A program made the translations under genes and the position numbers. A DNA stretch of 64,000 nucleotides from contig CASGCE010000033.1 of NCBI GenBank assembly GCA_949299935.1, positions 1-64,000 on the forward strand, given 5' to 3'. Below are positions 1-64,000 of the stretch, one piece after another. Below the pieces are notes generated by a model. It ran no database searches. It saw only the letters and a list, made by a program, of their open reading frames with translations, and was not told where the DNA came from. This stretch comes from an uncultured bacterium (lineage in GTDB: Bacteria > Cyanobacteriota > Vampirovibrionia > Gastranaerophilales > Gastranaerophilaceae). The number at the start of each line of letters is the position of its first letter. Position 1 is the first letter of the stretch.

Positions 1-1361
1 ATACCGTTGGCATCAATATCGAATGTAACTTCAATTTGCGGCAAACCTCTCATTGCAGGCGGAATACCGTCAAGTCTGAACATACCTAAAGATTTGTTAT
101 CTTTAGCCATCGGTCTTTCACCTTGAAGTACGTGGATATCAACTGCTGTCTGGTTATTTTCGGCTGTTGAGAATACCTGTGATTTAGAAACAGGTATTGT
201 AGTGTTTCTCGGAACAAGAGGTGTCATAACGCCGCCCAATGTTTCAATACCGAGTGTCAATGGTGTTACATCCAACAAGACGATGTCTTTTACTTCACCG
301 GCAAGTACACCTGCCTGAATTGCAGCACCGACTGCAACAACTTCATCAGGGTTAACTGATTGGTTAGGTTCTTTGCCTGTATATTCTTTTACTAACTGTT
401 GAACTGCCGGAATTCTTGAAGAACCGCCGACCAATACAACTTCATTGATATCAGCTTTTGTAACTCCTGCATCTTTAAGTGCGTTTTCAACAGGGGTTTT
501 GCATCTGTTCAACAAATCGCGGCTTAAGTCTTCAAACTTAGCTCTTGTTAAGTTTAAGTCAAGGTGTTTAGGACCATTTGCATCAGCGGTAATGAACGGA
601 AGGTTAATATTTGTTTCCATAACTGATGACAACTCGCATTTTGCTTTTTCAGCAGCTTCTTTTACACGCTGCATAGCCTGTTTGTCGTTACGAAGATCAA
701 TGCCTTCTTGTTTTTTAAATTCGTCGCACATCCAGTCCATAATCTTCTGGTCGAAGTCATCGCCGCCTAAGTGAGTATCACCTGATGTTGAAAGAACTTC
801 GTGAACGCCGTCGCCGATTTCAAGGATTGAAACATCGAATGTACCGCCGCCCAAGTCGAATACAAGAACTTTTTCACTCTTTTCTTTTTCAAGTCCGTAA
901 GCAAGAGCTGCTGCGGTCGGTTCGTTTACGATACGTAAAACGTCCAAGCCTGCGATTTTACCAGCATCTTTTGTTGCTTGTCTTTGAGCGTCATTAAAAT
1001 ATGCCGGTACTGTGATTACCGCTGACGTTACTTTCTCACCTAAATATGAGCTTGCATCATCTGCTAATTTTCTTAAAATCATTGCAGAAATTTCTTGAGG
1101 TGTGTAGTCTTTTCCGTCAATTTTTACTTTGTAGTCTTCACCCATGTGTCTTTTAATGGATGCGATAGTTTTATCGGGGTTTAAGATAGCTTGACGTTTT
1201 GCAAGTTGACCTACAAGTCTTTCTCCTGTCTTAGAAAAACCAACGATTGAAGGTGTTGTACGTGAACCTTCTGCGTTGGCAATAACGGTTGGTTTGCCAC
1301 CTTCCATGACTGCTACAACTGAGTTTGTTGTACCTAAGTCAATACCTATTGTTTTTGCCAT
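1..1361 (-). CDS. dnaK: Hsp70 chaperone DnaK (N-terminal 453 residues; 3' end outside window)
   Basis: ATP-dependent cytosolic chaperone that folds and protects client proteins with DnaJ and GrpE. The reverse-strand reading opens with [18 protein letters not shown], the Hsp70 phosphate-1 motif. It continues with the nucleotide-binding domain ([14 protein letters not shown] near residue 195, [10 protein letters not shown] near 335) and enters the substrate-binding domain ([11 protein letters not shown] near 390). The ATG is fixed by an AAAAGGAGAT Shine-Dalgarno a few bases upstream. The frame is still open at base 1, so roughly the last 180 residues lie beyond the window. No CIRCE inverted repeat is visible in the 100 bases upstream, so HrcA control is not supported. 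The next gene upstream ends in a terminator, so dnaK probably has its own promoter. Confidence 0.98.
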
Positions 1362-1463
1362 AATTTATCTCCTTTTCATGTAATTTGTCTTTTTTATATT
1401 ACTGTTATAACATCGTTTTTTCTAAATCATTAAAAAATAAACAAAAAATTAATAATTTATAGG

Positions 1464-1494
1464 AAAAAAAGCTCTGCTATAGCAGAGCTTTTTT
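1464..1494 (-). terminator. Bidirectional intrinsic terminator
   Basis: A perfect 20-nt palindrome (AGCTCTGCTATAGCAGAGCT, 1470-1489) has an A-run before it and a T-run after it. It terminates the 107-residue gene at 1496 on the minus strand and could work in either direction. It lies between that gene and the dnaK promoter region. Confidence 0.85.
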
Positions 1495-1495
1495 C

Positions 1496-1819
1496 CTACT
1501 CAACGATTTCACCTTCCTCGTCACTTAAGCCCGGCAAACATACTCCAAATTGACAATTTGAATTGTAATTACTGGTTGAAGTTTCTGTGTCGGGTATGGT
1601 GTTAATTAATTCGTCATAGTAAGGTTTGCGATATTGCAGTTGAAAAGCATCCGCTTTCTGTATTTGCATTAGAGGTGACGGAACAAGTTTTTCCTGTAGA
1701 GTGTCTTTATCTTCATCAAGAATCGATGCAGTACACGGTTCATTGCTGTCAAGGCTACAGGATGCTAATGCTGGCGTGGCAAAAAGGCTTATTATAAATA
1801 ATGATAAAATTTTTTTCAT
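1496..1819 (-). CDS. Small secreted protein, unknown function
   Basis: I do not recognise this 107-residue protein. The first 19 residues (MKKILSLFIISLFATPALA) form a clear Sec signal peptide with an AxA-type cleavage site, so it is exported. The mature part is acidic and holds four cysteines, two near its N-terminus (CSLDSNEPC) and two near the C-terminus (CQFGVC), which could form disulfides. The final residues are Glu-rich. A GGAGGGAAAAG Shine-Dalgarno precedes the ATG. It is transcribed alone and ends at a strong hairpin terminator shared with the dnaK upstream region. Confidence 0.7.
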   Translation of the reverse strand: MKKILSLFIISLFATPALASCSLDSNEPCTASILDEDKDTLQEKLVPSPLMQIQKADAFQLQYRKPYYDELINTIPDTETSTSNYNSNCQFGVCLPGLSDEEGEIVE

Positions 1820-1935
1820 ACTTTTCCCTCCGGTTTATATTCTATAGCATGAACTATAATGTTTCTTTTTACATTACCGGAAAGTATTGTTTTATGATAA
1901 TGTTTTGTATTTTTGTTGTAAATGTCCGGTTTGTA

Positions 1936-2355
1936 TTACCTAAAATTAATTTTTTTTGAAAGATTATGCATTATATCTTTAAAAGGTATTATGGGCTCCA
2001 TTTTGTAGCCGCAGTCATCGGATAGCGCTCCTCCCATGGAAAATAATTCTTCTTGAGGGTATCGTCTGCATATTCCGGGCCGCCTGAAATGGATTTTGCA
2101 TTTGTGGGTCGTTGGGTCAAGATTTTGGCATTCAAATATAAGTCCGATTTCATCTTTGCCTATTATTTTTAGATTTTTATAAAAGCTGTGTAAATATCGC
2201 AGTCTTTCGAATTCTTTTTCATCTTGGAGTACATGCTTATAGTGTTTTACATAAATTTGAGTGCAGCATTTGCCGCAGGCTTTGCATTTGCCTGTTCTGT
2301 AGTATTTTTTTCGTAATATTTTGGATAAGAACCATTTTTTTATTTTTAAAAACAT
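1936..2355 (-). CDS. YkgJ-type cysteine-cluster protein
   Basis: Small metal-binding protein of the YkgJ / putative zinc- or iron-chelating family (UPF0153-like). The signature is visible: CKACGKCC near the N-terminus, then C..LD...H.CKIH..RP..CR.YP in the second half and a late Cys (DDCGY). The cysteines probably bind a Zn ion or an Fe-S cluster; the reaction is unknown for the family. An in-frame ATG exists at 2370, but I prefer the one at 2355: TATAAT lies exactly 6 nt upstream of it and there is no Shine-Dalgarno, which fits a leaderless mRNA. Length 139 residues is normal. It is monocistronic. Confidence 0.85.
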   Translation of the reverse strand: MFLKIKKWFLSKILRKKYYRTGKCKACGKCCTQIYVKHYKHVLQDEKEFERLRYLHSFYKNLKIIGKDEIGLIFECQNLDPTTHKCKIHFRRPGICRRYPQEELFSMGGALSDDCGYKMEPIIPFKDIMHNLSKKINFR

Positions 2356-2361
2356 AATAAT

Positions 2362-2367
2362 ATTATA
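2362..2367 (-). promoter_or_regulatory. -10 hexamer TATAAT of a leaderless gene
   Basis: TATAAT followed by six bases and ATG (2355) on the minus strand, with no Shine-Dalgarno. Transcription would start at or next to the A of the ATG. The -35 is not clear (TTTACA lies 20 nt upstream). Confidence 0.45.
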
Positions 2368-2496
2368 CATTCTTAATTATTAATTTTTGTAAACATTTTT
2401 TCCTTATAAGGCAATATAAAATCTTCAGGAAAATTAAAAAATATGCAAAAGGAAACTGACATAATAATATATATAACCTAAAAAATAACCAACCTT

Positions 2497-2522
2497 GACC
2501 TCTGTATAGGAGGTCTTTTTTT
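2497..2522 (+). terminator. Terminator-like hairpin with no obvious upstream gene
   Basis: GACCTC, a 7-nt loop, GAGGTC, then seven Ts on the plus strand. No plus-strand gene ends here, so it may terminate a small RNA or spurious transcript from about 2380-2490, or be chance. Confidence 0.45.
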
Positions 2523-2529
2523 ACCGCTC

Positions 2530-2658
2530 GAGCAGAGGCACGAGCGAAGCGAGAGTCGAACATCAAATAACGCAAACGTTGAGTTTCGGAAATTGATGAG
2601 GGCGCTGCCGTTTAAAGCGAGAGCGGAAGCGAGAGCAGAGGCATAAGCGAAGCGTGAG
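2530..2658. repeat. Imperfect 26-nt direct repeat of GAGCAGAGGCA..AGCGAAGCG
   Basis: Copies at 2530-2555 and 2633-2658 match at 23 of 26 positions (GAGCAGAGGCA then AGCGAAGCG in both). The 77 bases between them have the same purine-rich GCGAGAGCGGAAGCGAG style. No coding potential is evident. Confidence 0.6.
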
Positions 2659-2748
2659 TTGGTGCTAAGTTACAACAATATTTGCAAAATATCATTCTTT
2701 TATTTAATCTTTTATAAAAATAAATTATTACTTAACAAAAATTAAAAA

Positions 2749-2793
2749 TGAGAATTATTCTCACTTTACAAATTAAAAATAACATGATAAAAT
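2749..2793 (+). promoter_or_regulatory. Rubrerythrin promoter with Fur/PerR-type operator
   Basis: TGAGAATTATTCTCA (2749-2763) is a perfect 7-1-7 palindrome of the Fur/PerR box type. It abuts a good sigma-70 promoter: TTTACA at 2765-2770, a 17-nt spacer, and TAAAAT at 2788-2793. A repressor bound there would touch the -35. With a peroxide-defence gene downstream, a PerR-like regulator is the natural guess, but Fur cannot be excluded from sequence. Confidence 0.75.
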
Positions 2794-2822
2794 CAGATAA
2801 GTTAAAAGAAAGGTGGTAAAAA

Positions 2823-3359
2823 ATGAAATATGTATGTACAGTATGTGGATGGTCAACAGAAGCTGACAAGGCACCTGAAAGATGTCCTTTATGCGGAGCC
2901 ACAACATTCAAAGCTGTAGGAGGCGGAGATAAGGTATATGCTTGTGAACACAAGGTTGGTGACGGTATAGTTGAAGATAAAGAAGTTATGGAAGGTTTAA
3001 GAGCCCACTTTACAGGAGAATGTACGGAGGTAGGAATGTATCTTGCCATGTCAAGAGTAGCTGAAAGAGAAGGTTATCCTGAAGTTGCTGAAGCATACAA
3101 GCGATATGCATTTGAGGAAGCAGAGCATGCTGCAAAATTTGCGGAATTGTTGGGTGAAGTCGTAACAGATTCAACTAAGAAGAACCTAGAACTTCGAGCA
3201 GAGGCTGAGCATGGGGCTTGTGAAGGCAAACTAGCGATTGCACGACGTGCAAAAGAATTGGGATATGATGCAATACATGATACTGTGCATGAAATGGCCA
3301 AAGATGAAGCACGTCATGGAAAAGGTTTTGACGGTCTTTTGAAAAGGTATTTTGGATAG
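2823..3359 (+). CDS. Reverse-type rubrerythrin (rubredoxin domain first)
   Basis: Cytosolic non-heme iron peroxidase/oxidase of the rubrerythrin family, which reduces hydrogen peroxide or oxygen in anaerobes. The domain order is inverted: a rubredoxin-like iron site comes first (C5, C8, C21, C24), then a four-helix ferritin-like domain with the diiron ligands spread over [26 protein letters not shown] and KDEARHG. This order is known from clostridial reverse rubrerythrins. The 178-residue length fits. The ATG follows AGGTGG. The gene stands alone between its operator-controlled promoter and a strong terminator, as expected for an inducible oxidative-stress gene in an anaerobe. Confidence 0.93.
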
Positions 3360-3374
3360 ATTATTTTTTAATAC

Positions 3375-3407
3375 AAAAATCCGGAACAAATTGTTCCGGA
3401 TTTTTGT
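3375..3407. terminator. Bidirectional terminator between convergent genes
   Basis: ATCCGGAACA, a 3-nt loop, TGTTCCGGAT, with A-run before and T-run after. It serves the rubrerythrin gene on the plus strand and the small secreted-protein gene on the minus strand. Confidence 0.9.
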
Positions 3408-3421
3408 TTGAATGATATAAA

Positions 3422-3709
3422 TTAGATTCTGTTATGCCAAACTCCGCCGCGTCTGTCAACGAATGCGTCATATGCTGACCAAAATCTAAAAATACCTGTC
3501 AAACCTAAAATTGCGTGTGTACAATTTTTTTCTACGGGGTTATCAAGAATTAACTGACCCAACCCCGGCCAAATAAGCAGAGATAAAGCCGCTGCACCCA
3601 CCGATTTACCTGAAACTTCACCTGGTTGACCTGATGTACCGCCAGCAAGTGCCGGAGTGAATGTTCCAGCCATTGTAAGTAAAATTCCCAGTATTAAAAT
3701 TTTCTTCAT
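3422..3709 (-). CDS. Small secreted or membrane protein, unknown function
   Basis: Not recognised. The 95-residue product begins with a signal peptide (MKKILILGILLTMAGTFTPALA). After a Gly/Ser-rich stretch there is a hydrophobic segment (about residues 38-55, AALSLLIWPGLGQLIL) and a second moderately hydrophobic one with a single Cys, so it may be membrane-associated. The start is set by AGGAAGAACAG just before the ATG. Its start lies 13 nt after the stop of the acyl-CoA synthetase gene, so the two are probably co-transcribed and end at the shared terminator downstream. Confidence 0.65.
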   Translation of the reverse strand: MKKILILGILLTMAGTFTPALAGGTSGQPGEVSGKSVGAAALSLLIWPGLGQLILDNPVEKNCTHAILGLTGIFRFWSAYDAFVDRRGGVWHNRI

Positions 3710-3722
3710 CTGTTCTTCCTTT

Positions 3723-5396
3723 CTATATATTTACTAATTCCTTAACTTCCTTGCGTTTTATTTTTCTAGTTGTAGTTTTCGGTAAGGGTTCTTTTTTTAT
3801 GATAATATTTGTAGGGCGTTTAAACTGAGTTAACTGCATTGAGAGTAATTTAATATCATCACGTATTAACTTTTCGATTGTAGCATTGTCATATTTTTCG
3901 TACAAATATTCTTTAGGAACAATCACGGCCGTGATTTCTTCGGTACCGTCTTTAGATCCAAAGTTTCTTGATGTACCCAAAACACAAATTTCCGAAATAT
4001 ATTCGCTTTTTTCTATAACAGATTCAACCTCTTCAGGGAAAACCTTTTTACCGCCAGAAAGTACAATCATGTTTTTGATTCTACCTGTTATGTAAATGTG
4101 TCCGTCAGGTGAGATTTTGGCGATATCGCCAGTGTGAAGCCAACCATCTTCATCTATAACTTCCGCAGTAAGTTCCGGCTGATTGTGGTAGCCCTTCATT
4201 ACAGACGGACCTCTAAGCAGTAATTCTCCGGTTTCGGTATCAACTCTGGCCTCATAGCTTTTTAGCGGTTGTCCTACCGATGCTAAGTCTCCCCGTTTGT
4301 TGGTGTTGACGGAAACAACAGGGCTTGTTTCTGATAATCCGTAACCTTGATAAACTTTTATACCTATCCTTTCAAAAAATTCTCCGACTGCAACATCTAG
4401 TGGCGCACCACCTGAAATACAACCCATAAAATGTCCGCCGAATTTTTCGTGAATTCTTTTAAACATTGATTTTTTAACCTTGTATGACGGCACAATCTTT
4501 GCAATTACATATAGAATTTTAAAAGCAGTTTGGACGTGTTTCGGTGAATTGTTAAGTTCAGTTTCTATTGCTGTTTTCAGTAATTTTAAAAATGCTGGAA
4601 CTACAATCATAAAATCCACTTTTTTATCAACCATAATTCCTAAGATGTCTTTTGGCTTTAAACTTTGTGTGTAATAAACAGAAAAACCAAAGTTCAAAAA
4701 AGTTGAAAATCCGACGGTTAATTCAAACAAATGGTTCATTGGTAAAATTGATAATACAGTAACTTTTCTGTTTGGCAGTATTATATTTAAAGCATCTTCC
4801 AAATCGTCTAATTGAGAAAACATATTTGCATAGGTAATCTCAACTCCCTTAGGTGCTCCTGTTGTTCCTGAAGTATAAATTATTAGTGCTGTAGATTTTG
4901 AGCTTCTGTGGCGCCATTTGCATTCGTAAATATTGGGGAATTCGTAGATACTGGTTAATCCAAGGTTGTAAGAGGGTTCGTCAATTACAAAGATATTTTT
5001 TATTGAAGGGATTTCTTTCTGTAGTTCAAGCGCCATGTATACAAAAGAGTGAGAAACTAGCATTACTGTGGGTTCACAATCAGATAAAATCGATTTAAGT
5101 TCATATTTTGTTAATTTGATATCCAAAGGAACGACGGTCATACCGGCCATGATAGATGCAAACACGCAAGCACCGTATTCTGGTTTGGATTCTGAAAGTA
5201 TAGCTATTCTTTCGCCTTTTTTAACTTGAACATCCATGATTAAATGACTTGCAAGTTTTCTGGACAAAAGTCCTATCCCTTTGTATGAAAACTCCTTCCA
5301 CCCCATTGGTGTCTTAATTCCCAAAGCTATTCTGTCACTGAATTCATTAGTCCTATCCTCTAAGACAGAAAGCATATTGTATCTTCTTAACCCCAT
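3723..5396 (-). CDS. Long-chain acyl-CoA synthetase / AMP-binding enzyme (FadD-like)
   Basis: Adenylate-forming enzyme that activates a carboxylic acid with ATP, most likely a fatty acid to acyl-CoA (or acyl-ACP). The ANL-superfamily motifs are all present: YTSGTTGAPKGVE near residue 174, GYGLSETSP near 345, and LHTGDIAKISPDGHIYITGR with the hinge and K-rich C-terminal subdomain (GGKKVFPEEVE; catalytic-Lys region PKTTTRKIKRKEV at the end). The 557-residue length is normal. GGAG five bases before the first ATG supports this start over Met8. The substrate cannot be told from sequence. It heads a two-gene unit with the small secreted protein downstream. Confidence 0.92.
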   Translation of the reverse strand: MGLRRYNMLSVLEDRTNEFSDRIALGIKTPMGWKEFSYKGIGLLSRKLASHLIMDVQVKKGERIAILSESKPEYGACVFASIMAGMTVVPLDIKLTKYELKSILSDCEPTVMLVSHSFVYMALELQKEIPSIKNIFVIDEPSYNLGLTSIYEFPNIYECKWRHRSSKSTALIIYTSGTTGAPKGVEITYANMFSQLDDLEDALNIILPNRKVTVLSILPMNHLFELTVGFSTFLNFGFSVYYTQSLKPKDILGIMVDKKVDFMIVVPAFLKLLKTAIETELNNSPKHVQTAFKILYVIAKIVPSYKVKKSMFKRIHEKFGGHFMGCISGGAPLDVAVGEFFERIGIKVYQGYGLSETSPVVSVNTNKRGDLASVGQPLKSYEARVDTETGELLLRGPSVMKGYHNQPELTAEVIDEDGWLHTGDIAKISPDGHIYITGRIKNMIVLSGGKKVFPEEVESVIEKSEYISEICVLGTSRNFGSKDGTEEITAVIVPKEYLYEKYDNATIEKLIRDDIKLLSMQLTQFKRPTNIIIKKEPLPKTTTRKIKRKEVKELVNI

Positions 5397-5505
5397 GCCT
5401 ACTCCATAATTTCAAATGTTTAATTCAAGCATATTATCTTATGGCATAAAAGTCAAGTAATATCTATATTTTTGTATTATAATTGTAATATATTGAAAGG
5501 GCGAT

Positions 5506-6831
5506 ATGAAAAAAGTTTATATAGAAACTATGGGTTGCCAAATGAATAAATCGGATACTGAACGAATGCTCGGTATTTTAGATTGCATGGGCTATGAAGA
5601 AGTGGAAAATCCCAAAATAGCAGATTTGCTGATGGTAAATACGTGCTCTATAAGGCAGTTAAGTGAAGATAAAGCATACAGTTTGATTGGGACTTGGGGC
5701 AAGTGGAAAAAGGAATTAAATCCAAATATAAAAATAGGATTTTGTGGCTGTGTTGCTCAGCAAAAAGCAGAAAAGCTTTTTAAACGGGCACCTTATATTG
5801 ATTTTATTTTGGGTACCCATAATATATATAAACTTCCGGAAATAATAAAGTCTGTTGAAAATAATCAGAAGATTTGTGAATGTACTGAAACTCATATGAC
5901 GGAAGATACAAGAGGATTTGAGATTAAACGTGTAAAATCTGTAAATGCTTGGGTTAATATTACGGAGGGTTGTAATAATTTTTGCACATATTGTATAGTT
6001 CCCTATACAAGGGGTAGAGAACGCTCAAGATCGCCCGAGGTTATTATAAAAGAAGTTAAGGATGCTCTGGCACAAGGACATAAAGAAATTACGCTCTTGG
6101 GGCAAAATGTTGACAGTTACGGAAAAGATTTTACGGACAAGAACTACAGACTTGCAAACCTTTTACGCGATATAAACGCTTTAAGTGGTAATTTCAGAAT
6201 AAGATTTGTGACATCATATCCTACAGATATCACTGACGAACTTATAAAGACCGTTGTTGAGCTTGATAAAGTATGTGAATATTTTCACATACCTATGCAA
6301 TCAGGTTCAAGTGAAGTTTTGAAAAAAATGAACAGACGCTATGACAGAGGAATGTATGCAAGAATTGTTAAAAAGGTTCGTGATATGGTTCCTGATGTTA
6401 CTATTACCAGTGATTTTATAGCAGGTTTCCCCGGAGAAACTGAAGAACAGTTTGAACAAACTCTGACTGCCATTGATGAATTTGAACTTGATTATTCAAA
6501 TGTTGCCGCTTATTCCCCGCGGGAAAAGACTGTTGCTGCAAAATGGGTTGACAAATATGTTCCGGAAGATATTAAAAATGAACGCTTTCAGCGTTTGAAT
6601 AAAAAAGTACAGGAAAATTGTTTGAAATCTAATCTTAAGTACGTCGGACGTGATATGGAAGTTTTGGTAGAAAGTTTCTATGAAAGACGCGGAAAACATA
6701 TAAATACAGGGAAAACAAGGAATAATAAGACGGTTCATATACCTTTTGAGGAGGATTTGACGGGACAATTTGTGAACGTTAGGATTACAGGCGCTAAAAC
6801 CTGGTATCTTAACGGTCGAGTTAATTCTTAG
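5506..6831 (+). CDS. miaB: tRNA-2-methylthio-N6-dimethylallyladenosine synthase
   Basis: Radical-SAM methylthiotransferase that adds the 2-methylthio group to i6A37 of tRNAs reading UNN codons. The N-terminal UPF0004 domain carries the auxiliary-cluster cysteines (C11, C47, C82). The radical-SAM cluster is CNNFCTYC (C156, C160, C163), and a C-terminal TRAM domain ends the protein. At 441 residues and with ETMGCQMN at the start it fits MiaB rather than MtaB or RimO. AAAGGGCG before the ATG is the ribosome site, and a TATTATAAT element lies about 30 nt upstream. It is monocistronic, divergent from the acyl-CoA synthetase gene. Confidence 0.96.
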   Translation: MKKVYIETMGCQMNKSDTERMLGILDCMGYEEVENPKIADLLMVNTCSIRQLSEDKAYSLIGTWGKWKKELNPNIKIGFCGCVAQQKAEKLFKRAPYIDFILGTHNIYKLPEIIKSVENNQKICECTETHMTEDTRGFEIKRVKSVNAWVNITEGCNNFCTYCIVPYTRGRERSRSPEVIIKEVKDALAQGHKEITLLGQNVDSYGKDFTDKNYRLANLLRDINALSGNFRIRFVTSYPTDITDELIKTVVELDKVCEYFHIPMQSGSSEVLKKMNRRYDRGMYARIVKKVRDMVPDVTITSDFIAGFPGETEEQFEQTLTAIDEFELDYSNVAAYSPREKTVAAKWVDKYVPEDIKNERFQRLNKKVQENCLKSNLKYVGRDMEVLVESFYERRGKHINTGKTRNNKTVHIPFEEDLTGQFVNVRITGAKTWYLNGRVNS

Positions 6832-6898
6832 TGAGTTAATTGCTTATTATAAAAAATATGTTTGGTATAGCATTTTAAGTATTTTATTATAAATAATC

Positions 6899-6926
6899 TT
6901 GACAAAAATTAAAAAATAAATATAAT
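6899..6926 (+). promoter_or_regulatory. Consensus sigma-70 promoter
   Basis: TTGACA at 6899-6904 and TATAAT at 6921-6926 with a 16-nt spacer, both hexamers perfect. The A of the ATG at 6933 is 7 nt after the -10, so the transcript would start on that ATG. Confidence 0.8.
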
Positions 6927-6932
6927 AAAGTC

Positions 6933-7037
6933 ATGATTAAAAAACATATGGAAAAGATTAATAATAATATCGAAATGCCCAAAACCCTTGATATAACTAG
7001 ATCGTATATCGGGAGGGGCTTCATTTCTAAGCTTTGA
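6933..7037 (+). CDS. Possible 34-residue small protein, leaderless
   Basis: A short open frame that starts MIKKHMEKINNN and ends GRGFISKL before TGA. It is basic and shows no membrane segment or known motif. The reason to list it is its position: the ATG sits exactly 6 nt after the TATAAT of a consensus promoter, the same arrangement seen at seven recognised or longer genes in this window. There is no Shine-Dalgarno. It could instead be the 5' part of a non-coding RNA or of a long leader for the prepilin at 7266. Confidence 0.4.
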   Translation: MIKKHMEKINNNIEMPKTLDITRSYIGRGFISKL

Positions 7038-7066
7038 ATTATTTTTCCGTATAATACTTCTTGTAA

Positions 7067-7207
7067 CTGATATCATACCCTCATTGTGGTTCACAATCGC
7101 TATGAACAGTCAAAATGTGACATATAGAACATGTCATACTGATACAATATTGATTTCACCTTTCAATCATTGTAACAACTTGGGCTGCAATGAGGATATG
7201 ATATCAG
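7067..7207. repeat. 20-nt inverted repeat bounding a 141-bp segment
   Basis: Left arm 7067-7086 begins CTGATATCATA and ends CCTCATTG. The right arm 7188-7207 is its reverse complement with one mismatch. The ~100-nt interior has a smaller hairpin (TGACAT..ATGTCA). This could be a MITE-like insertion or a large stem in the 5' leader of the prepilin gene. No clear target-site duplication is seen. Confidence 0.65.
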
Positions 7208-7265
7208 CGCAAGGTTATGCGTAAATAACCGATAGATAGTTGTATAAAAAGAAAGGTAAAAGATT

Positions 7266-8039
7266 ATGACAAAAAGATTTGGTTTTACTTTGGCAGAAGT
7301 ATTGATTACATTAGGCATTATTGGTGTTGTCGCTGCCATGACAATTCCCACATTGATTTCAAACACAAATGGTGCACAATTTAAGACTGCTTACAAAAAA
7401 GCATTATCTACTTTAAATCAGGCTGTATTGATGAATATCGCTATGGAAGATACTGATTTTTCAACATTGGTTGCTGACACTAATCACCAAACAGGTTCTT
7501 TAGGTGCGATGCTTACGGCTCGTTTGCAGTCTGCAAGTGATATGACATCAAGCTATTTTGAAGGATTAGGTACAACTGTTCCTAAGACTACAGTTGATAT
7601 GGAAGTTATATGTACTGCTGCAAATATTACAGCGGCTGATCAGGCAGTTACAGCTGGTGCTGAAGGTGATGTTCCTTGTGCAGGTCTTACACCACCCGCG
7701 GCTGATGAAGAGCCTACTATTGAATCAGGTAGTGTAAATATTACTTTAGATGAAGGGGATTATTTTGTGTACGCATTAGCTGATGGAACGTATTTTGGTT
7801 TTAATAAAAATGCAGCAAATTGTGCCGCAAAAGGTACTGCCAACTGTATTGGTTTTATTGATGTAAATGGTTCAACAGGCCCTAATACAATTGTTGAATG
7901 TGATAATGGCACAGGAACAGAGGATGAAGCATGTAATGTGGATTCATCTAATATACGTGATATTTATCCGGTATTTTTCCATGGTCAAACAGTCGAACCG
8001 GCTACAGATGCAGCAAGAGCAGTATTATTCGGTAAATAA
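7266..8039 (+). CDS. Type IV prepilin-like protein (short leader)
   Basis: Pilin or pseudopilin of a type IV pilus / type II secretion-like system. It has a 6-residue class III leader (MTKRFG) with cleavage expected before FTLAEVLIT, then the hydrophobic N-terminal helix with Glu at mature position 5. The body (257 residues in all) has a disulfide-ready Cys pattern. It ends with the D-x-NG..GPN signature (IDVNGSTGPN) that recurs in the other prepilins of this window, reminiscent of the calcium-binding C-terminus of major pseudopilins. Unlike four of its relatives here it has no G-run. The AAAGAAAGG ribosome site supports the ATG. It is followed at once by a strong terminator. Confidence 0.9.
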   Translation: MTKRFGFTLAEVLITLGIIGVVAAMTIPTLISNTNGAQFKTAYKKALSTLNQAVLMNIAMEDTDFSTLVADTNHQTGSLGAMLTARLQSASDMTSSYFEGLGTTVPKTTVDMEVICTAANITAADQAVTAGAEGDVPCAGLTPPAADEEPTIESGSVNITLDEGDYFVYALADGTYFGFNKNAANCAAKGTANCIGFIDVNGSTGPNTIVECDNGTGTEDEACNVDSSNIRDIYPVFFHGQTVEPATDAARAVLFGK

Positions 8040-8054
8040 TTTATCTGGTATAAT

Positions 8055-8088
8055 AAAAAAGCCTCGGACTTTGTCCGAGGCTTTTTTG
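8055..8088. terminator. Bidirectional terminator
   Basis: GCCTCGGAC, loop TTT, GTCCGAGGC (8061-8081), A-run before and T-run after. It separates the convergent prepilin and TPR genes. Confidence 0.92.
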
Positions 8089-8113
8089 TTTACATGGTTA
8101 ACAATTCTGAGTT

Positions 8114-8848
8114 TTATACCAGTGAAAGAATTTTTGAAGTGTGATTTTGTTCTTTTAATTTTTGTATTCTTGTTTTTACAAAACTTGCCTGTGAAGATTC
8201 GGGTTTATTAAGCAAGAATTTTCTGTAATATCTTTGAGCTTCGGATTTTTTACCCAATTTGTCAAGGCATATACCTATTCCGGCATAGGCATTATAATAT
8301 GTCGGATCTATTTGCATTATTTTGTTTAAAATAACAGAGGCTTCTTTGTAATGTTCCATCTTCATCAAAAGTGAGGATTTGTGGTCATAAGCTTTTATGT
8401 ATTCGGGGGAATTTTCTATAAGCTTTTGATAAATCATCAATGCCATATCGTATTCTTCGCACAATTCGTGTGAGATACCCAATTGTAATATTGCATCAGG
8501 ATTTTCAGGGTTTAGCTGTATTGCTTTTATGAAGTTTTTTATTGCACCGCATGGAATGCCGTTTAAAAGATGACATATTCCAAGCTCAAAATACGTATCA
8601 TAATTTTCTTCATCAAGTTTGATTGATTTTTCAAGGTAATGTATAGCTTTAGAATAATTTTTCATATGCTTGTAACAAACACCCAAGTTAAAATATGACT
8701 TAGCATTATCACGTTTTAACATTAATGCACTAAGATAATTTGAAATAGCTTCTTTGTAGGCACTTTTTTTCATAAATTCGTCGGCTTTTTGGCACAAATT
8801 CTTTGCTTCCTGAACAGGGTTACTCATATATTGTGATTTCTTCGTCAT
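8114..8848 (-). CDS. Tetratricopeptide-repeat protein
   Basis: A 244-residue protein made almost wholly of TPR units (repeats with the pattern N..Y..LG.CY....Y..A), from about residue 15 to 220. TPR arrays are protein-binding scaffolds; nothing here tells the partner. There is no signal peptide or membrane segment, so it is probably cytoplasmic. The start follows GAGGAAGAGG; Met8 is an alternative. It is monocistronic and convergent with the prepilin gene. Confidence 0.85.
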   Translation of the reverse strand: MTKKSQYMSNPVQEAKNLCQKADEFMKKSAYKEAISNYLSALMLKRDNAKSYFNLGVCYKHMKNYSKAIHYLEKSIKLDEENYDTYFELGICHLLNGIPCGAIKNFIKAIQLNPENPDAILQLGISHELCEEYDMALMIYQKLIENSPEYIKAYDHKSSLLMKMEHYKEASVILNKIMQIDPTYYNAYAGIGICLDKLGKKSEAQRYYRKFLLNKPESSQASFVKTRIQKLKEQNHTSKILSLV

Positions 8849-8950
8849 ACCTCTTCCTCTATTCTATAATTCTAAAATTATTCACATATTTGCAGTACCT
8901 CCAAAAGATGTAAAACTTAATCAATCATTGGATTTATTATTTTCTTATGT

Positions 8951-8956
8951 TATAAC
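8951..8956 (+). promoter_or_regulatory. -10 hexamer TATAAC of a leaderless gene
   Basis: TATAAC, six bases, then ATG at 8963. A TTGGAT -35 candidate lies about 17 nt upstream. No Shine-Dalgarno is present. Confidence 0.45.
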
Positions 8957-8962
8957 TTTAGT

Positions 8963-9793
8963 ATGAGAAGGGTTTTAGTATCTTTATTATTAATGTCAAT
9001 TTTGATTCCGTCTGTTGCGGCCAATGAGATTAAGTTGGATAATGTAAAACCGCAAAAAATTGAGATTCCAAAAAGCGACGTTAAACTGAAAGAGTCTATT
9101 GTAATAAACGATAAGGCGGTAATGGAGGAAATTGTTAAACGTCAAAAAGAGAAGGATCTTGAAGATATTGAAAATTTATGGAAGGGAACAGTCGAAAATA
9201 ATCAGGTTATAGGCTTTGCTCTAAAAAAATTATCAACCCCCGAAAGCCAAAGACGCATACATTCGTCTTTAATGGCCAAAACTCTTTCCGCAATAGTTGC
9301 GGGTTCTTCATTTATTCCGTACGCTGTCGGGTCTGACTATATGCTTTCAACCGGTGCTTTTGCCGCCGGCAGGTTGGCACAAAATCTTATAAATCGTAAG
9401 AATATCCCCCAAGAAATTCCGCTTACAGATACCGAATTAATTGAACTTGCCGGTCTTGTTGAAAGTTTACAGGACAAAATAATTAATGCATATTACAATT
9501 ATAAGAATTCTTTAATTCAACTCAAAGAAACACGCTCCAGACAGCTTTTGTACAGTAAAAATTATGCTAAAGCTATGGATGAAGAAGATTTTTTAGAAAT
9601 CGCAATATCATCGTCACTTTATGATAATGTCGTAATCGAAGAGTTTTATTATATGCAAACTGCCAAAAAATATCATCTTGAACTACAGCGACTTGCGGGC
9701 AAAAAAGTTGTTGATAAGCTGAACTTATATCAGTATAATTACAATGCTGCACTTGTGAGCGAAAAAGTGGGAGGTGCAGATGACAAGAAATAG
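8963..9793 (+). CDS. Secreted helical protein, first of a related pair
   Basis: Not a family I can name. The 276-residue product has a signal peptide (MRRVLVSLLLMSILIPSVAA), then a charged segment, a small-residue-rich hydrophobic centre (about 105-140) and long helices to the end. It resembles the next gene product: both carry LW+G (LWKGT / LWRGA), a following FAL.KL..P motif, the hydrophobic centre, and a conserved DTELIELA / DADMIILV segment with helix-rich C-terminus. The layout recalls periplasmic helical hairpin proteins, but that is only an impression. It starts a three-gene unit with the next two genes, whose frames overlap. Confidence 0.75.
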   Translation: MRRVLVSLLLMSILIPSVAANEIKLDNVKPQKIEIPKSDVKLKESIVINDKAVMEEIVKRQKEKDLEDIENLWKGTVENNQVIGFALKKLSTPESQRRIHSSLMAKTLSAIVAGSSFIPYAVGSDYMLSTGAFAAGRLAQNLINRKNIPQEIPLTDTELIELAGLVESLQDKIINAYYNYKNSLIQLKETRSRQLLYSKNYAKAMDEEDFLEIAISSSLYDNVVIEEFYYMQTAKKYHLELQRLAGKKVVDKLNLYQYNYNAALVSEKVGGADDKK

Positions 9794-10673
9794 TTTTATA
9801 TTAATTTTGATTTCATTTATGTTTGCTAATTCTTGTTATGCATTGAATTACGAGGATTTAAATTTTCCGAAAGATCCGGCATATCGGCTTGGTATAACTG
9901 ATTCTCCGGAAAAGATGTATGTTCAGGCGGAATCTCAACCTATCAAGAAAGAATATGTGGAAAAAGATAAGTCTGTAGAGCATACTTCGGATGAATTAAC
10001 ATATGCAGATTTAAGCCTGAAAAGGATGTCCAGTGAAATTGCTTGCGAACTGAGTCTTGAAGAAAAAGAGATGGTGGCAGATTTATCTTTATTATGGCGC
10101 GGTGCTGCGACTCAAAGTGATACAATAAATTTTGCACTATATAAGCTTGCAAACCCTGACGCTGATAAGCCGGATGAAAAATCAATTAAAAAAGTGCTTA
10201 CCACAATTGCCAGTATGTCAACTATGGTCGGTGCCGGCATGGGAAGTCCTGTTCTTGCAGCAGGTTCATTAATCGGAGGAAATGTGCTCGGGATTATGTC
10301 GCAAGATACTAAGGCTTTGAATTATAAATATACAAAAGTAAATGATGCCGATATGATTATTCTTGTTCGTAAAATAGAAGATTTGCAACAAAGAGCGGTG
10401 GATTTATATTATGATTATATGACTGCAAGAGAACAACTTAAAATGGTAGATAAACTTGTCGCTCAACGCAAAAAAAATTACGAATTGGCGCAAGATGCCT
10501 CCCGTGAAATAATTCTTGTAACTGATGCATATTATAGAACTTCATTGGATATGCAGTCTAAGGCTAAGTCTGATTTCTTAGTTAAACGTGCCGCTTTGGA
10601 GCAATTTGTAGGTAATGAAGTTTTTGTACAATTTGAAAAAGAACTTGCGGCGAGGGAATTAGGCAGGAAATGA
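9780..10673 (+). CDS. Secreted helical protein, second of the pair
   Basis: Paralogue-like partner of the preceding gene, 297 residues with the ATG at 9780. That start has GGGAGG five bases upstream; a GTG two codons earlier is less likely. The signal peptide is TRNSFILILISFMFANSCYA, followed by a linker, the LWRGA...FALYKLANP motif (about residue 110-135), a Gly/Ala/Met-rich hydrophobic stretch, and a helical C-terminal half. It overlaps the upstream gene by 14 nt and shares an ATGA overlap with the downstream lipoyl-transfer gene, so translation is coupled. The function is unknown; two exported homologues encoded together suggests a heteromeric envelope complex. Confidence 0.75.
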   Translation: MTRNSFILILISFMFANSCYALNYEDLNFPKDPAYRLGITDSPEKMYVQAESQPIKKEYVEKDKSVEHTSDELTYADLSLKRMSSEIACELSLEEKEMVADLSLLWRGAATQSDTINFALYKLANPDADKPDEKSIKKVLTTIASMSTMVGAGMGSPVLAAGSLIGGNVLGIMSQDTKALNYKYTKVNDADMIILVRKIEDLQQRAVDLYYDYMTAREQLKMVDKLVAQRKKNYELAQDASREIILVTDAYYRTSLDMQSKAKSDFLVKRAALEQFVGNEVFVQFEKELAARELGRK

Positions 10674-11320
10674 AAATAATCACTTATGAGATTAGAACCG
10701 GATCTGAGAATATGCGTATTGATTCTGAGCTATTGGATTTTGCGATTTCAAAAAAATTACGGGAACCTGTTTTTAGGCTTTATGGCTGGAAACCTGCATG
10801 CATTTCTTTAGGACGTAACCAGAATGACGATTTTCTTGATTATGATTTTTTGAAATCTGCAAATATTGACGTTGTCCGTCGCCTCACCGGCGGTCGTGCA
10901 CTGTTGCATAACGATGAGATAACTTATAGCTTTATATGCCCGGTATCTTATCTTTCTCAAGGGGAAAATGTTATTGAATCTTATAAAGAAATTTCACAAT
11001 TTCTTGTCAATAAGTTTAAAAAACTTGGAATAGAATTATCATTTGGTGGTGAAAATGCCGTCTGTACAAAGTTTGACTATTGTATGTTAATTTCTACACG
11101 TGCTGATTTGTGTTATAACGGCAAAAAATTAATTGGTTCTGCTCAATGCAGAAAGGAGGGCTATATATTGCAACACGGTTCTATTCTGTACGACTATGAT
11201 AAAAAACTCCTTGAAAAAATTTTCCATGAAGACATATGCACAAATTCCATAACGTCAATAAAGGAAATTAATCCCTATATTGGTAGGGCAGATATTATCA
11301 GAATTTTAACGGAATGTTAA
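10670..11320 (+). CDS. Lipoate-protein ligase A / octanoyltransferase (LipM-like) family protein
   Basis: Cofactor transferase of the BPL/LPL fold that moves octanoyl or lipoyl groups onto lipoyl domains. Motifs: RRLTGGRALLH (70-80), the family's ligand loop, and YNGKKLIGSAQCR (149-161) followed by LQHGSIL. A cysteine at 138 (DYCML) sits where LipM-type octanoyltransferases keep their catalytic Cys, and a Lys follows at 152/153. At 216 residues it is shorter than LplA and lacks its C-terminal accessory domain, which favours a LipM/LipL-type transferase; the sequence does not settle this. It starts inside the stop codon of the preceding secreted-protein gene, an odd neighbour for a lipoylation enzyme. 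Confidence 0.82.
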   Translation: MKIITYEIRTGSENMRIDSELLDFAISKKLREPVFRLYGWKPACISLGRNQNDDFLDYDFLKSANIDVVRRLTGGRALLHNDEITYSFICPVSYLSQGENVIESYKEISQFLVNKFKKLGIELSFGGENAVCTKFDYCMLISTRADLCYNGKKLIGSAQCRKEGYILQHGSILYDYDKKLLEKIFHEDICTNSITSIKEINPYIGRADIIRILTEC

Positions 11321-11466
11321 GTAATGTAAATAAAAGAATTTCCTCTAAAATCTATGTATATCTGTGTTGCGGTATTTAATAGCATGTTATGGCGAATGTT
11401 TTAGCAATTTTTATATAAAGATTTTTTTTATATATGTAAGGGAAAAAACAAAAGAGGATAATAATC

Positions 11467-12645
11467 GTGAATTGGGGAATTATTTCAGGCGGACCGATAG
11501 ATTTTTATACATGGAATTCGTTATATCCATATAATTATTGTTCAAATTATGGAGGGCAGTACCAATACAATTTGATGCCACCATATTTTACTATGGAGCA
11601 AGCATTTGAATTACAGAATTTATTTAATCCTTTCTACCAATTTTCACAACTGATGAATTCATATTACAGGAATTTAAATCCTTATCCGGATATGCAACAA
11701 ATTATGCTGAAGCAGGCTGCATATACAGATGGGTATTCTATTGGTGAAAATATCGGCAATAACGTTATGGCACAAAATTTGAAAGAAAGGATTTCAGGCT
11801 TGAAATCTCAATTGGAACAGGCTTTGACTTCTGACAAATTAACTCCGGAGCAAAAAGATGTGCTTAAGAACTTAAAGCAAGAAGTTGAAAATCTTGAAAA
11901 TAATTTTAACAGAGTTATTGAATTACAAAAACACGGTGCCACACCACAACAAATAAAAGCAGGATTATTGCAAATTTCTGAAAAATGCAACGAATTGGAA
12001 GGTAAAATACAAGCAAAAGCAAAAGAAATAAAGGATAAACTACAAACTCAATTACCTGGTACCGTAAACAATCCTAATCCGTTCTCAGAAGAAGTTAACC
12101 AAGACCGGGCGGAGGATATAGCTGTACCTAACGAAGACCACAGCATTTACTCTTCGCTTGATATAGTACCATTCAATGAAGATATGGTGGCAGCTGATGT
12201 GGACGATGAAAATATTCGTAAAATTGTTAATACAATTTACCAAAAGGTTGATGGTATTGGTTCAGGAAATATTAGGAAATATTTAAAGGAAAATATTAAT
12301 AAAGATAATGTTGTTGAAGTAATGCTTCAATGGAACAAGCATTATGCAGAAATTTATGAAAAAGACGATCCTTTGGGATTGCCTGAGACATTAATGGATG
12401 AAAGATTTATGACAGGTGACAAAATTTGTACGGTCATACTTGAAGCTTTAGAGCAAAGATTAAAAGATTACCAAGGAGTTGATGCTGAGGTTTACAATAA
12501 AGCAAGTACGCAGCTGGCAATAGCAAGACGTGAACACGATTCTTGGTGGTCTAATGAGGATAAAATGGCAAAAGCACTTAACAAAGCTCATAAATGTATT
12601 ACGATATTAATGTTTACAAAGGAAAGTGCACAACAAAAGGTTTAA
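11467..12645 (+). CDS. Coiled-coil protein of unknown function
   Basis: Not recognised. The product (392 residues, GTG start, GAGG upstream) opens with an aromatic and Pro/Tyr/Asn/Gln-rich segment of about 80 residues. A long charged coiled coil follows (about 105-195, rich in Lys, Glu and Gln), then an acidic linker and a helical C-terminal domain of about 160 residues. It has no signal peptide or membrane helix. The Tyr/Gln-rich head with a coiled coil could suit an assembly or scaffold role; that is inference. It is monocistronic and ends before a hairpin terminator. Confidence 0.7.
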   Translation: MNWGIISGGPIDFYTWNSLYPYNYCSNYGGQYQYNLMPPYFTMEQAFELQNLFNPFYQFSQLMNSYYRNLNPYPDMQQIMLKQAAYTDGYSIGENIGNNVMAQNLKERISGLKSQLEQALTSDKLTPEQKDVLKNLKQEVENLENNFNRVIELQKHGATPQQIKAGLLQISEKCNELEGKIQAKAKEIKDKLQTQLPGTVNNPNPFSEEVNQDRAEDIAVPNEDHSIYSSLDIVPFNEDMVAADVDDENIRKIVNTIYQKVDGIGSGNIRKYLKENINKDNVVEVMLQWNKHYAEIYEKDDPLGLPETLMDERFMTGDKICTVILEALEQRLKDYQGVDAEVYNKASTQLAIARREHDSWWSNEDKMAKALNKAHKCITILMFTKESAQQKV

Positions 12646-12692
12646 GGTGATTCCTCATATTGTTAATAGGTTAGTTGTTGGAGGTGTATTTT

Positions 12693-12722
12693 GGGTTGCC
12701 ATTTCGGTGACCCTTTCTATTT
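12693..12722 (+). terminator. Intrinsic terminator
   Basis: GGGTTGCC, loop ATTTC, GGTGACCC (8-bp stem with two wobble pairs) followed by TTTCTATTT, just after the coiled-coil gene. Confidence 0.6.
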
Positions 12723-12731
12723 AAAATCGTT

Positions 12732-13619
12732 TTATAATTTAAAGTGATTGAACAATTTTTGCTCGACATTTGTAATTAATTTACCGTTAATTTTCACCCC
12801 GAATCCTTTTACAACCTTTCCTATCTCAAAAGCTTGCGGGATATAAAAATCCTGTGGAACGCACGCTACAAGTTGGTAATCTTCTCCTCCATACAAAATA
12901 AGATCCTCTAATCCGTCAAATCTTTCAAGATTCTTATCGTAAGGGATTTTGCTAAAATCCACATCAAGCATAACATTGCTTGCCTCGGAAATTTGTATCA
13001 AGGCATCCATCAATCCGTCCGATGTATCCATCATTGCGTAATCAACTTGTATTTGTTGAGCAATATATTTTGAAAATTCAACCTGTGCTTTAGGCATAAG
13101 GTGTTCTTTTGTAAATTTATTTTGTTTACCTGCAAATAACTCTTTTAACCCTGCAGCGCTTGTTCCATGATTTCCTGAAACAATTATTTTATAACCTTCT
13201 TTAGCATTTTTGCGTGAGGAAATTTTTCTGCCTGAGGTTTTTCCGATTATTGTTATTGAGATAAAAATTTTATCATTACCAGTAATATCACCACCTATAA
13301 TATCAATTTGACCGCAGGCATCTTTTAGTCCTCTGTAAAAATTTTTGATAAAAGTTTTATCCGTACTGTTAGGCAGTGATAATCCTACGGTCAGATATTT
13401 GGGCTCAGCACCGCTTGCTGCAATATCTGAAATATTTACCATTGCCGATTTGTAGCCAAGTTTGTAAGCATCTGTATATTCCATAGAAAAGTGAATGTTT
13501 TCCACAAGGTTATCTTGTGATACAACTACTCCTATATCCTTCAGGTACGCGCAATCATCACCGATATATTCGGAAAACGTTATTTCTTTTATAATTTTGA
13601 TAAATTCTTTTTCTTTCAT
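12732..13619 (-). CDS. thiL: Thiamine-monophosphate kinase
   Basis: Phosphorylates thiamine monophosphate to thiamine diphosphate with ATP, the last step of cofactor synthesis. It shows the PurM/ThiL fold motifs: GDDCA near residue 20, SDIAASGAEPKYLTVGLSLP near 65, GGDITG near 110, MMDTSDGLMDAL near 200 and GGEDYQLV near 245. At 295 residues it is slightly short for the family but has every nucleotide and metal motif. Its ATG overlaps the stop codon of the upstream GGDEF gene (TAATG), so it is translationally coupled to a signalling protein with no obvious link to thiamine. Confidence 0.95.
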   Translation of the reverse strand: MKEKEFIKIIKEITFSEYIGDDCAYLKDIGVVVSQDNLVENIHFSMEYTDAYKLGYKSAMVNISDIAASGAEPKYLTVGLSLPNSTDKTFIKNFYRGLKDACGQIDIIGGDITGNDKIFISITIIGKTSGRKISSRKNAKEGYKIIVSGNHGTSAAGLKELFAGKQNKFTKEHLMPKAQVEFSKYIAQQIQVDYAMMDTSDGLMDALIQISEASNVMLDVDFSKIPYDKNLERFDGLEDLILYGGEDYQLVACVPQDFYIPQAFEIGKVVKGFGVKINGKLITNVEQKLFNHFKL

Positions 13620-15523
13620 TACACTAAATCAATTTCGGTAAGCGTTACAAATTCTTGTACAAGAGCTTCGTTCCATTTTTTGCCCGCATCTTTTTTAATG
13701 ATATCCAATGCTTCTTTTGGGCTTAATTTGGCTCTGTATGGACGGTGTTCGATAAGTGCAAAATAAGCATCTACAATAAGAATAATTTGTGAGGTTAAAG
13801 GAATATCATTTTGTGAAAGTTTTTGTGGATAACCCGTTCCGTCCCAGTTTTCATGATGGTGTTCAATAATAGGTATGACATCTTGAATGTATGATATTGG
13901 TTTTAAAATTTTTTGAGCAGCAATAATAGGATGCTTTTTTATATGCAGTTTTTCTGCTTCGGTAAGCGGGGTTGTTTTTTGTAAAAGCTCTTGCGGAAGC
14001 ATCAAGTTTCCTATATCGTAAAGAAGCATAGCAATACGAAGGTTATCAATCTCATTTTTACTTAGATCAAAACGTTTCGCAAGGTTTGTGGCCATAAAGA
14101 CTTTTGATTTCATTACGCCTTTGTTATGCATAGGGTTATAAGTTGATGTAAGAATATCCGCAACTGTATAGAGCGTTTCCTTTGAGAGTTCTTTTTTATT
14201 CTCAGCATTTTGAAGTCTTGTTGTTAAATCTTCTAAAGTTTTCTGAGGTATGGGTATATTATGTTTTGAAAGAATTTCAAGGAAGGTATTAACGGCGATT
14301 TCCTGCCAAGAAGTTTCCGATATCGGTTTGGCGAGAGTAACTTGATTTCGACCGTTGCGTTTTGATTGGTACATTGCTTGATCGGTAAGCTCAAGAAGTT
14401 CTTCAATGTTATCAGAATGCTCTAAAAATGTTGCAACACCTACACTTGCAGTTACATTACCTATAACGTCAAGTTTTTTTGCCTCAATAGCTTTTCGAAT
14501 TCTTTCTGCCGCCTTCATTGCACCGCTTGATTCAATGCCGGGCAACAGTACATTAAATTCTTCTCCACCCATTCTTGCCGGTATATCAATTGATCGGGCA
14601 TTGCTTTTAAGAACTTCGGCTACTGTTTTTATTGCTAAATCACCATAAGCGTGCCCATATTTATCGTTAATTTTTTTTAAAAAGTCCAAATCTATACCTA
14701 CAATTGAAAATGGCTGATTTTGTCTTTGAGCACGAGTGACTTCGCGTTTTAACGTTTCTTCAAAATATCGTCTGTTGTATAAACCTGTCAAACTGTCGGT
14801 TACCGCTTGTTCTTTTACAGCTAAAAATAGGTCGGTTATTGTTATAGACATCTCAATCTGCTGCGCAAAAAGTGATAAAAAGTCTGTTTCAGATTCTGCC
14901 AGTTCTTCTCTTGAGGTAAAAACACAAAACCATCCGAATTCAGTATTCATAGGACATAGCGGTATTATAATTAGAGATTTACAAGGTTGATTTGTAACCA
15001 CGGCTGTCGCAACATCATCTGATAAATCAGGCATTATATACTTCAATGTTCCGCCCAAATCCTTTGTTTGCACAATTTTTTTATTCTTTATAGTGTCTGC
15101 ATATATGCTATCGGGATCGTATGCCAATCTTCTTGCTTCGATTGGTATACCTATAATTTTATTTACTCGGGCAATTGCTGAATCCTTTGATTGAGTTACA
15201 ATTTGCATATATTCACCGTTTTCATCGTGAAGTTTGCGTATAATTGCACAGTGCAGATAACCCAATTCCCCGTGAATGCTGCTGACAACTTTTTCCAGCA
15301 CATTTTCCAATGGGGTTGAGGAGTTCATCATATCCCAAATATGCTGTAATGTCAGCATACGTTTATTTGCTACGTTAAGTTCATTGGTACGTGCTTCAAT
15401 TTCTTTCTCTAATTGAAGATTTCGTTCGTAAATCTCTAAATAGTCTTGCTTTTCACCGTAGATATTATGTTCCACCTGCGATAGCATTTTTTTATATTCT
15501 TTTATTTTATCAAAAAAGCCCAT
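13619..15523 (-). CDS. GAF-GGDEF-HD-GYP signalling protein with altered HD site
   Basis: A cyclic-di-GMP enzyme or sensor of about 634 residues. After an N-terminal coiled coil (20-60) comes a GAF-like sensor domain (about 60-220). A GGDEF diguanylate cyclase domain follows (about 232-395) with an intact MGGEEF active site and DSLTGLYNRRYF entry. The C-terminus is an HD-GYP domain with HHHENWDGTGYP, but the HD pair itself reads LLYDIGN instead of LLHDIGK, and the later D-x-x-D pair reads VDAYFAL. The phosphodiesterase half is therefore probably weak or only a sensor. I start at the second Met, with GGGTGA upstream. It is co-transcribed with thiL. Confidence 0.9.
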   Translation of the reverse strand: MGFFDKIKEYKKMLSQVEHNIYGEKQDYLEIYERNLQLEKEIEARTNELNVANKRMLTLQHIWDMMNSSTPLENVLEKVVSSIHGELGYLHCAIIRKLHDENGEYMQIVTQSKDSAIARVNKIIGIPIEARRLAYDPDSIYADTIKNKKIVQTKDLGGTLKYIMPDLSDDVATAVVTNQPCKSLIIIPLCPMNTEFGWFCVFTSREELAESETDFLSLFAQQIEMSITITDLFLAVKEQAVTDSLTGLYNRRYFEETLKREVTRAQRQNQPFSIVGIDLDFLKKINDKYGHAYGDLAIKTVAEVLKSNARSIDIPARMGGEEFNVLLPGIESSGAMKAAERIRKAIEAKKLDVIGNVTASVGVATFLEHSDNIEELLELTDQAMYQSKRNGRNQVTLAKPISETSWQEIAVNTFLEILSKHNIPIPQKTLEDLTTRLQNAENKKELSKETLYTVADILTSTYNPMHNKGVMKSKVFMATNLAKRFDLSKNEIDNLRIAMLLYDIGNLMLPQELLQKTTPLTEAEKLHIKKHPIIAAQKILKPISYIQDVIPIIEHHHENWDGTGYPQKLSQNDIPLTSQIILIVDAYFALIEHRPYRAKLSPKEALDIIKKDAGKKWNEALVQEFVTLTEIDLV

Positions 15524-15570
15524 CAATCACCCGTCAACTTATTTTAATATTATACAACATTTTTAAGGTT

Positions 15571-16584
15571 TTATAACAGTTTGTTAACAATATTTATAAT
15601 TTCCTCAGGTGTGGGAAGGTTTGTGCACGCATTTGTTTCCAATTTACATTTGCGTTTAAAACATGGTTGGCAAGGTAAATTACCTGTTACCGGAATAGAT
15701 TTATCTCCTGGGGGTGCAAGATATTTTAGTGGAGTGCAGGTAAAAATAGTTATAACCGTAGGTTTTTGTGTTGCCCATGCAAGGTGTGCACTTCCTGAAT
15801 CCGGTGCAAGGACTATATCTGCTCTTGAAAATACTTCTGCAAGTTCTAAAAGATCAGTTTTACCTGCCAGATTTATACACTCATTATTTTTAATATATGA
15901 AATAAGTTCGTAATCATTAGAGCCACCGGTCAGTACAATTGAGCATTTTGATTGTATCCCATCAATTACTTTTTTCCAGTGATCTTTGTTCCAATGCTTA
16001 GGTACCCATGTCGTTGCCGGTGCAATTACAATTAGTGGCTTTTTAACATCTTTTAAAAGTATATCCACGTAGTCTTTAACTTTTTGGGTACGTTTTGGCA
16101 GTGTAACTTTAATTTCCTTGGTATTAATGCCCAGATAATCAGCGTATTTCAAATAACTTCTTACTACCGGAGTATTATAGCTATCGGTAATTTTTGGAAT
16201 AACTTCGTTTGCACCTAAAATTGAAAATTCTCTTGCCTGTTTTGAGATAATCCTTCGTTTTGCTCTGCAAAATATCATCCAATAAAAGCTTTTTAAAAGC
16301 ATTTGAGCATCTATTGCAATGTCGAAATGTTCGTTGCGAATTTGTTTTAAAATGGACAAATATTCCTTGAAGCTTGTCATAGAAAATCCGCGTTTTTTCC
16401 ATAACTCAACAGGAGCCAAAATAACTTTATCCACACAAGGATTATCCTTTAAAATTTGAATACCTTTTTCTGAAACAAGCCAAGTTACGCTATAGCCTGC
16501 TGATTTTAATGAATTTGCCAACGGTATAGTATGAATGATGTCTCCAAGAGAGGATAATTTTATTAAAAGAACCTTTTTAGACAT
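15571..16584 (-). CDS. Glycosyltransferase family 9 (heptosyltransferase-like)
   Basis: Transfers a heptose or related sugar onto the lipopolysaccharide core at the inner face of the membrane. Family 9 marks: KLSSLGDIIHTIP at the N-terminus, IAPATTWVPKHW (the WaaC-type P.TTW..K.W motif) near 195, VLTGGSNDYELI near 220 and ADIVLAPDSGSAHLAWA near 258. Near the end is a Cys cluster (CQPCFKRKC). This points to WaaC-type enzymes and an LPS-bearing outer membrane. Its first codons overlap the end of the ROK kinase gene by 8 nt, so the two form an operon. Confidence 0.9.
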   Translation of the reverse strand: MSKKVLLIKLSSLGDIIHTIPLANSLKSAGYSVTWLVSEKGIQILKDNPCVDKVILAPVELWKKRGFSMTSFKEYLSILKQIRNEHFDIAIDAQMLLKSFYWMIFCRAKRRIISKQAREFSILGANEVIPKITDSYNTPVVRSYLKYADYLGINTKEIKVTLPKRTQKVKDYVDILLKDVKKPLIVIAPATTWVPKHWNKDHWKKVIDGIQSKCSIVLTGGSNDYELISYIKNNECINLAGKTDLLELAEVFSRADIVLAPDSGSAHLAWATQKPTVITIFTCTPLKYLAPPGDKSIPVTGNLPCQPCFKRKCKLETNACTNLPTPEEIINIVNKLL

Positions 16585-17536
16585 ATAACCCTTCTAAAAA
16601 CGCTGCTCCTACAACCCCCGAAAAATCACCAAGTGCAGCCTTTTTGAACTCTATTTTTGTTGCGGGTACAGGTAGCGATTTAGCTTTAGCTTTTTTAATT
16701 ACTTTTTGATAAAAATAATCAACAGCTTCAATAAGACCGCCACCCAAAACTATTAATTGCGGATTTATAAAGTTTATGATGCTTGCGATTCCGCCCGACA
16801 AATATTCTGCGGCTTCATCAACACACTGAGTTACTAGTTCGTCACCTCTTTCTATCGAATCTTGTATCATATGGGAGGTTATTGATTTACCGTTTTCCAT
16901 GTAATCTAAAATGACTGAATATCGACCTTTTTTTAGTGCACCTTCGATTCTCTTTTCTATCGCAGAGCGCGAAGCGTATGCCTCCAGACATCCGTGTGCT
17001 CCACAAGCACACGGCCTGCCGTTCAAATCTACGATGATATGCCCGATTTCTCCTGCTGTTCCTGTTGCGCCTCGGATTATCTCGCCATTTTTCACAATCG
17101 CCGAACCCACTCCCGTGCCTACAAAAATACATACCACGTCTTGATATCCTTTTGCTGCACCAAATTTCAGTTCTCCTATAGCGGCAATTTCAACATCATT
17201 ACCCAGATATACCGGTATGTTAAAATGTTCTTTAAGTTTTTCTTTTATATTCAAGTCATAACAATCAAGATTAGCTGCTGCTATTAGTATTCCGTTTTTT
17301 CTATCTACTTGACCTGCTGCACCTACTCCTATTGATGAAATTTCGCTTACTGGTACTTTTACTTTCTCAAGTAACTCTTCTATACCTTCAACCATTTTGC
17401 GGATTATATTTCTGGGACCTTTGTCTTTTTTGGTTTTCTTTTTTACAAATTCTATTACTTCACCTGTTTCTCTGTTTACAAGTGCTATCAGTATCTTCGT
17501 TCCGCCTAAATCAATTCCTATTGAATATTTTTTCAT
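16577..17536 (-). CDS. ROK-family sugar kinase (glucokinase-like)
   Basis: Cytosolic ATP-dependent kinase for glucose, N-acetylmannosamine or a similar sugar. It starts MKKYSIGIDLGGTK (ATP phosphate motif) and carries the ROK zinc motif CACGAHGCLEAYAS near residue 170, GTGVGSA near 128 and GGGLIEA near 265. An in-frame ATG 14 codons earlier gives an unlikely basic/aromatic extension, so I use 17536, which has AAGG just upstream and TATAAT before it. It overlaps the heptosyltransferase gene. That pairing fits a role in supplying or trimming cell-surface sugars, though plain glucokinase is equally possible. Confidence 0.9.
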   Translation of the reverse strand: MKKYSIGIDLGGTKILIALVNRETGEVIEFVKKKTKKDKGPRNIIRKMVEGIEELLEKVKVPVSEISSIGVGAAGQVDRKNGILIAAANLDCYDLNIKEKLKEHFNIPVYLGNDVEIAAIGELKFGAAKGYQDVVCIFVGTGVGSAIVKNGEIIRGATGTAGEIGHIIVDLNGRPCACGAHGCLEAYASRSAIEKRIEGALKKGRYSVILDYMENGKSITSHMIQDSIERGDELVTQCVDEAAEYLSGGIASIINFINPQLIVLGGGLIEAVDYFYQKVIKKAKAKSLPVPATKIEFKKAALGDFSGVVGAAFLEGLYV

Positions 17537-17674
17537 ATACCTTAGATTATATATAAAAATTCTTTTTTCGTCCAGCACAAAAATTTTTTAAAAATTTACA
17601 AATACTTGAATTTAAAAAAATATCGTGTTAGCATTCTATTACAGTACGATTTATGGGATAGTGAGGTCCGAATT

Positions 17675-18202
17675 ATGAAAAGCTCAACACTAAGAAGATC
17701 TAACCTTTCGAAGGAAAAAATGGCTGTTTTAGAAGCTCTTTCCAAATATAAACAAGATTCCGCTTATGATAATTCCCCAAATGTTTATGTTCGTCCAAAT
17801 AAGGAGAAGGAATTAGATTTGTTATGGCAGAATTTTAAAATTAGTCAAAAATCCGAAAAATCGCCTAGTGTCTATTTGGCAACAGGGTTTATTGCGGGAG
17901 CGGTAACCATGCTTATGTTGACGACTATTATTAGTTTTTCCGTAAAAAGTGGTGACGTAAGAGTTAATACTAATGATGCGAAGGTTAAAAATGAAAGTGT
18001 AAATTTTTTACCGGCAGGTGAGAGTGTTGCAAGAGAAGTTGAAACGTATACAGTGCAAAGCGGTGATACTGTTGAAAGCATACTAATTAGATTCTATGGT
18101 TCATATAGCCCCGAAAAAGCTTCTGCAATACAGAAAGCTAATAATTTGCAAAATTTAAACCGCCTTCAGATCGGTCAAAAATTGACAATTCCTATCGAAT
18201 AG
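17675..18202 (+). CDS. Membrane-anchored LysM protein
   Basis: About 175 residues from the ATG at 17675, which has GTGAGGTC upstream; an ATG at 17606 would add 23 residues but has no ribosome site. A charged cytoplasmic part (about 65 residues) is followed by one membrane helix (ATGFIAGAVTMLMLTTIISF), a short linker and a C-terminal LysM domain (VETYTVQSGDTVESIL...LNRLQIGQKLTIP). LysM binds peptidoglycan GlcNAc chains, so this tethers the inner membrane to the wall. Single-LysM proteins of this shape often assist division or secretion machines; no partner is evident. A terminator follows. Confidence 0.85.
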   Translation: MKSSTLRRSNLSKEKMAVLEALSKYKQDSAYDNSPNVYVRPNKEKELDLLWQNFKISQKSEKSPSVYLATGFIAGAVTMLMLTTIISFSVKSGDVRVNTNDAKVKNESVNFLPAGESVAREVETYTVQSGDTVESILIRFYGSYSPEKASAIQKANNLQNLNRLQIGQKLTIPIE

Positions 18203-18223
18203 TAAAAGGTATAAGAACAAAGG

Positions 18224-18254
18224 AGGTCACCATAAGATAAGGTGACCTTTTTTG
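18224..18254 (+). terminator. Intrinsic terminator
   Basis: AGGTCACC (18224-18231), 9-nt loop, GGTGACCT (18241-18248) and six Ts, after the LysM gene and ahead of the G-run prepilin. Confidence 0.88.
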
Positions 18255-18306
18255 TTGCCATTTTTTATAAAATATGCTACAATAAGCCAAAAGAAGGAGG
18301 CAGTTT

Positions 18307-19190
18307 ATGGAATTGGCAGAAGGGAATAACGGGGGGGGGCAACTCCTCTAAGCCAACGTAGCCGTTGGATCCGCCCAAATAGAGATTGGTCAAAATTAAC
18401 AAATAATGTTTTAAAAAGAGAAAGAGGCTTTACGTTAGCAGAGGTATTAATAACGCTCGGGATAATCGGTATAGTGGCGGCGATAACAATACCGACAGTC
18501 ACCTCAAAAATACAAGAATTTGTATTAAAAAACCAATTTAAGAAATTTTACAGTACATTTACCCAAGCGATATTTGGTGTGCAGACAAAAGCAGGTCGAC
18601 CTATAAAATGTCATTATTGGAGTAGCAATCCTTATTCAGGTAAATGTACTGCTACTTGTCCTGTAAAAAATGAATATGGTACGTGTATAAGTGGGAATGT
18701 ATGTGCTGAAACAGGGTTATCTATTCCTTCAGATTATGTTGGTCCTATGAGTGAGTGTCGAAAATTTCACGAAGAATTATTTACAAATACGCTAAAAACG
18801 GTAAAAATATGCAAAAACCATGCATATGAACAGGGTTGTTTACCGAAGGATTTTAGAGGTGCAGATATAGTCAATTCGGAAAAAAATCCTAACGGAAACT
18901 ATGATCCGGACGGAATTTTTTCAGATAGTCGAATAAAAAACAATTATCCTGTATTTGTTTTAGCAGATGGGACTTATTTTATAGGCTTTTCTATGTATTT
19001 CCCGGCAATGCCAGTATATACAGTCGATATAAATGGACATAAAGGTCCTAACAAATGGGGCTATGATATATTTTCATTTAGGTTAGATGGCAGTTTTAAC
19101 AATGGCATTTCAAATTTAACCGGTTGGACTTATGCCACGGAAAAGGGCGGTAAAACTTTTACTCAGATGTATGATGAATGTTTTAAATAG
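18307..19190 (+). CDS. Type IV prepilin-like protein with G9 run; start and body out of frame as read
   Basis: A pilin of the GFTLAEVLIT family whose start codon and body are in different frames. ATG 18307 has an AAGGAGG ribosome site 6 nt upstream. Its frame runs through nine Gs (18331-18339) and stops after NGGGQLL. One more G, two fewer, or a -1 ribosomal shift on the run joins it to NGGGATPLSQRS...RERG|FTLAEVLITLG, giving 294 residues with a 41-residue leader. Between run and signal the pilin frame has no stop and no ATG, GTG or TTG; the first usable start is a GTG inside the hydrophobic helix (18474). The body is Cys-rich with a VDINGHKGPN signature. It converges by 8 nt on the ATPase gene. 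Confidence 0.85.
18331..18367 (+). promoter_or_regulatory. G9 contingency/slippery run with downstream hairpin
   Basis: Nine Gs at 18331-18339 inside the prepilin leader, then CAACTCCTCTAAG and a hairpin (CCAACG..CGTTGG, about 18353-18367). A homopolymer followed by a stem is compatible with DNA slippage (phase variation), transcriptional slippage or -1 ribosomal frameshifting. Confidence 0.7.
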
Positions 19191-22119
19191 TTATACTATT
19201 TAACTGGCAAAATGATTTTAGGACATTTTTAGCTTTTTCTATTTCTGTGTAGATACGGTTATTTTTTGTCTGCTTAACTATTTCTGTTGCCTTTTCATAC
19301 ATTTTGCCGGCACCTTTTAAATATTCAGGTTGTCTGTCAGTTTTTAAAAGCCCAAGTTCTTGGAAATATTTCCCGTATAAAAGGTACAATCGTGACAGTA
19401 TGTCTTTCATATTAAATTTGCTTGCAAGAATGATGGCATTTTCTATTTGTATTTTTGCCGTTTCATAATCCGAAATTATAATACTTGCTTTTACAATTAT
19501 TATTTTTAGTAATATGATGAAAAAGTAATTGTTAATTTTGGGATTTTGAGCTACATCTATGGCTTGAGAGGCAATTTCTATTGCAGCATGAGGTCCTTCA
19601 ACATCAAGTGTGGCATCTGCTATCAAATACCAAGTCAAAAGTGCACCAAGTGCTATTTTTTCTTTAGCAAAATAGGTTATTTGATCATTGTATATCTCAA
19701 GTGCCTGTCGGGATTGCTCATTATCTTTGAATATTTTGCCAAGCAAGGTTTTTAAAATATTTTTGGTGAAATTATCACCACAATTGTTTGCGAATGTGAC
19801 TACCTGGAATAAGTCCTCTTGAAGTCCGTCATATTGTTCTTTGAAAAAATTGTTTAATATCTCTACCAGATTCCAACGGAGTATAGTTTCATTATCCATA
19901 GTGTTGGTTTTATATAGATTCAAAATGTCCTCAAGTATGGTTTCAGAGGTATAAAAATCGCCCTTCATAGTATTGGCAAAAGCTAAAGTAAGTTTGCTTT
20001 TACAAATGAATAAGTCATCTTTGATATTGTTTCTGTCAATAATATCAAAGATAATTGTTAATATTTCAAAAGAACGATCATTACCCTGTAAAACAAGCGC
20101 ATTGGCCAATATTAAGTAAGATTTTAACCATGTTTCATATACAAATTCATAAGAAATCTTTGATTTGGGTAATTTAGCAAGAAATTCATCCAAAACGGGC
20201 ATGATGTCGTTATCAATAGTATTTATAATTTCTCCGCAATTTCCTATATTTAACAACGCTTCAAGTTTTGATGCCTTCAAAAGAGCAATTTCAAGTTTGT
20301 GTTCGGGCGGCACTTTTAAAAGTACATTATCAACACATTCTACATTACCGTAATAGTTACCGGTTCTTAAACAACAGTATGATAAATATCCTAAAAGTTC
20401 AATTTCCTTGGGACTGTTCCCGACCGCTTTAGCGTTTGATATCGCGTCGGGTAAAAATTCAAGTGCTTCTTTCGGGTTGTAATCAGATAAAATTTTGCCC
20501 AATCTTTCAGAAATATTGTACCTGGTTTTAATTGTTTCACTTTCATCAAGTTCGTTTATCAAAGCAAGACACTGCTTTTGAGAAATTACATAAAGATTAG
20601 TGTCGCCAATATAAGCAGCTAGTCTGGTGTTTTTGGTCCAAATATCAAGGGCAAGCTGTGTTTGTTTGAGGTTTTGGGCTATAATTCCCAATATTGCATT
20701 CGAATTCATGATGAAATTTTGCATTGAATTTTTGATTTTTATGTTTATATCAATGAAATCTTTATCATTTTTTGAGCTTGTAAGAATGTTTTCCCAAAGT
20801 AAAAGATTCTTGAATTCATAAAAAATTTCATTAATCGGTTCAATAAAATGCATTTCCCTTAAATAATCTATAATTTCGTTAAAATTTTTTTCATTAAAGT
20901 TGAATATTTCTTTTAATAATGCAAGATTAATCTTGTCACCTAAAACAGATGCACCAACTAAAGTTTTATATGCTATAGGATTAACCTCTTTAAGATTTTT
21001 TAAACGTTCTGAGATTATTTCCGCAAAGGTATTCGGCAGCTTGAAGGGTTTGTCCCCGATTTGACAGTCAAAACAATAACTTAATGCTTGTTCCAGAAAT
21101 GCCGGATGACCTTTGCTTTTGACGATAATTTCATTACGTTCAAATTCATTTGTGTACGAAAATGCTTCTTCATAAGCTTTGCATAAGTCATCCATTTCGG
21201 TGTTATTTAAAGGTGCTAGACCTATATCAAGGTACATGTTGTCATCAAATAAATAAAAATAACCTTTTGCAGGTTTAGGTTCACTGTACATCATAACGAG
21301 ATGCATTTTATCCGACAAATTCTCGCGTTTCAGAAGATTATTCAGAAATTCAAATGAAAACCCGTCTATAAAGTCAAAGTTATCCGCTATAATAATAAAT
21401 TTACCGATTTTGGCAATTTTGTCAAAAACTTTGTATAGCATATTGAAGGTTTTCTTTTTGTTGATGAGTAAATCTTCAAAATTCCCGAATTGCGACGAAT
21501 ATAGAAAATTTATAAAACTGTTAATTTCAAAACCTGTCATTTCTGCAAATTCATTTTGAAAAAATTTAACAGCATCCTTTTTAAAATTCGGTGTGTTAAC
21601 GCAAAAATTAGGTAAATTAAACAAGTTGAGAATCAAGTCTTGAATCATACCACCGGGCGTAAGCTGTGTTAACGGAGTACATTTGCCAAACATCCATATA
21701 AACTTGTAATCATGAAGTTTTTGGATTGTTTCTTTTAAAACGTAGCTTTTGCCTATGCCTTTTTCACCGCTTAGGGAGAATATTTTTATATTATCAGATA
21801 TAATACCTTGTGTTAGAGCCGTTACGGCATTTTTTTGCGAGAGTAAATTCGGTCTATATTCAAGCGTATCCACCTGCGTAAATTCTTCTGTATTTTCAAA
21901 TGGTATGCCGCATTTACGACATTTTTTTGAATTCGGAAAATTCACACTGTTACAATGCGGACAAATTTTTAATATTTCTTTCCCGCATTTTTTGCATTTA
22001 AGATCAAAAATAGAGTTTACCGTGTTACAATTTTTGCAAAGTAAACCGGTTCTGGTCTTGCAATACGGGCATTTGAGCGTATTTTCCGGAATTATTTTTT
22101 TACATACTGGACATCTCAT
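19183..22119 (-). CDS. Zinc-ribbon AAA/STAND-type ATPase with helical-repeat C-terminus
   Basis: A 978-residue protein. The first 75 residues hold six CxxC motifs (C3/C6, C17/C20, C28/C31, C42/C45, C53/C56, C67/C70), that is three zinc ribbons. An ATPase domain follows with Walker A GEKGIGKS (118-125) and Walker B-like IIIADNFDF. The last ~550 residues are TPR-like helical repeats. This is the shape of STAND signalling ATPases (MalT/AfsR type), where ligand binding to the repeats triggers ATP-driven assembly; no effector domain is recognisable, so zinc ribbons may serve as the output. It ends 8 nt inside the prepilin gene and starts 9 nt after the sigma-like gene, probably in one operon. Confidence 0.8.
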   Translation of the reverse strand: MRCPVCKKIIPENTLKCPYCKTRTGLLCKNCNTVNSIFDLKCKKCGKEILKICPHCNSVNFPNSKKCRKCGIPFENTEEFTQVDTLEYRPNLLSQKNAVTALTQGIISDNIKIFSLSGEKGIGKSYVLKETIQKLHDYKFIWMFGKCTPLTQLTPGGMIQDLILNLFNLPNFCVNTPNFKKDAVKFFQNEFAEMTGFEINSFINFLYSSQFGNFEDLLINKKKTFNMLYKVFDKIAKIGKFIIIADNFDFIDGFSFEFLNNLLKRENLSDKMHLVMMYSEPKPAKGYFYLFDDNMYLDIGLAPLNNTEMDDLCKAYEEAFSYTNEFERNEIIVKSKGHPAFLEQALSYCFDCQIGDKPFKLPNTFAEIISERLKNLKEVNPIAYKTLVGASVLGDKINLALLKEIFNFNEKNFNEIIDYLREMHFIEPINEIFYEFKNLLLWENILTSSKNDKDFIDINIKIKNSMQNFIMNSNAILGIIAQNLKQTQLALDIWTKNTRLAAYIGDTNLYVISQKQCLALINELDESETIKTRYNISERLGKILSDYNPKEALEFLPDAISNAKAVGNSPKEIELLGYLSYCCLRTGNYYGNVECVDNVLLKVPPEHKLEIALLKASKLEALLNIGNCGEIINTIDNDIMPVLDEFLAKLPKSKISYEFVYETWLKSYLILANALVLQGNDRSFEILTIIFDIIDRNNIKDDLFICKSKLTLAFANTMKGDFYTSETILEDILNLYKTNTMDNETILRWNLVEILNNFFKEQYDGLQEDLFQVVTFANNCGDNFTKNILKTLLGKIFKDNEQSRQALEIYNDQITYFAKEKIALGALLTWYLIADATLDVEGPHAAIEIASQAIDVAQNPKINNYFFIILLKIIIVKASIIISDYETAKIQIENAIILASKFNMKDILSRLYLLYGKYFQELGLLKTDRQPEYLKGAGKMYEKATEIVKQTKNNRIYTEIEKAKNVLKSFCQLNSITI

Positions 22120-22127
22120 AGTTTTAC

Positions 22128-22688
22128 CTAGTTAAACGATTCTTTGACTTTTTTCATTAATTTAAATAATCGTTTTGAAACTTCTGATTGGGATAAACCA
22201 AGTTCTTTAGAAATTTCTTTCTGAGTCATTCCATTATCATATCGCAATTTATAAATTTGTAAATACTGTTTATTGGTATCTTCTTCATTAATCTTATTAA
22301 TAAGGTTGGCAACTTGTTTAATAGTATCCTTTTGTACCGCCAATTCTTCAGGAGAAAATTCAATATTAAAATTCCAGTAAGAGACTTCAATCTCATTAAA
22401 TTTATTAGATATTGTTTCGTCGGTCAAGAGTTCATTTGAGGGAATGTAGCCGGACTTGGTTCTCCTTAACCTTCCGGAATCTTTTAATACATTTATTATT
22501 GACGTAGAGGCAATCTTTTTTAAGTAAGCCTCTAATGCTATATCAGAGGTTACTATATTAACTATTCCCAAAGAACGTTTGCAGGTTTCGTTGAAAAAAT
22601 CCTCATATAAATCTTCATTATTTGAAAATTTTTTGTTATTTTTTATTATTTTTTCTATCAAATCTAATTTATCTTGCGCCAAATCCAC
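22128..22688 (-). CDS. Sigma-70-like regulator (region 4 helix-turn-helix)
   Basis: A 186-residue protein with a GTG start (GAGGAGA 8 nt upstream). The last 60 residues are a sigma region-4 type helix-turn-helix (NGMTQKEISKELGLSQSEVSKR, about 152-173). The N-terminal half is helical and could be a divergent region 2. It is most likely an alternative sigma factor, less likely a sigma-like transcription regulator. TATAAT lies just upstream (complement of about 22711-22716). It sits between the DUF1822-TonB gene and the zinc-ribbon ATPase gene, a module that looks regulatory. Confidence 0.75.
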   Translation of the reverse strand: MDLAQDKLDLIEKIIKNNKKFSNNEDLYEDFFNETCKRSLGIVNIVTSDIALEAYLKKIASTSIINVLKDSGRLRRTKSGYIPSNELLTDETISNKFNEIEVSYWNFNIEFSPEELAVQKDTIKQVANLINKINEEDTNKQYLQIYKLRYDNGMTQKEISKELGLSQSEVSKRLFKLMKKVKESFN

Positions 22689-22721
22689 AGTAAAGTCTCC
22701 TCTACGAGTATTATAGCATAT

Positions 22722-25400
22722 TTATAGATATATTTTAAGAGCTAACTGTATGTTATCTCCAACAATCACACCAGCAGGGGCTTTCAATACTTTCAGGGTA
22801 TCATTTACAGTTCGTAACACTATATCATCAATCTGGGTAGAACCGCTGGATTGGAGTATTTTAGCATTTTCAATAGTCCCTTCTTTAGATAAGACAATAT
22901 TTACCTGAATTTGTTTTGAGTAGGCATATTCGGTTGCAAGCAATAAATCACTGGAAAGTGAAAGCTTAAGGCTTTTGCCGGCTGTTTGTAAATATTTTCT
23001 AAAAGTATCATTATACGATACGTAATCCGGAACTGACCAGGATAATTTTTTAACGTCAAGATAAGGAGTTTCTATAATTGGTGCTTTAGGCTTATTAGCA
23101 CTCTTTATGGCAGCATCAGCCGTATCCTCAAGTTTTGGTTTAACCTCCGGAAGAATCATATTATCTTGCGGAAGTTCTTGTTCATCCAGTTTGGGAAGAT
23201 TTTTTTCAAGAATACTAGTAGGATTTTGTTCAGCCTTTTGTTTATCGGTTTTACTAAATGATGAGTATATTAACAAGGAAGCAAGTGCGGCAACAATTAT
23301 GGTTGCAATGGCAATAGCTTTTTTACCTTTTTCCGGTGTTGTCGTTTTATATTGAAATTCACTTGTTTCATCTTGTAAAGTACCGTCATTCTGGTATAGC
23401 ACTTTTAATTTTTCCAGTTCATCATTATCTTCTGTGTTGATTGGTTGATTTATGTCTATATTAAATTCTCCGGTGGCATCGACTTGGTTAGTGATTACTG
23501 TTGAATTTTCGTAGGATACCACCTTGTTATCGGATTTATTGGAAGTTTCATCGGATTTATCACCTAAAGATTCCAAAAATTCGTCAGTACTACTTGGTTG
23601 TTCTTCTGAAATTACGGCAGATAATTCATCAAGAGTTACGGGTCTTTCAAAGTCCAATTCTTCATCCGTATGTTCATACGATTCTGCATTGTTTGCATAT
23701 AGACCGTCTAATTCTTCTATTGTGGTAGTTTGAATGGATTCTTCCTCTTTAACCGGTTCATAGTTATTATCTTGTGGAGGTTCCAAATCTTCAAATAATG
23801 TCTTAGTTTGTTCTACATTTTCATCATTGTTGTTTGTTTCATCAATTAAGACAGGAGAAATATCTTCCAGTGGGGTTATTTCATCATCTTTGAAAGGTAA
23901 TTCTTCCTGAAGTTTCATGTCATCTCTTTCGCCAAGATTTTCAAAATTAGTTACCTCAGTATCCGTATCAGAAGTTACAGTTTTTTCATAATTCCCAAAA
24001 TCTTCTGACAAATTGTTTATATCGTCAAAATCTCGGACATTTTCATCACCAGAGATTGCATTTTCAGCAGTATCAAAAGGCAGTTCATCAAACTCACGCA
24101 GGTGAATTTTTTCAACAGTGGAATTTGTATCCGTGCTGTCGGATAAATCAGGTAAATTATCAGAAAAGTCTAATTCGGTTTTGTCTGCTTTCAAATCAGA
24201 TAAATCAAATTTTTCTTCAGAAGTTTGTAATGTGTCATCAATAGCCTGTTCAGATATATCAAAAGGTTCTTCAAATAAGTCATTATGAATTGTTTTAGAT
24301 TTTATATCAGCAGGTTCATCATTTAGTGGTAGTTCTTGTATATCATTTTCGTGTGCGAGTTCTTCATTTGTTGCAAAAAATTCATCAGCATTATCCAAAG
24401 TCAAATCATCAGATATATTTGCGACGGTATCTTCGGCAGGGGATTCTTCTATAATACTTTCGGTTGAATTATGCAGGTCAGATTCATTATTATAAAGATT
24501 TTCGTTGGCATCGTTTGATAGAGGTTCATCAAAGTTTGTATCAGGCAGATTGATTTCGGAGTTATCTTTCAATTCGTCTTGTTCAAAAGAAGAATTTTCA
24601 TCTGACAAATTACCAACAGTTTCAAATTCATCTGTTTTTTCAAACAGATCAAATTCATCCTGTGCAGGTGGAACAGCACCGAAATCAGCATATTCTGAAA
24701 GTACTGAAAAATCTTCATTAGTTGCAACATGATAGGAAATCCATTCAAAGTTGTCAAATTCAACCAAATCTTCACGCAAAGTAGAACTTTTTAAAAGCAT
24801 TTTGAGAAGATTTCGTTTGTCATTGTCGTTGATATCATGATCAATAAGCTGTATTGCGAGATTTTCCCAGTTTTCAAGTTCTTCTTGTGAAATTGCTTCT
24901 GTGGTGTTATTATTAAAGTTTTCTATATATGATTTCAGATCAGAAGGATGTGATAATTTTTCTTTTTCAATGAAATAGTACTTATCATTATGATTATTTT
25001 TGTTGATAAGTTTGGGTTCAAAAAAACCAAGAAACTTTACACAAGATTCATCTTCTAAAACCTTAAATACAAGGTAAATATCAGGAGTCAAGTCATACTC
25101 AAAATGCGATTTAGGAATAAAAATAAAGTTTTCATCATAGACCATTCTCACATCCAAATGTATATTAGGCAGCATTATGTCTGCTATGTCAAACTCTTCA
25201 CGAATTTTGTATATATTATGCAAATTGTAAACATTTGAAACACTAATTTCTTCCTGAGCCAGATATTTCATGGCAAGCTCGCTTGCGAGCGCATTGATAT
25301 ATACCCGTTTTAATGTATCCTCAAGAGTAAACCCTTTCGCTAATCGTGATGCTTTGCTTTTATCTTTTTCCTCTATATAAATTAAAGTTTCTTGTTCCAT
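22722..25400 (-). CDS. DUF1822-like protein with acidic linker, membrane helix and TonB-type C-terminus
   Basis: An 892-residue protein in four parts. Residues 1-170 resemble the cyanobacterial DUF1822 family (VYINALASELAMKYL, an ADIMLPNIHLDVR-like strand, IPKSHFEYD and FLGFFEPK). Residues about 200-680 are a very acidic, Asp/Glu/Asn/Ser-rich, probably disordered linker. One membrane helix follows (AIAIATIIVAALASLLIYSS, about 695-714). The last 100 residues resemble a TonB C-terminal domain (VNIVLSKEGTIENAKILQSSG...LKAPAG). So a cytoplasmic sensor-like head is joined through the membrane to a periplasmic TonB fold. GGGAG precedes the ATG. Upstream of the sigma-like gene by 33 nt. Confidence 0.7.
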   Translation of the reverse strand: MEQETLIYIEEKDKSKASRLAKGFTLEDTLKRVYINALASELAMKYLAQEEISVSNVYNLHNIYKIREEFDIADIMLPNIHLDVRMVYDENFIFIPKSHFEYDLTPDIYLVFKVLEDESCVKFLGFFEPKLINKNNHNDKYYFIEKEKLSHPSDLKSYIENFNNNTTEAISQEELENWENLAIQLIDHDINDNDKRNLLKMLLKSSTLREDLVEFDNFEWISYHVATNEDFSVLSEYADFGAVPPAQDEFDLFEKTDEFETVGNLSDENSSFEQDELKDNSEINLPDTNFDEPLSNDANENLYNNESDLHNSTESIIEESPAEDTVANISDDLTLDNADEFFATNEELAHENDIQELPLNDEPADIKSKTIHNDLFEEPFDISEQAIDDTLQTSEEKFDLSDLKADKTELDFSDNLPDLSDSTDTNSTVEKIHLREFDELPFDTAENAISGDENVRDFDDINNLSEDFGNYEKTVTSDTDTEVTNFENLGERDDMKLQEELPFKDDEITPLEDISPVLIDETNNNDENVEQTKTLFEDLEPPQDNNYEPVKEEESIQTTTIEELDGLYANNAESYEHTDEELDFERPVTLDELSAVISEEQPSSTDEFLESLGDKSDETSNKSDNKVVSYENSTVITNQVDATGEFNIDINQPINTEDNDELEKLKVLYQNDGTLQDETSEFQYKTTTPEKGKKAIAIATIIVAALASLLIYSSFSKTDKQKAEQNPTSILEKNLPKLDEQELPQDNMILPEVKPKLEDTADAAIKSANKPKAPIIETPYLDVKKLSWSVPDYVSYNDTFRKYLQTAGKSLKLSLSSDLLLATEYAYSKQIQVNIVLSKEGTIENAKILQSSGSTQIDDIVLRTVNDTLKVLKAPAGVIVGDNIQLALKIYL

Positions 25401-25575
25401 GCATTTTCTCCCTTTAATTTATAAGATGGCATAGTAATAAAAATTATTCCAAAAGTATTGTAAATTTTTGTAACAATTGTTGAATATTTTTCCAGTTCCG
25501 GTCAAAATCATGATATCAGAGGGTTTGTATGTTGTAGAAATTTGATAAAATAATGTAGTAATAGGAGGTTTATGT

Positions 25576-25941
25576 ATGATAAATTCTGTTTCCGCCGTAA
25601 GTTTTAAAGGTGCTGCGTCCGAGATGTCAGCGCAAGAACGTATTAATGCACCGGGTAAATACACCAGAACCAATTCTTCCGGGTCTAAAACAGAAGGTGC
25701 ACCTAAGAAAAAACATGGCTTTTTAAAGAATTTAGCCCGCTTAGTGGTTGCCGGAGCCGTTGTTGGTGGTGCATTGCTTTTAGGATTTAGAAAGAATGTT
25801 CTAAATGTCCTCGATGATGCGGCATTAAGTGACGCTAAGTTTATGCAAAAAGTAGGACATTACTTGGGTAAGTTTGGTAAATATATTGACGAAAAAGTCT
25901 GGAGCAGACTCCCGTTTGTTAATAAGAATGCTGTGGCTTAG
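25576..25941 (+). CDS. Small VSFKG-type protein with one membrane segment
   Basis: A 121-residue protein that begins MINSVSAVSFKG, an N-terminal signature I associate with many proteins of gut Melainabacteria, function unknown. Its middle is a basic Gly/Ser/Lys segment, then a hydrophobic Ala/Gly/Val helix (LVVAGAVVGGALLLGF, about 54-70) and an amphipathic C-terminal part. AGGAGG precedes the start. Nothing suggests a catalytic role. It is monocistronic, divergent from the DUF1822 gene. Confidence 0.7.
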   Translation: MINSVSAVSFKGAASEMSAQERINAPGKYTRTNSSGSKTEGAPKKKHGFLKNLARLVVAGAVVGGALLLGFRKNVLNVLDDAALSDAKFMQKVGHYLGKFGKYIDEKVWSRLPFVNKNAVA

Positions 25942-25979
25942 TCCTATAAAATAGTCAGACTGATTTATTTGTATAATGG

Positions 25980-26010
25980 AAAAGACCTTTTTGATAAAAG
26001 GTCTTTTCTA
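25980..26010. terminator. Bidirectional terminator
   Basis: AAAAGACCTTTT, loop TTGAT, AAAAGGTCTTTT between the convergent small-protein and hemW genes. Confidence 0.85.
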
Positions 26011-26017
26011 TTATATT

Positions 26018-27088
26018 CTATTCTAAAAATTCGGATAAAATAACATTACTTATTAAAATACCTTCCGTATTAAGAGCATATCCATTTTGTGTTTGTTTAA
26101 TAAATTTATGATATTTTTCAATAATTTTTTTATATTTTTTATCAAAATTTATATTAAATTTTTTATTTATCTGTTTTACATTAATTCCGATGATTTTTCT
26201 AAAACCCAGAAATATTTCTTCTTCAAGTTGCTGTTGTTGGGTCAGGACATTTTCAATCAAATGTTTAGTAGGATTTTTAATATAATCGTCAAGATTTTTT
26301 GGATTTGAATACCTGATATTTTTGACATAACCGTGAGCAGCTGCTCCAAACCCGTAATAATTACGGTTATTCCAATAGTTTAAATTATGTATTGAAGGTT
26401 TTTTACCGAAATTGCTGATTTCATAATGAGTAAAGTTTTGTAAGACCTCTAAAGCACTCAGATACATTTCGGCCTGCATGTCTTCATCTCCAAGATTTTC
26501 TGGAGTGTGTGAGTAAAAATAGCAGCATTCGTCTATTTTTAATCCATACAAGGATATATGTTGTATGTCAAAAGTAGTTGCGTATCTAAGGTCATTTATA
26601 AACATAGCTTTAGTCTGACCGGGTAATCCATATATGAAATCAACGCTAATATTATTAAAACCTGCATTTTTTGCAAATTTTATTGCACTAACAGTTTGAG
26701 CGGATGTATGTCGGCGGCCTATTATTTTCAGAATATCATCGTTAAAAGTCTGACACCCCAAGCTTATACGATTAATCCCTATTGCTTTTAATCCGTTTAA
26801 ATAATCTTGTGTAAGTGTTTCAGGATTGAGTTCCGCAGTAATTTCCGGTGATTTTGTATAATTGAACAATTCCAGTAATGTTTTAAATTCATGAATTGTC
26901 AACAATGAAGGGGTTCCGCCTCCAAAGTATAATGTTTTGAGTGGTTCTCCCATGTATTTTTTGTTAATTTCTTTTATAAGTGCTTTGATGTAATGTTCTT
27001 TTAATTCAAGTTTAGGATACGAAACAAAAGAACAGTACTTACATTTTGATTTACAAAAAGGTATGTGGATATATGCGCTATTGACCAT
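26018..27088 (-). CDS. hemW: Heme chaperone HemW (radical SAM)
   Basis: HemN-like radical-SAM protein that binds heme and inserts it into target proteins. The cluster motif CKSKCKYCSF has three cysteines and lacks the fourth Cys of true HemN, which marks HemW. YFGGGTPSLL (about 54-63), RISLGCQTFND and the HemN C-terminal domain are present. 356 residues is typical. TAAAAT stands exactly 6 nt before the ATG and no Shine-Dalgarno is visible, so the mRNA is probably leaderless. It is monocistronic with a shared terminator. Confidence 0.92.
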   Translation of the reverse strand: MVNSAYIHIPFCKSKCKYCSFVSYPKLELKEHYIKALIKEINKKYMGEPLKTLYFGGGTPSLLTIHEFKTLLELFNYTKSPEITAELNPETLTQDYLNGLKAIGINRISLGCQTFNDDILKIIGRRHTSAQTVSAIKFAKNAGFNNISVDFIYGLPGQTKAMFINDLRYATTFDIQHISLYGLKIDECCYFYSHTPENLGDEDMQAEMYLSALEVLQNFTHYEISNFGKKPSIHNLNYWNNRNYYGFGAAAHGYVKNIRYSNPKNLDDYIKNPTKHLIENVLTQQQQLEEEIFLGFRKIIGINVKQINKKFNINFDKKYKKIIEKYHKFIKQTQNGYALNTEGILISNVILSEFLE

Positions 27089-27094
27089 AAAAGT

Positions 27095-27100
27095 ATTTTA
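27095..27100 (-). promoter_or_regulatory. -10 hexamer TAAAAT of a leaderless gene
   Basis: TAAAAT, six bases (ACTTTT), ATG of hemW. No ribosome site. Confidence 0.45.
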
Positions 27101-27328
27101 CTATGAAAATTCCATACAGGTGTTTTTTGTATCGTTGCAAGAGTAATGAGTACAATTGAATTTATTGTAAACTTCTTTAGATAATTTGCTGTTTGTAGTC
27201 CAACATATAACGCGAATTTGTCAATAAGCTTAATTGTGGTGCCGTATCCTGTAATGATGTCAGGATGAAATTTTAAAACAAATTTTTGATTTTATCGCAA
27301 TTATTGAACTGATTTTATAGAGCAAAAT

Positions 27329-28108
27329 TTAAAAGATGCTTGAGTAGGACAGAAAATATTCGCTGATAATATTTAATAACATCGGTAAAATCCAAATCAT
27401 AATTGCTGCGCCAAGAACCGGTTTGAATAAGAAGCTTAATTGAAAAACATTTACCTGTGGAGCTGTTTTTGAAATTACACCGAGAATAATATCCTGTCCA
27501 AGAGTAGCAAGCAGTATTGGGGATGCTATTTGCAATCCCATAAATAAAACATTTGAGGACATACTTATAAGATAATCCATATTAACTATTTGTGTAAGAG
27601 GAATACTTGTTGCAAAGAGTGGGAATATATCAAAGCTTCGCATCAAAGCTCTTATGAGCCAATAAACGCCGCCTAGGTGAATAAATATTAATATTCCGAA
27701 TAATGACATAACCTTGCTCAATATTGAAACTTGACTCGATGTTGTCGGATCCAAAACCATAGCTGAAGAAAGTCCCATTTGCATATTTATCATGTCAGCC
27801 CCGGCTTCTACTGCCAATAAAATCAGTTGAGCCATATAACCAATAAGTGCTCCTACAACTATGTTAAGTATGATTGACAATGCAAAAGATTTCATAACCA
27901 TTAAACTGTCAGGCTTCACGAACGGAGTAATAACGATTGTTAAAAGCAGGCACAGGGCAATTTTTACCATACCCGGTATTTCTTTTCTGTTAAATACAGG
28001 TGCTAACCTTACAAACCCCATAAGCCTTGAAAATACCATAATCCCCGCCGCAAGGGTTGTATTAAGTATAGGAAACATTTTCATTAATTCGGTAAGTATC
28101 AAATCCAT
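27329..28108 (-). CDS. fliR: Type III export gate protein FliR
   Basis: Inner-membrane subunit of the FliP5Q4R1 export channel for flagellar (or related type III) substrates. 259 residues with six hydrophobic segments and family features: RLMGFVRLAPVF near the N-terminus, KIALCLLLTIVITP, and LLAVEAGADMINMQMGLSSAMVLDP in the middle. No FlhB fusion is present, and neither flhB nor flhA follows; this is the last gene of the operon. Its ATG overlaps the stop of the preceding 129-residue gene, so expression is coupled. Confidence 0.93.
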   Translation of the reverse strand: MDLILTELMKMFPILNTTLAAGIMVFSRLMGFVRLAPVFNRKEIPGMVKIALCLLLTIVITPFVKPDSLMVMKSFALSIILNIVVGALIGYMAQLILLAVEAGADMINMQMGLSSAMVLDPTTSSQVSILSKVMSLFGILIFIHLGGVYWLIRALMRSFDIFPLFATSIPLTQIVNMDYLISMSSNVLFMGLQIASPILLATLGQDIILGVISKTAPQVNVFQLSFLFKPVLGAAIMIWILPMLLNIISEYFLSYSSIF

Positions 28109-28497
28109 TAACCATTACCTCGCAACGGTTGTGGTATATCAATTGCAGCAGGTGGTTTTGGAATTTCTATTCCCTCAGGCGGTGGACTAATTCTAAAATA
28201 CCTGAATCCTTCGTGAGGTTTTATATCGGTTTTTTTATCCGCTATTTTGACATTGAGTATTTCTTTTTTGCCGTCAGTTGTCGTTACGATAATTTTACCT
28301 TTCCCTGTAGAAATAGGGGTTAATATTATTAATTTTTTTTTGTTGTCTATTGTAAAAACGGGTTTAGCCTCAACTACTCCAATGTTTTCTGTGGTAACTG
28401 ATTTTACCGGAGTTTTTGAAATAATAATATAGTCCTCAAAAGAAAATGCCGGTAATATAAGATTTGTTAATAGAATTGTTAGTAGAATTTTTTTCAT
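28108..28497 (-). CDS. Secreted beta-rich protein inside the export operon
   Basis: A 129-residue protein with a signal peptide (MKKILLTILLTNLILPAFS). The mature part resembles the small N-terminal beta domain of pilus/type III secretins (CpaC-type): an I.V...V........V..V.V.N...L.I....GK..I.VTT.DGK..IL rhythm. A Pro-rich C-terminal tail follows (PPPEGIEIPKPPAAIDIPQP). This family link is inference. It lies between fliQ (2 nt away) and fliR (1-nt overlap), an unusual position, so it may be a periplasmic component of this export machine. Confidence 0.65.
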   Translation of the reverse strand: MKKILLTILLTNLILPAFSFEDYIIISKTPVKSVTTENIGVVEAKPVFTIDNKKKLIILTPISTGKGKIIVTTTDGKKEILNVKIADKKTDIKPHEGFRYFRISPPPEGIEIPKPPAAIDIPQPLRGNG

Positions 28498-28499
28498 TA

Positions 28500-28982
28500 T
28501 TATCTCCCCAGTATTTTGTTTGTTTCTACAAAATCAGGTCGAGGCATAGGTGTTCTTGAACTTGGTAAGTATCGCATTTTTTGTTGATTATCTATAAAAG
28601 GTACTTTCCCGGGATTTTTCATTATGTCATCAATTTTGGAATCATTGTTAATACGCATTTCACCCTCAAAAGGTGTAGTGTATTTATAGTAATCTGAGGA
28701 AAGCACGTAATTTTCGTTTTTCGGAACGACATTAAATGCAAGAGCCATCCCGTCTGTAAACAGGTTTGTTAAAATTCTTATAAATCCGATACCGCCTATT
28801 ATTATCACTAAAAATACGGCAAGAATTTTTGGTGCTGCAGCAATTGTTTGCTCCTGAACTTGTGTTACCGCCTGTAAAATTCCGACTACCAAGCCTATAC
28901 CTGCCGCCACAAGTACACATGGCATTGATATTGCCAGCATTACCATAAATCCTCTTGCTAAATATTCTATTAAAGGTTCCAT
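28500..28982 (-). CDS. fliQ: Type III export gate protein FliQ with long C-terminal extension
   Basis: Two-helix inner-membrane subunit of the export gate. Residues 1-87 are FliQ: PCVLVAAGIGLVVGILQAVTQVQEQT and a second hydrophobic hairpin ILAVFLVIIIGGIGFI. Normal FliQ is about 90 residues; here a further 70 soluble residues follow (from VPKNENYVLSS to KILGR), rich in Pro, Asn and charged residues and of unknown role. It sits between fliP and the 129-residue secreted-protein gene. Confidence 0.92.
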   Translation of the reverse strand: MEPLIEYLARGFMVMLAISMPCVLVAAGIGLVVGILQAVTQVQEQTIAAAPKILAVFLVIIIGGIGFIRILTNLFTDGMALAFNVVPKNENYVLSSDYYKYTTPFEGEMRINNDSKIDDIMKNPGKVPFIDNQQKMRYLPSSRTPMPRPDFVETNKILGR

Positions 28983-28990
28983 AAATCTCC

Positions 28991-29632
28991 TTAATTATAG
29001 CTTGTTACAAGCCCCTGTACTATTAGTGTCCATCCGTCAACTGCTATAAATATTAATAGCTTAAAAGGAAGTGATATGATGGTCGGTGACAACATAAACA
29101 TACCTAATGCCAAAAGTATGTTTGCTACTACTAAATCCAAAACTATGAACGGTACGAATATTATAAAGCCTATTTCAAAAGCTGTTTTTAATTCACTTAT
29201 GATAAATGCTGGTGCTACTTGCCAGATAGTAATTTCTTCAGGAGTTTTGGGCGGCGTCTTTCGTGATAATTCTACAAAAAATGCCAAATCGGACTCACGT
29301 GTTTGTTTCATCATAAATTCCTTTAAAGGTTTTGAACCTTCATTTATGGCAGCTACCATGTTTTGACTTTGTTGGTACGGAACAGAACCCATTTCATACA
29401 TTTTTGTAAAAGTGGTTCCCATGGTGTAGAAGGTTAAAATCATTGCAAGTCCTATTATAACGATTGAAGGCGGAACTTGTTGTGTACCAATTGCCGTTTT
29501 TAACATCGAAAATACTATGACAAACCTCAAAAAACTTGTCATACAACAAAATACAAACGGTATAAGTGAAAATACCGTCATAACTATAAGCAATTGTAAA
29601 ACCGGATTTAAGTCTTTTAATACTGTGTCCAT
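28991..29632 (-). CDS. fliP: Type III export gate protein FliP
   Basis: Core inner-membrane subunit of the flagellar/type III export gate. 213 residues: hydrophobic start, MTSFLRFVIVFSMLKTAIGTQQVPPS (the FliP signature), the periplasmic loop and APAFIISELKTAFEIGFIIFVPF followed by DLVVANILLALGM. It lacks the cleaved signal peptide of enterobacterial FliP, as in many other phyla. Spacing of 8-9 nt to fliO-like and fliQ shows one operon. Confidence 0.95.
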   Translation of the reverse strand: MDTVLKDLNPVLQLLIVMTVFSLIPFVFCCMTSFLRFVIVFSMLKTAIGTQQVPPSIVIIGLAMILTFYTMGTTFTKMYEMGSVPYQQSQNMVAAINEGSKPLKEFMMKQTRESDLAFFVELSRKTPPKTPEEITIWQVAPAFIISELKTAFEIGFIIFVPFIVLDLVVANILLALGMFMLSPTIISLPFKLLIFIAVDGWTLIVQGLVTSYN

Positions 29633-29641
29633 TTTATGTCC

Positions 29642-30010
29642 TTATATTTCATTTATTTTTTTTAACATTTCCTTCAAAACGGGTTTTTCTTTTGGCGGAA
29701 ATCCCAGAATTACAGGCAAATCTTCCGTCTTGGGTTGTTTTTCACAACGATATTCTTTTGAATTATCATCAAGCTTTGAAATTAAATTTGTTTTATCAAC
29801 ATCTGATGCAATTAAAAACCTTTCGTGACCTGCGCGAATAATATACAAATTTTTGCGTGGTGCGAGGTTTATGCATTCTTCAATGTTCAAAAATTGTGAT
29901 TTATTATTTGCGGTTACGTTTAAAAATTTTTTATAAACAACGAGAGCAAAGCATATTAATCCGAGCATTGCCATTGTATATACAGTAAAGTTAGCCAGAT
30001 ATCCTCCCAT
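29642..30010 (-). CDS. FliO-like flagellar export assembly protein
   Basis: A 122-residue protein with one N-terminal membrane helix (FTVYTMAMLGLICFALVVYKKF) and a small cytoplasmic domain with the FliO-type strand pattern (NLYIIRAGHERFLIASDVDKTNLISKL). FliO helps FliP assemble in the export gate and is poorly conserved, so the call relies on topology, the short motif and the position directly upstream of fliP. Confidence 0.8.
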   Translation of the reverse strand: MGGYLANFTVYTMAMLGLICFALVVYKKFLNVTANNKSQFLNIEECINLAPRKNLYIIRAGHERFLIASDVDKTNLISKLDDNSKEYRCEKQPKTEDLPVILGFPPKEKPVLKEMLKKINEI

Positions 30011-30021
30011 AAATCCTCCAA

Positions 30022-31188
30022 TTATATATCTTCATCATCCAATTCAAAGTCACTGTAATCAAATTCTTCATCTTGCTGATCTGCCGGAGGTGCTTCTTCC
30101 TCAGATACTTCTAAGATGGGTTCATCCTCCGTATGACCGTCATCTACCTCGAATTCATCTAATGCCGCAACAGAAGTATTATCTTGTTGAGTTGTTATCT
30201 CTGATATTTTTACCCCATAGCGGTCATTTATTATGACAAGTTCACCACGCGCTATAATCTTATTCTCGACTTTTAATGTTACTTTGTTATCATAAATGGA
30301 TGTTAAGTCAACAACCATTCCATCTTCTATATTTTTTAAATCACCGAGAGTTATTTTTACAGCATCAAATTCAGCGTTCATCTCAACTTCAATACTGTCC
30401 CATAAATTATTGGCACCCATATTTACTCCTCCGTTATTATTATCTATTGGTGTTATTAATCCCAGATTAGGGTTTAATTTTATTTCTTTTTCGTAATCAT
30501 CTATAATAAGTGTCATACTTTTTGTATTACTATTGTCGAATATCACTATGTCTTCAATATCAAGATTTTTCAAATCGTACATTGAAAATTTTGTTGAGCC
30601 TATCCTAATTTTGACATCAAGTGTGCTTGTTTTAAAGGTAGTATTATCAAACTTTTGATTTTTTGATACTATATCAGTGGGATTTAAGAGAGCAGCGGGC
30701 AAGGATATTATAAATTTGCCGAATTTTTGCTCCTCTATATCTTTAATTACAAAGGTTAAATGTATAACATCAAAATTAGTACGTCTAAGTTCATTTTGCG
30801 GGGGCGGATTAAGATATTTTGATATCATTTTAAACATATAGTCATTAAAAGCTGTAATAATTTTAGCCTCTAAATCTGTTATTTTATTTAAACTGAATGA
30901 TTTATTGGATTTTCCAAGAGTACGATCCAGAATAAGTGATATAGCTTCTTCAGAGCTTCTGAAGAACATATCGTACTGTTTATCAATTCTGATTTTAGTC
31001 ACAAAGTAAGAATCCTTGTCCATCAGAATGTTAATATTTTTACTGATTCCCATTAAATCAAATCTTATTCCGGGCAGAAAAAACTCATCGCTAGACTGCT
31101 GTACAATTGGCGGAAAAGTGTTCTTATACCAATCGTACTGCAGGTATAACTCTTTTGAAGCTATTGAATTTAAAGTCTGAGTACTCAT
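30022..31188 (-). CDS. FliM/FliN-like C-ring protein with two SpoA-type domains
   Basis: Switch or sorting-platform protein of the flagellar/type III C-ring. A ~200-residue N-terminal domain is followed by a first, divergent SpoA-like strand set (STKFSMYDLKNLDIEDIVIFDN) and a clear second SpoA domain (VEMNAEFDAVKITLGDLKNIEDGMVVDL...NKIIARGELVIINDRYGVKI, about 268-335). The last 60 residues are highly acidic. Two SpoA domains in one chain is the YscQ/SctQ layout rather than separate FliM and FliN. I start at the ATG at 31188, which has AGGGGA upstream; the ATG at 31206 has none. First gene of the export operon. Confidence 0.82.
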   Translation of the reverse strand: MSTQTLNSIASKELYLQYDWYKNTFPPIVQQSSDEFFLPGIRFDLMGISKNINILMDKDSYFVTKIRIDKQYDMFFRSSEEAISLILDRTLGKSNKSFSLNKITDLEAKIITAFNDYMFKMISKYLNPPPQNELRRTNFDVIHLTFVIKDIEEQKFGKFIISLPAALLNPTDIVSKNQKFDNTTFKTSTLDVKIRIGSTKFSMYDLKNLDIEDIVIFDNSNTKSMTLIIDDYEKEIKLNPNLGLITPIDNNNGGVNMGANNLWDSIEVEMNAEFDAVKITLGDLKNIEDGMVVDLTSIYDNKVTLKVENKIIARGELVIINDRYGVKISEITTQQDNTSVAALDEFEVDDGHTEDEPILEVSEEEAPPADQQDEEFDYSDFELDDEDI

Positions 31189-31391
31189 AATTATCCCCTG
31201 CCCCATAAATACAATAGAATATTATTTTTTAGTTAACATCAATCATTTAATGGATATTTAGGTAATGTCCAATAATTTATATGTTAAAAATTGTTACAAA
31301 ATTTATACAAATTACTAAAGATTTATAACCAAAATGACGTATCCCATCATGTATACAAGGATTTTGTTACTAAATTACGAAAGGAACAAGG

Positions 31392-33104
31392 ATGGGCTTA
31401 GCTGCAGCACAAGCGAGATTATTAACAATCACAGCACGTAAATCCGACTGTGAAGCTCAGTCTATGCGCTATTCTCATCAAAAGATAGCTTTATCAAGGG
31501 ATTTGGCGGATTTATCCAACAGGTACCAGGACTCATTAGACCAGACTAAATTAGTATATGATTTTTACGGAACCGGAGATGAGTCAATGCCTTTGAGTTA
31601 TGGGTTATTAATGACGCCATCAGAATTAAACGGTTATCTGCCTACGTTGATAACAGATGCGGCAGGTAAAGTTGTCTTGAATAACAGTTATGCGGATGCG
31701 GCACGTGCGGCAGGTATACCTAGAGAAGGTTTAGGATGTTTGCCTTCCAGTGATATAAGAAACAAATTTATACAAGGATTAGCGGATAGCGGAATAATAA
31801 CTCAGCAGGCAGCAGTTACATACCAAGGGATTCAATATTCTCAAGCAATGGGTATGGGTACAACCGATTTGGTAACTTCAACAACTGAACAGATGAATTT
31901 GAAGGAGTTATTAGATTATTATGTATCCTCTTTAAATACAGGTTGTACTTCTTATGAATATAACTTGGATGATCTTAAGACTCAATTAGATAATAATAGT
32001 GGCAGATTACAGGAAGCTGTATTAAGAAATGCTGATAGATCGGCTTGGAATTTACCTAATGAAGGGTCCATAAGTTTAGCGGATGTATTGAATGAGCAGT
32101 ATCAATATTTCTTCAGTCTTGGGGACTTTTCAGAGCAAAGAAGGGAGTACTTACATGGTCTAAGTGTATCTGTAGGGCAAATGGATATATGGAATTGGTT
32201 ATTTGGTGAATTATCTACGATGTTGAGTTCTGTAAATAATCCAGGTGTAGATATGGCATTAGAGTACGCGGAAACTCAAACACGTCATGTTTTGACGGAC
32301 TATCTTGGACTATATTTTGAAGGTGATACAAAAGATAAAGATAATGGTAATTGGGAGGGAGTAATTAATTGTATGAATGGTCTCTATAATGATCATTCTG
32401 AACCTGGCCAAGGGCATTTGAAATCTGAAGATCATTATTCAACTTCTGATTACATAGGTATTACAAACTATTATAACACGGCAACGGGTAATAAAAGTGT
32501 AATACGTGATGGTGTTTCAGTTAGCATTACGAATATTGCCTATGCATTTTTAACATATTTTATGCAGGCAATGGAGGGATTGAGTACTTCGGAATATTAT
32601 GTAAGCAGTACTCAAAATAACCGCACTGTCGCAGGCAGTAATCTTGTGTCACTTGAAGATGCAAATCTTGCATTCGATGTTGTTGTAAGTACTGGTGTTA
32701 ATACTGATCAAGCACTTAATTCTGGATTTTATGATAGTATGTTCAACCAAATCTGTACACGTGGTTGGGTCGAAAATGATAGAATTGATGATAATGAATA
32801 TATGCAGGAGATGTTGAAAACTGGTAAATTTTTCCTTGCAACCTGTTCCGATGACGGATATTATTATCAAGGGAATTATTCGACAAATAGTTATGTTAGA
32901 GAAGTAACTGATGATGAGGCTATTACTAAAGCTGAGGCTAAGTATAATGCTGATAAACAAAGATTGAATTTGAAAGAACAAACTTTAGATTTAAAGATGA
33001 AAAATCTTGATACTGAAATTTCTTCATTAACAACGGAATATGATACGGTTAAGTCAGTAATCTCCAAGAATATTGAAAAATCATTTAAACGTTACGATGC
33101 GTAA
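31392..33104 (+). CDS. Large axial-like protein, MGxAAxQAR..LTARKS family
   Basis: A 570-residue protein without signal peptide. Its ends are conserved with the products at 38519 and 49142: an N-terminal helix (MGLAAAQARLLTITARKSDCE...LSRDLADLSN) and a C-terminal coiled coil (KNLDTEISSLTTEYDTVKSVI, ending KSFKRYDA). A long variable middle lies between. Coiled N- and C-termini around a variable centre is the plan of flagellar axial proteins (flagellin, hook-associated proteins), which leave the cell through FliPQR. It is transcribed divergently from the FliPQR operon. The export idea is inference. AAGGAACAAGG precedes the ATG. Confidence 0.7.
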   Translation: MGLAAAQARLLTITARKSDCEAQSMRYSHQKIALSRDLADLSNRYQDSLDQTKLVYDFYGTGDESMPLSYGLLMTPSELNGYLPTLITDAAGKVVLNNSYADAARAAGIPREGLGCLPSSDIRNKFIQGLADSGIITQQAAVTYQGIQYSQAMGMGTTDLVTSTTEQMNLKELLDYYVSSLNTGCTSYEYNLDDLKTQLDNNSGRLQEAVLRNADRSAWNLPNEGSISLADVLNEQYQYFFSLGDFSEQRREYLHGLSVSVGQMDIWNWLFGELSTMLSSVNNPGVDMALEYAETQTRHVLTDYLGLYFEGDTKDKDNGNWEGVINCMNGLYNDHSEPGQGHLKSEDHYSTSDYIGITNYYNTATGNKSVIRDGVSVSITNIAYAFLTYFMQAMEGLSTSEYYVSSTQNNRTVAGSNLVSLEDANLAFDVVVSTGVNTDQALNSGFYDSMFNQICTRGWVENDRIDDNEYMQEMLKTGKFFLATCSDDGYYYQGNYSTNSYVREVTDDEAITKAEAKYNADKQRLNLKEQTLDLKMKNLDTEISSLTTEYDTVKSVISKNIEKSFKRYDA

Positions 33105-33129
33105 AAATTTCAAGTTTAGGTTTTCTAAA

Positions 33130-33957
33130 TCACATACCCGAAACATCCGGTAAATCAATACTTTTTAAGCGTTGTTCGATTCGTCTGTACCATTTTAAAT
33201 GTTGTTTAAAGAGTATTTTATAATTACTTATTTCACCTTTGGATATTTCCAGCATCTGGTTATCACACACTTTCTCCATTGATTTTTCAAGGAAATGAGT
33301 AAAATTCTTTCGATCAACATTAGGGTTTGTAAGTTCAATTCGTTCACCGAATTCCACCAATACTTCCGGACGGTTATCTCGCAAAAAACAGTAATTAATT
33401 GAAACGGGTATAAGATTTACTTTTCCGTATTTTTTGACTGCATTTTGTGCAATATATGCCAGACCGGTTTGGAATTCGATTGGTCTGTAATGTGGTGGTC
33501 TAATGATTCCTTGAGGGAATATAAACAAAATATTTCGCAAATCTTTTAACAATTCAACGGAATATTTTAAAGCTTTCATTGCGGATTGAGGTGATTTTTT
33601 ACAGACAGAATAAGCTCCTCCGTGTCTTAAAAGCGGGAATCTGTTTAATTCTTCCACCATTAAACGAATTTCTTTGTGACAAATCCTGTGTGCAATGTTG
33701 TATAAAACTATTCCGTCCCACCAATTGCAGTGTGGTGCAAAAATTATTGTAGGATGTTTGGCATCACGGTTATAAAAATTCTCTGCATTCTTGTATCTGA
33801 AAGCATAAAATCTGTTTTGCAGCATGTTAAAAAAGAATAAGCTCGCAATTGTTAACCAAAATTTATTAGTTTTCGCAGGTTTAAAGACTTCGTCTTTGTT
33901 ACGAAGCTTTGTAGGTGGTATATCCGAATACAAATGTTCTTCCACTGCTTTTTTCAT
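33130..33957 (-). CDS. 1-acyl-glycerol-3-phosphate acyltransferase family protein (PlsC-like)
   Basis: Membrane-associated acyltransferase that adds a fatty acyl chain to lysophosphatidic acid or a similar lipid. The catalytic HxxxxD is HCNWWD near residue 77, and the second motif is FPQGIIRPP (usually FPEGTR). 275 residues from the ATG at 33957. A TTG seven codons upstream would lengthen it, but TATAAT sits exactly 6 nt before 33957 and no ribosome site is seen, so the start is probably leaderless. The Gln for Glu and missing Thr in motif III suggest a somewhat divergent substrate. Confidence 0.85.
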   Translation of the reverse strand: MKKAVEEHLYSDIPPTKLRNKDEVFKPAKTNKFWLTIASLFFFNMLQNRFYAFRYKNAENFYNRDAKHPTIIFAPHCNWWDGIVLYNIAHRICHKEIRLMVEELNRFPLLRHGGAYSVCKKSPQSAMKALKYSVELLKDLRNILFIFPQGIIRPPHYRPIEFQTGLAYIAQNAVKKYGKVNLIPVSINYCFLRDNRPEVLVEFGERIELTNPNVDRKNFTHFLEKSMEKVCDNQMLEISKGEISNYKILFKQHLKWYRRIEQRLKSIDLPDVSGM

Positions 33958-33963
33958 AAAATT

Positions 33964-33969
33964 ATTATA
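33964..33969 (-). promoter_or_regulatory. -10 hexamer TATAAT of a leaderless gene
   Basis: TATAAT, six bases (AATTTT), ATG of the acyltransferase gene. No ribosome site. Confidence 0.5.
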
Positions 33970-34076
33970 CTCCCGCAAAAATTTATTAAAACATGTCAGA
34001 CACTGTTTTTAAGAAAACTTTACCAAACATATACTACTGCTTTTTTTGAAATTTTGCAAGTTTGTAAGATTTGTAA

Positions 34077-34082
34077 TATAAT
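34077..34082 (+). promoter_or_regulatory. -10 hexamer TATAAT of a leaderless gene
   Basis: TATAAT, six bases (CCATTT), ATG of the DtxR-family gene. No ribosome site. Confidence 0.55.
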
Positions 34083-34088
34083 CCATTT

Positions 34089-34472
34089 ATGGAAAGGTTA
34101 TCTCATAGTCAAGAAGATTACTTAGAAGAAATATACATACAGGTTTTAGAAAGTGGTTTTGCAAAAGTTACTGAAATTGCAAAATCCTTGAATGTTAAAA
34201 AAGCATCTGTTACTGCAGCCTTGATTCAACTTACTAACAAAGGGTTTATAAACTATTCACCATATTCATTGGTGACATTAACATCAGATGGTGAAAAGCA
34301 GGCTAAAAAAATACTAAAAAAACATAAAACATTAAATGAATTTTTCTCGGAAATCTTGAACCTCAATGATGCTTCTCAAATTGCCTGTAAAGTTGAACAT
34401 TTACTTTCAGACAAAAACCTTGAAAAAATAAGTAAATTTATAAAAAATTATAAAGATATTAAGAAAAACTAA
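34089..34472 (+). CDS. DtxR/MntR-family metal-dependent repressor
   Basis: Represses metal-uptake or related genes when Fe2+ or Mn2+ is bound. 127 residues: an N-terminal winged helix (HSQEDYLEEIY..., VTEIAKSLNVKKASVTAALIQL) and the helical dimerisation/metal domain with a C..EH ligand triad (CKVEHLLSDK, about 98-107). There is no C-terminal SH3-like domain, as in MntR. The Cys ligand is more typical of iron-type members, so the metal is uncertain. Two tandem palindromes lie just downstream in front of the next gene, its likely target. Leaderless start. Confidence 0.88.
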   Translation: MERLSHSQEDYLEEIYIQVLESGFAKVTEIAKSLNVKKASVTAALIQLTNKGFINYSPYSLVTLTSDGEKQAKKILKKHKTLNEFFSEILNLNDASQIACKVEHLLSDKNLEKISKFIKNYKDIKKN

Positions 34473-34491
34473 TTGATTAATTATTATCCTC

Positions 34492-34520
34492 TTGACAATT
34501 TGTTATTTTTCATATAAAGT
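34492..34520 (+). promoter_or_regulatory. Promoter of the membrane-protein gene at 34571
   Basis: TTGACA (34492-34497), 17-nt spacer, TAAAGT (34515-34520); TATAAA at 34513 is an alternative -10. The two operator palindromes start at the -10 and run past the start site. Confidence 0.65.
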
Positions 34521-34555
34521 TAGTCATGTCTAACTTATTGTTAGTTTAAACTAAC
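34519..34555 (+). promoter_or_regulatory. Tandem 16-bp operators, probably for the DtxR/MntR-like repressor
   Basis: GTTAGTCATGTCTAAC (34519-34534, one mismatched pair) and GTTAGTTTAAACTAAC (34540-34555, perfect) have centres 21 bp apart, two helical turns. Both share GTTAG...CTAAC, related to DtxR-type sites. They cover the start site of the next gene, so bound repressor would block it. Confidence 0.75.
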
Positions 34556-34570
34556 ATTATAGAGGGTATA

Positions 34571-35572
34571 ATGAAAATACAAACGCTTGCTAAATATATT
34601 GATCAGCCATTTGTAATAAATAAAATAAACAATCAAGTTCCAAAATTATTGGTTAGTTCAGGTTTAACAATCGTATTATTTGATTCATTTCGACACGGTG
34701 GAAATAATAAAGAAAACAGGCGCAGGCTTTTAAAGAATATTATTATAGCTTCATCGATAATAGGTGCGACTCTAACAAGTATTAAAAATTTCAAATTAAT
34801 TGAAATGAAACCGGCAAAAGAAATTATTAAAGAGCAAACAAAGGCAATAGATGAATATGTTAAAAAGACAAATTTAACTGATAACTTTTTGCTGTCTATA
34901 CTTAATAAGTCTAAGAGAAACCACCTTTCCTTGGACGAAATTTCGGTTCTGTTTGAAAAGTTAAAAAACGATTCAAACAGAACCTTTTTATTTAAGAAAT
35001 TATTTTCAGAGAATAAAAATTTAACATCAAATGAGATTTTTTCGGAGATAAAAAGGCTTTCGACATTAGGTGTTGTACCTGTCATAAGCGGTATTGCCGG
35101 TGGTATTATAGCAGATGCTGTCACAGGTACTTTTTCTTTAAAGAGTAATGCAAATAAAATTAAAGAGGGCTTTTATCAGTATTTTGCAAATATATTTCTA
35201 TGTAATGTTGGTGCAGGAACTGCATTGTATGGTTTAGAAAAATTAAATAAACATGGCGTGATAAAAAAAATGACACCCACCAAGAAAATGTTAACTATTT
35301 TGGCTGGTATAACCGTGATGGGTATCATTGGCGGGAGTTATATAGCCAACTTTTTGAGTAAAAAAATAATAAATCCCATATTTTCACAGAAAAGAGAGCA
35401 TGGCATATACTCAGAGCGTAAGCCGGAGGTCTTAGATATAGCTTTGCATACTGATGATATTGCTACAGCCGGAGTATTATCAGGTGTAAAATGGGTAGAG
35501 CCTATGTTGCCTGTAATGTATTTTATTTCCGGTTTCAGAGCCGGAACCGGTTATCGTAATGTTAACAATTAA
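34571..35572 (+). CDS. Membrane protein under metal-repressor control, unknown function
   Basis: Not recognised. 333 residues with hydrophobic stretches near 26-38, 58-70, 175-195, 212-225, 246-268 and 315-330, separated by a charged helical loop (about 80-165). There are no metal-binding His/Cys clusters or transporter motifs, so it is not an obvious metal permease. GAGGG precedes the ATG. Its promoter carries two GTTAG..CTAAC operators next to the DtxR-family gene, which implies metal-responsive expression. General style (Gly/Ala/Ile helices, basic loops) resembles the product at 36449. Confidence 0.7.
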   Translation: MKIQTLAKYIDQPFVINKINNQVPKLLVSSGLTIVLFDSFRHGGNNKENRRRLLKNIIIASSIIGATLTSIKNFKLIEMKPAKEIIKEQTKAIDEYVKKTNLTDNFLLSILNKSKRNHLSLDEISVLFEKLKNDSNRTFLFKKLFSENKNLTSNEIFSEIKRLSTLGVVPVISGIAGGIIADAVTGTFSLKSNANKIKEGFYQYFANIFLCNVGAGTALYGLEKLNKHGVIKKMTPTKKMLTILAGITVMGIIGGSYIANFLSKKIINPIFSQKREHGIYSERKPEVLDIALHTDDIATAGVLSGVKWVEPMLPVMYFISGFRAGTGYRNVNN

Positions 35573-35596
35573 AAACAATTGTTTGACATAAATTTC

Positions 35597-35688
35597 ATGT
35601 TATTTTAAGATTTTTTTAAGAGGAAATGAAGTGAATATCTTCAGCTGTAGCCGCAACCGTAAAAGCCGGAACACTCAAGAAATAACAT
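35597..35688 (+). ncRNA. Cobalamin-riboswitch-like aptamer
   Basis: A structured leader whose core matches the cobalamin riboswitch pattern: GAGGAAATGAAGTGAATATC, then TTCAGCTGTAGCCGCAACC and GTAA, close to the family's GGGAA..GGTGAAAATCC..GCTG.CCCGCAACTGTAA. A box-like GCCGGAACACTC follows. The segment is closed by a 9-10 bp P1 stem (35597-35606 with 35679-35688). The usual GGT/P2 element on the 5' side is not evident, so it is a shortened or variant form. A covariance-model search would decide. Confidence 0.55.
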
Positions 35689-35730
35689 ATTCCACGTGCT
35701 GTTTGGAAATGTGACGTTTTTTGAAAAGTT

Positions 35731-35771
35731 GTCCTCTGTGAGTTAACAAAGCTCGAAGATGAGGACTTTTT
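35731..35771 (+). promoter_or_regulatory. Hairpin over the ribosome site (candidate expression platform)
   Basis: GTCCTC (35731-35736) pairs with GAGGAC (35761-35766), which contains the GAGGA ribosome site of ATG 35773, and five Ts follow. Depending on alternative pairing it could block translation or act as a terminator. It lies 42 nt after the riboswitch-like core. Confidence 0.6.
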
Positions 35772-35772
35772 A

Positions 35773-36459
35773 ATGAATTTATCAACAGTGCATACACAAA
35801 ACACAAGAGTCGGAACTTGTCCGCATGGTTTGCCTGTGGGGGCTTGCCCTATATGCAACGGAATGTCCGGAGGCGGTGGAGTAAAAAAAGCTGATTTTTC
35901 GGCAAAGCCTGGTGAAATGAGTTGGAACGAATGTGCTGCAATAGGAGCATTTTTAAAAGCGCAAAAAGCAGCACAACAAGCTAAGGAAGCCAGTTTTCAG
36001 GCACATCTGCAAGCACTTCAAAAATTTCAAAATACAATGGCAAACGCTGTGCTAAGAGCTGTTCAGTTTGCTCAAATGGTACAAAATTCTTTACCTCCTA
36101 TTATTGCGAAGCCTCTTGCCTTTGTTATGAATAATATTGTAGCAAACGGATTAAATGTACTAAAAAATTTACCCGTTTCGGTTGCAAATTTTGTGCAGAA
36201 TATCTCGCAGAAATTAGCTGATATTTCGGATAAATTAGCATCAATATACGGTGAGATGAGGGCTGCAATTTCAAAGAAAATCTCAGAAACATTTAAAGAA
36301 ATTAAGAAAAAAAATAAATCAATTTTAGGAATTTTTGAACCTGCTGATTTAGATAATGATGATAAAAAGGTCGATGAAACAAAGCGTACTTTTGAACTAA
36401 AAACTTTTATACACAAATTGTACAAAAAACTGACGGAAAGTGAAGAAGATGAACGTTAA
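35773..36459 (+). CDS. CPHG...CPIC protein, unknown function
   Basis: A 228-residue protein. Residues 15-29 read CPHGLPVGACPIC, a compact Cys2/His/Cys2-type knuckle likely to bind zinc, followed by a Gly-rich turn (SGGGG). The rest is helical: an Ala/Gln-rich amphipathic segment (50-85), long helices with membrane-active character (about 100-165), and a charged C-terminus. There is no signal peptide. I cannot assign a function. It is the first gene behind the riboswitch-like leader, and its end overlaps the next gene by 11 nt, so the two are co-translated. Confidence 0.7.
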   Translation: MNLSTVHTQNTRVGTCPHGLPVGACPICNGMSGGGGVKKADFSAKPGEMSWNECAAIGAFLKAQKAAQQAKEASFQAHLQALQKFQNTMANAVLRAVQFAQMVQNSLPPIIAKPLAFVMNNIVANGLNVLKNLPVSVANFVQNISQKLADISDKLASIYGEMRAAISKKISETFKEIKKKNKSILGIFEPADLDNDDKKVDETKRTFELKTFIHKLYKKLTESEEDER

Positions 36460-37939
36460 TCAATTTCGAGATCCTGAAACAATCAGGCAAAACAGAAACT
36501 TAACACCTAATCAAAAAAGAACCAATGCTTATACAAAAGAAGGTGTTATTGTTAATAGTTTTTATAAAGACAATCAGAAATCTGTGGATTTGCAGGATAC
36601 TTATGATGCCTTGATAATATCCAATGATACCAGATTGCCTAAAAAACTTACTGAGAGAGAAACTCCTACCGATAAAGGACTCATGCTAATAAGTGGAATA
36701 GTTGTAGGTGTTATGGGGGTTATAGCACTTTTAACTTCTTTTGTCAGGCGTAATGCTAAAATTAATTTAAGTATTTCTAATATGAAAAAACTTCCTGCCA
36801 CGACGAGGAACGTTGCCTTAAATGAAGAAACACACCAGGCGATTTATCAAATGATTCAGGCACCAAACCAAAAAACAATTCTGGCTGGAACAGGAGTCTT
36901 GGCACTTACTGCAATGGCATTTATGGGAAAAACCTTCTTTGACGGATTTAAGGATGTTTGGGTCAAAAAGCGTGAATCTGATATCCAAAAAAATCTTCAG
37001 GAAAATTTGATAGATGTTGAAACCCAGTCATTTTCCGGAAAAATGCAAATCATAAGAAGCATGTTGGCAAAACATGCGATAGAATTTCAGAAATATTTAG
37101 CAGACGATAATGAGCAAATTTTGCCGAATTTCGGCAGAAAAAAATTCAATCCTATTATGTTTACAGGAAAGAATAATGAGCAAAAAAATAGGTATAATAC
37201 TTTGAAATTTATAACATTAGGATTGGGAACATTTACTTCTATATTAGGTCTTGGCTATATTTCAATTAAGAATTTAAGCAAAGGTAAAACCCATTTAGAC
37301 CAGTATATAAAAGATACTAAAGTAATGATTAAAACAATTGTAGATCAATCCAACGAAGTTGCAAAGGATTCCGAAAAGATAAGCTTGAAACATTTGTTCC
37401 GTGCAATAGGGGCAAATTCCAACGATATTAAAGAGTACACAAAAAATCTAAAATGGGACAAGGCTGAGGTAGCAAGATTTGAAAGAGAAGTAATTGAAGA
37501 AGTTCAAACCTCAACTACAAAAGTTAATGAGGCAATGGGTGGTGACGGCACGCCAAAACCGTCTTTCTATTCTCATGTAGATGATTACAGAGCATTTTTC
37601 TACAATTGGCTTTTGGATACTTCTAATCCTCAGTTTAAGCAGTTATTTTTTGGCATAACAGCTCTAACAGCGATAGGTTATGGCGGTAAACTCATAGGTG
37701 ATGCTGTTAAAGATGTTCAAGTCAAAAAAATAAACGCGGAAACCGAATTACAACTTCAAAAACGTCTTGTTTCAACTGAATTGAGAAACTTCAAATCCAA
37801 AAAAGATGCCGCAATTCAACCTTTGGTAGATGAATTTTACCGTCAGGTCGATGCAGGCAAGTCAAAAGAAGAATTAAAAACAATGGCAGAAAATATATTG
37901 TTTGAAATTAAAAATGGTGCGCCATTTGTATATTCATAG
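36449..37939 (+). CDS. Large membrane protein, unknown function
   Basis: 496 residues from the ATG at 36449 (GAAAG upstream; a GTG three codons earlier is possible). A polar N-terminus of 75 residues precedes hydrophobic segments near 77-95, 142-158, 250-270 and 390-410, with long charged helical stretches in between. It has no recognised domain. A repeated feature is a hydrophobic helix followed by K(D)V.VKK: FFDGFKDVWVKK and LIGDAVKDVQVKK, suggesting an internal duplication of a membrane unit. Second gene of the riboswitch-led group. Confidence 0.7.
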   Translation: MNVNQFRDPETIRQNRNLTPNQKRTNAYTKEGVIVNSFYKDNQKSVDLQDTYDALIISNDTRLPKKLTERETPTDKGLMLISGIVVGVMGVIALLTSFVRRNAKINLSISNMKKLPATTRNVALNEETHQAIYQMIQAPNQKTILAGTGVLALTAMAFMGKTFFDGFKDVWVKKRESDIQKNLQENLIDVETQSFSGKMQIIRSMLAKHAIEFQKYLADDNEQILPNFGRKKFNPIMFTGKNNEQKNRYNTLKFITLGLGTFTSILGLGYISIKNLSKGKTHLDQYIKDTKVMIKTIVDQSNEVAKDSEKISLKHLFRAIGANSNDIKEYTKNLKWDKAEVARFEREVIEEVQTSTTKVNEAMGGDGTPKPSFYSHVDDYRAFFYNWLLDTSNPQFKQLFFGITALTAIGYGGKLIGDAVKDVQVKKINAETELQLQKRLVSTELRNFKSKKDAAIQPLVDEFYRQVDAGKSKEELKTMAENILFEIKNGAPFVYS

Positions 37940-37948
37940 GAGGAAAAT

Positions 37949-38410
37949 ATGTATTTACAACCGATTAATAATTTATATAAAAACTATCAATATCCGCAAA
38001 TGCCTAATGCCAAAAGAAATTATACAGTTGTAGATCAAAATAAACTCGACGTCTTTGTAAAACAAGGAGAAAATGCTTTGCCTTATATAACAGACGTTTT
38101 GTTACATTCAAATAACGAGGTTCAAATAACCGAAACTTTATACATATTGGACAGAATGATAGATAATGGGGCGAAGAATATTGATAAATTATATCCGGTT
38201 TTATCAAGATTTAACAACACAAAGTCACCCAATATTCAGACTTTTTTGGCAGGTATATACAGAAAAATACAGGTTCCGGACGCTTTTGGTCCGCTGGTAA
38301 AAATGCTAATACAAAATGCTATAAATCCTGTTCCTACACCATTTTTTGACCCTAATGAAGAAATCGGCGGTGCTATTTTAAGTTATTTATCGCCAAGATT
38401 TAGAAATTAA
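37949..38410 (+). CDS. Small HEAT-repeat-like protein
   Basis: 153 residues, helical, with a HEAT/armadillo-like rhythm from about 40 to 130 (ALPYITDVLLHSNNEVQITETLYILDRMI..GAKNIDKLYPVLSRF). Such folds bind proteins. AGGAGG lies just upstream of the ATG, 9 nt after the membrane-protein gene, so it is the third gene of that group. No catalytic residues are evident. Confidence 0.7.
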   Translation: MYLQPINNLYKNYQYPQMPNAKRNYTVVDQNKLDVFVKQGENALPYITDVLLHSNNEVQITETLYILDRMIDNGAKNIDKLYPVLSRFNNTKSPNIQTFLAGIYRKIQVPDAFGPLVKMLIQNAINPVPTPFFDPNEEIGGAILSYLSPRFRN

Positions 38411-38518
38411 CTTTGTAACATTATTGTAACATTTCAGACAAAAAATTAAAGAATGTGCCTCAACGTGCCGAGATGACATGTGTAAGCAAAAAGCTTGCAG
38501 AAAGGAAAACGGTACGCT

Positions 38519-39658
38519 ATGGGTATGGCAGCGTCACAAGCCAGATTTTTAGGTTTGACAGCCAGAAAGAGCAATGTCGAGTACGAAGGTCAGCAAATAA
38601 ACCAGCAACGTACGACATTATCAAACCAGTCAGCAAATTATTACAGTAATTTGCTGGGAATGTCTGTACCGGTGCCTCCTTCTGTCGATGACTATACGAG
38701 AGTTGTTTATACATTTGATGATGGTGCGCTGACAAATACAATAACAAGTTTGATTGCGCAACAAAATGGTATGTATACTTTAAGTTATCTTTCACAGTAT
38801 GTAGATGATTTTACACCTGTTTCAGCGGCTACAAGCGTCGTCAATAAAAGCGGAAATGATTATTATGTTGGTTCTGTACAACTAAGAAAGCTGGGCGATA
38901 GTATACCAAGAGATCCTAACGGATTATATACAGGCAACCCGCCTGATGAATATTTAAGTTCATTGTCCAAAGAACAATTAGATGCTCTTGAACTGGAAGA
39001 ACAGACCTATGAGGCTTTGTTGAACGAAAAATATGGCACACAACAAAACGGTTGGATGGTAAGATACAGCGAAAATACTTCTAATGGAGTGTGGTCACCT
39101 TTCTTTTATAAAATGTCCGATTTGGACGGTGCCAATGTTCAGTTAGATCCTAACGGCAATATTATATCAGCAGTAAATTGTTATACTATGGGTACTTCTA
39201 CTAAAACAGTAGAAATAAAAAATATAGAAAACTGTAGAGTTGAAAAGGATTCTACCGGAAGATACATATCAATAAGTATTCCTGAAATAGTAAATCTTGC
39301 CGGTGTTGAAGATACAACTGAGACGTCTCCTGACGGAACAACGCCTCCGGGTGGAGAGCCTGGTGTTGATCCTGGTGTTCAAGTTGAGTATGTAACATAC
39401 TCTTTAACAACATCAACCATAACTGATCAGGATGCCTATGATGATGCAATGAACCAGTACGAGTACGATAAGTACTTGTATGACCAATCAATTCAGGAAA
39501 TTAATGCACAGATTGAAATCATTCAGTCACAGGATAAAAACCTTGAACTGAGATTAAAACAATTAGATACCGAACAAAGTGCTATTTCTACTGAAATGGA
39601 TGCCGTAGAAAAAGTAATTGAAAAGAATACGGAAAGTTCTTTCAAAACATTCGGATAA
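38519..39658 (+). CDS. Axial-like protein, MGMAASQARFLGLTARKS family
   Basis: 379 residues from ATG 38519; the frame also opens at a TTG eight codons earlier, without support. N-terminus MGMAASQARFLGLTARKSNV continues into a Gln/Asn-rich coiled coil. The C-terminus (NLELRLKQLDTEQSAISTEM, ending SSFKTFG) matches the product at 31392. The middle (70-310) is a variable beta-rich domain with Gly/Pro loops. Ends conserved and centre variable is the flagellar-axial plan; there is no signal peptide, so export through the FliPQR gate is possible. AGAAAGGAAAACGG lies upstream but rather far from the ATG. Confidence 0.7.
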   Translation: MGMAASQARFLGLTARKSNVEYEGQQINQQRTTLSNQSANYYSNLLGMSVPVPPSVDDYTRVVYTFDDGALTNTITSLIAQQNGMYTLSYLSQYVDDFTPVSAATSVVNKSGNDYYVGSVQLRKLGDSIPRDPNGLYTGNPPDEYLSSLSKEQLDALELEEQTYEALLNEKYGTQQNGWMVRYSENTSNGVWSPFFYKMSDLDGANVQLDPNGNIISAVNCYTMGTSTKTVEIKNIENCRVEKDSTGRYISISIPEIVNLAGVEDTTETSPDGTTPPGGEPGVDPGVQVEYVTYSLTTSTITDQDAYDDAMNQYEYDKYLYDQSIQEINAQIEIIQSQDKNLELRLKQLDTEQSAISTEMDAVEKVIEKNTESSFKTFG

Positions 39659-39707
39659 TCCGTAAAAAGTTTTCCTTTCCCTTTTTCCTTTTTCCTATTA
39701 ATTTCCC

Positions 39708-39736
39708 AACGACTTTTTAAAAAGTCGTTTTTTTTT
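39708..39736 (+). terminator. Intrinsic terminator
   Basis: AACGACTTTTTAAAAAGTCGTT (perfect palindrome, 39708-39729) with a following T-run, after the axial-like gene. Confidence 0.88.
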
Positions 39737-39788
39737 ATTAAAGTCGGAATTTTTTAAAATCAACATGGCAAAATTTTACTGTTTTTGA

Positions 39789-39794
39789 TATTAT
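39789..39794 (+). promoter_or_regulatory. -10 hexamer TATTAT of a leaderless gene
   Basis: TATTAT, six bases (CAAATT), ATG of the prenyl synthase gene. No ribosome site. Confidence 0.4.
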
Positions 39795-39800
39795 CAAATT

Positions 39801-40661
39801 ATGAATATAAAATATCAGGAAATTTGCAATACTGTAAGAGCGGATTTGGAGAGAGTAAATAAAAATTTAAGTTTTAATTTTGGTTTAAGACCTGAATTGG
39901 ACAAAGAAATTGAAAGTTTTATTAATGCTCCGTCAAAACGAATACGATCATTGGTGACGATTTTGTACTTACGAGCTTCAAAAATGTATTTACTACCCGC
40001 GCATTATGAGCTTTTAGCGGCGGTGGAACTGATACATAATGCTTCTTTGATTCATGACGATGTGATTGATGATGGTAAATTACGCAGAGGAAGAAAAACT
40101 TTAAATTATAAATTTGATAATCGGCTTGCGGTTGTTTGTGGTGATTATCTTCTGGGTGAAGCGTTGAAAAAACTTGTTAAGATTGGTTCAATTTCTGTAA
40201 TAGATACGTTTGCCGATAATGTAAAAATTATGTGTCTGGGAGAGGTTAATCAATATTTTAGCAGGTATAAAAAAACTGATATTGAAAAATATATAGAAAA
40301 GTCTTCTCAAAAAACAAGTTCATTGTTTGAGAGTGCGCTTAAAGCATCTATAATACTTGCAGGCAACGAAGTTGATGAAAAAGCACTCGAATTTGCTTCA
40401 AATTTCGGATTGGCATTTCAAATAAGAGATGATTTAGAAAATGTAAAGAATATTGATAACACAAAATCGGCAAGTGATTTTGATGAGGGTATTTATAACG
40501 CACCGTTTATTTTGTCTGATACGCTGGAGGAAGGTATTGAAAAAACTAAAGATCTGATAAATAATTATGTTAATTGCGCAAAGCAATGCATATATGATTT
40601 GGAAAAGAGTGTATATAAAGAATCATTAACAGGGCTTTTGGAGTTGTTAGAAAATGTTTAA
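39801..40661 (+). CDS. Polyprenyl diphosphate synthase
   Basis: Trans-prenyltransferase that extends allylic diphosphates with isopentenyl diphosphate for quinones or other isoprenoids. The first Asp-rich motif is HDDVIDDGKLRRGR (about 79-92), with the flanking Arg and Lys (KRIRS). The second motif, usually DDxxD, reads FQIRDDLEN, so its last Asp is Asn. The KTSSLFE motif is present. At 286 residues it resembles IspA/IspB-type enzymes; chain length cannot be read off. Overlaps the signal peptidase gene by 8 nt. Confidence 0.9.
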   Translation: MNIKYQEICNTVRADLERVNKNLSFNFGLRPELDKEIESFINAPSKRIRSLVTILYLRASKMYLLPAHYELLAAVELIHNASLIHDDVIDDGKLRRGRKTLNYKFDNRLAVVCGDYLLGEALKKLVKIGSISVIDTFADNVKIMCLGEVNQYFSRYKKTDIEKYIEKSSQKTSSLFESALKASIILAGNEVDEKALEFASNFGLAFQIRDDLENVKNIDNTKSASDFDEGIYNAPFILSDTLEEGIEKTKDLINNYVNCAKQCIYDLEKSVYKESLTGLLELLENV

Positions 40662-41286
40662 GGAAAAGATAAGAGCATGGTATAAAAGAAATCAACCGGC
40701 AATAAAAGAGACTGTTGATACAGTAGTGTTTGTTGTAGTAATGGTTATAATAATAAGATTTTTTATAGGTGAAATCCGATGGATTCCGTCAGGTTCTATG
40801 AAACCTACACTTGTGGAAGGAGATAGAATTTTTGTTGAAAGATTTTCAAGATTTTATAAAACTCCCGAGCGTGGCGATATAATGGTATTTTATCCTCCTT
40901 TTACCGAATTAAAGAATACTCCTTGGAAGTTATTTTCAAGATTAACGGGTTTTTTCTGTAAAGATATTGCCTACATTAAACGTGTAATAGGAATGCCAGG
41001 TGATAAGTTTGAGTTAAAACAAGACAAGGAAGGCAGAAGCTTAGTTTATATAAATGATAAACCTTTGGAGGAGCCGTATGTAAAGAGTGTATACGATTAT
41101 ACACCCTGTACGGAAGCAATGTATTGCGGTCCGTTTATAATCCCTGAAGATGAATATTTTATGATGGGTGATAATCGTGGTAATTCGCAAGACAGCCGAT
41201 ATTGGGGTACATTACCCGAAGACCGATTTGTAGGTAAGGCGGTATTTTTATTTTGGCCGTTTACCAGAGTTAAGACGTTACATTAA
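40654..41286 (+). CDS. lepB: Signal peptidase I
   Basis: Inner-membrane serine protease that removes Sec signal peptides on the periplasmic side. One N-terminal membrane helix (TVVFVVVMVIIIRFFIG) leads to PSGSMKPTL with catalytic Ser48, the base-Lys segment YIKRVIGMPGD with Lys109, and GDNRGNSQDSRYWG near the end. 210 residues fits single-helix LepB. It starts within the end of the prenyl synthase gene and converges by 9 nt on the next minus-strand gene. Confidence 0.95.
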   Translation: MFKEKIRAWYKRNQPAIKETVDTVVFVVVMVIIIRFFIGEIRWIPSGSMKPTLVEGDRIFVERFSRFYKTPERGDIMVFYPPFTELKNTPWKLFSRLTGFFCKDIAYIKRVIGMPGDKFELKQDKEGRSLVYINDKPLEEPYVKSVYDYTPCTEAMYCGPFIIPEDEYFMMGDNRGNSQDSRYWGTLPEDRFVGKAVFLFWPFTRVKTLH

Positions 41287-41646
41287 CATATGGTAATACT
41301 TCATATAATCAGCCATAATTGTAGAACTTGTGGCGTTTGCTAAAGTAGCCTTTAGGGCTTGTTCATTATCCGTTTCCGATATTTTTTGGGGTTGTTCCTG
41401 TTGCATCTGTTGTTGCTTTTGAGTTTGTTCAAGACGAGCTTGTTCAATATATTGTTCTACTGTTCTTTGGATTTCATCTCTAAGTGCTTTATCACCTGAG
41501 AATGAACCTGTTGATTGAACTCCGGCTTCTTCCAAGTCATTTAAAATCTGACTCCATTCATTATAATTTGGTATACTGGCGCCTTGAGTTGCCGCCGCAG
41601 CTTTTAACTGTTCTAAGTCCTCTATACTATTAATTTTATCAGCCAT
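41278..41646 (-). CDS. Gln-rich helical protein, unknown function
   Basis: Not recognised. 122 residues, no signal peptide or membrane segment. The N-terminal half is an acidic helical domain (NSIEDLEQLKAAAATQG...SQILNDLEEAGV). The middle is very Gln-rich (about 74-92, an uncharged coiled coil), and the C-terminus ends in MADYMKYYHMLM. GGAG precedes the ATG. It overlaps the 3' end of lepB by 9 nt on the opposite strand. Confidence 0.65.
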   Translation of the reverse strand: MADKINSIEDLEQLKAAAATQGASIPNYNEWSQILNDLEEAGVQSTGSFSGDKALRDEIQRTVEQYIEQARLEQTQKQQQMQQEQPQKISETDNEQALKATLANATSSTIMADYMKYYHMLM

Positions 41647-41805
41647 ATTTACACTCCGAAATTATACTCTCATATATATATAAGTATTCTATTCCCTGAC
41701 AATTTCAGATAAAATCATAAATGTAACATTATGTAATATTTGTTAAATATTGCAAAATATTTAGGAACAATATATAATCTTCATTGTAGTAAAGTTGGAG
41801 AATAT

Positions 41806-42462
41806 ATGGAGAGAAAATTCGGATTCACTTTGGCAGAAATGTTTATAACGATAGCTATTGTCGGTGTAGTTTCTGCATTGACCATACCGGTTTTGGTAAC
41901 TAATTATCAAGCAAATGTGCGAATAGCACAGTTACAAAAGGTATATAATGAGATATCAGGCGCAATAGTTGCAGCAATAGCCGATGAAAGAACGGATGCA
42001 TTGGATTATACATACGTATATGAGGATGTTGATGGTGCAGTTGATTTTTTAAGTAAGTATTTAAAAGTTTCTTCAAGATGCAATTCCAGTGAATGTATGG
42101 CGCCTACTTATAGATCTTTGGATGGCACAGCCAGCGGTAGCATTTTCCAAAATAGTGTTCCGTGCGTAACTTTAAACATGGGTGCTGTTGTATGTGTACC
42201 TTCAATACAACATGATGACGGCTATAACGGTCACAGTGGTATGAGTGTGGTTATTGACGTAAACGGACAAAATGCACCAAATACGAATGGCAGAGATTTA
42301 TTTCAGTTTGTGGTATATTCAGACGGTTCGATAGGGAATTCTTACCAACCTCAGTCGAATGGTGCTTCCGCTGGACGTTGTGAGCAATTTGCTGATAAAG
42401 CTTCTTATGCCGGTAGTTGTTTTTCAAAGATCGTTGCTGATGGTTGGAAGATGGATTATTGA
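41806..42462 (+). CDS. Type IV prepilin-like protein (short leader)
   Basis: Class III leader of six residues (MERKFG) with cleavage before FTLAEMFIT, then the hydrophobic helix with Glu at mature position 5. 218 residues; mature body with paired Cys and the VIDVNGQNAPNTNGRDLFQF signature shared with other prepilins here. TTGGAG lies before the ATG at 41806; the frame is open further upstream but that has no pilin sense. TATAAT at about 41773-41778 is a likely -10. There is no G-run. A terminator follows. Confidence 0.9.
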   Translation: MERKFGFTLAEMFITIAIVGVVSALTIPVLVTNYQANVRIAQLQKVYNEISGAIVAAIADERTDALDYTYVYEDVDGAVDFLSKYLKVSSRCNSSECMAPTYRSLDGTASGSIFQNSVPCVTLNMGAVVCVPSIQHDDGYNGHSGMSVVIDVNGQNAPNTNGRDLFQFVVYSDGSIGNSYQPQSNGASAGRCEQFADKASYAGSCFSKIVADGWKMDY

Positions 42463-42507
42463 TGTTTAATTAAAAATAAAATAATTAGAAATATTAAGAA
42501 AAATTTA

Positions 42508-42546
42508 CAAAAAGTCGGAAAGTTCTATAAAATCCGACTTTTTTTA
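42508..42546 (+). terminator. Intrinsic terminator
   Basis: AAAGTCGGA (42511-42519), 13-nt loop, TCCGACTTT and a T-run, after the prepilin gene and ahead of the ribosomal operon. Confidence 0.85.
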
Positions 42547-42714
42547 ATAGTTAATTTTATTGAAAGAATGCCATTATTAAAAAAACAAAATAAAAATTTG
42601 AAATGATTTTTATGTAGCAAATCAATAATACTGCTTGCAAACAAATATTTTGCAAATATAATTTGTTGTATGGGTTTTTGTACCTAAAATCACAGTCGAA
42701 ATAATGAGGAAAAT

Positions 42715-42930
42715 ATGTCAAAAGACGTAATAGAACTAGAAGGTACAATATTAGAAGCGATGCCGAATGCAATGTTCAAGGTCAAGTTAGAGAATGAACA
42801 TGAAATCTTGGCACACATCTCAGGAAAAATCAGAAAGAATTTTATAAGAATTCTTCCGGGTGACAAGGTAAAAGTTGAAATGACGCCTTATGATTTATCC
42901 AGAGGAAGAATTACCTTCAGATTAAAATAG
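42715..42930 (+). CDS. infA: Translation initiation factor IF-1
   Basis: 71-residue S1-like OB-fold protein that binds the ribosomal A site during initiation. Sequence marks: [42 protein letters not shown], and [19 protein letters not shown] precedes the ATG. First gene of a ribosomal protein operon in the standard order. Confidence 0.97.
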
Positions 42931-42960
42931 AAAACATCTCACAAAATAAAGGAAAAAAAA

Positions 42961-43074
42961 ATGAAAGTAAGATCATCAGTAAAAAAGATTTGCGATAAAT
43001 GCAAATGTATTAAAAGGAAAGGTAGGATAGCCGTAATTTGCGAAAATCCTAAACACAAACAAAGACAAGGTTAG
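42961..43074 (+). CDS. rpmJ: Ribosomal protein bL36
   Basis: 37 residues, too short for many gene lists but unmistakable: [20 protein letters not shown] then [17 protein letters not shown], with the C-C-C-H zinc set of bL36. AAAGGAAAAAAA lies before the ATG and infA ends 30 nt upstream. Confidence 0.97.
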
Positions 43075-43358
43075 GTCGTATTGGAAAGGAGTGAGTATTA
43101 CCAAGCGAACTCCAAAAAGTGCGGAGCAAATAAGCGAAGATTTTACGAAGTAATATATAGCGAATAGTAGCCGAGCGTGAAGCGATAAACCAAACCGAAA
43201 CGAAGCCGAACTTGCGGGTTGCAGCAAGTGGAGAGGAAGTATTTAAGCCTCTTACCAAAAAAAATCTAACAACAAAGTGAAGAAAAAAGTCCAGATTAAA
43301 GAGTTATTAGCGATATGTCTGACTTGATTTCACAAAAGCCAAGAAAAGGAGAAAATAA
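43075..43358 (+). other. Unusual 284-nt spacer inside the ribosomal operon
   Basis: The rpmJ-rpsM gap is normally short. Here it contains purine-rich words such as ATAAGCGAAG, GAGCGTGAAGCGAT and CGAAACGAAGCCGAA, and no convincing gene; minus-strand open frames here are antisense to rpmJ and have no start signals. It may be a structured operon-internal leader or a decayed insert. The ten-mer ATAAGCGAAG also occurs in the 2530-2658 repeat region. Confidence 0.5.
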
Positions 43359-43724
43359 ATGGCAAGATTAGCAGGGGTAGACTTACCTCGTAACAAAAGA
43401 ATGGCAGTAGCGTTAACCTATATATACGGTATAGGCCCGACAAGGAGTGCAAAAATCCTTGAAGCTACAAAAATATCACCTGATTTAAGGACAGACGATT
43501 TGACAGAAGAAAATATCAAAAATCTTCGTAACGAATTGGCAAACTATCATATAGAAGGTGACTTGAGGCGTGAAGTAACAATGCACATTAAGCGCCTGCA
43601 AGAAATAGGAACATACAGGGGTTTGCGCCATAAACGCAATCTTCCGGTAAGAGGTCAAAGAACAAAAACTAACGCAAGAACCCGCCGCGGAAAGAAAAAT
43701 GGCGCAGTGGCTAAAAAGAAATAA
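43359..43724 (+). CDS. rpsM: Ribosomal protein uS13
   Basis: 121 residues: [29 protein letters not shown], and the C-terminal [23 protein letters not shown] tail. A head protein of the 30S subunit that contacts tRNA. AAAAGGAGAAAA precedes the ATG. It follows the long spacer after rpmJ. Confidence 0.97.
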
Positions 43725-43860
43725 AGTGCGTTGAAGGCTGTTTTTAATTTTGATTTTGAAGTAAGTATAATGCAAAACAGTGAAAAGCCGTTATAAGCTA
43801 TAAAAATACGGCAAAAGGATAGAATATAATCCAAGTAAGTACAATATAAAGGAAATAGAA

Positions 43861-44247
43861 ATGGCAAGACCAGTAAAAACAAAGAAAAAAGAAAAGAAAA
43901 ATGTATTGCAAGGGATTGTACATATACAATCTACATTTAACAATACAATCGTAACTTCTACGGATACTCAGGGTAATGCTATTGCCTGGGCGACTGCAGG
44001 AGCTACAGGTTTCAAAGGTGCAAGAAAAGGAACACCTTTTGCGGCACAATCAGCAGCCGAGCTTGTTGCTAAAAAGTCAATGGATCAGGGTATGAAAAAA
44101 GTTGAGGTATATATTAAAGGCCCCGGTTCAGGACGTGAAACGGCAATCAGAGCTATTCAAGCTGCAGGATTGGAAATTACATTAATTAAAGATGTAACTC
44201 CTATTCCGCATAATGGCTGCAGACCACCAAAGAAAAGACGTGTATAA
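43861..44247 (+). CDS. rpsK: Ribosomal protein uS11
   Basis: 128 residues with [35 protein letters not shown] and [17 protein letters not shown], the uS11 signature that forms the 30S platform. AAAGGAAATAGAA lies before the ATG. Spacing of 136 nt from rpsM is longer than usual. Confidence 0.97.
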
Positions 44248-44263
44248 CACTAAGTATGTAACC

Positions 44264-44308
44264 GCGGGGGCTTGCTTAATGCCAAAAAGCAAACCATAGA
44301 TGCCCCGC
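44264..44308 (+). promoter_or_regulatory. Hairpin in the rpsD leader (candidate S4 control site)
   Basis: GCGGGGGC (44264-44271) pairs with GCCCCGC (44302-44308), with an inner TTGCTT/AAGCAA stem. It ends 18 nt before the rpsD ATG and has no T-run, so it is not a terminator. uS4 is a known autoregulator of ribosomal mRNA, which makes this a candidate binding site. Confidence 0.5.
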
Positions 44309-44326
44309 AAAAGTAAAGGAGAAAAA

Positions 44327-44929
44327 ATGGCAAGATACAAAGGACCTACAAATAAATTATTCCGTAACTACGGTGTAAAAGATTTGTCAAACAGAAAGTT
44401 GACATCTTCTATGAGACAAAGTGCTTCAGGTCAGCACGGTGCTGTTAGGAAGAAACTTTCTGAATATGCAATTCACTTAAATGAAAAACAGAAAATCAGA
44501 CTTACGTATCTGGTGAGTGAAAAGCAGTTTGCAAAATACTATAACGAGGCCGCAAGAAGAAAAGGCGTAACAGGTACGATTTTGCTGCAACTGTTAGAGT
44601 CAAGATTGGACAATATACTTTTCAGAGCAGGCTTTGGTATTACTCGTAAGCAGACAAGACAGATTGTTAATCACGGGCATGTTTTGGTTAATGGCAGAAA
44701 AGTCGATATTCCGTCATATCTGGTAAAGCCCGGTGACGTTATAACCGTTAAATCTAAAAGCTCACAATACTTAAAAGATGTAATGGAGTTGATTGATATG
44801 GCGTGTGCGCCAGCCTGGATGACCATTGACAAGGATGCTTTAAAGATTACTTTTGACAGAATTCCGGAAAGAGAAGAACTTGATCCGGAAATCAAAGAAC
44901 ATTTGGTAATTGAGTATTATTCCAAATAG
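44327..44929 (+). CDS. rpsD: Ribosomal protein uS4
   Basis: 200 residues from ATG 44327, placed by AAAGGAGAAAAA; an upstream in-frame ATG at 44300 lies in the hairpin. MARYKGPTNKLFRNYGV, RQASGQHG-like region and the S4 RNA-binding domain (LESRLDNILFRAGFGITRKQ, VNHGHVLVNGRKVDIPSYLV) are clear. It nucleates 30S assembly and can autoregulate. No zinc Cys set is present in the N-terminus (a C-minus form). Confidence 0.96.
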   Translation: MARYKGPTNKLFRNYGVKDLSNRKLTSSMRQSASGQHGAVRKKLSEYAIHLNEKQKIRLTYLVSEKQFAKYYNEAARRKGVTGTILLQLLESRLDNILFRAGFGITRKQTRQIVNHGHVLVNGRKVDIPSYLVKPGDVITVKSKSSQYLKDVMELIDMACAPAWMTIDKDALKITFDRIPEREELDPEIKEHLVIEYYSK

Positions 44930-44998
44930 TGGTTAAGGCTAAGAGCCTAAAATTCGAAGTGAAAAATCAATAGTTATTGTAAAACTAGGAGAAAACAA

Positions 44999-45967
44999 AT
45001 GGAATTAAAAATTAAATGCGTTAATACAACAACAAGCTCAGATGGTTCACAATACGGAAAGTTTGTAATTGAGCCGTTAGAAAGAGGCTTTGGTACTACA
45101 ATCGGTAACTCTTTAAGACGAGTACTATTGTCAAGTCTTGAAGGTACTGCCGTAACATCAGCAAGGATTGAAGGTATTACTCATGAATATACAGCGATTC
45201 CCGGAGTATTGGAGGACGTTATAGATGTAATGCTTAACCTTAAGGGCTTAGTTGTAAAGAACGATTCCAAAGAAGCACAGCATTTGAGAATAGATGTTGA
45301 TAAACCGGGACCGGTTCTTGCAAGTGATATTCAATTGCCTGCAGGAGTTAAAGTTGTTAACCCTGATTGGTTAATTTGTACTGTGGCTGACGGTGGTTCA
45401 TTCCACGCCGATGTCATTGTTGAAACAGGTAAAGGTTATGTTGCCAATGATGTTCCAAGAGATGCTAAGGGGTTATCAATAGATGTATTGCCTATTGATG
45501 CAACTTTTATGCCTATTAAACGCGTAAGTTATAATGTCGAAAATACTCGTGTAGGTGATATGATAGATTTTGACAAGTTAACTTTGGAAATTTGGTCAAA
45601 CGGATCTATAGACGTTACAACTGCTTTGAGTCAGGCATCTAATCTTTTAATTGATCACTTCATGCAGATTGCATCAATTACGGGTCAACCGGTAATTGCT
45701 TCTGTTTCGTCTGTTGAAGAGTCTGAAGAAGAAGATTCCAATGTGCCGTCAATGACAATTGAAGAATTGGAATTATCTGTCAGAGCATATAATTGCTTGA
45801 AACGTGCAAGTATTAATTCAATGGCAGAATTGTTGAAAAAATCAGAACATGATTTGTTAAATATTAAAAACTTTGGTAAAAAATCTTCTGATGAAGTTAT
45901 CGAAAGACTTCACCATTTCGGCTTGGAATTAGCTCCGAGTCCTGAAATGGAGGAAGAAATCGGCTAA
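44999..45967 (+). CDS. rpoA: RNA polymerase subunit alpha
   Basis: 322 residues. N-terminal dimerisation domain: GSQYGKFVIEPLERGFGTTIGNSLRRVLLSSLEG. C-terminal domain: MTIEELELSVRAYNCLKRASINSMAELL...IKNFGKKSSDEVIERL, which binds promoter UP elements and activators. An acidic linker lies between. AGGAGAAAACAA precedes the ATG. Confidence 0.98.
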   Translation: MELKIKCVNTTTSSDGSQYGKFVIEPLERGFGTTIGNSLRRVLLSSLEGTAVTSARIEGITHEYTAIPGVLEDVIDVMLNLKGLVVKNDSKEAQHLRIDVDKPGPVLASDIQLPAGVKVVNPDWLICTVADGGSFHADVIVETGKGYVANDVPRDAKGLSIDVLPIDATFMPIKRVSYNVENTRVGDMIDFDKLTLEIWSNGSIDVTTALSQASNLLIDHFMQIASITGQPVIASVSSVEESEEEDSNVPSMTIEELELSVRAYNCLKRASINSMAELLKKSEHDLLNIKNFGKKSSDEVIERLHHFGLELAPSPEMEEEIG

Positions 45968-46007
45968 TTTACCGGAGTAAACAGTAATAATAAAAAGGGA
46001 AATAAAA

Positions 46008-46436
46008 ATGAGACACCAAACAAAAAAACATACGCTTGGAAAAGCACAAGACCAAAGAGAAGCCTTGTTGCGTTCTTTAGCGACTGAACTTTTTATGCAT
46101 GGTGAAATCAAAACAACTATGGCCAGAGCAAAAGCCTTGAGACCGTACGCTGAAGAGATTATCACTTATGCTAAGAAAGGTGACTTAAATAGCCGTCGTC
46201 AAGCAGCTAAATATATTTTCGATAAAGAAACAGGAAAATATATGGACTTGGCAACAGGTGAAGTTTTTGATGCACCTCAAACAGATAAAAAGTTGGCTGC
46301 CGAAACAGTTTTAAGAAAACTGTTTGTGGTCATAGGCAAAAAATATTTAAACCGTGAAGGCGGTTATACAAGAATTTACCGTTTGCCGCCAAGACGCGGA
46401 GATGCCTCTGAAATGGCATTAATTCAGTTGGTATAA
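46008..46436 (+). CDS. rplQ: Ribosomal protein bL17
   Basis: 142 residues with MRHQTKKHTLGKAQDQREALLRSLATELFMHGEIKTT-type start, the core of bL17. An insert around residues 65-95 (FDKETGKYMDLATGEVFDAP) lengthens it beyond the usual ~116 residues. The end, YTRIYRLPPRRGDASEMALIQLV, is standard. Located directly after rpoA as in most bacteria. Confidence 0.96.
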   Translation: MRHQTKKHTLGKAQDQREALLRSLATELFMHGEIKTTMARAKALRPYAEEIITYAKKGDLNSRRQAAKYIFDKETGKYMDLATGEVFDAPQTDKKLAAETVLRKLFVVIGKKYLNREGGYTRIYRLPPRRGDASEMALIQLV

Positions 46437-46440
46437 ATTT

Positions 46441-47196
46441 ATGCGTTATGCCTTTCAGGTTCAGTATATAGGTAAAAATTACGCCGGTAGCCAGCTTCAA
46501 TCAAAAAGTAAGGCACCGACAATACAAGGAGAACTTGAAAACGCACTCAGTACATTGATATATGGTGAAACCATAAATAATAACCGGCAGGTTAAAACAA
46601 TCTTTTCCGGAAGAACGGATAAGGGTGTAAACTCCATCGGGCAAGTTGTTCATTTTGATTGCGATAAACCTATTGTTGCTTCAGAGTTTATGTATTCACT
46701 TAATGAAATACTTCCCGATGATATTTCAGTGAGTAATTTAAGAAAAGTCGATTCAACTTTTCATGCTCAAAAATCGGCTAAGAAACGTCATTACGTATAC
46801 GTATTTATTAATCGTAAGTGTAAAAATGCTTTTGACGGAGATTTGTTAAGAATTAAGTATGAAATAAATGTTGAAAGGATGCAAAAATCACTGGATTACA
46901 TTAAGGGTGAACACGATTTTACAAGTTTCAAAAGTTCCGGATCGCTGAACCCAAGCAAAGTTTGTTTTATCTATGAGGCGAGAGTTTCACAAGCCGGCGA
47001 CAGGGTTTTTATTGATATTATAGGGAACAGGTTTTTATATAATATGGTAAGAACCATTGTCGGAACCCTTTTAGAAATAGAGGGGCATAATTTGCCGCCT
47101 GAGCATATGAAAAATGTTTTGGAGGCAAAAGACCGCCGTAAGGCAGGTCAAACTGTCAGTCCTTACGGTTTGACACTGGTAGAAGTAACATATTAA
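46441..47196 (+). CDS. truA: tRNA pseudouridine(38-40) synthase
   Basis: Makes pseudouridine at positions 38-40 of tRNA anticodon arms. 251 residues: YIGKNYAGSQLQ at the start, catalytic Asp in SGRTDKGVNSIGQV (about 59-72), HYVYVFINR, and NRFLYNMVRTIVGTLLEIE near the end. Four bases separate it from rplQ. Its place between rplQ and rplM is common. Confidence 0.95.
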   Translation: MRYAFQVQYIGKNYAGSQLQSKSKAPTIQGELENALSTLIYGETINNNRQVKTIFSGRTDKGVNSIGQVVHFDCDKPIVASEFMYSLNEILPDDISVSNLRKVDSTFHAQKSAKKRHYVYVFINRKCKNAFDGDLLRIKYEINVERMQKSLDYIKGEHDFTSFKSSGSLNPSKVCFIYEARVSQAGDRVFIDIIGNRFLYNMVRTIVGTLLEIEGHNLPPEHMKNVLEAKDRRKAGQTVSPYGLTLVEVTY

Positions 47197-47214
47197 AAAA
47201 ATTGGAGAATAAGC

Positions 47215-47658
47215 ATGAAAACATATTCAGCAAAACCTCTGGAAGTTGAAAGAAAATGGTATCTGATCGATGCTGAAGGCGAAATCCTTGGCAGATTAGC
47301 TACAAGAATTGCTAACATTCTCAGAGGCAAAAATAAACCTGAATATACACCCAACGTTGATACAGGTGATTTTGTTATCGTAATCAATGCTGACAAAGTT
47401 GTTGTTTCAGGTAAAAAAGAAACTGATAAAATTTATTATCATCACACCGGTTATCCGGGTGGTTTGAAATCTGCAAGCGTAAAAGAAGTACGTGAAAAGG
47501 ATGCAAGAAAATTAATTGAAAAAGCAGTGAAAGGTATGCTTCAACATAACACTTTGGGTGATACTCAGTTTACGAAATTGAAAGTTTACAATGGACCCGA
47601 GCATCCGCATGCTGCTCAAAAACCAATTATACTTGAAAAAGAAGGAGGTAACAACTAA
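47215..47658 (+). CDS. rplM: Ribosomal protein uL13
   Basis: 147 residues: [51 protein letters not shown] and [17 protein letters not shown] are diagnostic. Large-subunit assembly protein. Its last base overlaps the rpsI start (TAATG). Confidence 0.97.
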
Positions 47659-48053
47659 TGGCTGATAAAGAATTTATAGCTACAGGGCGCAGAAAAACCT
47701 CTATCGCAGTTGTAAAATTGGTTAAAGGTAAAGGCAGAATTTTCGTTAACGGTAAAAAACTAACTGATTATATCGGTAACAGACCTGCTATAGAAATGTT
47801 GGTATATAGACCGCTTGTTTTAACTGATAATCAAGATAAATACGATGTAAGAGTAAAAGCAACAGGCGGAGGTGTTGTTGCTCAATGTGGTGCTATTAGA
47901 CACGGCATTGCAAGAGCACTCGTTAAATCTAACGAAGAATACAGAAATGTACTAAGACTGGAAGGTTTATTAACACGTGATCCGCGCGTCAAAGAGCGTA
48001 AAAAGTATGGTCGCAAACGTGCAAGAAAACGTTTCCAATTCTCAAAACGTTAA
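47658..48053 (+). CDS. rpsI: Ribosomal protein uS9
   Basis: 131 residues with ATGRRKTSIAVVKLVKGKG, GGVVAQCGAIRHGIARAL and the basic C-terminal tail RKKYGRKRARKRFQFSKR that reaches the P-site tRNA. Last gene of the operon, followed by a terminator. Confidence 0.97.
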   Translation: MADKEFIATGRRKTSIAVVKLVKGKGRIFVNGKKLTDYIGNRPAIEMLVYRPLVLTDNQDKYDVRVKATGGGVVAQCGAIRHGIARALVKSNEEYRNVLRLEGLLTRDPRVKERKKYGRKRARKRFQFSKR

Positions 48054-48061
48054 TACATTAC

Positions 48062-48091
48062 AAAAAGCCGGTTTCAAAAACCGGCTTTTTT
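48062..48091. terminator. Bidirectional terminator
   Basis: GCCGGTTT, short loop, AAACCGGC with A-run and T-run on either side. Ends the ribosomal operon and, on the minus strand, the prepilin gene. Confidence 0.9.
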
Positions 48092-48940
48092 AATCACAAC
48101 GGTGTTTACCGTCCCAGGATAAATCACTGCACTTAAGATAGTCCATGTTTTTATTATAAATCACCCATGCTGCGCAGCCATAACCGTTATTGACAATTGT
48201 GCTATTAAGGTTACAGCCCCTTTCTAACGGGTACAAAGAATCATTTTTCGTACCTATTGGTATAATCATATCTTTATAAATATAAAAATAAAAAATATCT
48301 TTACCTATAGTATTTGGTAAGTTGGTCATTCCGTTTATATCAATATAAAAATCACCGCATATAGTTCTATCATTACAGTTGTAGTTTGAAATCCAGCCAC
48401 CTGAAAGTGTCATTCCGTCTGCAAGATGTATTATTACGGCTACTGTGTTATTGTTTGGCTCGCCTGTTAGATAGTATCTTTTATATTCAAATTTGTTTTC
48501 ATTATATTGCTTAGTTTTTTTCTTATTAATTTTAAGATAGGGACTTATTTTTTCCCAAAATACTAATGCATTGTTAGAAGACTCTATACTGCCTGAATTA
48601 CTTGTAAATCCCCAATTTGTCAGTTCACCGTTGTCGATTTTTGCCATCTGGTAAGCATTATTTATCATTGCATAAGCCTTTGTAAGTCTTGATACAGTTT
48701 GTTTTTCCTGATAATTTGAAATCAATGAAGGAGTAGTCAAAGCAGCAACTATACCGATTATAGCCAAGGTAATCAAGACTTCGGCAAGAGTAAAAGCACG
48801 CCAATATCTAAAACTAAAATTTACTATACCAATATTACATTCATAATGTATAAATTTATTAATAGAGCCAAAACCTAAAGCAAAGAAGCGTTTCGGGGGG
48901 GGGCGACTATCTGAACCGCTTTTGTATCAATCATTTTCAT
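48090..48940 (-). CDS. Type IV prepilin-like protein with C9 run; start and body out of frame as read
   Basis: Prepilin of the same family (FTLAEVLITLAIIG, FYIDINGMTNLPNTIGKDIF near the end). ATG 48940 has AGGAG six bases upstream and reads MKMIDTKAVQIVAPP up to a run of nine Cs on the coding strand (48895-48903); the frame then stops at a TAG seven codons later. One extra C, two fewer, or a -1 shift joins it to PKRFFALGF...RYWRA|FTLAEV, giving 283 residues with a 49-residue leader. No start codon exists in the pilin frame before a TTG inside the signal (48776). The run and its flank are the reverse complement of the G-run element of the other loci. Confidence 0.8.
48895..48909 (+). promoter_or_regulatory. 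G9 run in reverse orientation to its prepilin
   Basis: Plus strand CGGGGGGGGGCGACTA at 48894-48909 is the same core as in the forward loci (CGGGGGGGGGCGACT), but the gene reads through it as C9. It lies within the leader codons of the prepilin at 48090-48940. Confidence 0.7.
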
Positions 48941-49141
48941 ACAATCTCCTTTACATTAATTAAATACTATTTCTCATATATTGTCAAGTTTTGTTGTTAT
49001 ATATAAGTAGTAAAAGCAAACATTATTAACAAGTGAGTTTATTATGTAAACAAATGTTACAAAAAGGATAATATGTGAAATTGAACAATTTTAAAATACT
49101 TTATATATGTAAGAGAGTACACCAATATAAGGAGAGCTATT

Positions 49142-49465
49142 ATGTCTTTTTTAGCGGTAGATGCACAAAAACAATTATTTATTTTACAGAGAAACCAGTT
49201 GCAATTTGAGCAGACTCTTGTAATGAATGAAGCAAATTGGGTTTCCAAAGAAATGGGTTATTATGCTAACGAATTGGGCGATGAAGCTGATTTGGATAAT
49301 GATCCTTACTATATTCAATTGCAACAAACAGAAGAATATTTGGAATCAAGACAAGATACTTTAGATTCACAAATCCAACTGCTTGATAACGAAATTTCAA
49401 GTTTGAAAACACTTGTAAACAACAATATTAAAAACAGTTGCGGTTTGAATCTTGTCGGCAGTTAA
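49142..49465 (+). CDS. Small coiled-coil protein, short relative of the axial-like family
   Basis: 107 residues without signal peptide. The N-terminus (MSFLAVDAQKQLFILQRNQLQFE) and the C-terminal coiled coil (LDSQIQLLDNEISSLKTLVNNNI) follow the same heptads as the ends of the products at 31392 and 38519, but the variable middle domain is absent. It could be a minimal subunit (rod- or needle-like) or a relative that lost its outer domain. AAGGAGAGC precedes the ATG. Confidence 0.65.
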   Translation: MSFLAVDAQKQLFILQRNQLQFEQTLVMNEANWVSKEMGYYANELGDEADLDNDPYYIQLQQTEEYLESRQDTLDSQIQLLDNEISSLKTLVNNNIKNSCGLNLVGS

Positions 49466-49481
49466 TAGAAAAAACATCTGA

Positions 49482-50327
49482 TTATAGGCATTTTTTACTA
49501 TTTTCGAAAAGTGCCAAGGTGTTTAACATCAGTGCAGTAATTGTCATTGGTCCGACACCGCCCGGAACAGGTGTAATATGTGATGCAATTTTAGAAACAT
49601 TTTCAAAGTCAACATCTCCGTGTATTCTACCTGTTGAATCTTTGGAAATGCCAACGTCAACTACAACACAACCTGGTTTTAACATTTTTTCTTCTATTAT
49701 ATTTTTCCCTGCTGCAGAAACCAGAATATCTGCAGTTTTTGTTATTTCGGGAAGATTTTTTGTATGACTGTGGCATATTGTAACTGTGGCATTCCTATTT
49801 AACATCATTTGTGAAAGGGGTTTACCGACTATATTTGAGCGTCCAACAATTACTGTATGTTTTCCTTCTAAATCAATATTATATTCATCAAGTAAAAGTA
49901 AAATCCCAGTTGGAGTACACGGATATACAAAAGGTTCATCACCGGAGAAAAGCTTGCCGAAGTTATATGGTGTGAAACCGTCAACATCTTTTTGGGGACT
50001 AATAATACTTATTACTTTTTCTTTTGAAATATGTTTGGGCAAAGGCAGTTGAACGAGAATAGCACTTACGTTGTCATCTTTATTCAATTCGTGAATTTTT
50101 CTCAATAATTCATCTTCAAGAACTGATGAAGGATAACGAATAATTTCGGAATTTATGCCAATATTTTCAGCAGTCATTTTTTTATTTTTTACATAAAGCA
50201 TACTTGCAGGGTCATTACCGACAAGAATAACGGTAAGTAACGGTTTTTTTTCAAACCCTTCAATTTTTATTTTTAAGTTTTCCAGAATTTTTTCTTTTAA
50301 TTTTTTGCCGTCAAGGATTATTGCCAT
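49482..50327 (-). CDS. folD: Methylenetetrahydrofolate dehydrogenase/cyclohydrolase
   Basis: Bifunctional enzyme that interconverts 5,10-methylene-, methenyl- and 10-formyl-tetrahydrofolate. 281 residues: VGNDPASMLYVKNKKM (with the catalytic Tyr and Lys), QLPLPKHI, PCTPTGILLLLDEY, VVGRSNIVGKPLS and the end signature PVPGGVGPMTI. GAGG lies before the ATG. It begins 6 nt after the CooC-like gene, so it is the last gene of a one-carbon set with MetE-like and CooC-like proteins. Confidence 0.96.
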   Translation of the reverse strand: MAIILDGKKLKEKILENLKIKIEGFEKKPLLTVILVGNDPASMLYVKNKKMTAENIGINSEIIRYPSSVLEDELLRKIHELNKDDNVSAILVQLPLPKHISKEKVISIISPQKDVDGFTPYNFGKLFSGDEPFVYPCTPTGILLLLDEYNIDLEGKHTVIVGRSNIVGKPLSQMMLNRNATVTICHSHTKNLPEITKTADILVSAAGKNIIEEKMLKPGCVVVDVGISKDSTGRIHGDVDFENVSKIASHITPVPGGVGPMTITALMLNTLALFENSKKCL

Positions 50328-50333
50328 ACTACC

Positions 50334-51077
50334 TCACTGCGGAAGATTTAACCTGAAATAGAACTCTTTTATTGCATTTTGAACAATTTTTGATTCTTTT
50401 CTTACGGTATTGTTTTCCAAAGCTTTATCATAAGGGATTACACCTAACACATCTAAATCATACTTTTTTAAAAGCTCATAAACCTCGCTTAATTTATCAT
50501 TTTCGGCCTTATTTATCACAACACCCAATTGACCTCCGGCTGCATATTTTGCACTGAATTCTTCAATACGCTTGGCAAGGTGTGCGGAATCTTCGCTTGG
50601 ATTTGCCACAATTAGTGTTGTATCTACGTCAGTATCTACAAGTTGGTTTAGGTATTTTAAGTCAAATTCACAGTCAAAAATAACAATATCGTATCTTTCA
50701 ATAAGTTTGTAAACAGCGTCGTTAATTTGGCCGGTAATAGGGCATCTGCAATCTTTTGAACCTACAAGCCAAGAAACGATTATATCTGTATTTTCGTCCA
50801 AAGAAACAACAATATCTTCCATAGCCCATTCGACAAATTCCTGCTTAGTCATATTTTCGGGAATGCCTGTTTTATATTCGTGTTTACCGCTTCTTATACC
50901 GTATATAGTATTTCTTATATCAAGTCCGAAACTGTGTCCAAGTTCTCCCGTTAGATCATTATCCAATAGCAGGATTGTTTTTTCCGGAAACATTTCTTTT
51001 AGAATATTTAAAAACGCTTTAGTAATGGTTGTCTTACCACTGCCGCTTTTACCTGTTATTGCGAGTTTAGTTGTCAT
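50334..51077 (-). CDS. CooC/AcsF-like nickel- or corrinoid-pathway ATPase
   Basis: MinD/Mrp-type P-loop ATPase of 247 residues. Deviant Walker A GKSGSGKTT (9-17), a CRCP cysteine pair near residue 110 where CooC proteins bind metal, FDCEFDLKYL switch region and a C-terminal Rossmann half. CooC inserts nickel into carbon monoxide dehydrogenase; relatives serve Wood-Ljungdahl corrinoid proteins. No CODH gene lies here, so the client is unknown. It overlaps the MetE-like gene by 11 nt and precedes folD by 6 nt. Confidence 0.8.
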   Translation of the reverse strand: MTTKLAITGKSGSGKTTITKAFLNILKEMFPEKTILLLDNDLTGELGHSFGLDIRNTIYGIRSGKHEYKTGIPENMTKQEFVEWAMEDIVVSLDENTDIIVSWLVGSKDCRCPITGQINDAVYKLIERYDIVIFDCEFDLKYLNQLVDTDVDTTLIVANPSEDSAHLAKRIEEFSAKYAAGGQLGVVINKAENDKLSEVYELLKKYDLDVLGVIPYDKALENNTVRKESKIVQNAIKEFYFRLNLPQ

Positions 51078-52110
51078 TATACCTCTCTTTTAACTCAAAG
51101 GTTAGCCGCATTGCCTTCTCAGCAAGCTCTTCTGGTAGTGCGCCCGCTCCGCAAGTTGGTGTTATAAAAGAATTATTTATTATTAGTTTCTCATTAATTC
51201 CCTTTTTAGTCAAATAGTTTACAGCTTTTTTAAATTTTTCAAGCAGAATTTTCAAATCTGCGGTTTCCAAAGCTTTTCTATCCTTTGTTGGAACTATACC
51301 CCAAGCAATTTTACCGCCTTTTTCAAGGAATTTTTTCAATTCTTTATGGAAAATACTTAAGTTTTCTGCATATGAATATCCGTCAAGGCTTATTATATCG
51401 ATACCTGCATCAATTGGAACTGTCCAATTACACTTGCCGCAGCAGTGCACTCCGGAAATACCTCCGTTATTTTTAATTATGTCGGATATGTCTTTAAGCA
51501 TATTAATTACTTCGTCACGTGAGATTGTTATATAATTTGAAGTACCTAGCTGTGTAATGGTAGGTTCATCAATAAAAATTATAGGGATAGCATTTGTCTT
51601 TTTGATTTCTATTATCTGCCAAAGAGCTTTCAGTGAAAGCATTTTTACAATCAACTCTCTTAACGTTTCATCATAAACCGCGCATATGTTCTTTGCATCG
51701 GTCAATGTTGTGGCAAGTGTAAACGGACCTATTACTTGACCTTTTGCATATTTACAATTATTTCTTATAATCAATTCTAAAAAGGGTTTAAAAGTAGAAG
51801 AAAAATTCTCACTTATTGAATATTTTTGAAGTAGCTTATAATCTTTGTTTTTAATAATATTTTCGTAGTTATTGAAGAATTGTTCCAAATCATCAAAAAA
51901 TCGGGTATTTTCTGTATCAAAACGAAAAATTTCATCAACGGAACCAAAAAATGAAGGCATTCCCTCCAAAAATTGAAAAGACATGTCTTCATTTTTACTA
52001 ACTTTCGCAAGTTGAGGCCAAAAAGGTATTTTATCGAAGTACCTTTGGACAATAGAAAGGGCTTTTAGGGGATTATCATAAGGTAATGAACCGATTGCCA
52101 GACACTCCAT
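51067..52110 (-). CDS. Short MetE/UROD-type methyltransferase (core-MetE-like)
   Basis: 347-residue member of the UROD/MetE superfamily, without the N-terminal half of classical MetE. The zinc ligands of MetE are recognisable: GVHCCGKCNW (H-x-C) near residue 222 and TPTCGAGALPEE (Cys) near 322. Short core-MetE proteins take the methyl group from a methyl-corrinoid protein rather than methyl-folate to make methionine; other substrates are possible. The neighbours CooC-like ATPase and folD support one-carbon/corrinoid chemistry. It starts 18 nt after rplI. Confidence 0.8.
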   Translation of the reverse strand: MECLAIGSLPYDNPLKALSIVQRYFDKIPFWPQLAKVSKNEDMSFQFLEGMPSFFGSVDEIFRFDTENTRFFDDLEQFFNNYENIIKNKDYKLLQKYSISENFSSTFKPFLELIIRNNCKYAKGQVIGPFTLATTLTDAKNICAVYDETLRELIVKMLSLKALWQIIEIKKTNAIPIIFIDEPTITQLGTSNYITISRDEVINMLKDISDIIKNNGGISGVHCCGKCNWTVPIDAGIDIISLDGYSYAENLSIFHKELKKFLEKGGKIAWGIVPTKDRKALETADLKILLEKFKKAVNYLTKKGINEKLIINNSFITPTCGAGALPEELAEKAMRLTFELKERYNDN

Positions 52111-52128
52111 TCAATCCCCCTTTGTTAG

Positions 52129-52635
52129 TTATTCTTCTTCAACTGTTGTTTCTTCAACTTCTTCTTCTATAGATTCTTTAACAACTTCGGATGCGGTTAC
52201 CAAAACTGCCAATTCGCATTTAACTTTAGAAGTCAGTTTAATTAGCATTTTGTATTCGCCAATTTTGTTAATAGGAGCATTTAATGAAACATTTTTTCTA
52301 TCAATTTCGATACCTGACTTTTCCTTTAATTCTTCAGTCAATTTTTTTGTTGTGATAGTACCGAATAATTTTCCGGATTCACCGGCTTTTGCAGATAATT
52401 CAAGCTTACCGAATTTTTCGATTTCTTGAGCTTTTTTGAGAGCTTCAGCGTGTAACTTTTCCTGTTTAGCTTTAATTCTTGCCAGATTTTTTTCACGATT
52501 TTGAATAGCACCTTCAGTTGCTATTTCTGCAGCAGCTTGAGGCAACAAAAAGTTTCTTGCATAACCGTCTTTAACATTTACGATGTCGCCTGCTTCACCC
52601 AAGTTTTGGACATCTTTTTTTAATATAACTTGCAT
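52129..52635 (-). CDS. rplI: Ribosomal protein bL9
   Basis: 168 residues: MQVILKKDVQNLGEAGDIVNVKDGYARNFLLPQ, long connecting helix (AIQNREKNLARIKAKQEKL) and C-terminal domain (GKLFGTITTKKL) followed by an acidic Glu-rich tail of about 20 residues longer than usual. AGGAGAATTTTTATT lies before the ATG. Probably co-transcribed with the MetE-like, CooC-like and folD genes. Confidence 0.95.
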   Translation of the reverse strand: MQVILKKDVQNLGEAGDIVNVKDGYARNFLLPQAAAEIATEGAIQNREKNLARIKAKQEKLHAEALKKAQEIEKFGKLELSAKAGESGKLFGTITTKKLTEELKEKSGIEIDRKNVSLNAPINKIGEYKMLIKLTSKVKCELAVLVTASEVVKESIEEEVEETTVEEE

Positions 52636-52739
52636 AATAAAAATTCTCCTTTTCTACTTATTACTGCGTTTAAGCCAATGCTATAACAAACAAAATCAAT
52701 TGTCGAGCATTTTTTGCGGATTGTTACAGAGCAAATATT

Positions 52740-53384
52740 TTATTTTATATCAGGGAAAAGGTATCTGACGCCGTTATCTCCGCGCCAGCGTATATAGCCG
52801 GTTTTTGATGTTCTGTCAAGGTCAAGTACACTTACCAATGCCCAATTCCCACGAATAACATTAAGTTTAATTTTAGCCGGCATGTTTATTTCTGCCAAAA
52901 ATTGTGATGAATCATCCGCCGCACTTCTTATATTTTTAACAAAATCGGGTGCACCTTTCAGTATATACAATCCGTACTTTCTTCCATACACGTTGTAAAA
53001 GTGAATCCAACTCATAAATTTATAAGGATCATCTTTTTTAATCCAAGCGGTTTCAGCTGTTTTGTTATTATAAATAATCTGAACCCATTCATCAGTTTCA
53101 TCGGTAACTGCCACATATCCTAAGTCTTTACCCAAGATAAAGACCACAAATAAATCTTGCGGGTTAATATTTTCAGGGTAAATACCAATTGATGACCATT
53201 TTATTGTTTTAACAATTTTTGAATCATCCTTTGGCGATTCATACAGTGTAATAGTTTTGGGCACCTGATATAAACCGATAGTACGAAGATTATTCAATTC
53301 TACACTAACCGGCATGACATCTGTTGCATTTGCGGGTAAAACCAACCAAAGTAATAACCCCAAAAATACTATCAGTTTTTGCAT
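52740..53384 (-). CDS. Secreted protein with possible SH3-like folds
   Basis: 214 residues. Signal peptide MQKLIVFLGLLLWLVLPANA. The mature protein contains two beta-rich stretches (about 38-112 and 160-214) with SH3b-like sequence (KTITLYESPKDDSKIV, GNWALVSVLDLD..SKTGYIRW). Bacterial SH3 domains bind peptidoglycan peptides, so a periplasmic wall-associated role is plausible but unproven. AGGAG precedes the ATG; pheT ends 9 nt upstream, so they share an operon. Confidence 0.7.
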   Translation of the reverse strand: MQKLIVFLGLLLWLVLPANATDVMPVSVELNNLRTIGLYQVPKTITLYESPKDDSKIVKTIKWSSIGIYPENINPQDLFVVFILGKDLGYVAVTDETDEWVQIIYNNKTAETAWIKKDDPYKFMSWIHFYNVYGRKYGLYILKGAPDFVKNIRSAADDSSQFLAEINMPAKIKLNVIRGNWALVSVLDLDRTSKTGYIRWRGDNGVRYLFPDIK

Positions 53385-53393
53385 ATTTAACTC

Positions 53394-55856
53394 CTATTCT
53401 CTGAATGATATATCAGCGTAAGTTTTTTGAAGTTTTTCTCTGACGGATTGCATTTGTTTTTCGATAATTTCATCCGTAAGTGTCGTATTTTCATCTTGCA
53501 TTTTTATGCGGAAGGCCAGACTTTTGTATCCTTTTTCAATATTTTCGCCGTGATAAACGTCAAATATTTCGCTTCCCTTAAAGATATTTTGTTGAATGGC
53601 ACTTTTAATAACCTTTTGTATTTCGTCAAATGAAACTTTCTCATTAATTACAAAAGCCAAATCACGTCGTACTTCAGGAAACAGTGAAAGTTTTTTGAAA
53701 CGGGGAATTGCTTCTTTTACAGCCAAGATTATTTTGCTAAGGTTAAGCTCAAATAAGAAAGCATCCTGATTTAACTTTAATTTATCTTTTAAAAGCGGGT
53801 GAATTTGTCCAAAATATCCTATTCTTTCGGGTTTTTTATCCAAAAGCAGAACCTCAGCGGTTCTATAAGGGTGCATGTATTGCAAATCAGAACATATATT
53901 TAGCTTGATTCTTCTTTCAACAGCCAAAATTTTGAATAAATGTTCGAAAATTCCTTTTACGGTGTAAAAATCAAGTGAACCAGCATTTTGCCATTTTGAA
54001 TTTTCTATTTCACCTGTCAAAACTCCCGCAAGAATTTTGGATTCTGTTACACCAGTATGTTTTTCATCAGATTCACCCGTAATTTCATATATTTTCCCTA
54101 CTTCGTAACCCCAGAAATTTTTCTGTCCGTTATCAAAATTATATTTCAAGACATTCAAAACACTTGCAGCCATACTTTGGCGGAGCATTGAATATTCTTC
54201 ACTCGCAGGATTTTCGACATAAACTGCTTTTTCAGAATTAAATGGCACCATATATTTATCAAGTAATGATTTGCCTATCAACGAGCTGGTAACAATTTCG
54301 TTAAGCCCTGAAGCCCGCATAAGTTTGTTTACTTTTGCTGTAACCTTTTCCTCCAAAGAAATTTCAGGCATCTCATTTTTAGGTGGTAGAGAAGGCTCTA
54401 TCTTATCATAACCGTAAATACGTGCAATTTCTTCTATTAAATCTATTTCTCGGGTGGTATCATAAGCACGCCAAGAGGGTACCAAAAATTTTGCAGCTGT
54501 TTCATTACCACCCAGTTTTTTGAACCCGAGGTTTTCTAATATGGTTATGCATTTTTGAAAATCAACTGTACACCCCAGGATTCTTTTAATTTCAGAGAAT
54601 CTTAAAGTTATTTCTATAGGTTCAAGTTTGTTTTGACCGGTTTCAACAACTCCTGTAACTTTTGCATCAGCATATTCCGTCATTAGTTGCATAGCACGCA
54701 TTAAAGCCGGTTTTACAGCTTCAATGTCAATCCCTCGTTCATACCTTGCACTTGCTTCGCTTCTGTAACCGGCACTTCGTGCTGATTTTCGATTGGCTGC
54801 CGGAGTGAAATATGCGGCTTCAAGTGCTATGTTCCTTGTATTTTCGTCAATTTCGGAATTTTCTCCACCGAAAACTCCTCCCAAACATACTCCATGTTCT
54901 TTTGTGGCAATCAATACGGTTTCACTAGTGAGGATTCTTTCCACGCCGTCAAGTGTGGTAAGCTTTTCACCTTCTTTTGCGCGTCTTACGCATAAATACC
55001 CGTTTAATTTATCAAAATCAAATGCGTGAAGGGGGGTTCCGTATTCAAGCATTACATAGTTTGTAATATCTACAATATTATTGATTGCACGTACTCCTGA
55101 AGCTAAAAGTCTTTTTTGCATCCATTCAGGTGACGGTTTTATTTTAACATCTTTTATCAATCCTATTGAATAGAATTTACATACATCGCTGTCAAGTATT
55201 TCTACTTCAAATTCATCAGTTGATAAATCTTTTGTACATTCAATTCGGTTAAATTTGAGAGGTTTATCAAATATTGCGCTTAACTCTCTTGCAATACCAA
55301 GAACAGACATTTCGTCACCCCTATTTGCGGTCGGTGCAACATCAAATATATAATCTTTTTCAAATCCCAAAACATCTTTAACATTAAGACCTATTTGCAC
55401 ATCAGGGAAAATTCGGTTTAGGATTAAAATACCATCCTCTTGTTGATAATTACGTTCTGCGACACCTAATTCATCCGCAGAACAAAGCATGCCTTGTGAT
55501 TCAACCCCTCTTATTACAGCCGGTGTGAGAGTAAATTGTTCACCTGTTTTTCTGTCCAAAACTTGACTGCCAACACTTGCATACGGAACGATTTGACCTT
55601 CTGCAATATTTTGTGCCCCGCAAACAACTGTTTTTAATTCACAACCTGTGTTTACGGTTACAAGATGCAATTTGTCAGAATTCGGATGATTATTTATCTG
55701 CTCTATTTTAACTGTTTTTATATTTGTAAATTTTGGTTTGACTTCTTCTGTTGATTCTACCTCTAATCCGCTCATAGTAAGCTCGTGTGCTATTTCCTCC
55801 GGCTCCTTATCCGTTAAATCAACAAACTCGTTCAACCAATTTAATGATACTTGCAT
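53394..55856 (-). CDS. pheT: Phenylalanyl-tRNA synthetase beta subunit
   Basis: 820 residues in the usual order: an EMAP-like tRNA-binding domain (MQVSLNWLNEFVDL..., NHPNSDKLHLVTVN), B3/4 editing domain, B5 domains (LRFSEIKRILGC), core (YRSEASARYERGID is present near 370; IDLIEEIARIYGYDKI near 475), and the ferredoxin-fold anticodon-binding end (FPEVRRDLAFVIN). The pheS gene is not in the window. Followed by the SH3-like secreted-protein gene. Confidence 0.96.
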   Translation of the reverse strand: MQVSLNWLNEFVDLTDKEPEEIAHELTMSGLEVESTEEVKPKFTNIKTVKIEQINNHPNSDKLHLVTVNTGCELKTVVCGAQNIAEGQIVPYASVGSQVLDRKTGEQFTLTPAVIRGVESQGMLCSADELGVAERNYQQEDGILILNRIFPDVQIGLNVKDVLGFEKDYIFDVAPTANRGDEMSVLGIARELSAIFDKPLKFNRIECTKDLSTDEFEVEILDSDVCKFYSIGLIKDVKIKPSPEWMQKRLLASGVRAINNIVDITNYVMLEYGTPLHAFDFDKLNGYLCVRRAKEGEKLTTLDGVERILTSETVLIATKEHGVCLGGVFGGENSEIDENTRNIALEAAYFTPAANRKSARSAGYRSEASARYERGIDIEAVKPALMRAMQLMTEYADAKVTGVVETGQNKLEPIEITLRFSEIKRILGCTVDFQKCITILENLGFKKLGGNETAAKFLVPSWRAYDTTREIDLIEEIARIYGYDKIEPSLPPKNEMPEISLEEKVTAKVNKLMRASGLNEIVTSSLIGKSLLDKYMVPFNSEKAVYVENPASEEYSMLRQSMAASVLNVLKYNFDNGQKNFWGYEVGKIYEITGESDEKHTGVTESKILAGVLTGEIENSKWQNAGSLDFYTVKGIFEHLFKILAVERRIKLNICSDLQYMHPYRTAEVLLLDKKPERIGYFGQIHPLLKDKLKLNQDAFLFELNLSKIILAVKEAIPRFKKLSLFPEVRRDLAFVINEKVSFDEIQKVIKSAIQQNIFKGSEIFDVYHGENIEKGYKSLAFRIKMQDENTTLTDEIIEKQMQSVREKLQKTYADISFRE

Positions 55857-55974
55857 TTTTTCCCCTCTTTTATCTTCGTATACTTCTTAATTGTATTACA
55901 AAATAACAATATTGTAAAATAGTTGAGTGATTTTAAACATTATGTTATTATAATTTTGATAAAGGAGGAAGTTC

Positions 55975-56783
55975 ATGAATTTGGTTAAAGGCTTAAACGG
56001 GGGGGGGCGACTCCTCTAAGTAGAAATAGCAAGGGTTTTGACCCAATCAATATTATGTGCTATAATTCAAATATGAAGAATTATAGTTTAGAAAAAGGCT
56101 TTACCTTGGCGGAGGTATTGATAACGATAGGAATAATCGGAGTAGTTGCGGCACTTACGATACCTACGTTAATAAAGAATTATCAGGAAAAAGTTATGGT
56201 ATCGAAGGTAAAGCAGGCGCATTCGCAGTTAATGAATGCGGTACAAATGTATGTGGCGCAGAATAATTGCCAAAATATGTTGTGTTTATTTGATACAAGT
56301 AAGACATCTGATGAAGTGGCGGCAGAATTGACGAAAGTATTGAAAAAATCAAAAGTCTGTAAAAGTGGTGATACTGAAAATGTTTGCAAATATTATGGAG
56401 TGAAAGCTAATACGCCGTTTAAAAAAGACGGTGTTTATGCAACAAGTATCGGTTTAAATAATTTCGGGCGTATTGGGCTGCAAAATGGTATAATTTTTCA
56501 GGTAACTATGCAGTCATCTTGTATAAAAACTCAAGATCGTGTTTATCGTGATGAAAATGGTTTTGAAATTGGCAGAGAAGAAGTTACTGTGGATGCTTGT
56601 GCTTATGTTTATATGGATATTAACAACACACAGGATCCAAACCAGCTGGGAGCGGATTTCTATCAATATGTCGTGAAAAGTAACGGAAACATAGAGCCTG
56701 TTCATAAAAATTTGTTAAATAATGCTCTACTGTACAATAAAATAGAATACACGCCATATAATGTGGGAGAAGTTGTTAAATAA
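55975..56783 (+). CDS. Type IV prepilin-like protein with G9 run; start and body out of frame as read
   Basis: ATG 55975 follows AAAGGAGGAAG and reads MNLVKGLNGGG, then stops after RLL (TAA) because of nine Gs at 55999-56007. One more G, two fewer, or a -1 shift gives NGGGATPLSRNSKGFDP...SLEKG|FTLAEVLITIGIIG, 269 residues with a 42-residue leader. This copy alone has in-frame ATGs after the run (56055, 56073), which could give a 12-20-residue leader without any shift. The body has Cys pairs and a MDINNTQDPNQLGADF signature. From AACG9 to GACCC it is 48/49 identical to the locus at 62579. A terminator follows. Confidence 0.85.
55996..56044 (+). repeat. 49-nt G-run leader repeat, copy A
   Basis: AACG9CGACTCCTCTAAG... 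through GGGTTTTGACCC. Differs from copy B (62579-62627) at one base. The first 26 bases also match the locus at 18328 apart from one base. Confidence 0.9.
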
Positions 56784-56815
56784 GAGACCGGAACAAAGTT
56801 CCGGTCTCTTATTTC
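56783..56815. terminator. Terminator between convergent genes
   Basis: GAGACCGGAAC (56784-56794), loop AAA, GTTCCGGTCTC (56798-56808), then TTATTT, between the prepilin and SIMPL genes. Confidence 0.85.
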
Positions 56816-56820
56816 AATTT

Positions 56821-57542
56821 TTATTTCACAAAATAGCTTGCGTTCACGTTTGCGTAAATTTTAATGACACCTGTTGCAATAGGTGTTGAGCTGCCCATAG
56901 CAGCTTCTGAATCTGCCACGGAAGATTTTGCCATCATATTATACATAATTCTTTGGGATACGCCTGTTGTGTTGCAGCTTGCGGAGATTGATTTTGTCCC
57001 TGTAATAACAGTTCCTGCGGCTTTTGCAAGAAGTTCCGCTCTTGCGCGTGTTTTTTGGGTAGCCTCACTTAGCAGACCGTCACATTGTTTTTCGTAAGAA
57101 GATATTGTGAAATTAAGGTTATCAATATTTGTCGCGCCCAGAGTTATTGCCTGATCAATTATGTCGCCTGCTTTATCAATTGATTTGGTGTGAACAATAA
57201 TTCTGTTTGAAACTTCGTATTTGTCAAAATTTCTTTTGTTATTTGTGTATACATAAACAGGTTGTGCGCTGTAATCTGATGTTTTTACATAATCACCGTT
57301 TTCTGGATTCACAAAGCTTTTCATTGCTTCGTACAATTTGTTGGAAAGTTCTTTGTTTTCTAAAGTGGCTTTTTGCATTGATTTATTATCGTAAGTCACT
57401 ACAGCAACAGAAATTTCAACAGTATCAGGAGAGATTTCTTTGTCGGCTTTTGCGGATGATGTAATAAAACCTCGTTCTACTTCTGCAAACACTGCGGGTG
57501 CTGCTATAAGTACTGATAATAAAATCACCAGTATAATTTTTT

Positions 57543-57546
<4 letters not shown>
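56821..57546 (-). CDS. SIMPL (DUF541) periplasmic protein
   Basis: 241 residues with signal peptide MKKIILVILLSVLIAAPAVFA. The mature protein fits the SIMPL/DUF541 family: SSAKADKEISPDTVEISVAV at the start, a YEVSNRIIVHTKSIDKAGDIID segment in the middle and the late ARAELLAKAAG motif. These periplasmic proteins form ring oligomers; their role (oxidative stress, signalling) is not settled. It overlaps the preceding membrane-protein gene by 4 nt. Confidence 0.88.
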
Positions 57547-60762
<3,216 letters not shown>

Positions 60763-61243
60763 TTTTTCTCCTTTTTCTAACCATTATAACACAAAGCTGT
60801 TTTACATAAAAACTATTATTGACATCATTTCAAAAAGCTAATATTGCGTGTTTTTTTGCCGGTGTTTTCTTCCTCTTTTCTGGCTAGATAACAGAGCTAA
60901 AACTATGTCCGGCTTAAAAAATATTATTTATGTTAAATCTCATTTAAATGTAGGATAAATTTTATTCGCAAAAGGTTTATTCTTAAAACATAAATTTTAA
61001 TTTCAAACCGGACTTTTACAAATTGTAAACAAAATGGCATGGTTGTCGTGTCGCTAAACAATAGTATTACAAAATGTAACCAAAAATTAAGAAATATTAA
61101 TTAAGGCTGAAATCATGTCAAAATCATGGTTTCGGGAGTAGATAAAAAGGGGGTGAGAAGCGTAAAAATAAAATAGTTGTCCACCTGAAAAGGTTAGAGT
61201 AAAATTAAGTTATGCTCTGATTACGGGCGGATTTCTTGTAGGG
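60763..61243. other. 481-nt gap with a 107-bp imperfect inverted repeat
   Basis: No open frame of note. The left part is the speB promoter region on the minus strand. The centre holds a large imperfect hairpin (60907-61013). The right part, a G-rich stretch (AAAAAGGGGGTGAGAAGCG) followed by GTAGGGGTGAAGG, leads to yggS. No promoter is certain. Confidence 0.5.
60907..61013. repeat. 107-bp segment with GTCCGG/CCGGAC inverted ends
   Basis: GTCCGGCTTAAAAA... at 60907 faces ...TTTCAAACCGGAC ending 61013, with TTTATGTT and AACATAAA also matching inside the arms. It may be a MITE-like remnant, a small RNA or a weak terminator (TTTT follows). Confidence 0.5.
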
Positions 61244-61915
61244 GTGAAGGTAGTGCATGAAATAATACAACGAAATCTTTTGCAAATACAAGAAGAAATT
61301 GCACCTTATAAACCAAATATTATCGCGGTTACAAAGTATTTCACCAAGGATGTCATGATTGAGGCATATAATGCCGGGTTAAGAGATTTCGGTGAATCAA
61401 GAGTAATTGAGGCATCAGAAAAGATTAATAATCTGCCGCAGAAAATAAGAGAAAATTCCAAATTTCATTTTATAGGTCATTTACAAACAAACAAAGTTAA
61501 AAAAGTGGTTGAAATTTTTGATTATATACATTCTGTGGATTCGATAAGACTCGCGGAAAAAATTTCAGAAGAAGCAAGTAAAGTCGGAAAAACTCAAAAG
61601 ATTTTAATCCAAATAAATAATGCCGGAGAAGAACAAAAATTCGGATTTTCAAAAGACGAAATTTTTGAAGCTTTTGCCAGAATAATTACACTGAAGAACC
61701 TTGAGGTTAAAGGTGTAATGAACATGGCACCTCTGGGTGCATCAGAGGATAAATTGATAAAGCTTTTTAGCGAAATAAGAGAGATCAGAGATGATCTTGA
61801 AAAAAAATTTGACTGTAGGCTGAATGACATATCAATGGGTATGAGTCAGGATTACAAAGTAGCGGCCCGTGAGGGTTCAACAATGTTAAGAATTGGTAGA
61901 AGATTATTTATGTAA
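61244..61915 (+). CDS. YggS/ProSC-family PLP-binding protein
   Basis: 223-residue pyridoxal-phosphate homeostasis protein of the YggS (PLPBP) family, an alanine-racemase-like barrel. Lys31 in AVTKYF holds PLP; FGESRVIEA, FHFIGHLQTNKVK, GVMNMAP and SMGMSQDYKVAAREGSTMLRIGR are diagnostic. The start is a GTG; a second GTG three codons on (61253) is equally good given AGGGG upstream. It lies 20 nt before sepF, the classical ylmE-ylmF pair. Confidence 0.94.
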   Translation: MKVVHEIIQRNLLQIQEEIAPYKPNIIAVTKYFTKDVMIEAYNAGLRDFGESRVIEASEKINNLPQKIRENSKFHFIGHLQTNKVKKVVEIFDYIHSVDSIRLAEKISEEASKVGKTQKILIQINNAGEEQKFGFSKDEIFEAFARIITLKNLEVKGVMNMAPLGASEDKLIKLFSEIREIRDDLEKKFDCRLNDISMGMSQDYKVAAREGSTMLRIGRRLFM

Positions 61916-61935
61916 AAATAAACGGAGGAATAACG

Positions 61936-62436
61936 GTGGCAGTAGTAGCAGACAAAATTAAATCAGTAGTAGACTTTTTAGTAAAAGGATTTGAACCCCG
62001 AGAAACAATATTCGATGAGATGGCAGAGGAAATGGGTGATGAATATGAGGTTCAGGAAAATCTTGCGATTGATCCAAAGTATTCGTATCAATCAAATTTA
62101 GATAGAACAAATGATTTGAAGGTTGTAAATCATCCGAATTTCAGAGGTTATGAAGTGATTGTTATGGAACCGCGTTCATTTGATGATGCAGCGAGCATTG
62201 TTCAATATTTGAAAGACAGAAAGACTATTGTGTTAAATTTACATCTTTTAGATAAGGAACAGTCACAGCGTACAATCGATTTTGTATGCGGAGCTGCTCA
62301 TGCATTAAACGGTAAACCTCAAAAAGTTGGTGATTTGGTATTTGTATTCACTCCGAGTAATGTAACGTTGTCTGTTGAACTGAATGCAAACCAGAATAAA
62401 TTTAATGATTCTTTGTGGAGAGCTCCTTTGCAATAG
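61936..62436 (+). CDS. sepF: Cell division protein SepF
   Basis: 166 residues, GTG start after ACGGAGGAA. It binds FtsZ and the membrane to shape the division ring. N-terminal amphipathic helix (MAVVADKIKSVVDFLVKGF), an acidic linker, then the SepF domain: EVIVMEPRSFDDAASIVQYLKDRKTIVLNLHLLD, RTIDFVCGAAHALNG, VFVFTPSNVTL. Typical of Gram-positives and Cyanobacteria, in line with the lineage guess. Follows yggS. Confidence 0.95.
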   Translation: MAVVADKIKSVVDFLVKGFEPRETIFDEMAEEMGDEYEVQENLAIDPKYSYQSNLDRTNDLKVVNHPNFRGYEVIVMEPRSFDDAASIVQYLKDRKTIVLNLHLLDKEQSQRTIDFVCGAAHALNGKPQKVGDLVFVFTPSNVTLSVELNANQNKFNDSLWRAPLQ

Positions 62437-62481
62437 GAATCCCGCAATAGATTCATAGGGTATGAGAAGAGATAGTTGTAC

Positions 62482-62506
62482 AAGGGAATGAAAATTCCCT
62501 TTTTTA
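62482..62506 (+). terminator. Intrinsic terminator
   Basis: AAGGGAAT, loop GAAA, ATTCCCTT and a T-run, after sepF. Confidence 0.8.
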
Positions 62507-62560
62507 TTGCCAAAAGTTTAGTAAAGTTGTATAATAGAAATATGAATGAGGTGGAAAGCA

Positions 62561-63336
62561 ATGAATAGCGTAAGTCTTAACGGGGGGGGGCTACTCCTCT
62601 AAGTAGAAATAGCAAGGGTTTTGACCCTGAAGATATTGGGTGTTGTAATTCAAAACACTATTCAAAAAAAGGCTTTACCTTAGCGGAGGTATTGATAACG
62701 ATAGGAATAATCGGTGTAATTGCGGCACTGACAATACCAACCTTGATAAGTAATTATAATAAAAAAGCCACTGCCGTACGTGTAAGAAAGACTTATGCAG
62801 AGCTTGTTCAGGTCATTAAGCTGTCAGAGATTGAAAACGGTTCGATGGACACTTGGGATTTTCCGGAAAGTCGCAGTAAGGATAATACGCGAGCATTTGC
62901 GAGAAAATATATTCTTCCGTATTACAAAAATTGTTTTGAATGCAGTGAGGGTTCAGATTACCGTTGCGGTCAAGCAATCAGCGGGCATGGAGTCAACTAC
63001 GGTCTTAGCAGTAGTGTAGGTATATCTGTTGTTGCAGAGCCAAGCACTTCTAAAAAAATTAATATTACCATTTCTGTACATAATTTCGGTTCCAGAACAC
63101 CCAGACAAGGGCGCGACTGGTTTTATTTTACTATTTCAAATGGTGTTATACAGCCTTTCGGGTGGCGTAAAGGCCTTACAAGAGAAGATATACTGGAGGA
63201 AAAAGTTCTTTATACTTGTAAATCCGTACAAAGAGAAAATCCTAAGGACGGAAGTGCTTTTTATTATGACAGATATGGCTGTACAGCATTATTTGTGCTT
63301 GACAATTGGGAGTTTAAAAACGATTATCCTTGGTAA
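62561..63336 (+). CDS. Type IV prepilin-like protein with G9 run; start and body out of frame as read
   Basis: ATG 62561 (GAGGTGGAAAGC upstream) reads MNSVSLNGGG and stops after LLL because of nine Gs at 62582-62590. One more G, two fewer, or a -1 shift gives NGGGATPLSRNSKGFDPEDIG...SKKG|FTLAEVLITIG, 258 residues with a 38-residue leader. No start codon occurs in the pilin frame between run and signal; the first is a TTG at 62692 inside it. The body is Cys-containing with a QGRDWFYFTI segment matching the family signature. Its signal region is nearly identical in DNA to that at 56098-56160, as if copied. Confidence 0.85.
62579..62627 (+). repeat. 49-nt G-run leader repeat, copy B
   Basis: Same as copy A at 55996-56044 except C-T-A-C-T in place of C-G-A-C-T after the nine Gs. 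Confidence 0.9.
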
Positions 63337-63344
63337 GGTGTTTG

Positions 63345-63373
63345 AAAGATAAAAATTCATTTTTATCTTTTTT
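63345..63373 (+). terminator. AT-rich terminator
   Basis: AAAGATAAAAAT, 2-nt loop, ATTTTTATCTTT with further Ts, after the prepilin gene. The stem is made almost only of A-T pairs, so efficiency is uncertain. Confidence 0.6.
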
Positions 63374-63397
63374 GTTGTTTATTTTTAAGTCTTGTGG

Positions 63398-63403
63398 TAT
63401 AAA
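63398..63403 (+). promoter_or_regulatory. -10 hexamer TATAAA of a leaderless gene
   Basis: TATAAA, six bases (TTCTGT), ATG of nadK at 63410. No ribosome site. Confidence 0.45.
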
Positions 63404-63409
63404 TTCTGT

Positions 63410-64000
63410 ATGAAAAATTTTGCAATTTGTTATAACAAAACAATAGAGCATTCCGTGGAAGTTATGGGTGAGCTGAGGGGTATTCTGTCTGCAAATAATT
63501 GTTCTGCAGAGGTTTTGGATATTGATAATTTAAAGAGCGGATATGATTTTGTTTTTGTAATAGGCGGGGATGGAACAATTTTGAAAGCTGCAAGATTTTA
63601 TGCAAAAACATCCACTCCGATTTTTGGAATAAACTTGGGCAGATTGGGGTATCTGTCACAGTCTTGCAAGGGTGATATTAAGATTTCAGTGGAAAAAATT
63701 CTAAAGGGTGAATACAAGATAGAAGATAGAATTATGCTACAAAGCGGTGTTAAAATTGCATTGAACGACTTTGTGGTAAAGGGTACAACGACTGGGAGGA
63801 CTTCCAGATTTTCACTGAAAATTAATGGCAAACTTGTTTGTGATTATTTGGCGGATGGAATTATTGTAACTACCCCCACAGGTTCTACGGCGTATGGACT
63901 TTCTGCGGGCGGCCCGGTCATTTCACCTGAATTGAATGCGTTTGTGATAGTTCCTATTTGCCCGCATACATTAACTGCACGTCCTATTGTAATTCCGGAT
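63410..64000 (+). CDS. nadK: NAD kinase (first 197 residues; 3' end outside window)
   Basis: Phosphorylates NAD to NADP with ATP. Visible motifs: VIGGDGTILKAARFY (50-64) with the GGDG nucleotide loop, GINLGRLGYLSQ (about 73-84), a conserved NDF/VVKG region and TTPTGSTAYGLSAGGPVISP (about 154-173). The ATG has no ribosome site, but TATAAA stands 6 nt upstream, consistent with a leaderless transcript. The frame is open at the window end; about 90 residues are missing. Confidence 0.95.
   Translation, partial: MKNFAICYNKTIEHSVEVMGELRGILSANNCSAEVLDIDNLKSGYDFVFVIGGDGTILKAARFYAKTSTPIFGINLGRLGYLSQSCKGDIKISVEKILKGEYKIEDRIMLQSGVKIALNDFVVKGTTTGRTSRFSLKINGKLVCDYLADGIIVTTPTGSTAYGLSAGGPVISPELNAFVIVPICPHTLTARPIVIPD

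Follow-up and report, generated by a model that had tools for sequence, protein, structure and literature searches.

Strand-locked G tracts in the leaders of a large prepilin repertoire: a probable default-OFF phase-variation switch in a Gastranaerophilales genome

How can the same G-rich element lie in the leaders of type IV prepilin genes that run in opposite directions? The question is raised by a locus within the 64,000-nucleotide stretch of contig C33 analyzed here (the window), which belongs to the host genome G000. The sequence CGGGGGGGGGCGACT is found on the plus strand at 48894-48908, where a type IV prepilin gene encoded on the minus strand has its leader. We could verify this 15-mer, reported in the initial annotation; it is identical to the element at 55999 and differs at one position from those at 18331 and 62582. 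The 64-kb window contains four such tracts, every one on the plus strand, and dinucleotide shuffles of the window produced no match to the 15-mer. Genes of the forward layout (F) run with the G strand and genes of the reverse layout (R) run against it, and both share the class-1 DNA core, G9-CGACTNTCTNAACCGC. The features of the locus and of the prepilins compared with it in the window are as follows.

48895..48903, plus strand: G9 tract, read as C9 in the mRNA; a length of 10 (or 7) is in frame
48904..48919, plus strand: core CGACTATCTGAACCGC, the R-type version of the class-1 DNA core common to the forward copies
48938..48940, minus strand: ATG start codon of the 5' part (MKMIDTKAVQIV)
48946..48950, minus strand: Shine-Dalgarno sequence AGGAG, conserved among R copies
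48959..48987, minus strand: promoter conserved in R copies, with TTGACA at 48987-48982 and the -10 region TATTTAAT at 48966-48959
48801..48894, minus strand: post-tract leader, hypervariable from orthologue to orthologue and mostly deleted in G011
48090..48800, minus strand: prepilin N-terminal motif (AFTLAEVLITL) and mature pilin up to the stop
18307..19190, plus strand: forward (F) copy, with ATG at 18307, G9 at 18331-18339, prepilin, and stop at 19190
55975..56783, plus strand: forward (F) copy, with ATG at 55975, G9 at 55999-56007, and prepilin to the stop
62561..63336, plus strand: forward (F) copy, with ATG at 62561, G9 at 62582-62590, and prepilin to the stop
7266..8039, plus strand: comparison prepilin of the ordinary short-leader type, without a tract

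With C9, the minus-strand ORF starting from the ATG at 48940-48938 reads MKMIDTKAVQIVAPP, exits the pilin frame, and meets an early stop. One additional C (C10) converts the product into MKMIDTKAVQIVAPPPKRFF...RAFTLAEVLITL, an intact prepilin of 283 amino acids bearing the Pfam N_methyl motif. The minus-strand orientation of the gene and the out-of-frame phase that it shares with the forward copies had thus both been read correctly, as C9 is off by one and C10 restores the frame. PF07963 was found in this pilin and in one forward pilin, and a prepilin peptidase (PF01478) is present at G000:C35:147317. The leader at 48801..48894 holds no ATG, GTG, or TTG in the prepilin frame, the first listed start being a TTG at 48776 inside the motif. 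Since there is no start codon between the tract and the pilin motif, reading through the tract is needed to reach the pilin.

The host genome comprises 1.68 Mb, of which about 1.56 Mb was read, and contains about 50 G tracts of at least eight bases, nearly all in prepilin leaders; 44 of the 50 tracts first examined are exactly G9. A search by motif pattern, by which some prepilins are missed, identified 63 prepilin ORFs, of which 45 have a tract; most of the other 18 carry ordinary short leaders. The tract-bearing pilin loci number 51, comprising 43 F and eight R loci with the 48895 gene among the latter, so that the reverse copy is not the singular case it had appeared to be. Absence of any enrichment of G9CGACT beyond chance would have undercut the original observation. 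Instead, HG9CGAC occurs 44 times in G000 and about 242 times across the 16 genomes of one genus of Candidatus Gastranaerophilales, the genus of G000, against 0 occurrences of the reversed control pattern. It was found in 12 of the 16 genomes of the genus and is absent from all 83-84 other relatives searched. We rejected a viral origin, as the forward 22-mer had no match in IMG/VR, and also loss of mismatch repair as the cause of the tract abundance, as MutS1 is intact in essentially all these genomes. The G10 at G000:C9:13592, followed by TACCATTC, precedes a short-leader prepilin by about 270 bases, and its context is unlike the others. At L115 (G010:C127:891-905), G10-CGAC stands just ahead of a frame resembling CMP-KDO synthetase, possibly a phase-variable surface-sugar gene, or by chance.

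The two layouts allowed us to separate the DNA element from the gene around it. On the right-hand side of the tract (DNA frame), the R core reads CGACTATCTGAACCGC or CGACTGCCTTAACCGC, and the F core reads CGACTCCTCTAAGTAG in G000 and CGACACTCTTAACCGC or CGACCCTTTTAACCGC in sister genomes. The left side is variable and the core side conserved in F as in R, with tract-adjacent pairwise identities (left vs core side) of 0.51 vs 0.87 in F and 0.43 vs 0.97 in R. The conserved side corresponds to the leader and the pilin in F, and to the start codon, the Shine-Dalgarno sequence, and the TTGACA promoter in R. Because the core side is conserved in both layouts even though it holds different gene parts, the core looks like a DNA-level feature. 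The initial annotation had suggested a DNA-level signal working in both directions. Its first half holds, as the orientation of the core does not depend on gene direction, and slippage is its best-fitting role. The second half does not, as the element has one fixed orientation to GC skew, 48 of 50 tracts in G000 lying on the strand of positive skew (20-kb local skew). The 48895 copy has the same core and the same skew orientation, and what runs the other way is the gene rather than the tract. In some sister-genome prepilin leaders (e.g., L193, L146, L187, and L132), 100-190 codons past the tract are open in the pilin frame, with the stacked repeat translations HVILNLFQDL, RFFAGAQNDK, CHPEAIAEGSQK, and NPSPLRGEG.

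An inversion that flipped the leader of an ordinary forward copy, the other reading offered for this locus, would account for an identical 15-mer on the opposite gene strand. The comparison across genomes makes it barely credible. In the sister species G011, both flanks of the locus are syntenic and its orientation is unchanged; it carries C10 and an 81% identical pilin, and the post-tract leader is largely absent with the frame left open. In G010, also a sister species, the slot again has synteny on either side and an unchanged orientation, with a different pilin and C9. These two are the sole syntenic loci available, and neither displays the alternative orientation expected of invertible-segment phase variation. 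Moreover, the eight R copies form a coherent family with its own conserved promoter-start block, and the 48895 tract lies on the same strand as the forward copies of the contig. The same-locus tract length differs between related genomes, being C9 in G000 (OFF) and C10 in the syntenic G011 (ON). G015 carries a 77% identical pilin with C9 at an unrelated place, where homology to the 48895 locus extends from the -35 box through the stop codon.

The fixed orientation holds across contigs. Class-1 tracts agree in strand in 48 of 50 contigs with at least two tracts, compared with 17 expected, and genes overall show no strand bias. In the discordant contig G007:C4, the local skew flips along with the tract, and the odd tract in the other, G000:C1, matches its own local skew; for contigs of G009 and G002 with noisy local windows, the whole-contig skew agrees with the tract strand. 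The strand of positive skew, which carries the tracts, is likely the leading strand; S10, rpoC, and atp are encoded opposite to it. A strand lock of all repeats was rejected, as repeats distant from the tracts occur in both orientations, although many of the direct ones are local tandems. A second class of tracts (G11-CAGTAGCTTAACC; Gn-CAG...) is found on the strand opposite to class 1 in all 18 cases sharing a contig, with 26 pattern matches in G006. Class-2 loci (L281, L283, L293, L328, L342, and L389-L418) have a conserved 5' end, ATGGGCGCAAATACGC...TCA, a modal length of G11, and the core CAGTAGCTTAACCTCC. In G014, a genome without class 1, three loci (L285, L296, and L319) show G9 or G10 followed by TAGAAACGCTCTC upstream of prepilins and perhaps represent a third class. 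The strand lock would be compatible either with fork-linked insertion or exchange or with selection acting on how stable the tract is. Locked to opposite strands and preferring different lengths (G9 and G11), the two classes coexist in the same genomes and offer a natural experiment on the influence of replication direction on homopolymer length.

As for tract length, the genus-wide counts of class 1 are 7 for G7, 4 for G8, 242 for G9 (85%), 27 for G10, and 5 for G11 or more. Lengths 7 and 10 outnumber 8 and 11 among the non-G9 tracts by 34:9 (p = 2e-4). Nearly every class-1 locus has its frames joined at length 10 (or 7): the frame is intact at six of the seven G7 loci and at most of those with G10, and disrupted at G8 and G11. 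Among loci with an identifiable start, 123 at G9 need one additional base and 20 at G10 are in frame, a ratio that is no frequency, since all G10 loci were fetched and the G9 loci were sampled. Exceptions are the F copies of G007, for which G9 is the in-frame length and most of which have G10 (three of these G10 copies needing -1), and one in-frame G9 locus in G013. Class 2 peaks at G11 (64% of 22 loci picked by the conserved 5' end), mostly out of frame and needing -1. The usual length is thus one base off from opposite sides in the two classes, which argues against recoding of a single sign and for a switch that is OFF by default. A homopolymer within the coding region sets the frame by its length, a property expected of SSR phase variation.

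From sequence comparison, we consider slipped-strand phase variation the best explanation, with the tract probably serving as a default-OFF switch in the leaders of a large prepilin repertoire; recoding ranks second and internal initiation third. A fixed chromosomal slot would supply the promoter, the Shine-Dalgarno sequence, the ATG, and a few codons, and the G tract would be the junction to an exchangeable body made of the core, the leader, the mature pilin, and the stop. At most loci, the start and pilin frames would be joined only at a tract length of 10 (or 7). At the usual lengths, G9 for class 1 and G11 for class 2, one base is missing or surplus; the gene would be OFF by default, and one slip would turn it ON. 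As the tract sits in the leader that prepilin peptidase would remove, changes of three bases would leave the mature pilin untouched. Switching within a population would presumably be reversible, with no pilin made in the OFF state and the leader removed in the ON state, and might serve as bet-hedging of surface pili against host, phage, or niche change. Weighing against this switch, intact MutS1 means that slippage need not be fast, and the class-1 length spread (85% G9) is far narrower than that of Campylobacter jejuni colony lengths, which are repeated measurements of 28 loci (PMC4965091).

Among the alternatives, programmed -1 ribosomal frameshifting, or +1 transcriptional slippage, on a fixed G9/C9 would make G9 the working state, from which some ribosomes or transcripts reach the pilin frame. 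The dominance of G9 in class 1 with a single phase in both gene orientations, the rarity of G8 and G11, which slippage of that sign would leave out of frame, and the purifying selection on G9 pilins are all in line with it. However, -1 is needed by class 2 at G11 and by three F-type copies in G007 with G10, so that one sign cannot serve all, and we rejected single-sign programmed frameshifting as a general account. Conservation also follows the core side of the DNA, which is downstream in the mRNA in F and upstream in R, unlike a recoding stimulator, and in-frame G10 and G7 alleles exist naturally; overall, we regard recoding as unlikely. Less likely still is internal initiation, in which an internal promoter and a leaderless ATG within the leader make the pilin while the tract and the upstream ORF regulate rather than gate it. 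A TTGAC-N17-TATAAT-N6-ATG arrangement, which may be an internal promoter with a leaderless start and perhaps the ancestral version, is present in 19 of 44 F leaders in G000 (e.g., at 56020-56075 of the window), and an ATG in the pilin frame was seen where leaders were inspected by eye (NSNMKNYS..KGFTLAEVL). Such a route round the tract would count against the switch as well. Conversely, 14 of 46 tract loci, including the 48895 gene, have no in-frame start between the tract and the pilin, which favors the switch; leaders are open for up to 190 codons past the tract, and the conserved promoter, Shine-Dalgarno sequence, and ATG precede the tract in R copies. A further concern is that real G10 tracts may have been entered as G9 by assembly or base calling. 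Short-read length calls of G tracts of at least eight bases can err (PMC4235727, PMC9187656). In five G000 contigs (C4, C30, C31, C32, and C34), a tract lies no more than a few hundred bases from the contig start, as expected if assemblies broke at these repeats. Yet SPAdes-, megahit-, and IDBA-style assemblies (judged by contig names) agree, recorded lengths across the genus assemblies range from G7 to G12 with G7, G8, G10, G11, and G12 all present besides G9, and class 2 is mainly G11, which leaves such an artefact very improbable.

Returning to the slipped-strand switch, the chromosomal slots persist from species to species, but the pilin body past the tract is usually another one. Of the 67 locus pairs whose 5' flanks are homologous, 58 have a different pilin body, and so do 21 of the 26 slots in which both flanks are syntenic. 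A body was counted as different when the blastn alignment covered <60% of the shorter body, by which some very diverged orthologues may be counted, although flank identities of 75-90% make these an unlikely general account. The left-hand homology typically ends 20-50 bases beyond the tract, and the right-hand homology resumes near the stop codon in several pairs. Paralogues within G000 lose their similarity at the stop codon, and two near-identical bodies (96-99%) have conserved downstream flanks and unrelated upstream flanks. Of the tract-bearing pilins, 42 of 46 are intact, and G9 pilins compared with their best matches show dN/dS of 0.04-0.36, indicative of purifying selection. Together, these two observations imply expression often enough for selection to act. 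Around one pilin locus, G000:C1:1-3600 is 97-99% identical to L114 (G011) and L184; other loci of those species are roughly 80-87% identical, and the C1 pilin locus was probably transferred recently.

Tentatively, and with less confidence than in the switch itself, the tract and core might constitute a replication-oriented recombination junction, at which bodies are exchanged between slots in a strand-specific, fork-linked manner by template switching or single-strand annealing. Such a junction would explain why F bodies lie on one strand and R and class-2 bodies on the other, and also why, in the DNA frame, similarity ends at the tract while the core side stays conserved. If true, one short sequence would act both as the ON/OFF switch and as the shuffling joint. 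We found nothing on point in the literature on pili or phase variation in Gastranaerophilales. If the switch is correctly identified, an uncultured animal-gut lineage related to cyanobacteria would hold about 50 pilin switches in 1.7 Mb, a very large repertoire for so small a genome, most of them OFF and one slip from ON, with differing pilin bodies coming to sit in the same slots of the chromosome.

Several known systems resemble parts of this arrangement. IS200/IS605 elements, which target the lagging-strand template (PMC6006769), share the replication-tied orientation and are compared here by orientation bias only; in contrast, the copies described here sit in pilin leaders. Neisseria pilE/pilS with the pilE G4 element also combines recombination of a pilin repertoire with an oriented G-rich element on the 5' side (PMC3547852). 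Whereas Neisseria has one expression locus and silent, promoterless partial copies, the host genome has about 50 mostly full-length loci with their own 5' regions. The element here, a single G9 run followed by C, does not fit a four-run G4 motif, and the tract sits inside the reading frame. The polyG/polyC tracts of Campylobacter jejuni are alike in that an AT-rich genome carries tens of G tracts controlling the frame of surface genes (PMC4965091, PMC8437040). However, they occur mainly in capsule and LOS genes rather than nearly always in prepilin leaders, and they show broad lengths without mismatch repair (PMC4235727), unlike the narrow peak one base from ON in the presence of MutS. The closest precedent for the switch is Bifidobacterium breve, in which pilin genes contain out-of-frame G tracts, replication slippage turns them ON, and the ON state is enriched in mice (PMC9187656). 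In that gut commensal, too, a G tract near the start splits the pilin gene, the reference is out of frame, and slippage restores it. The B. breve genes encode sortase pili in one or two clusters, as opposed to about 50 dispersed type IV prepilins. The passages considered report no shared core, strand lock, or exchange of downstream bodies for B. breve (PMC9187656), a further difference from the present system.
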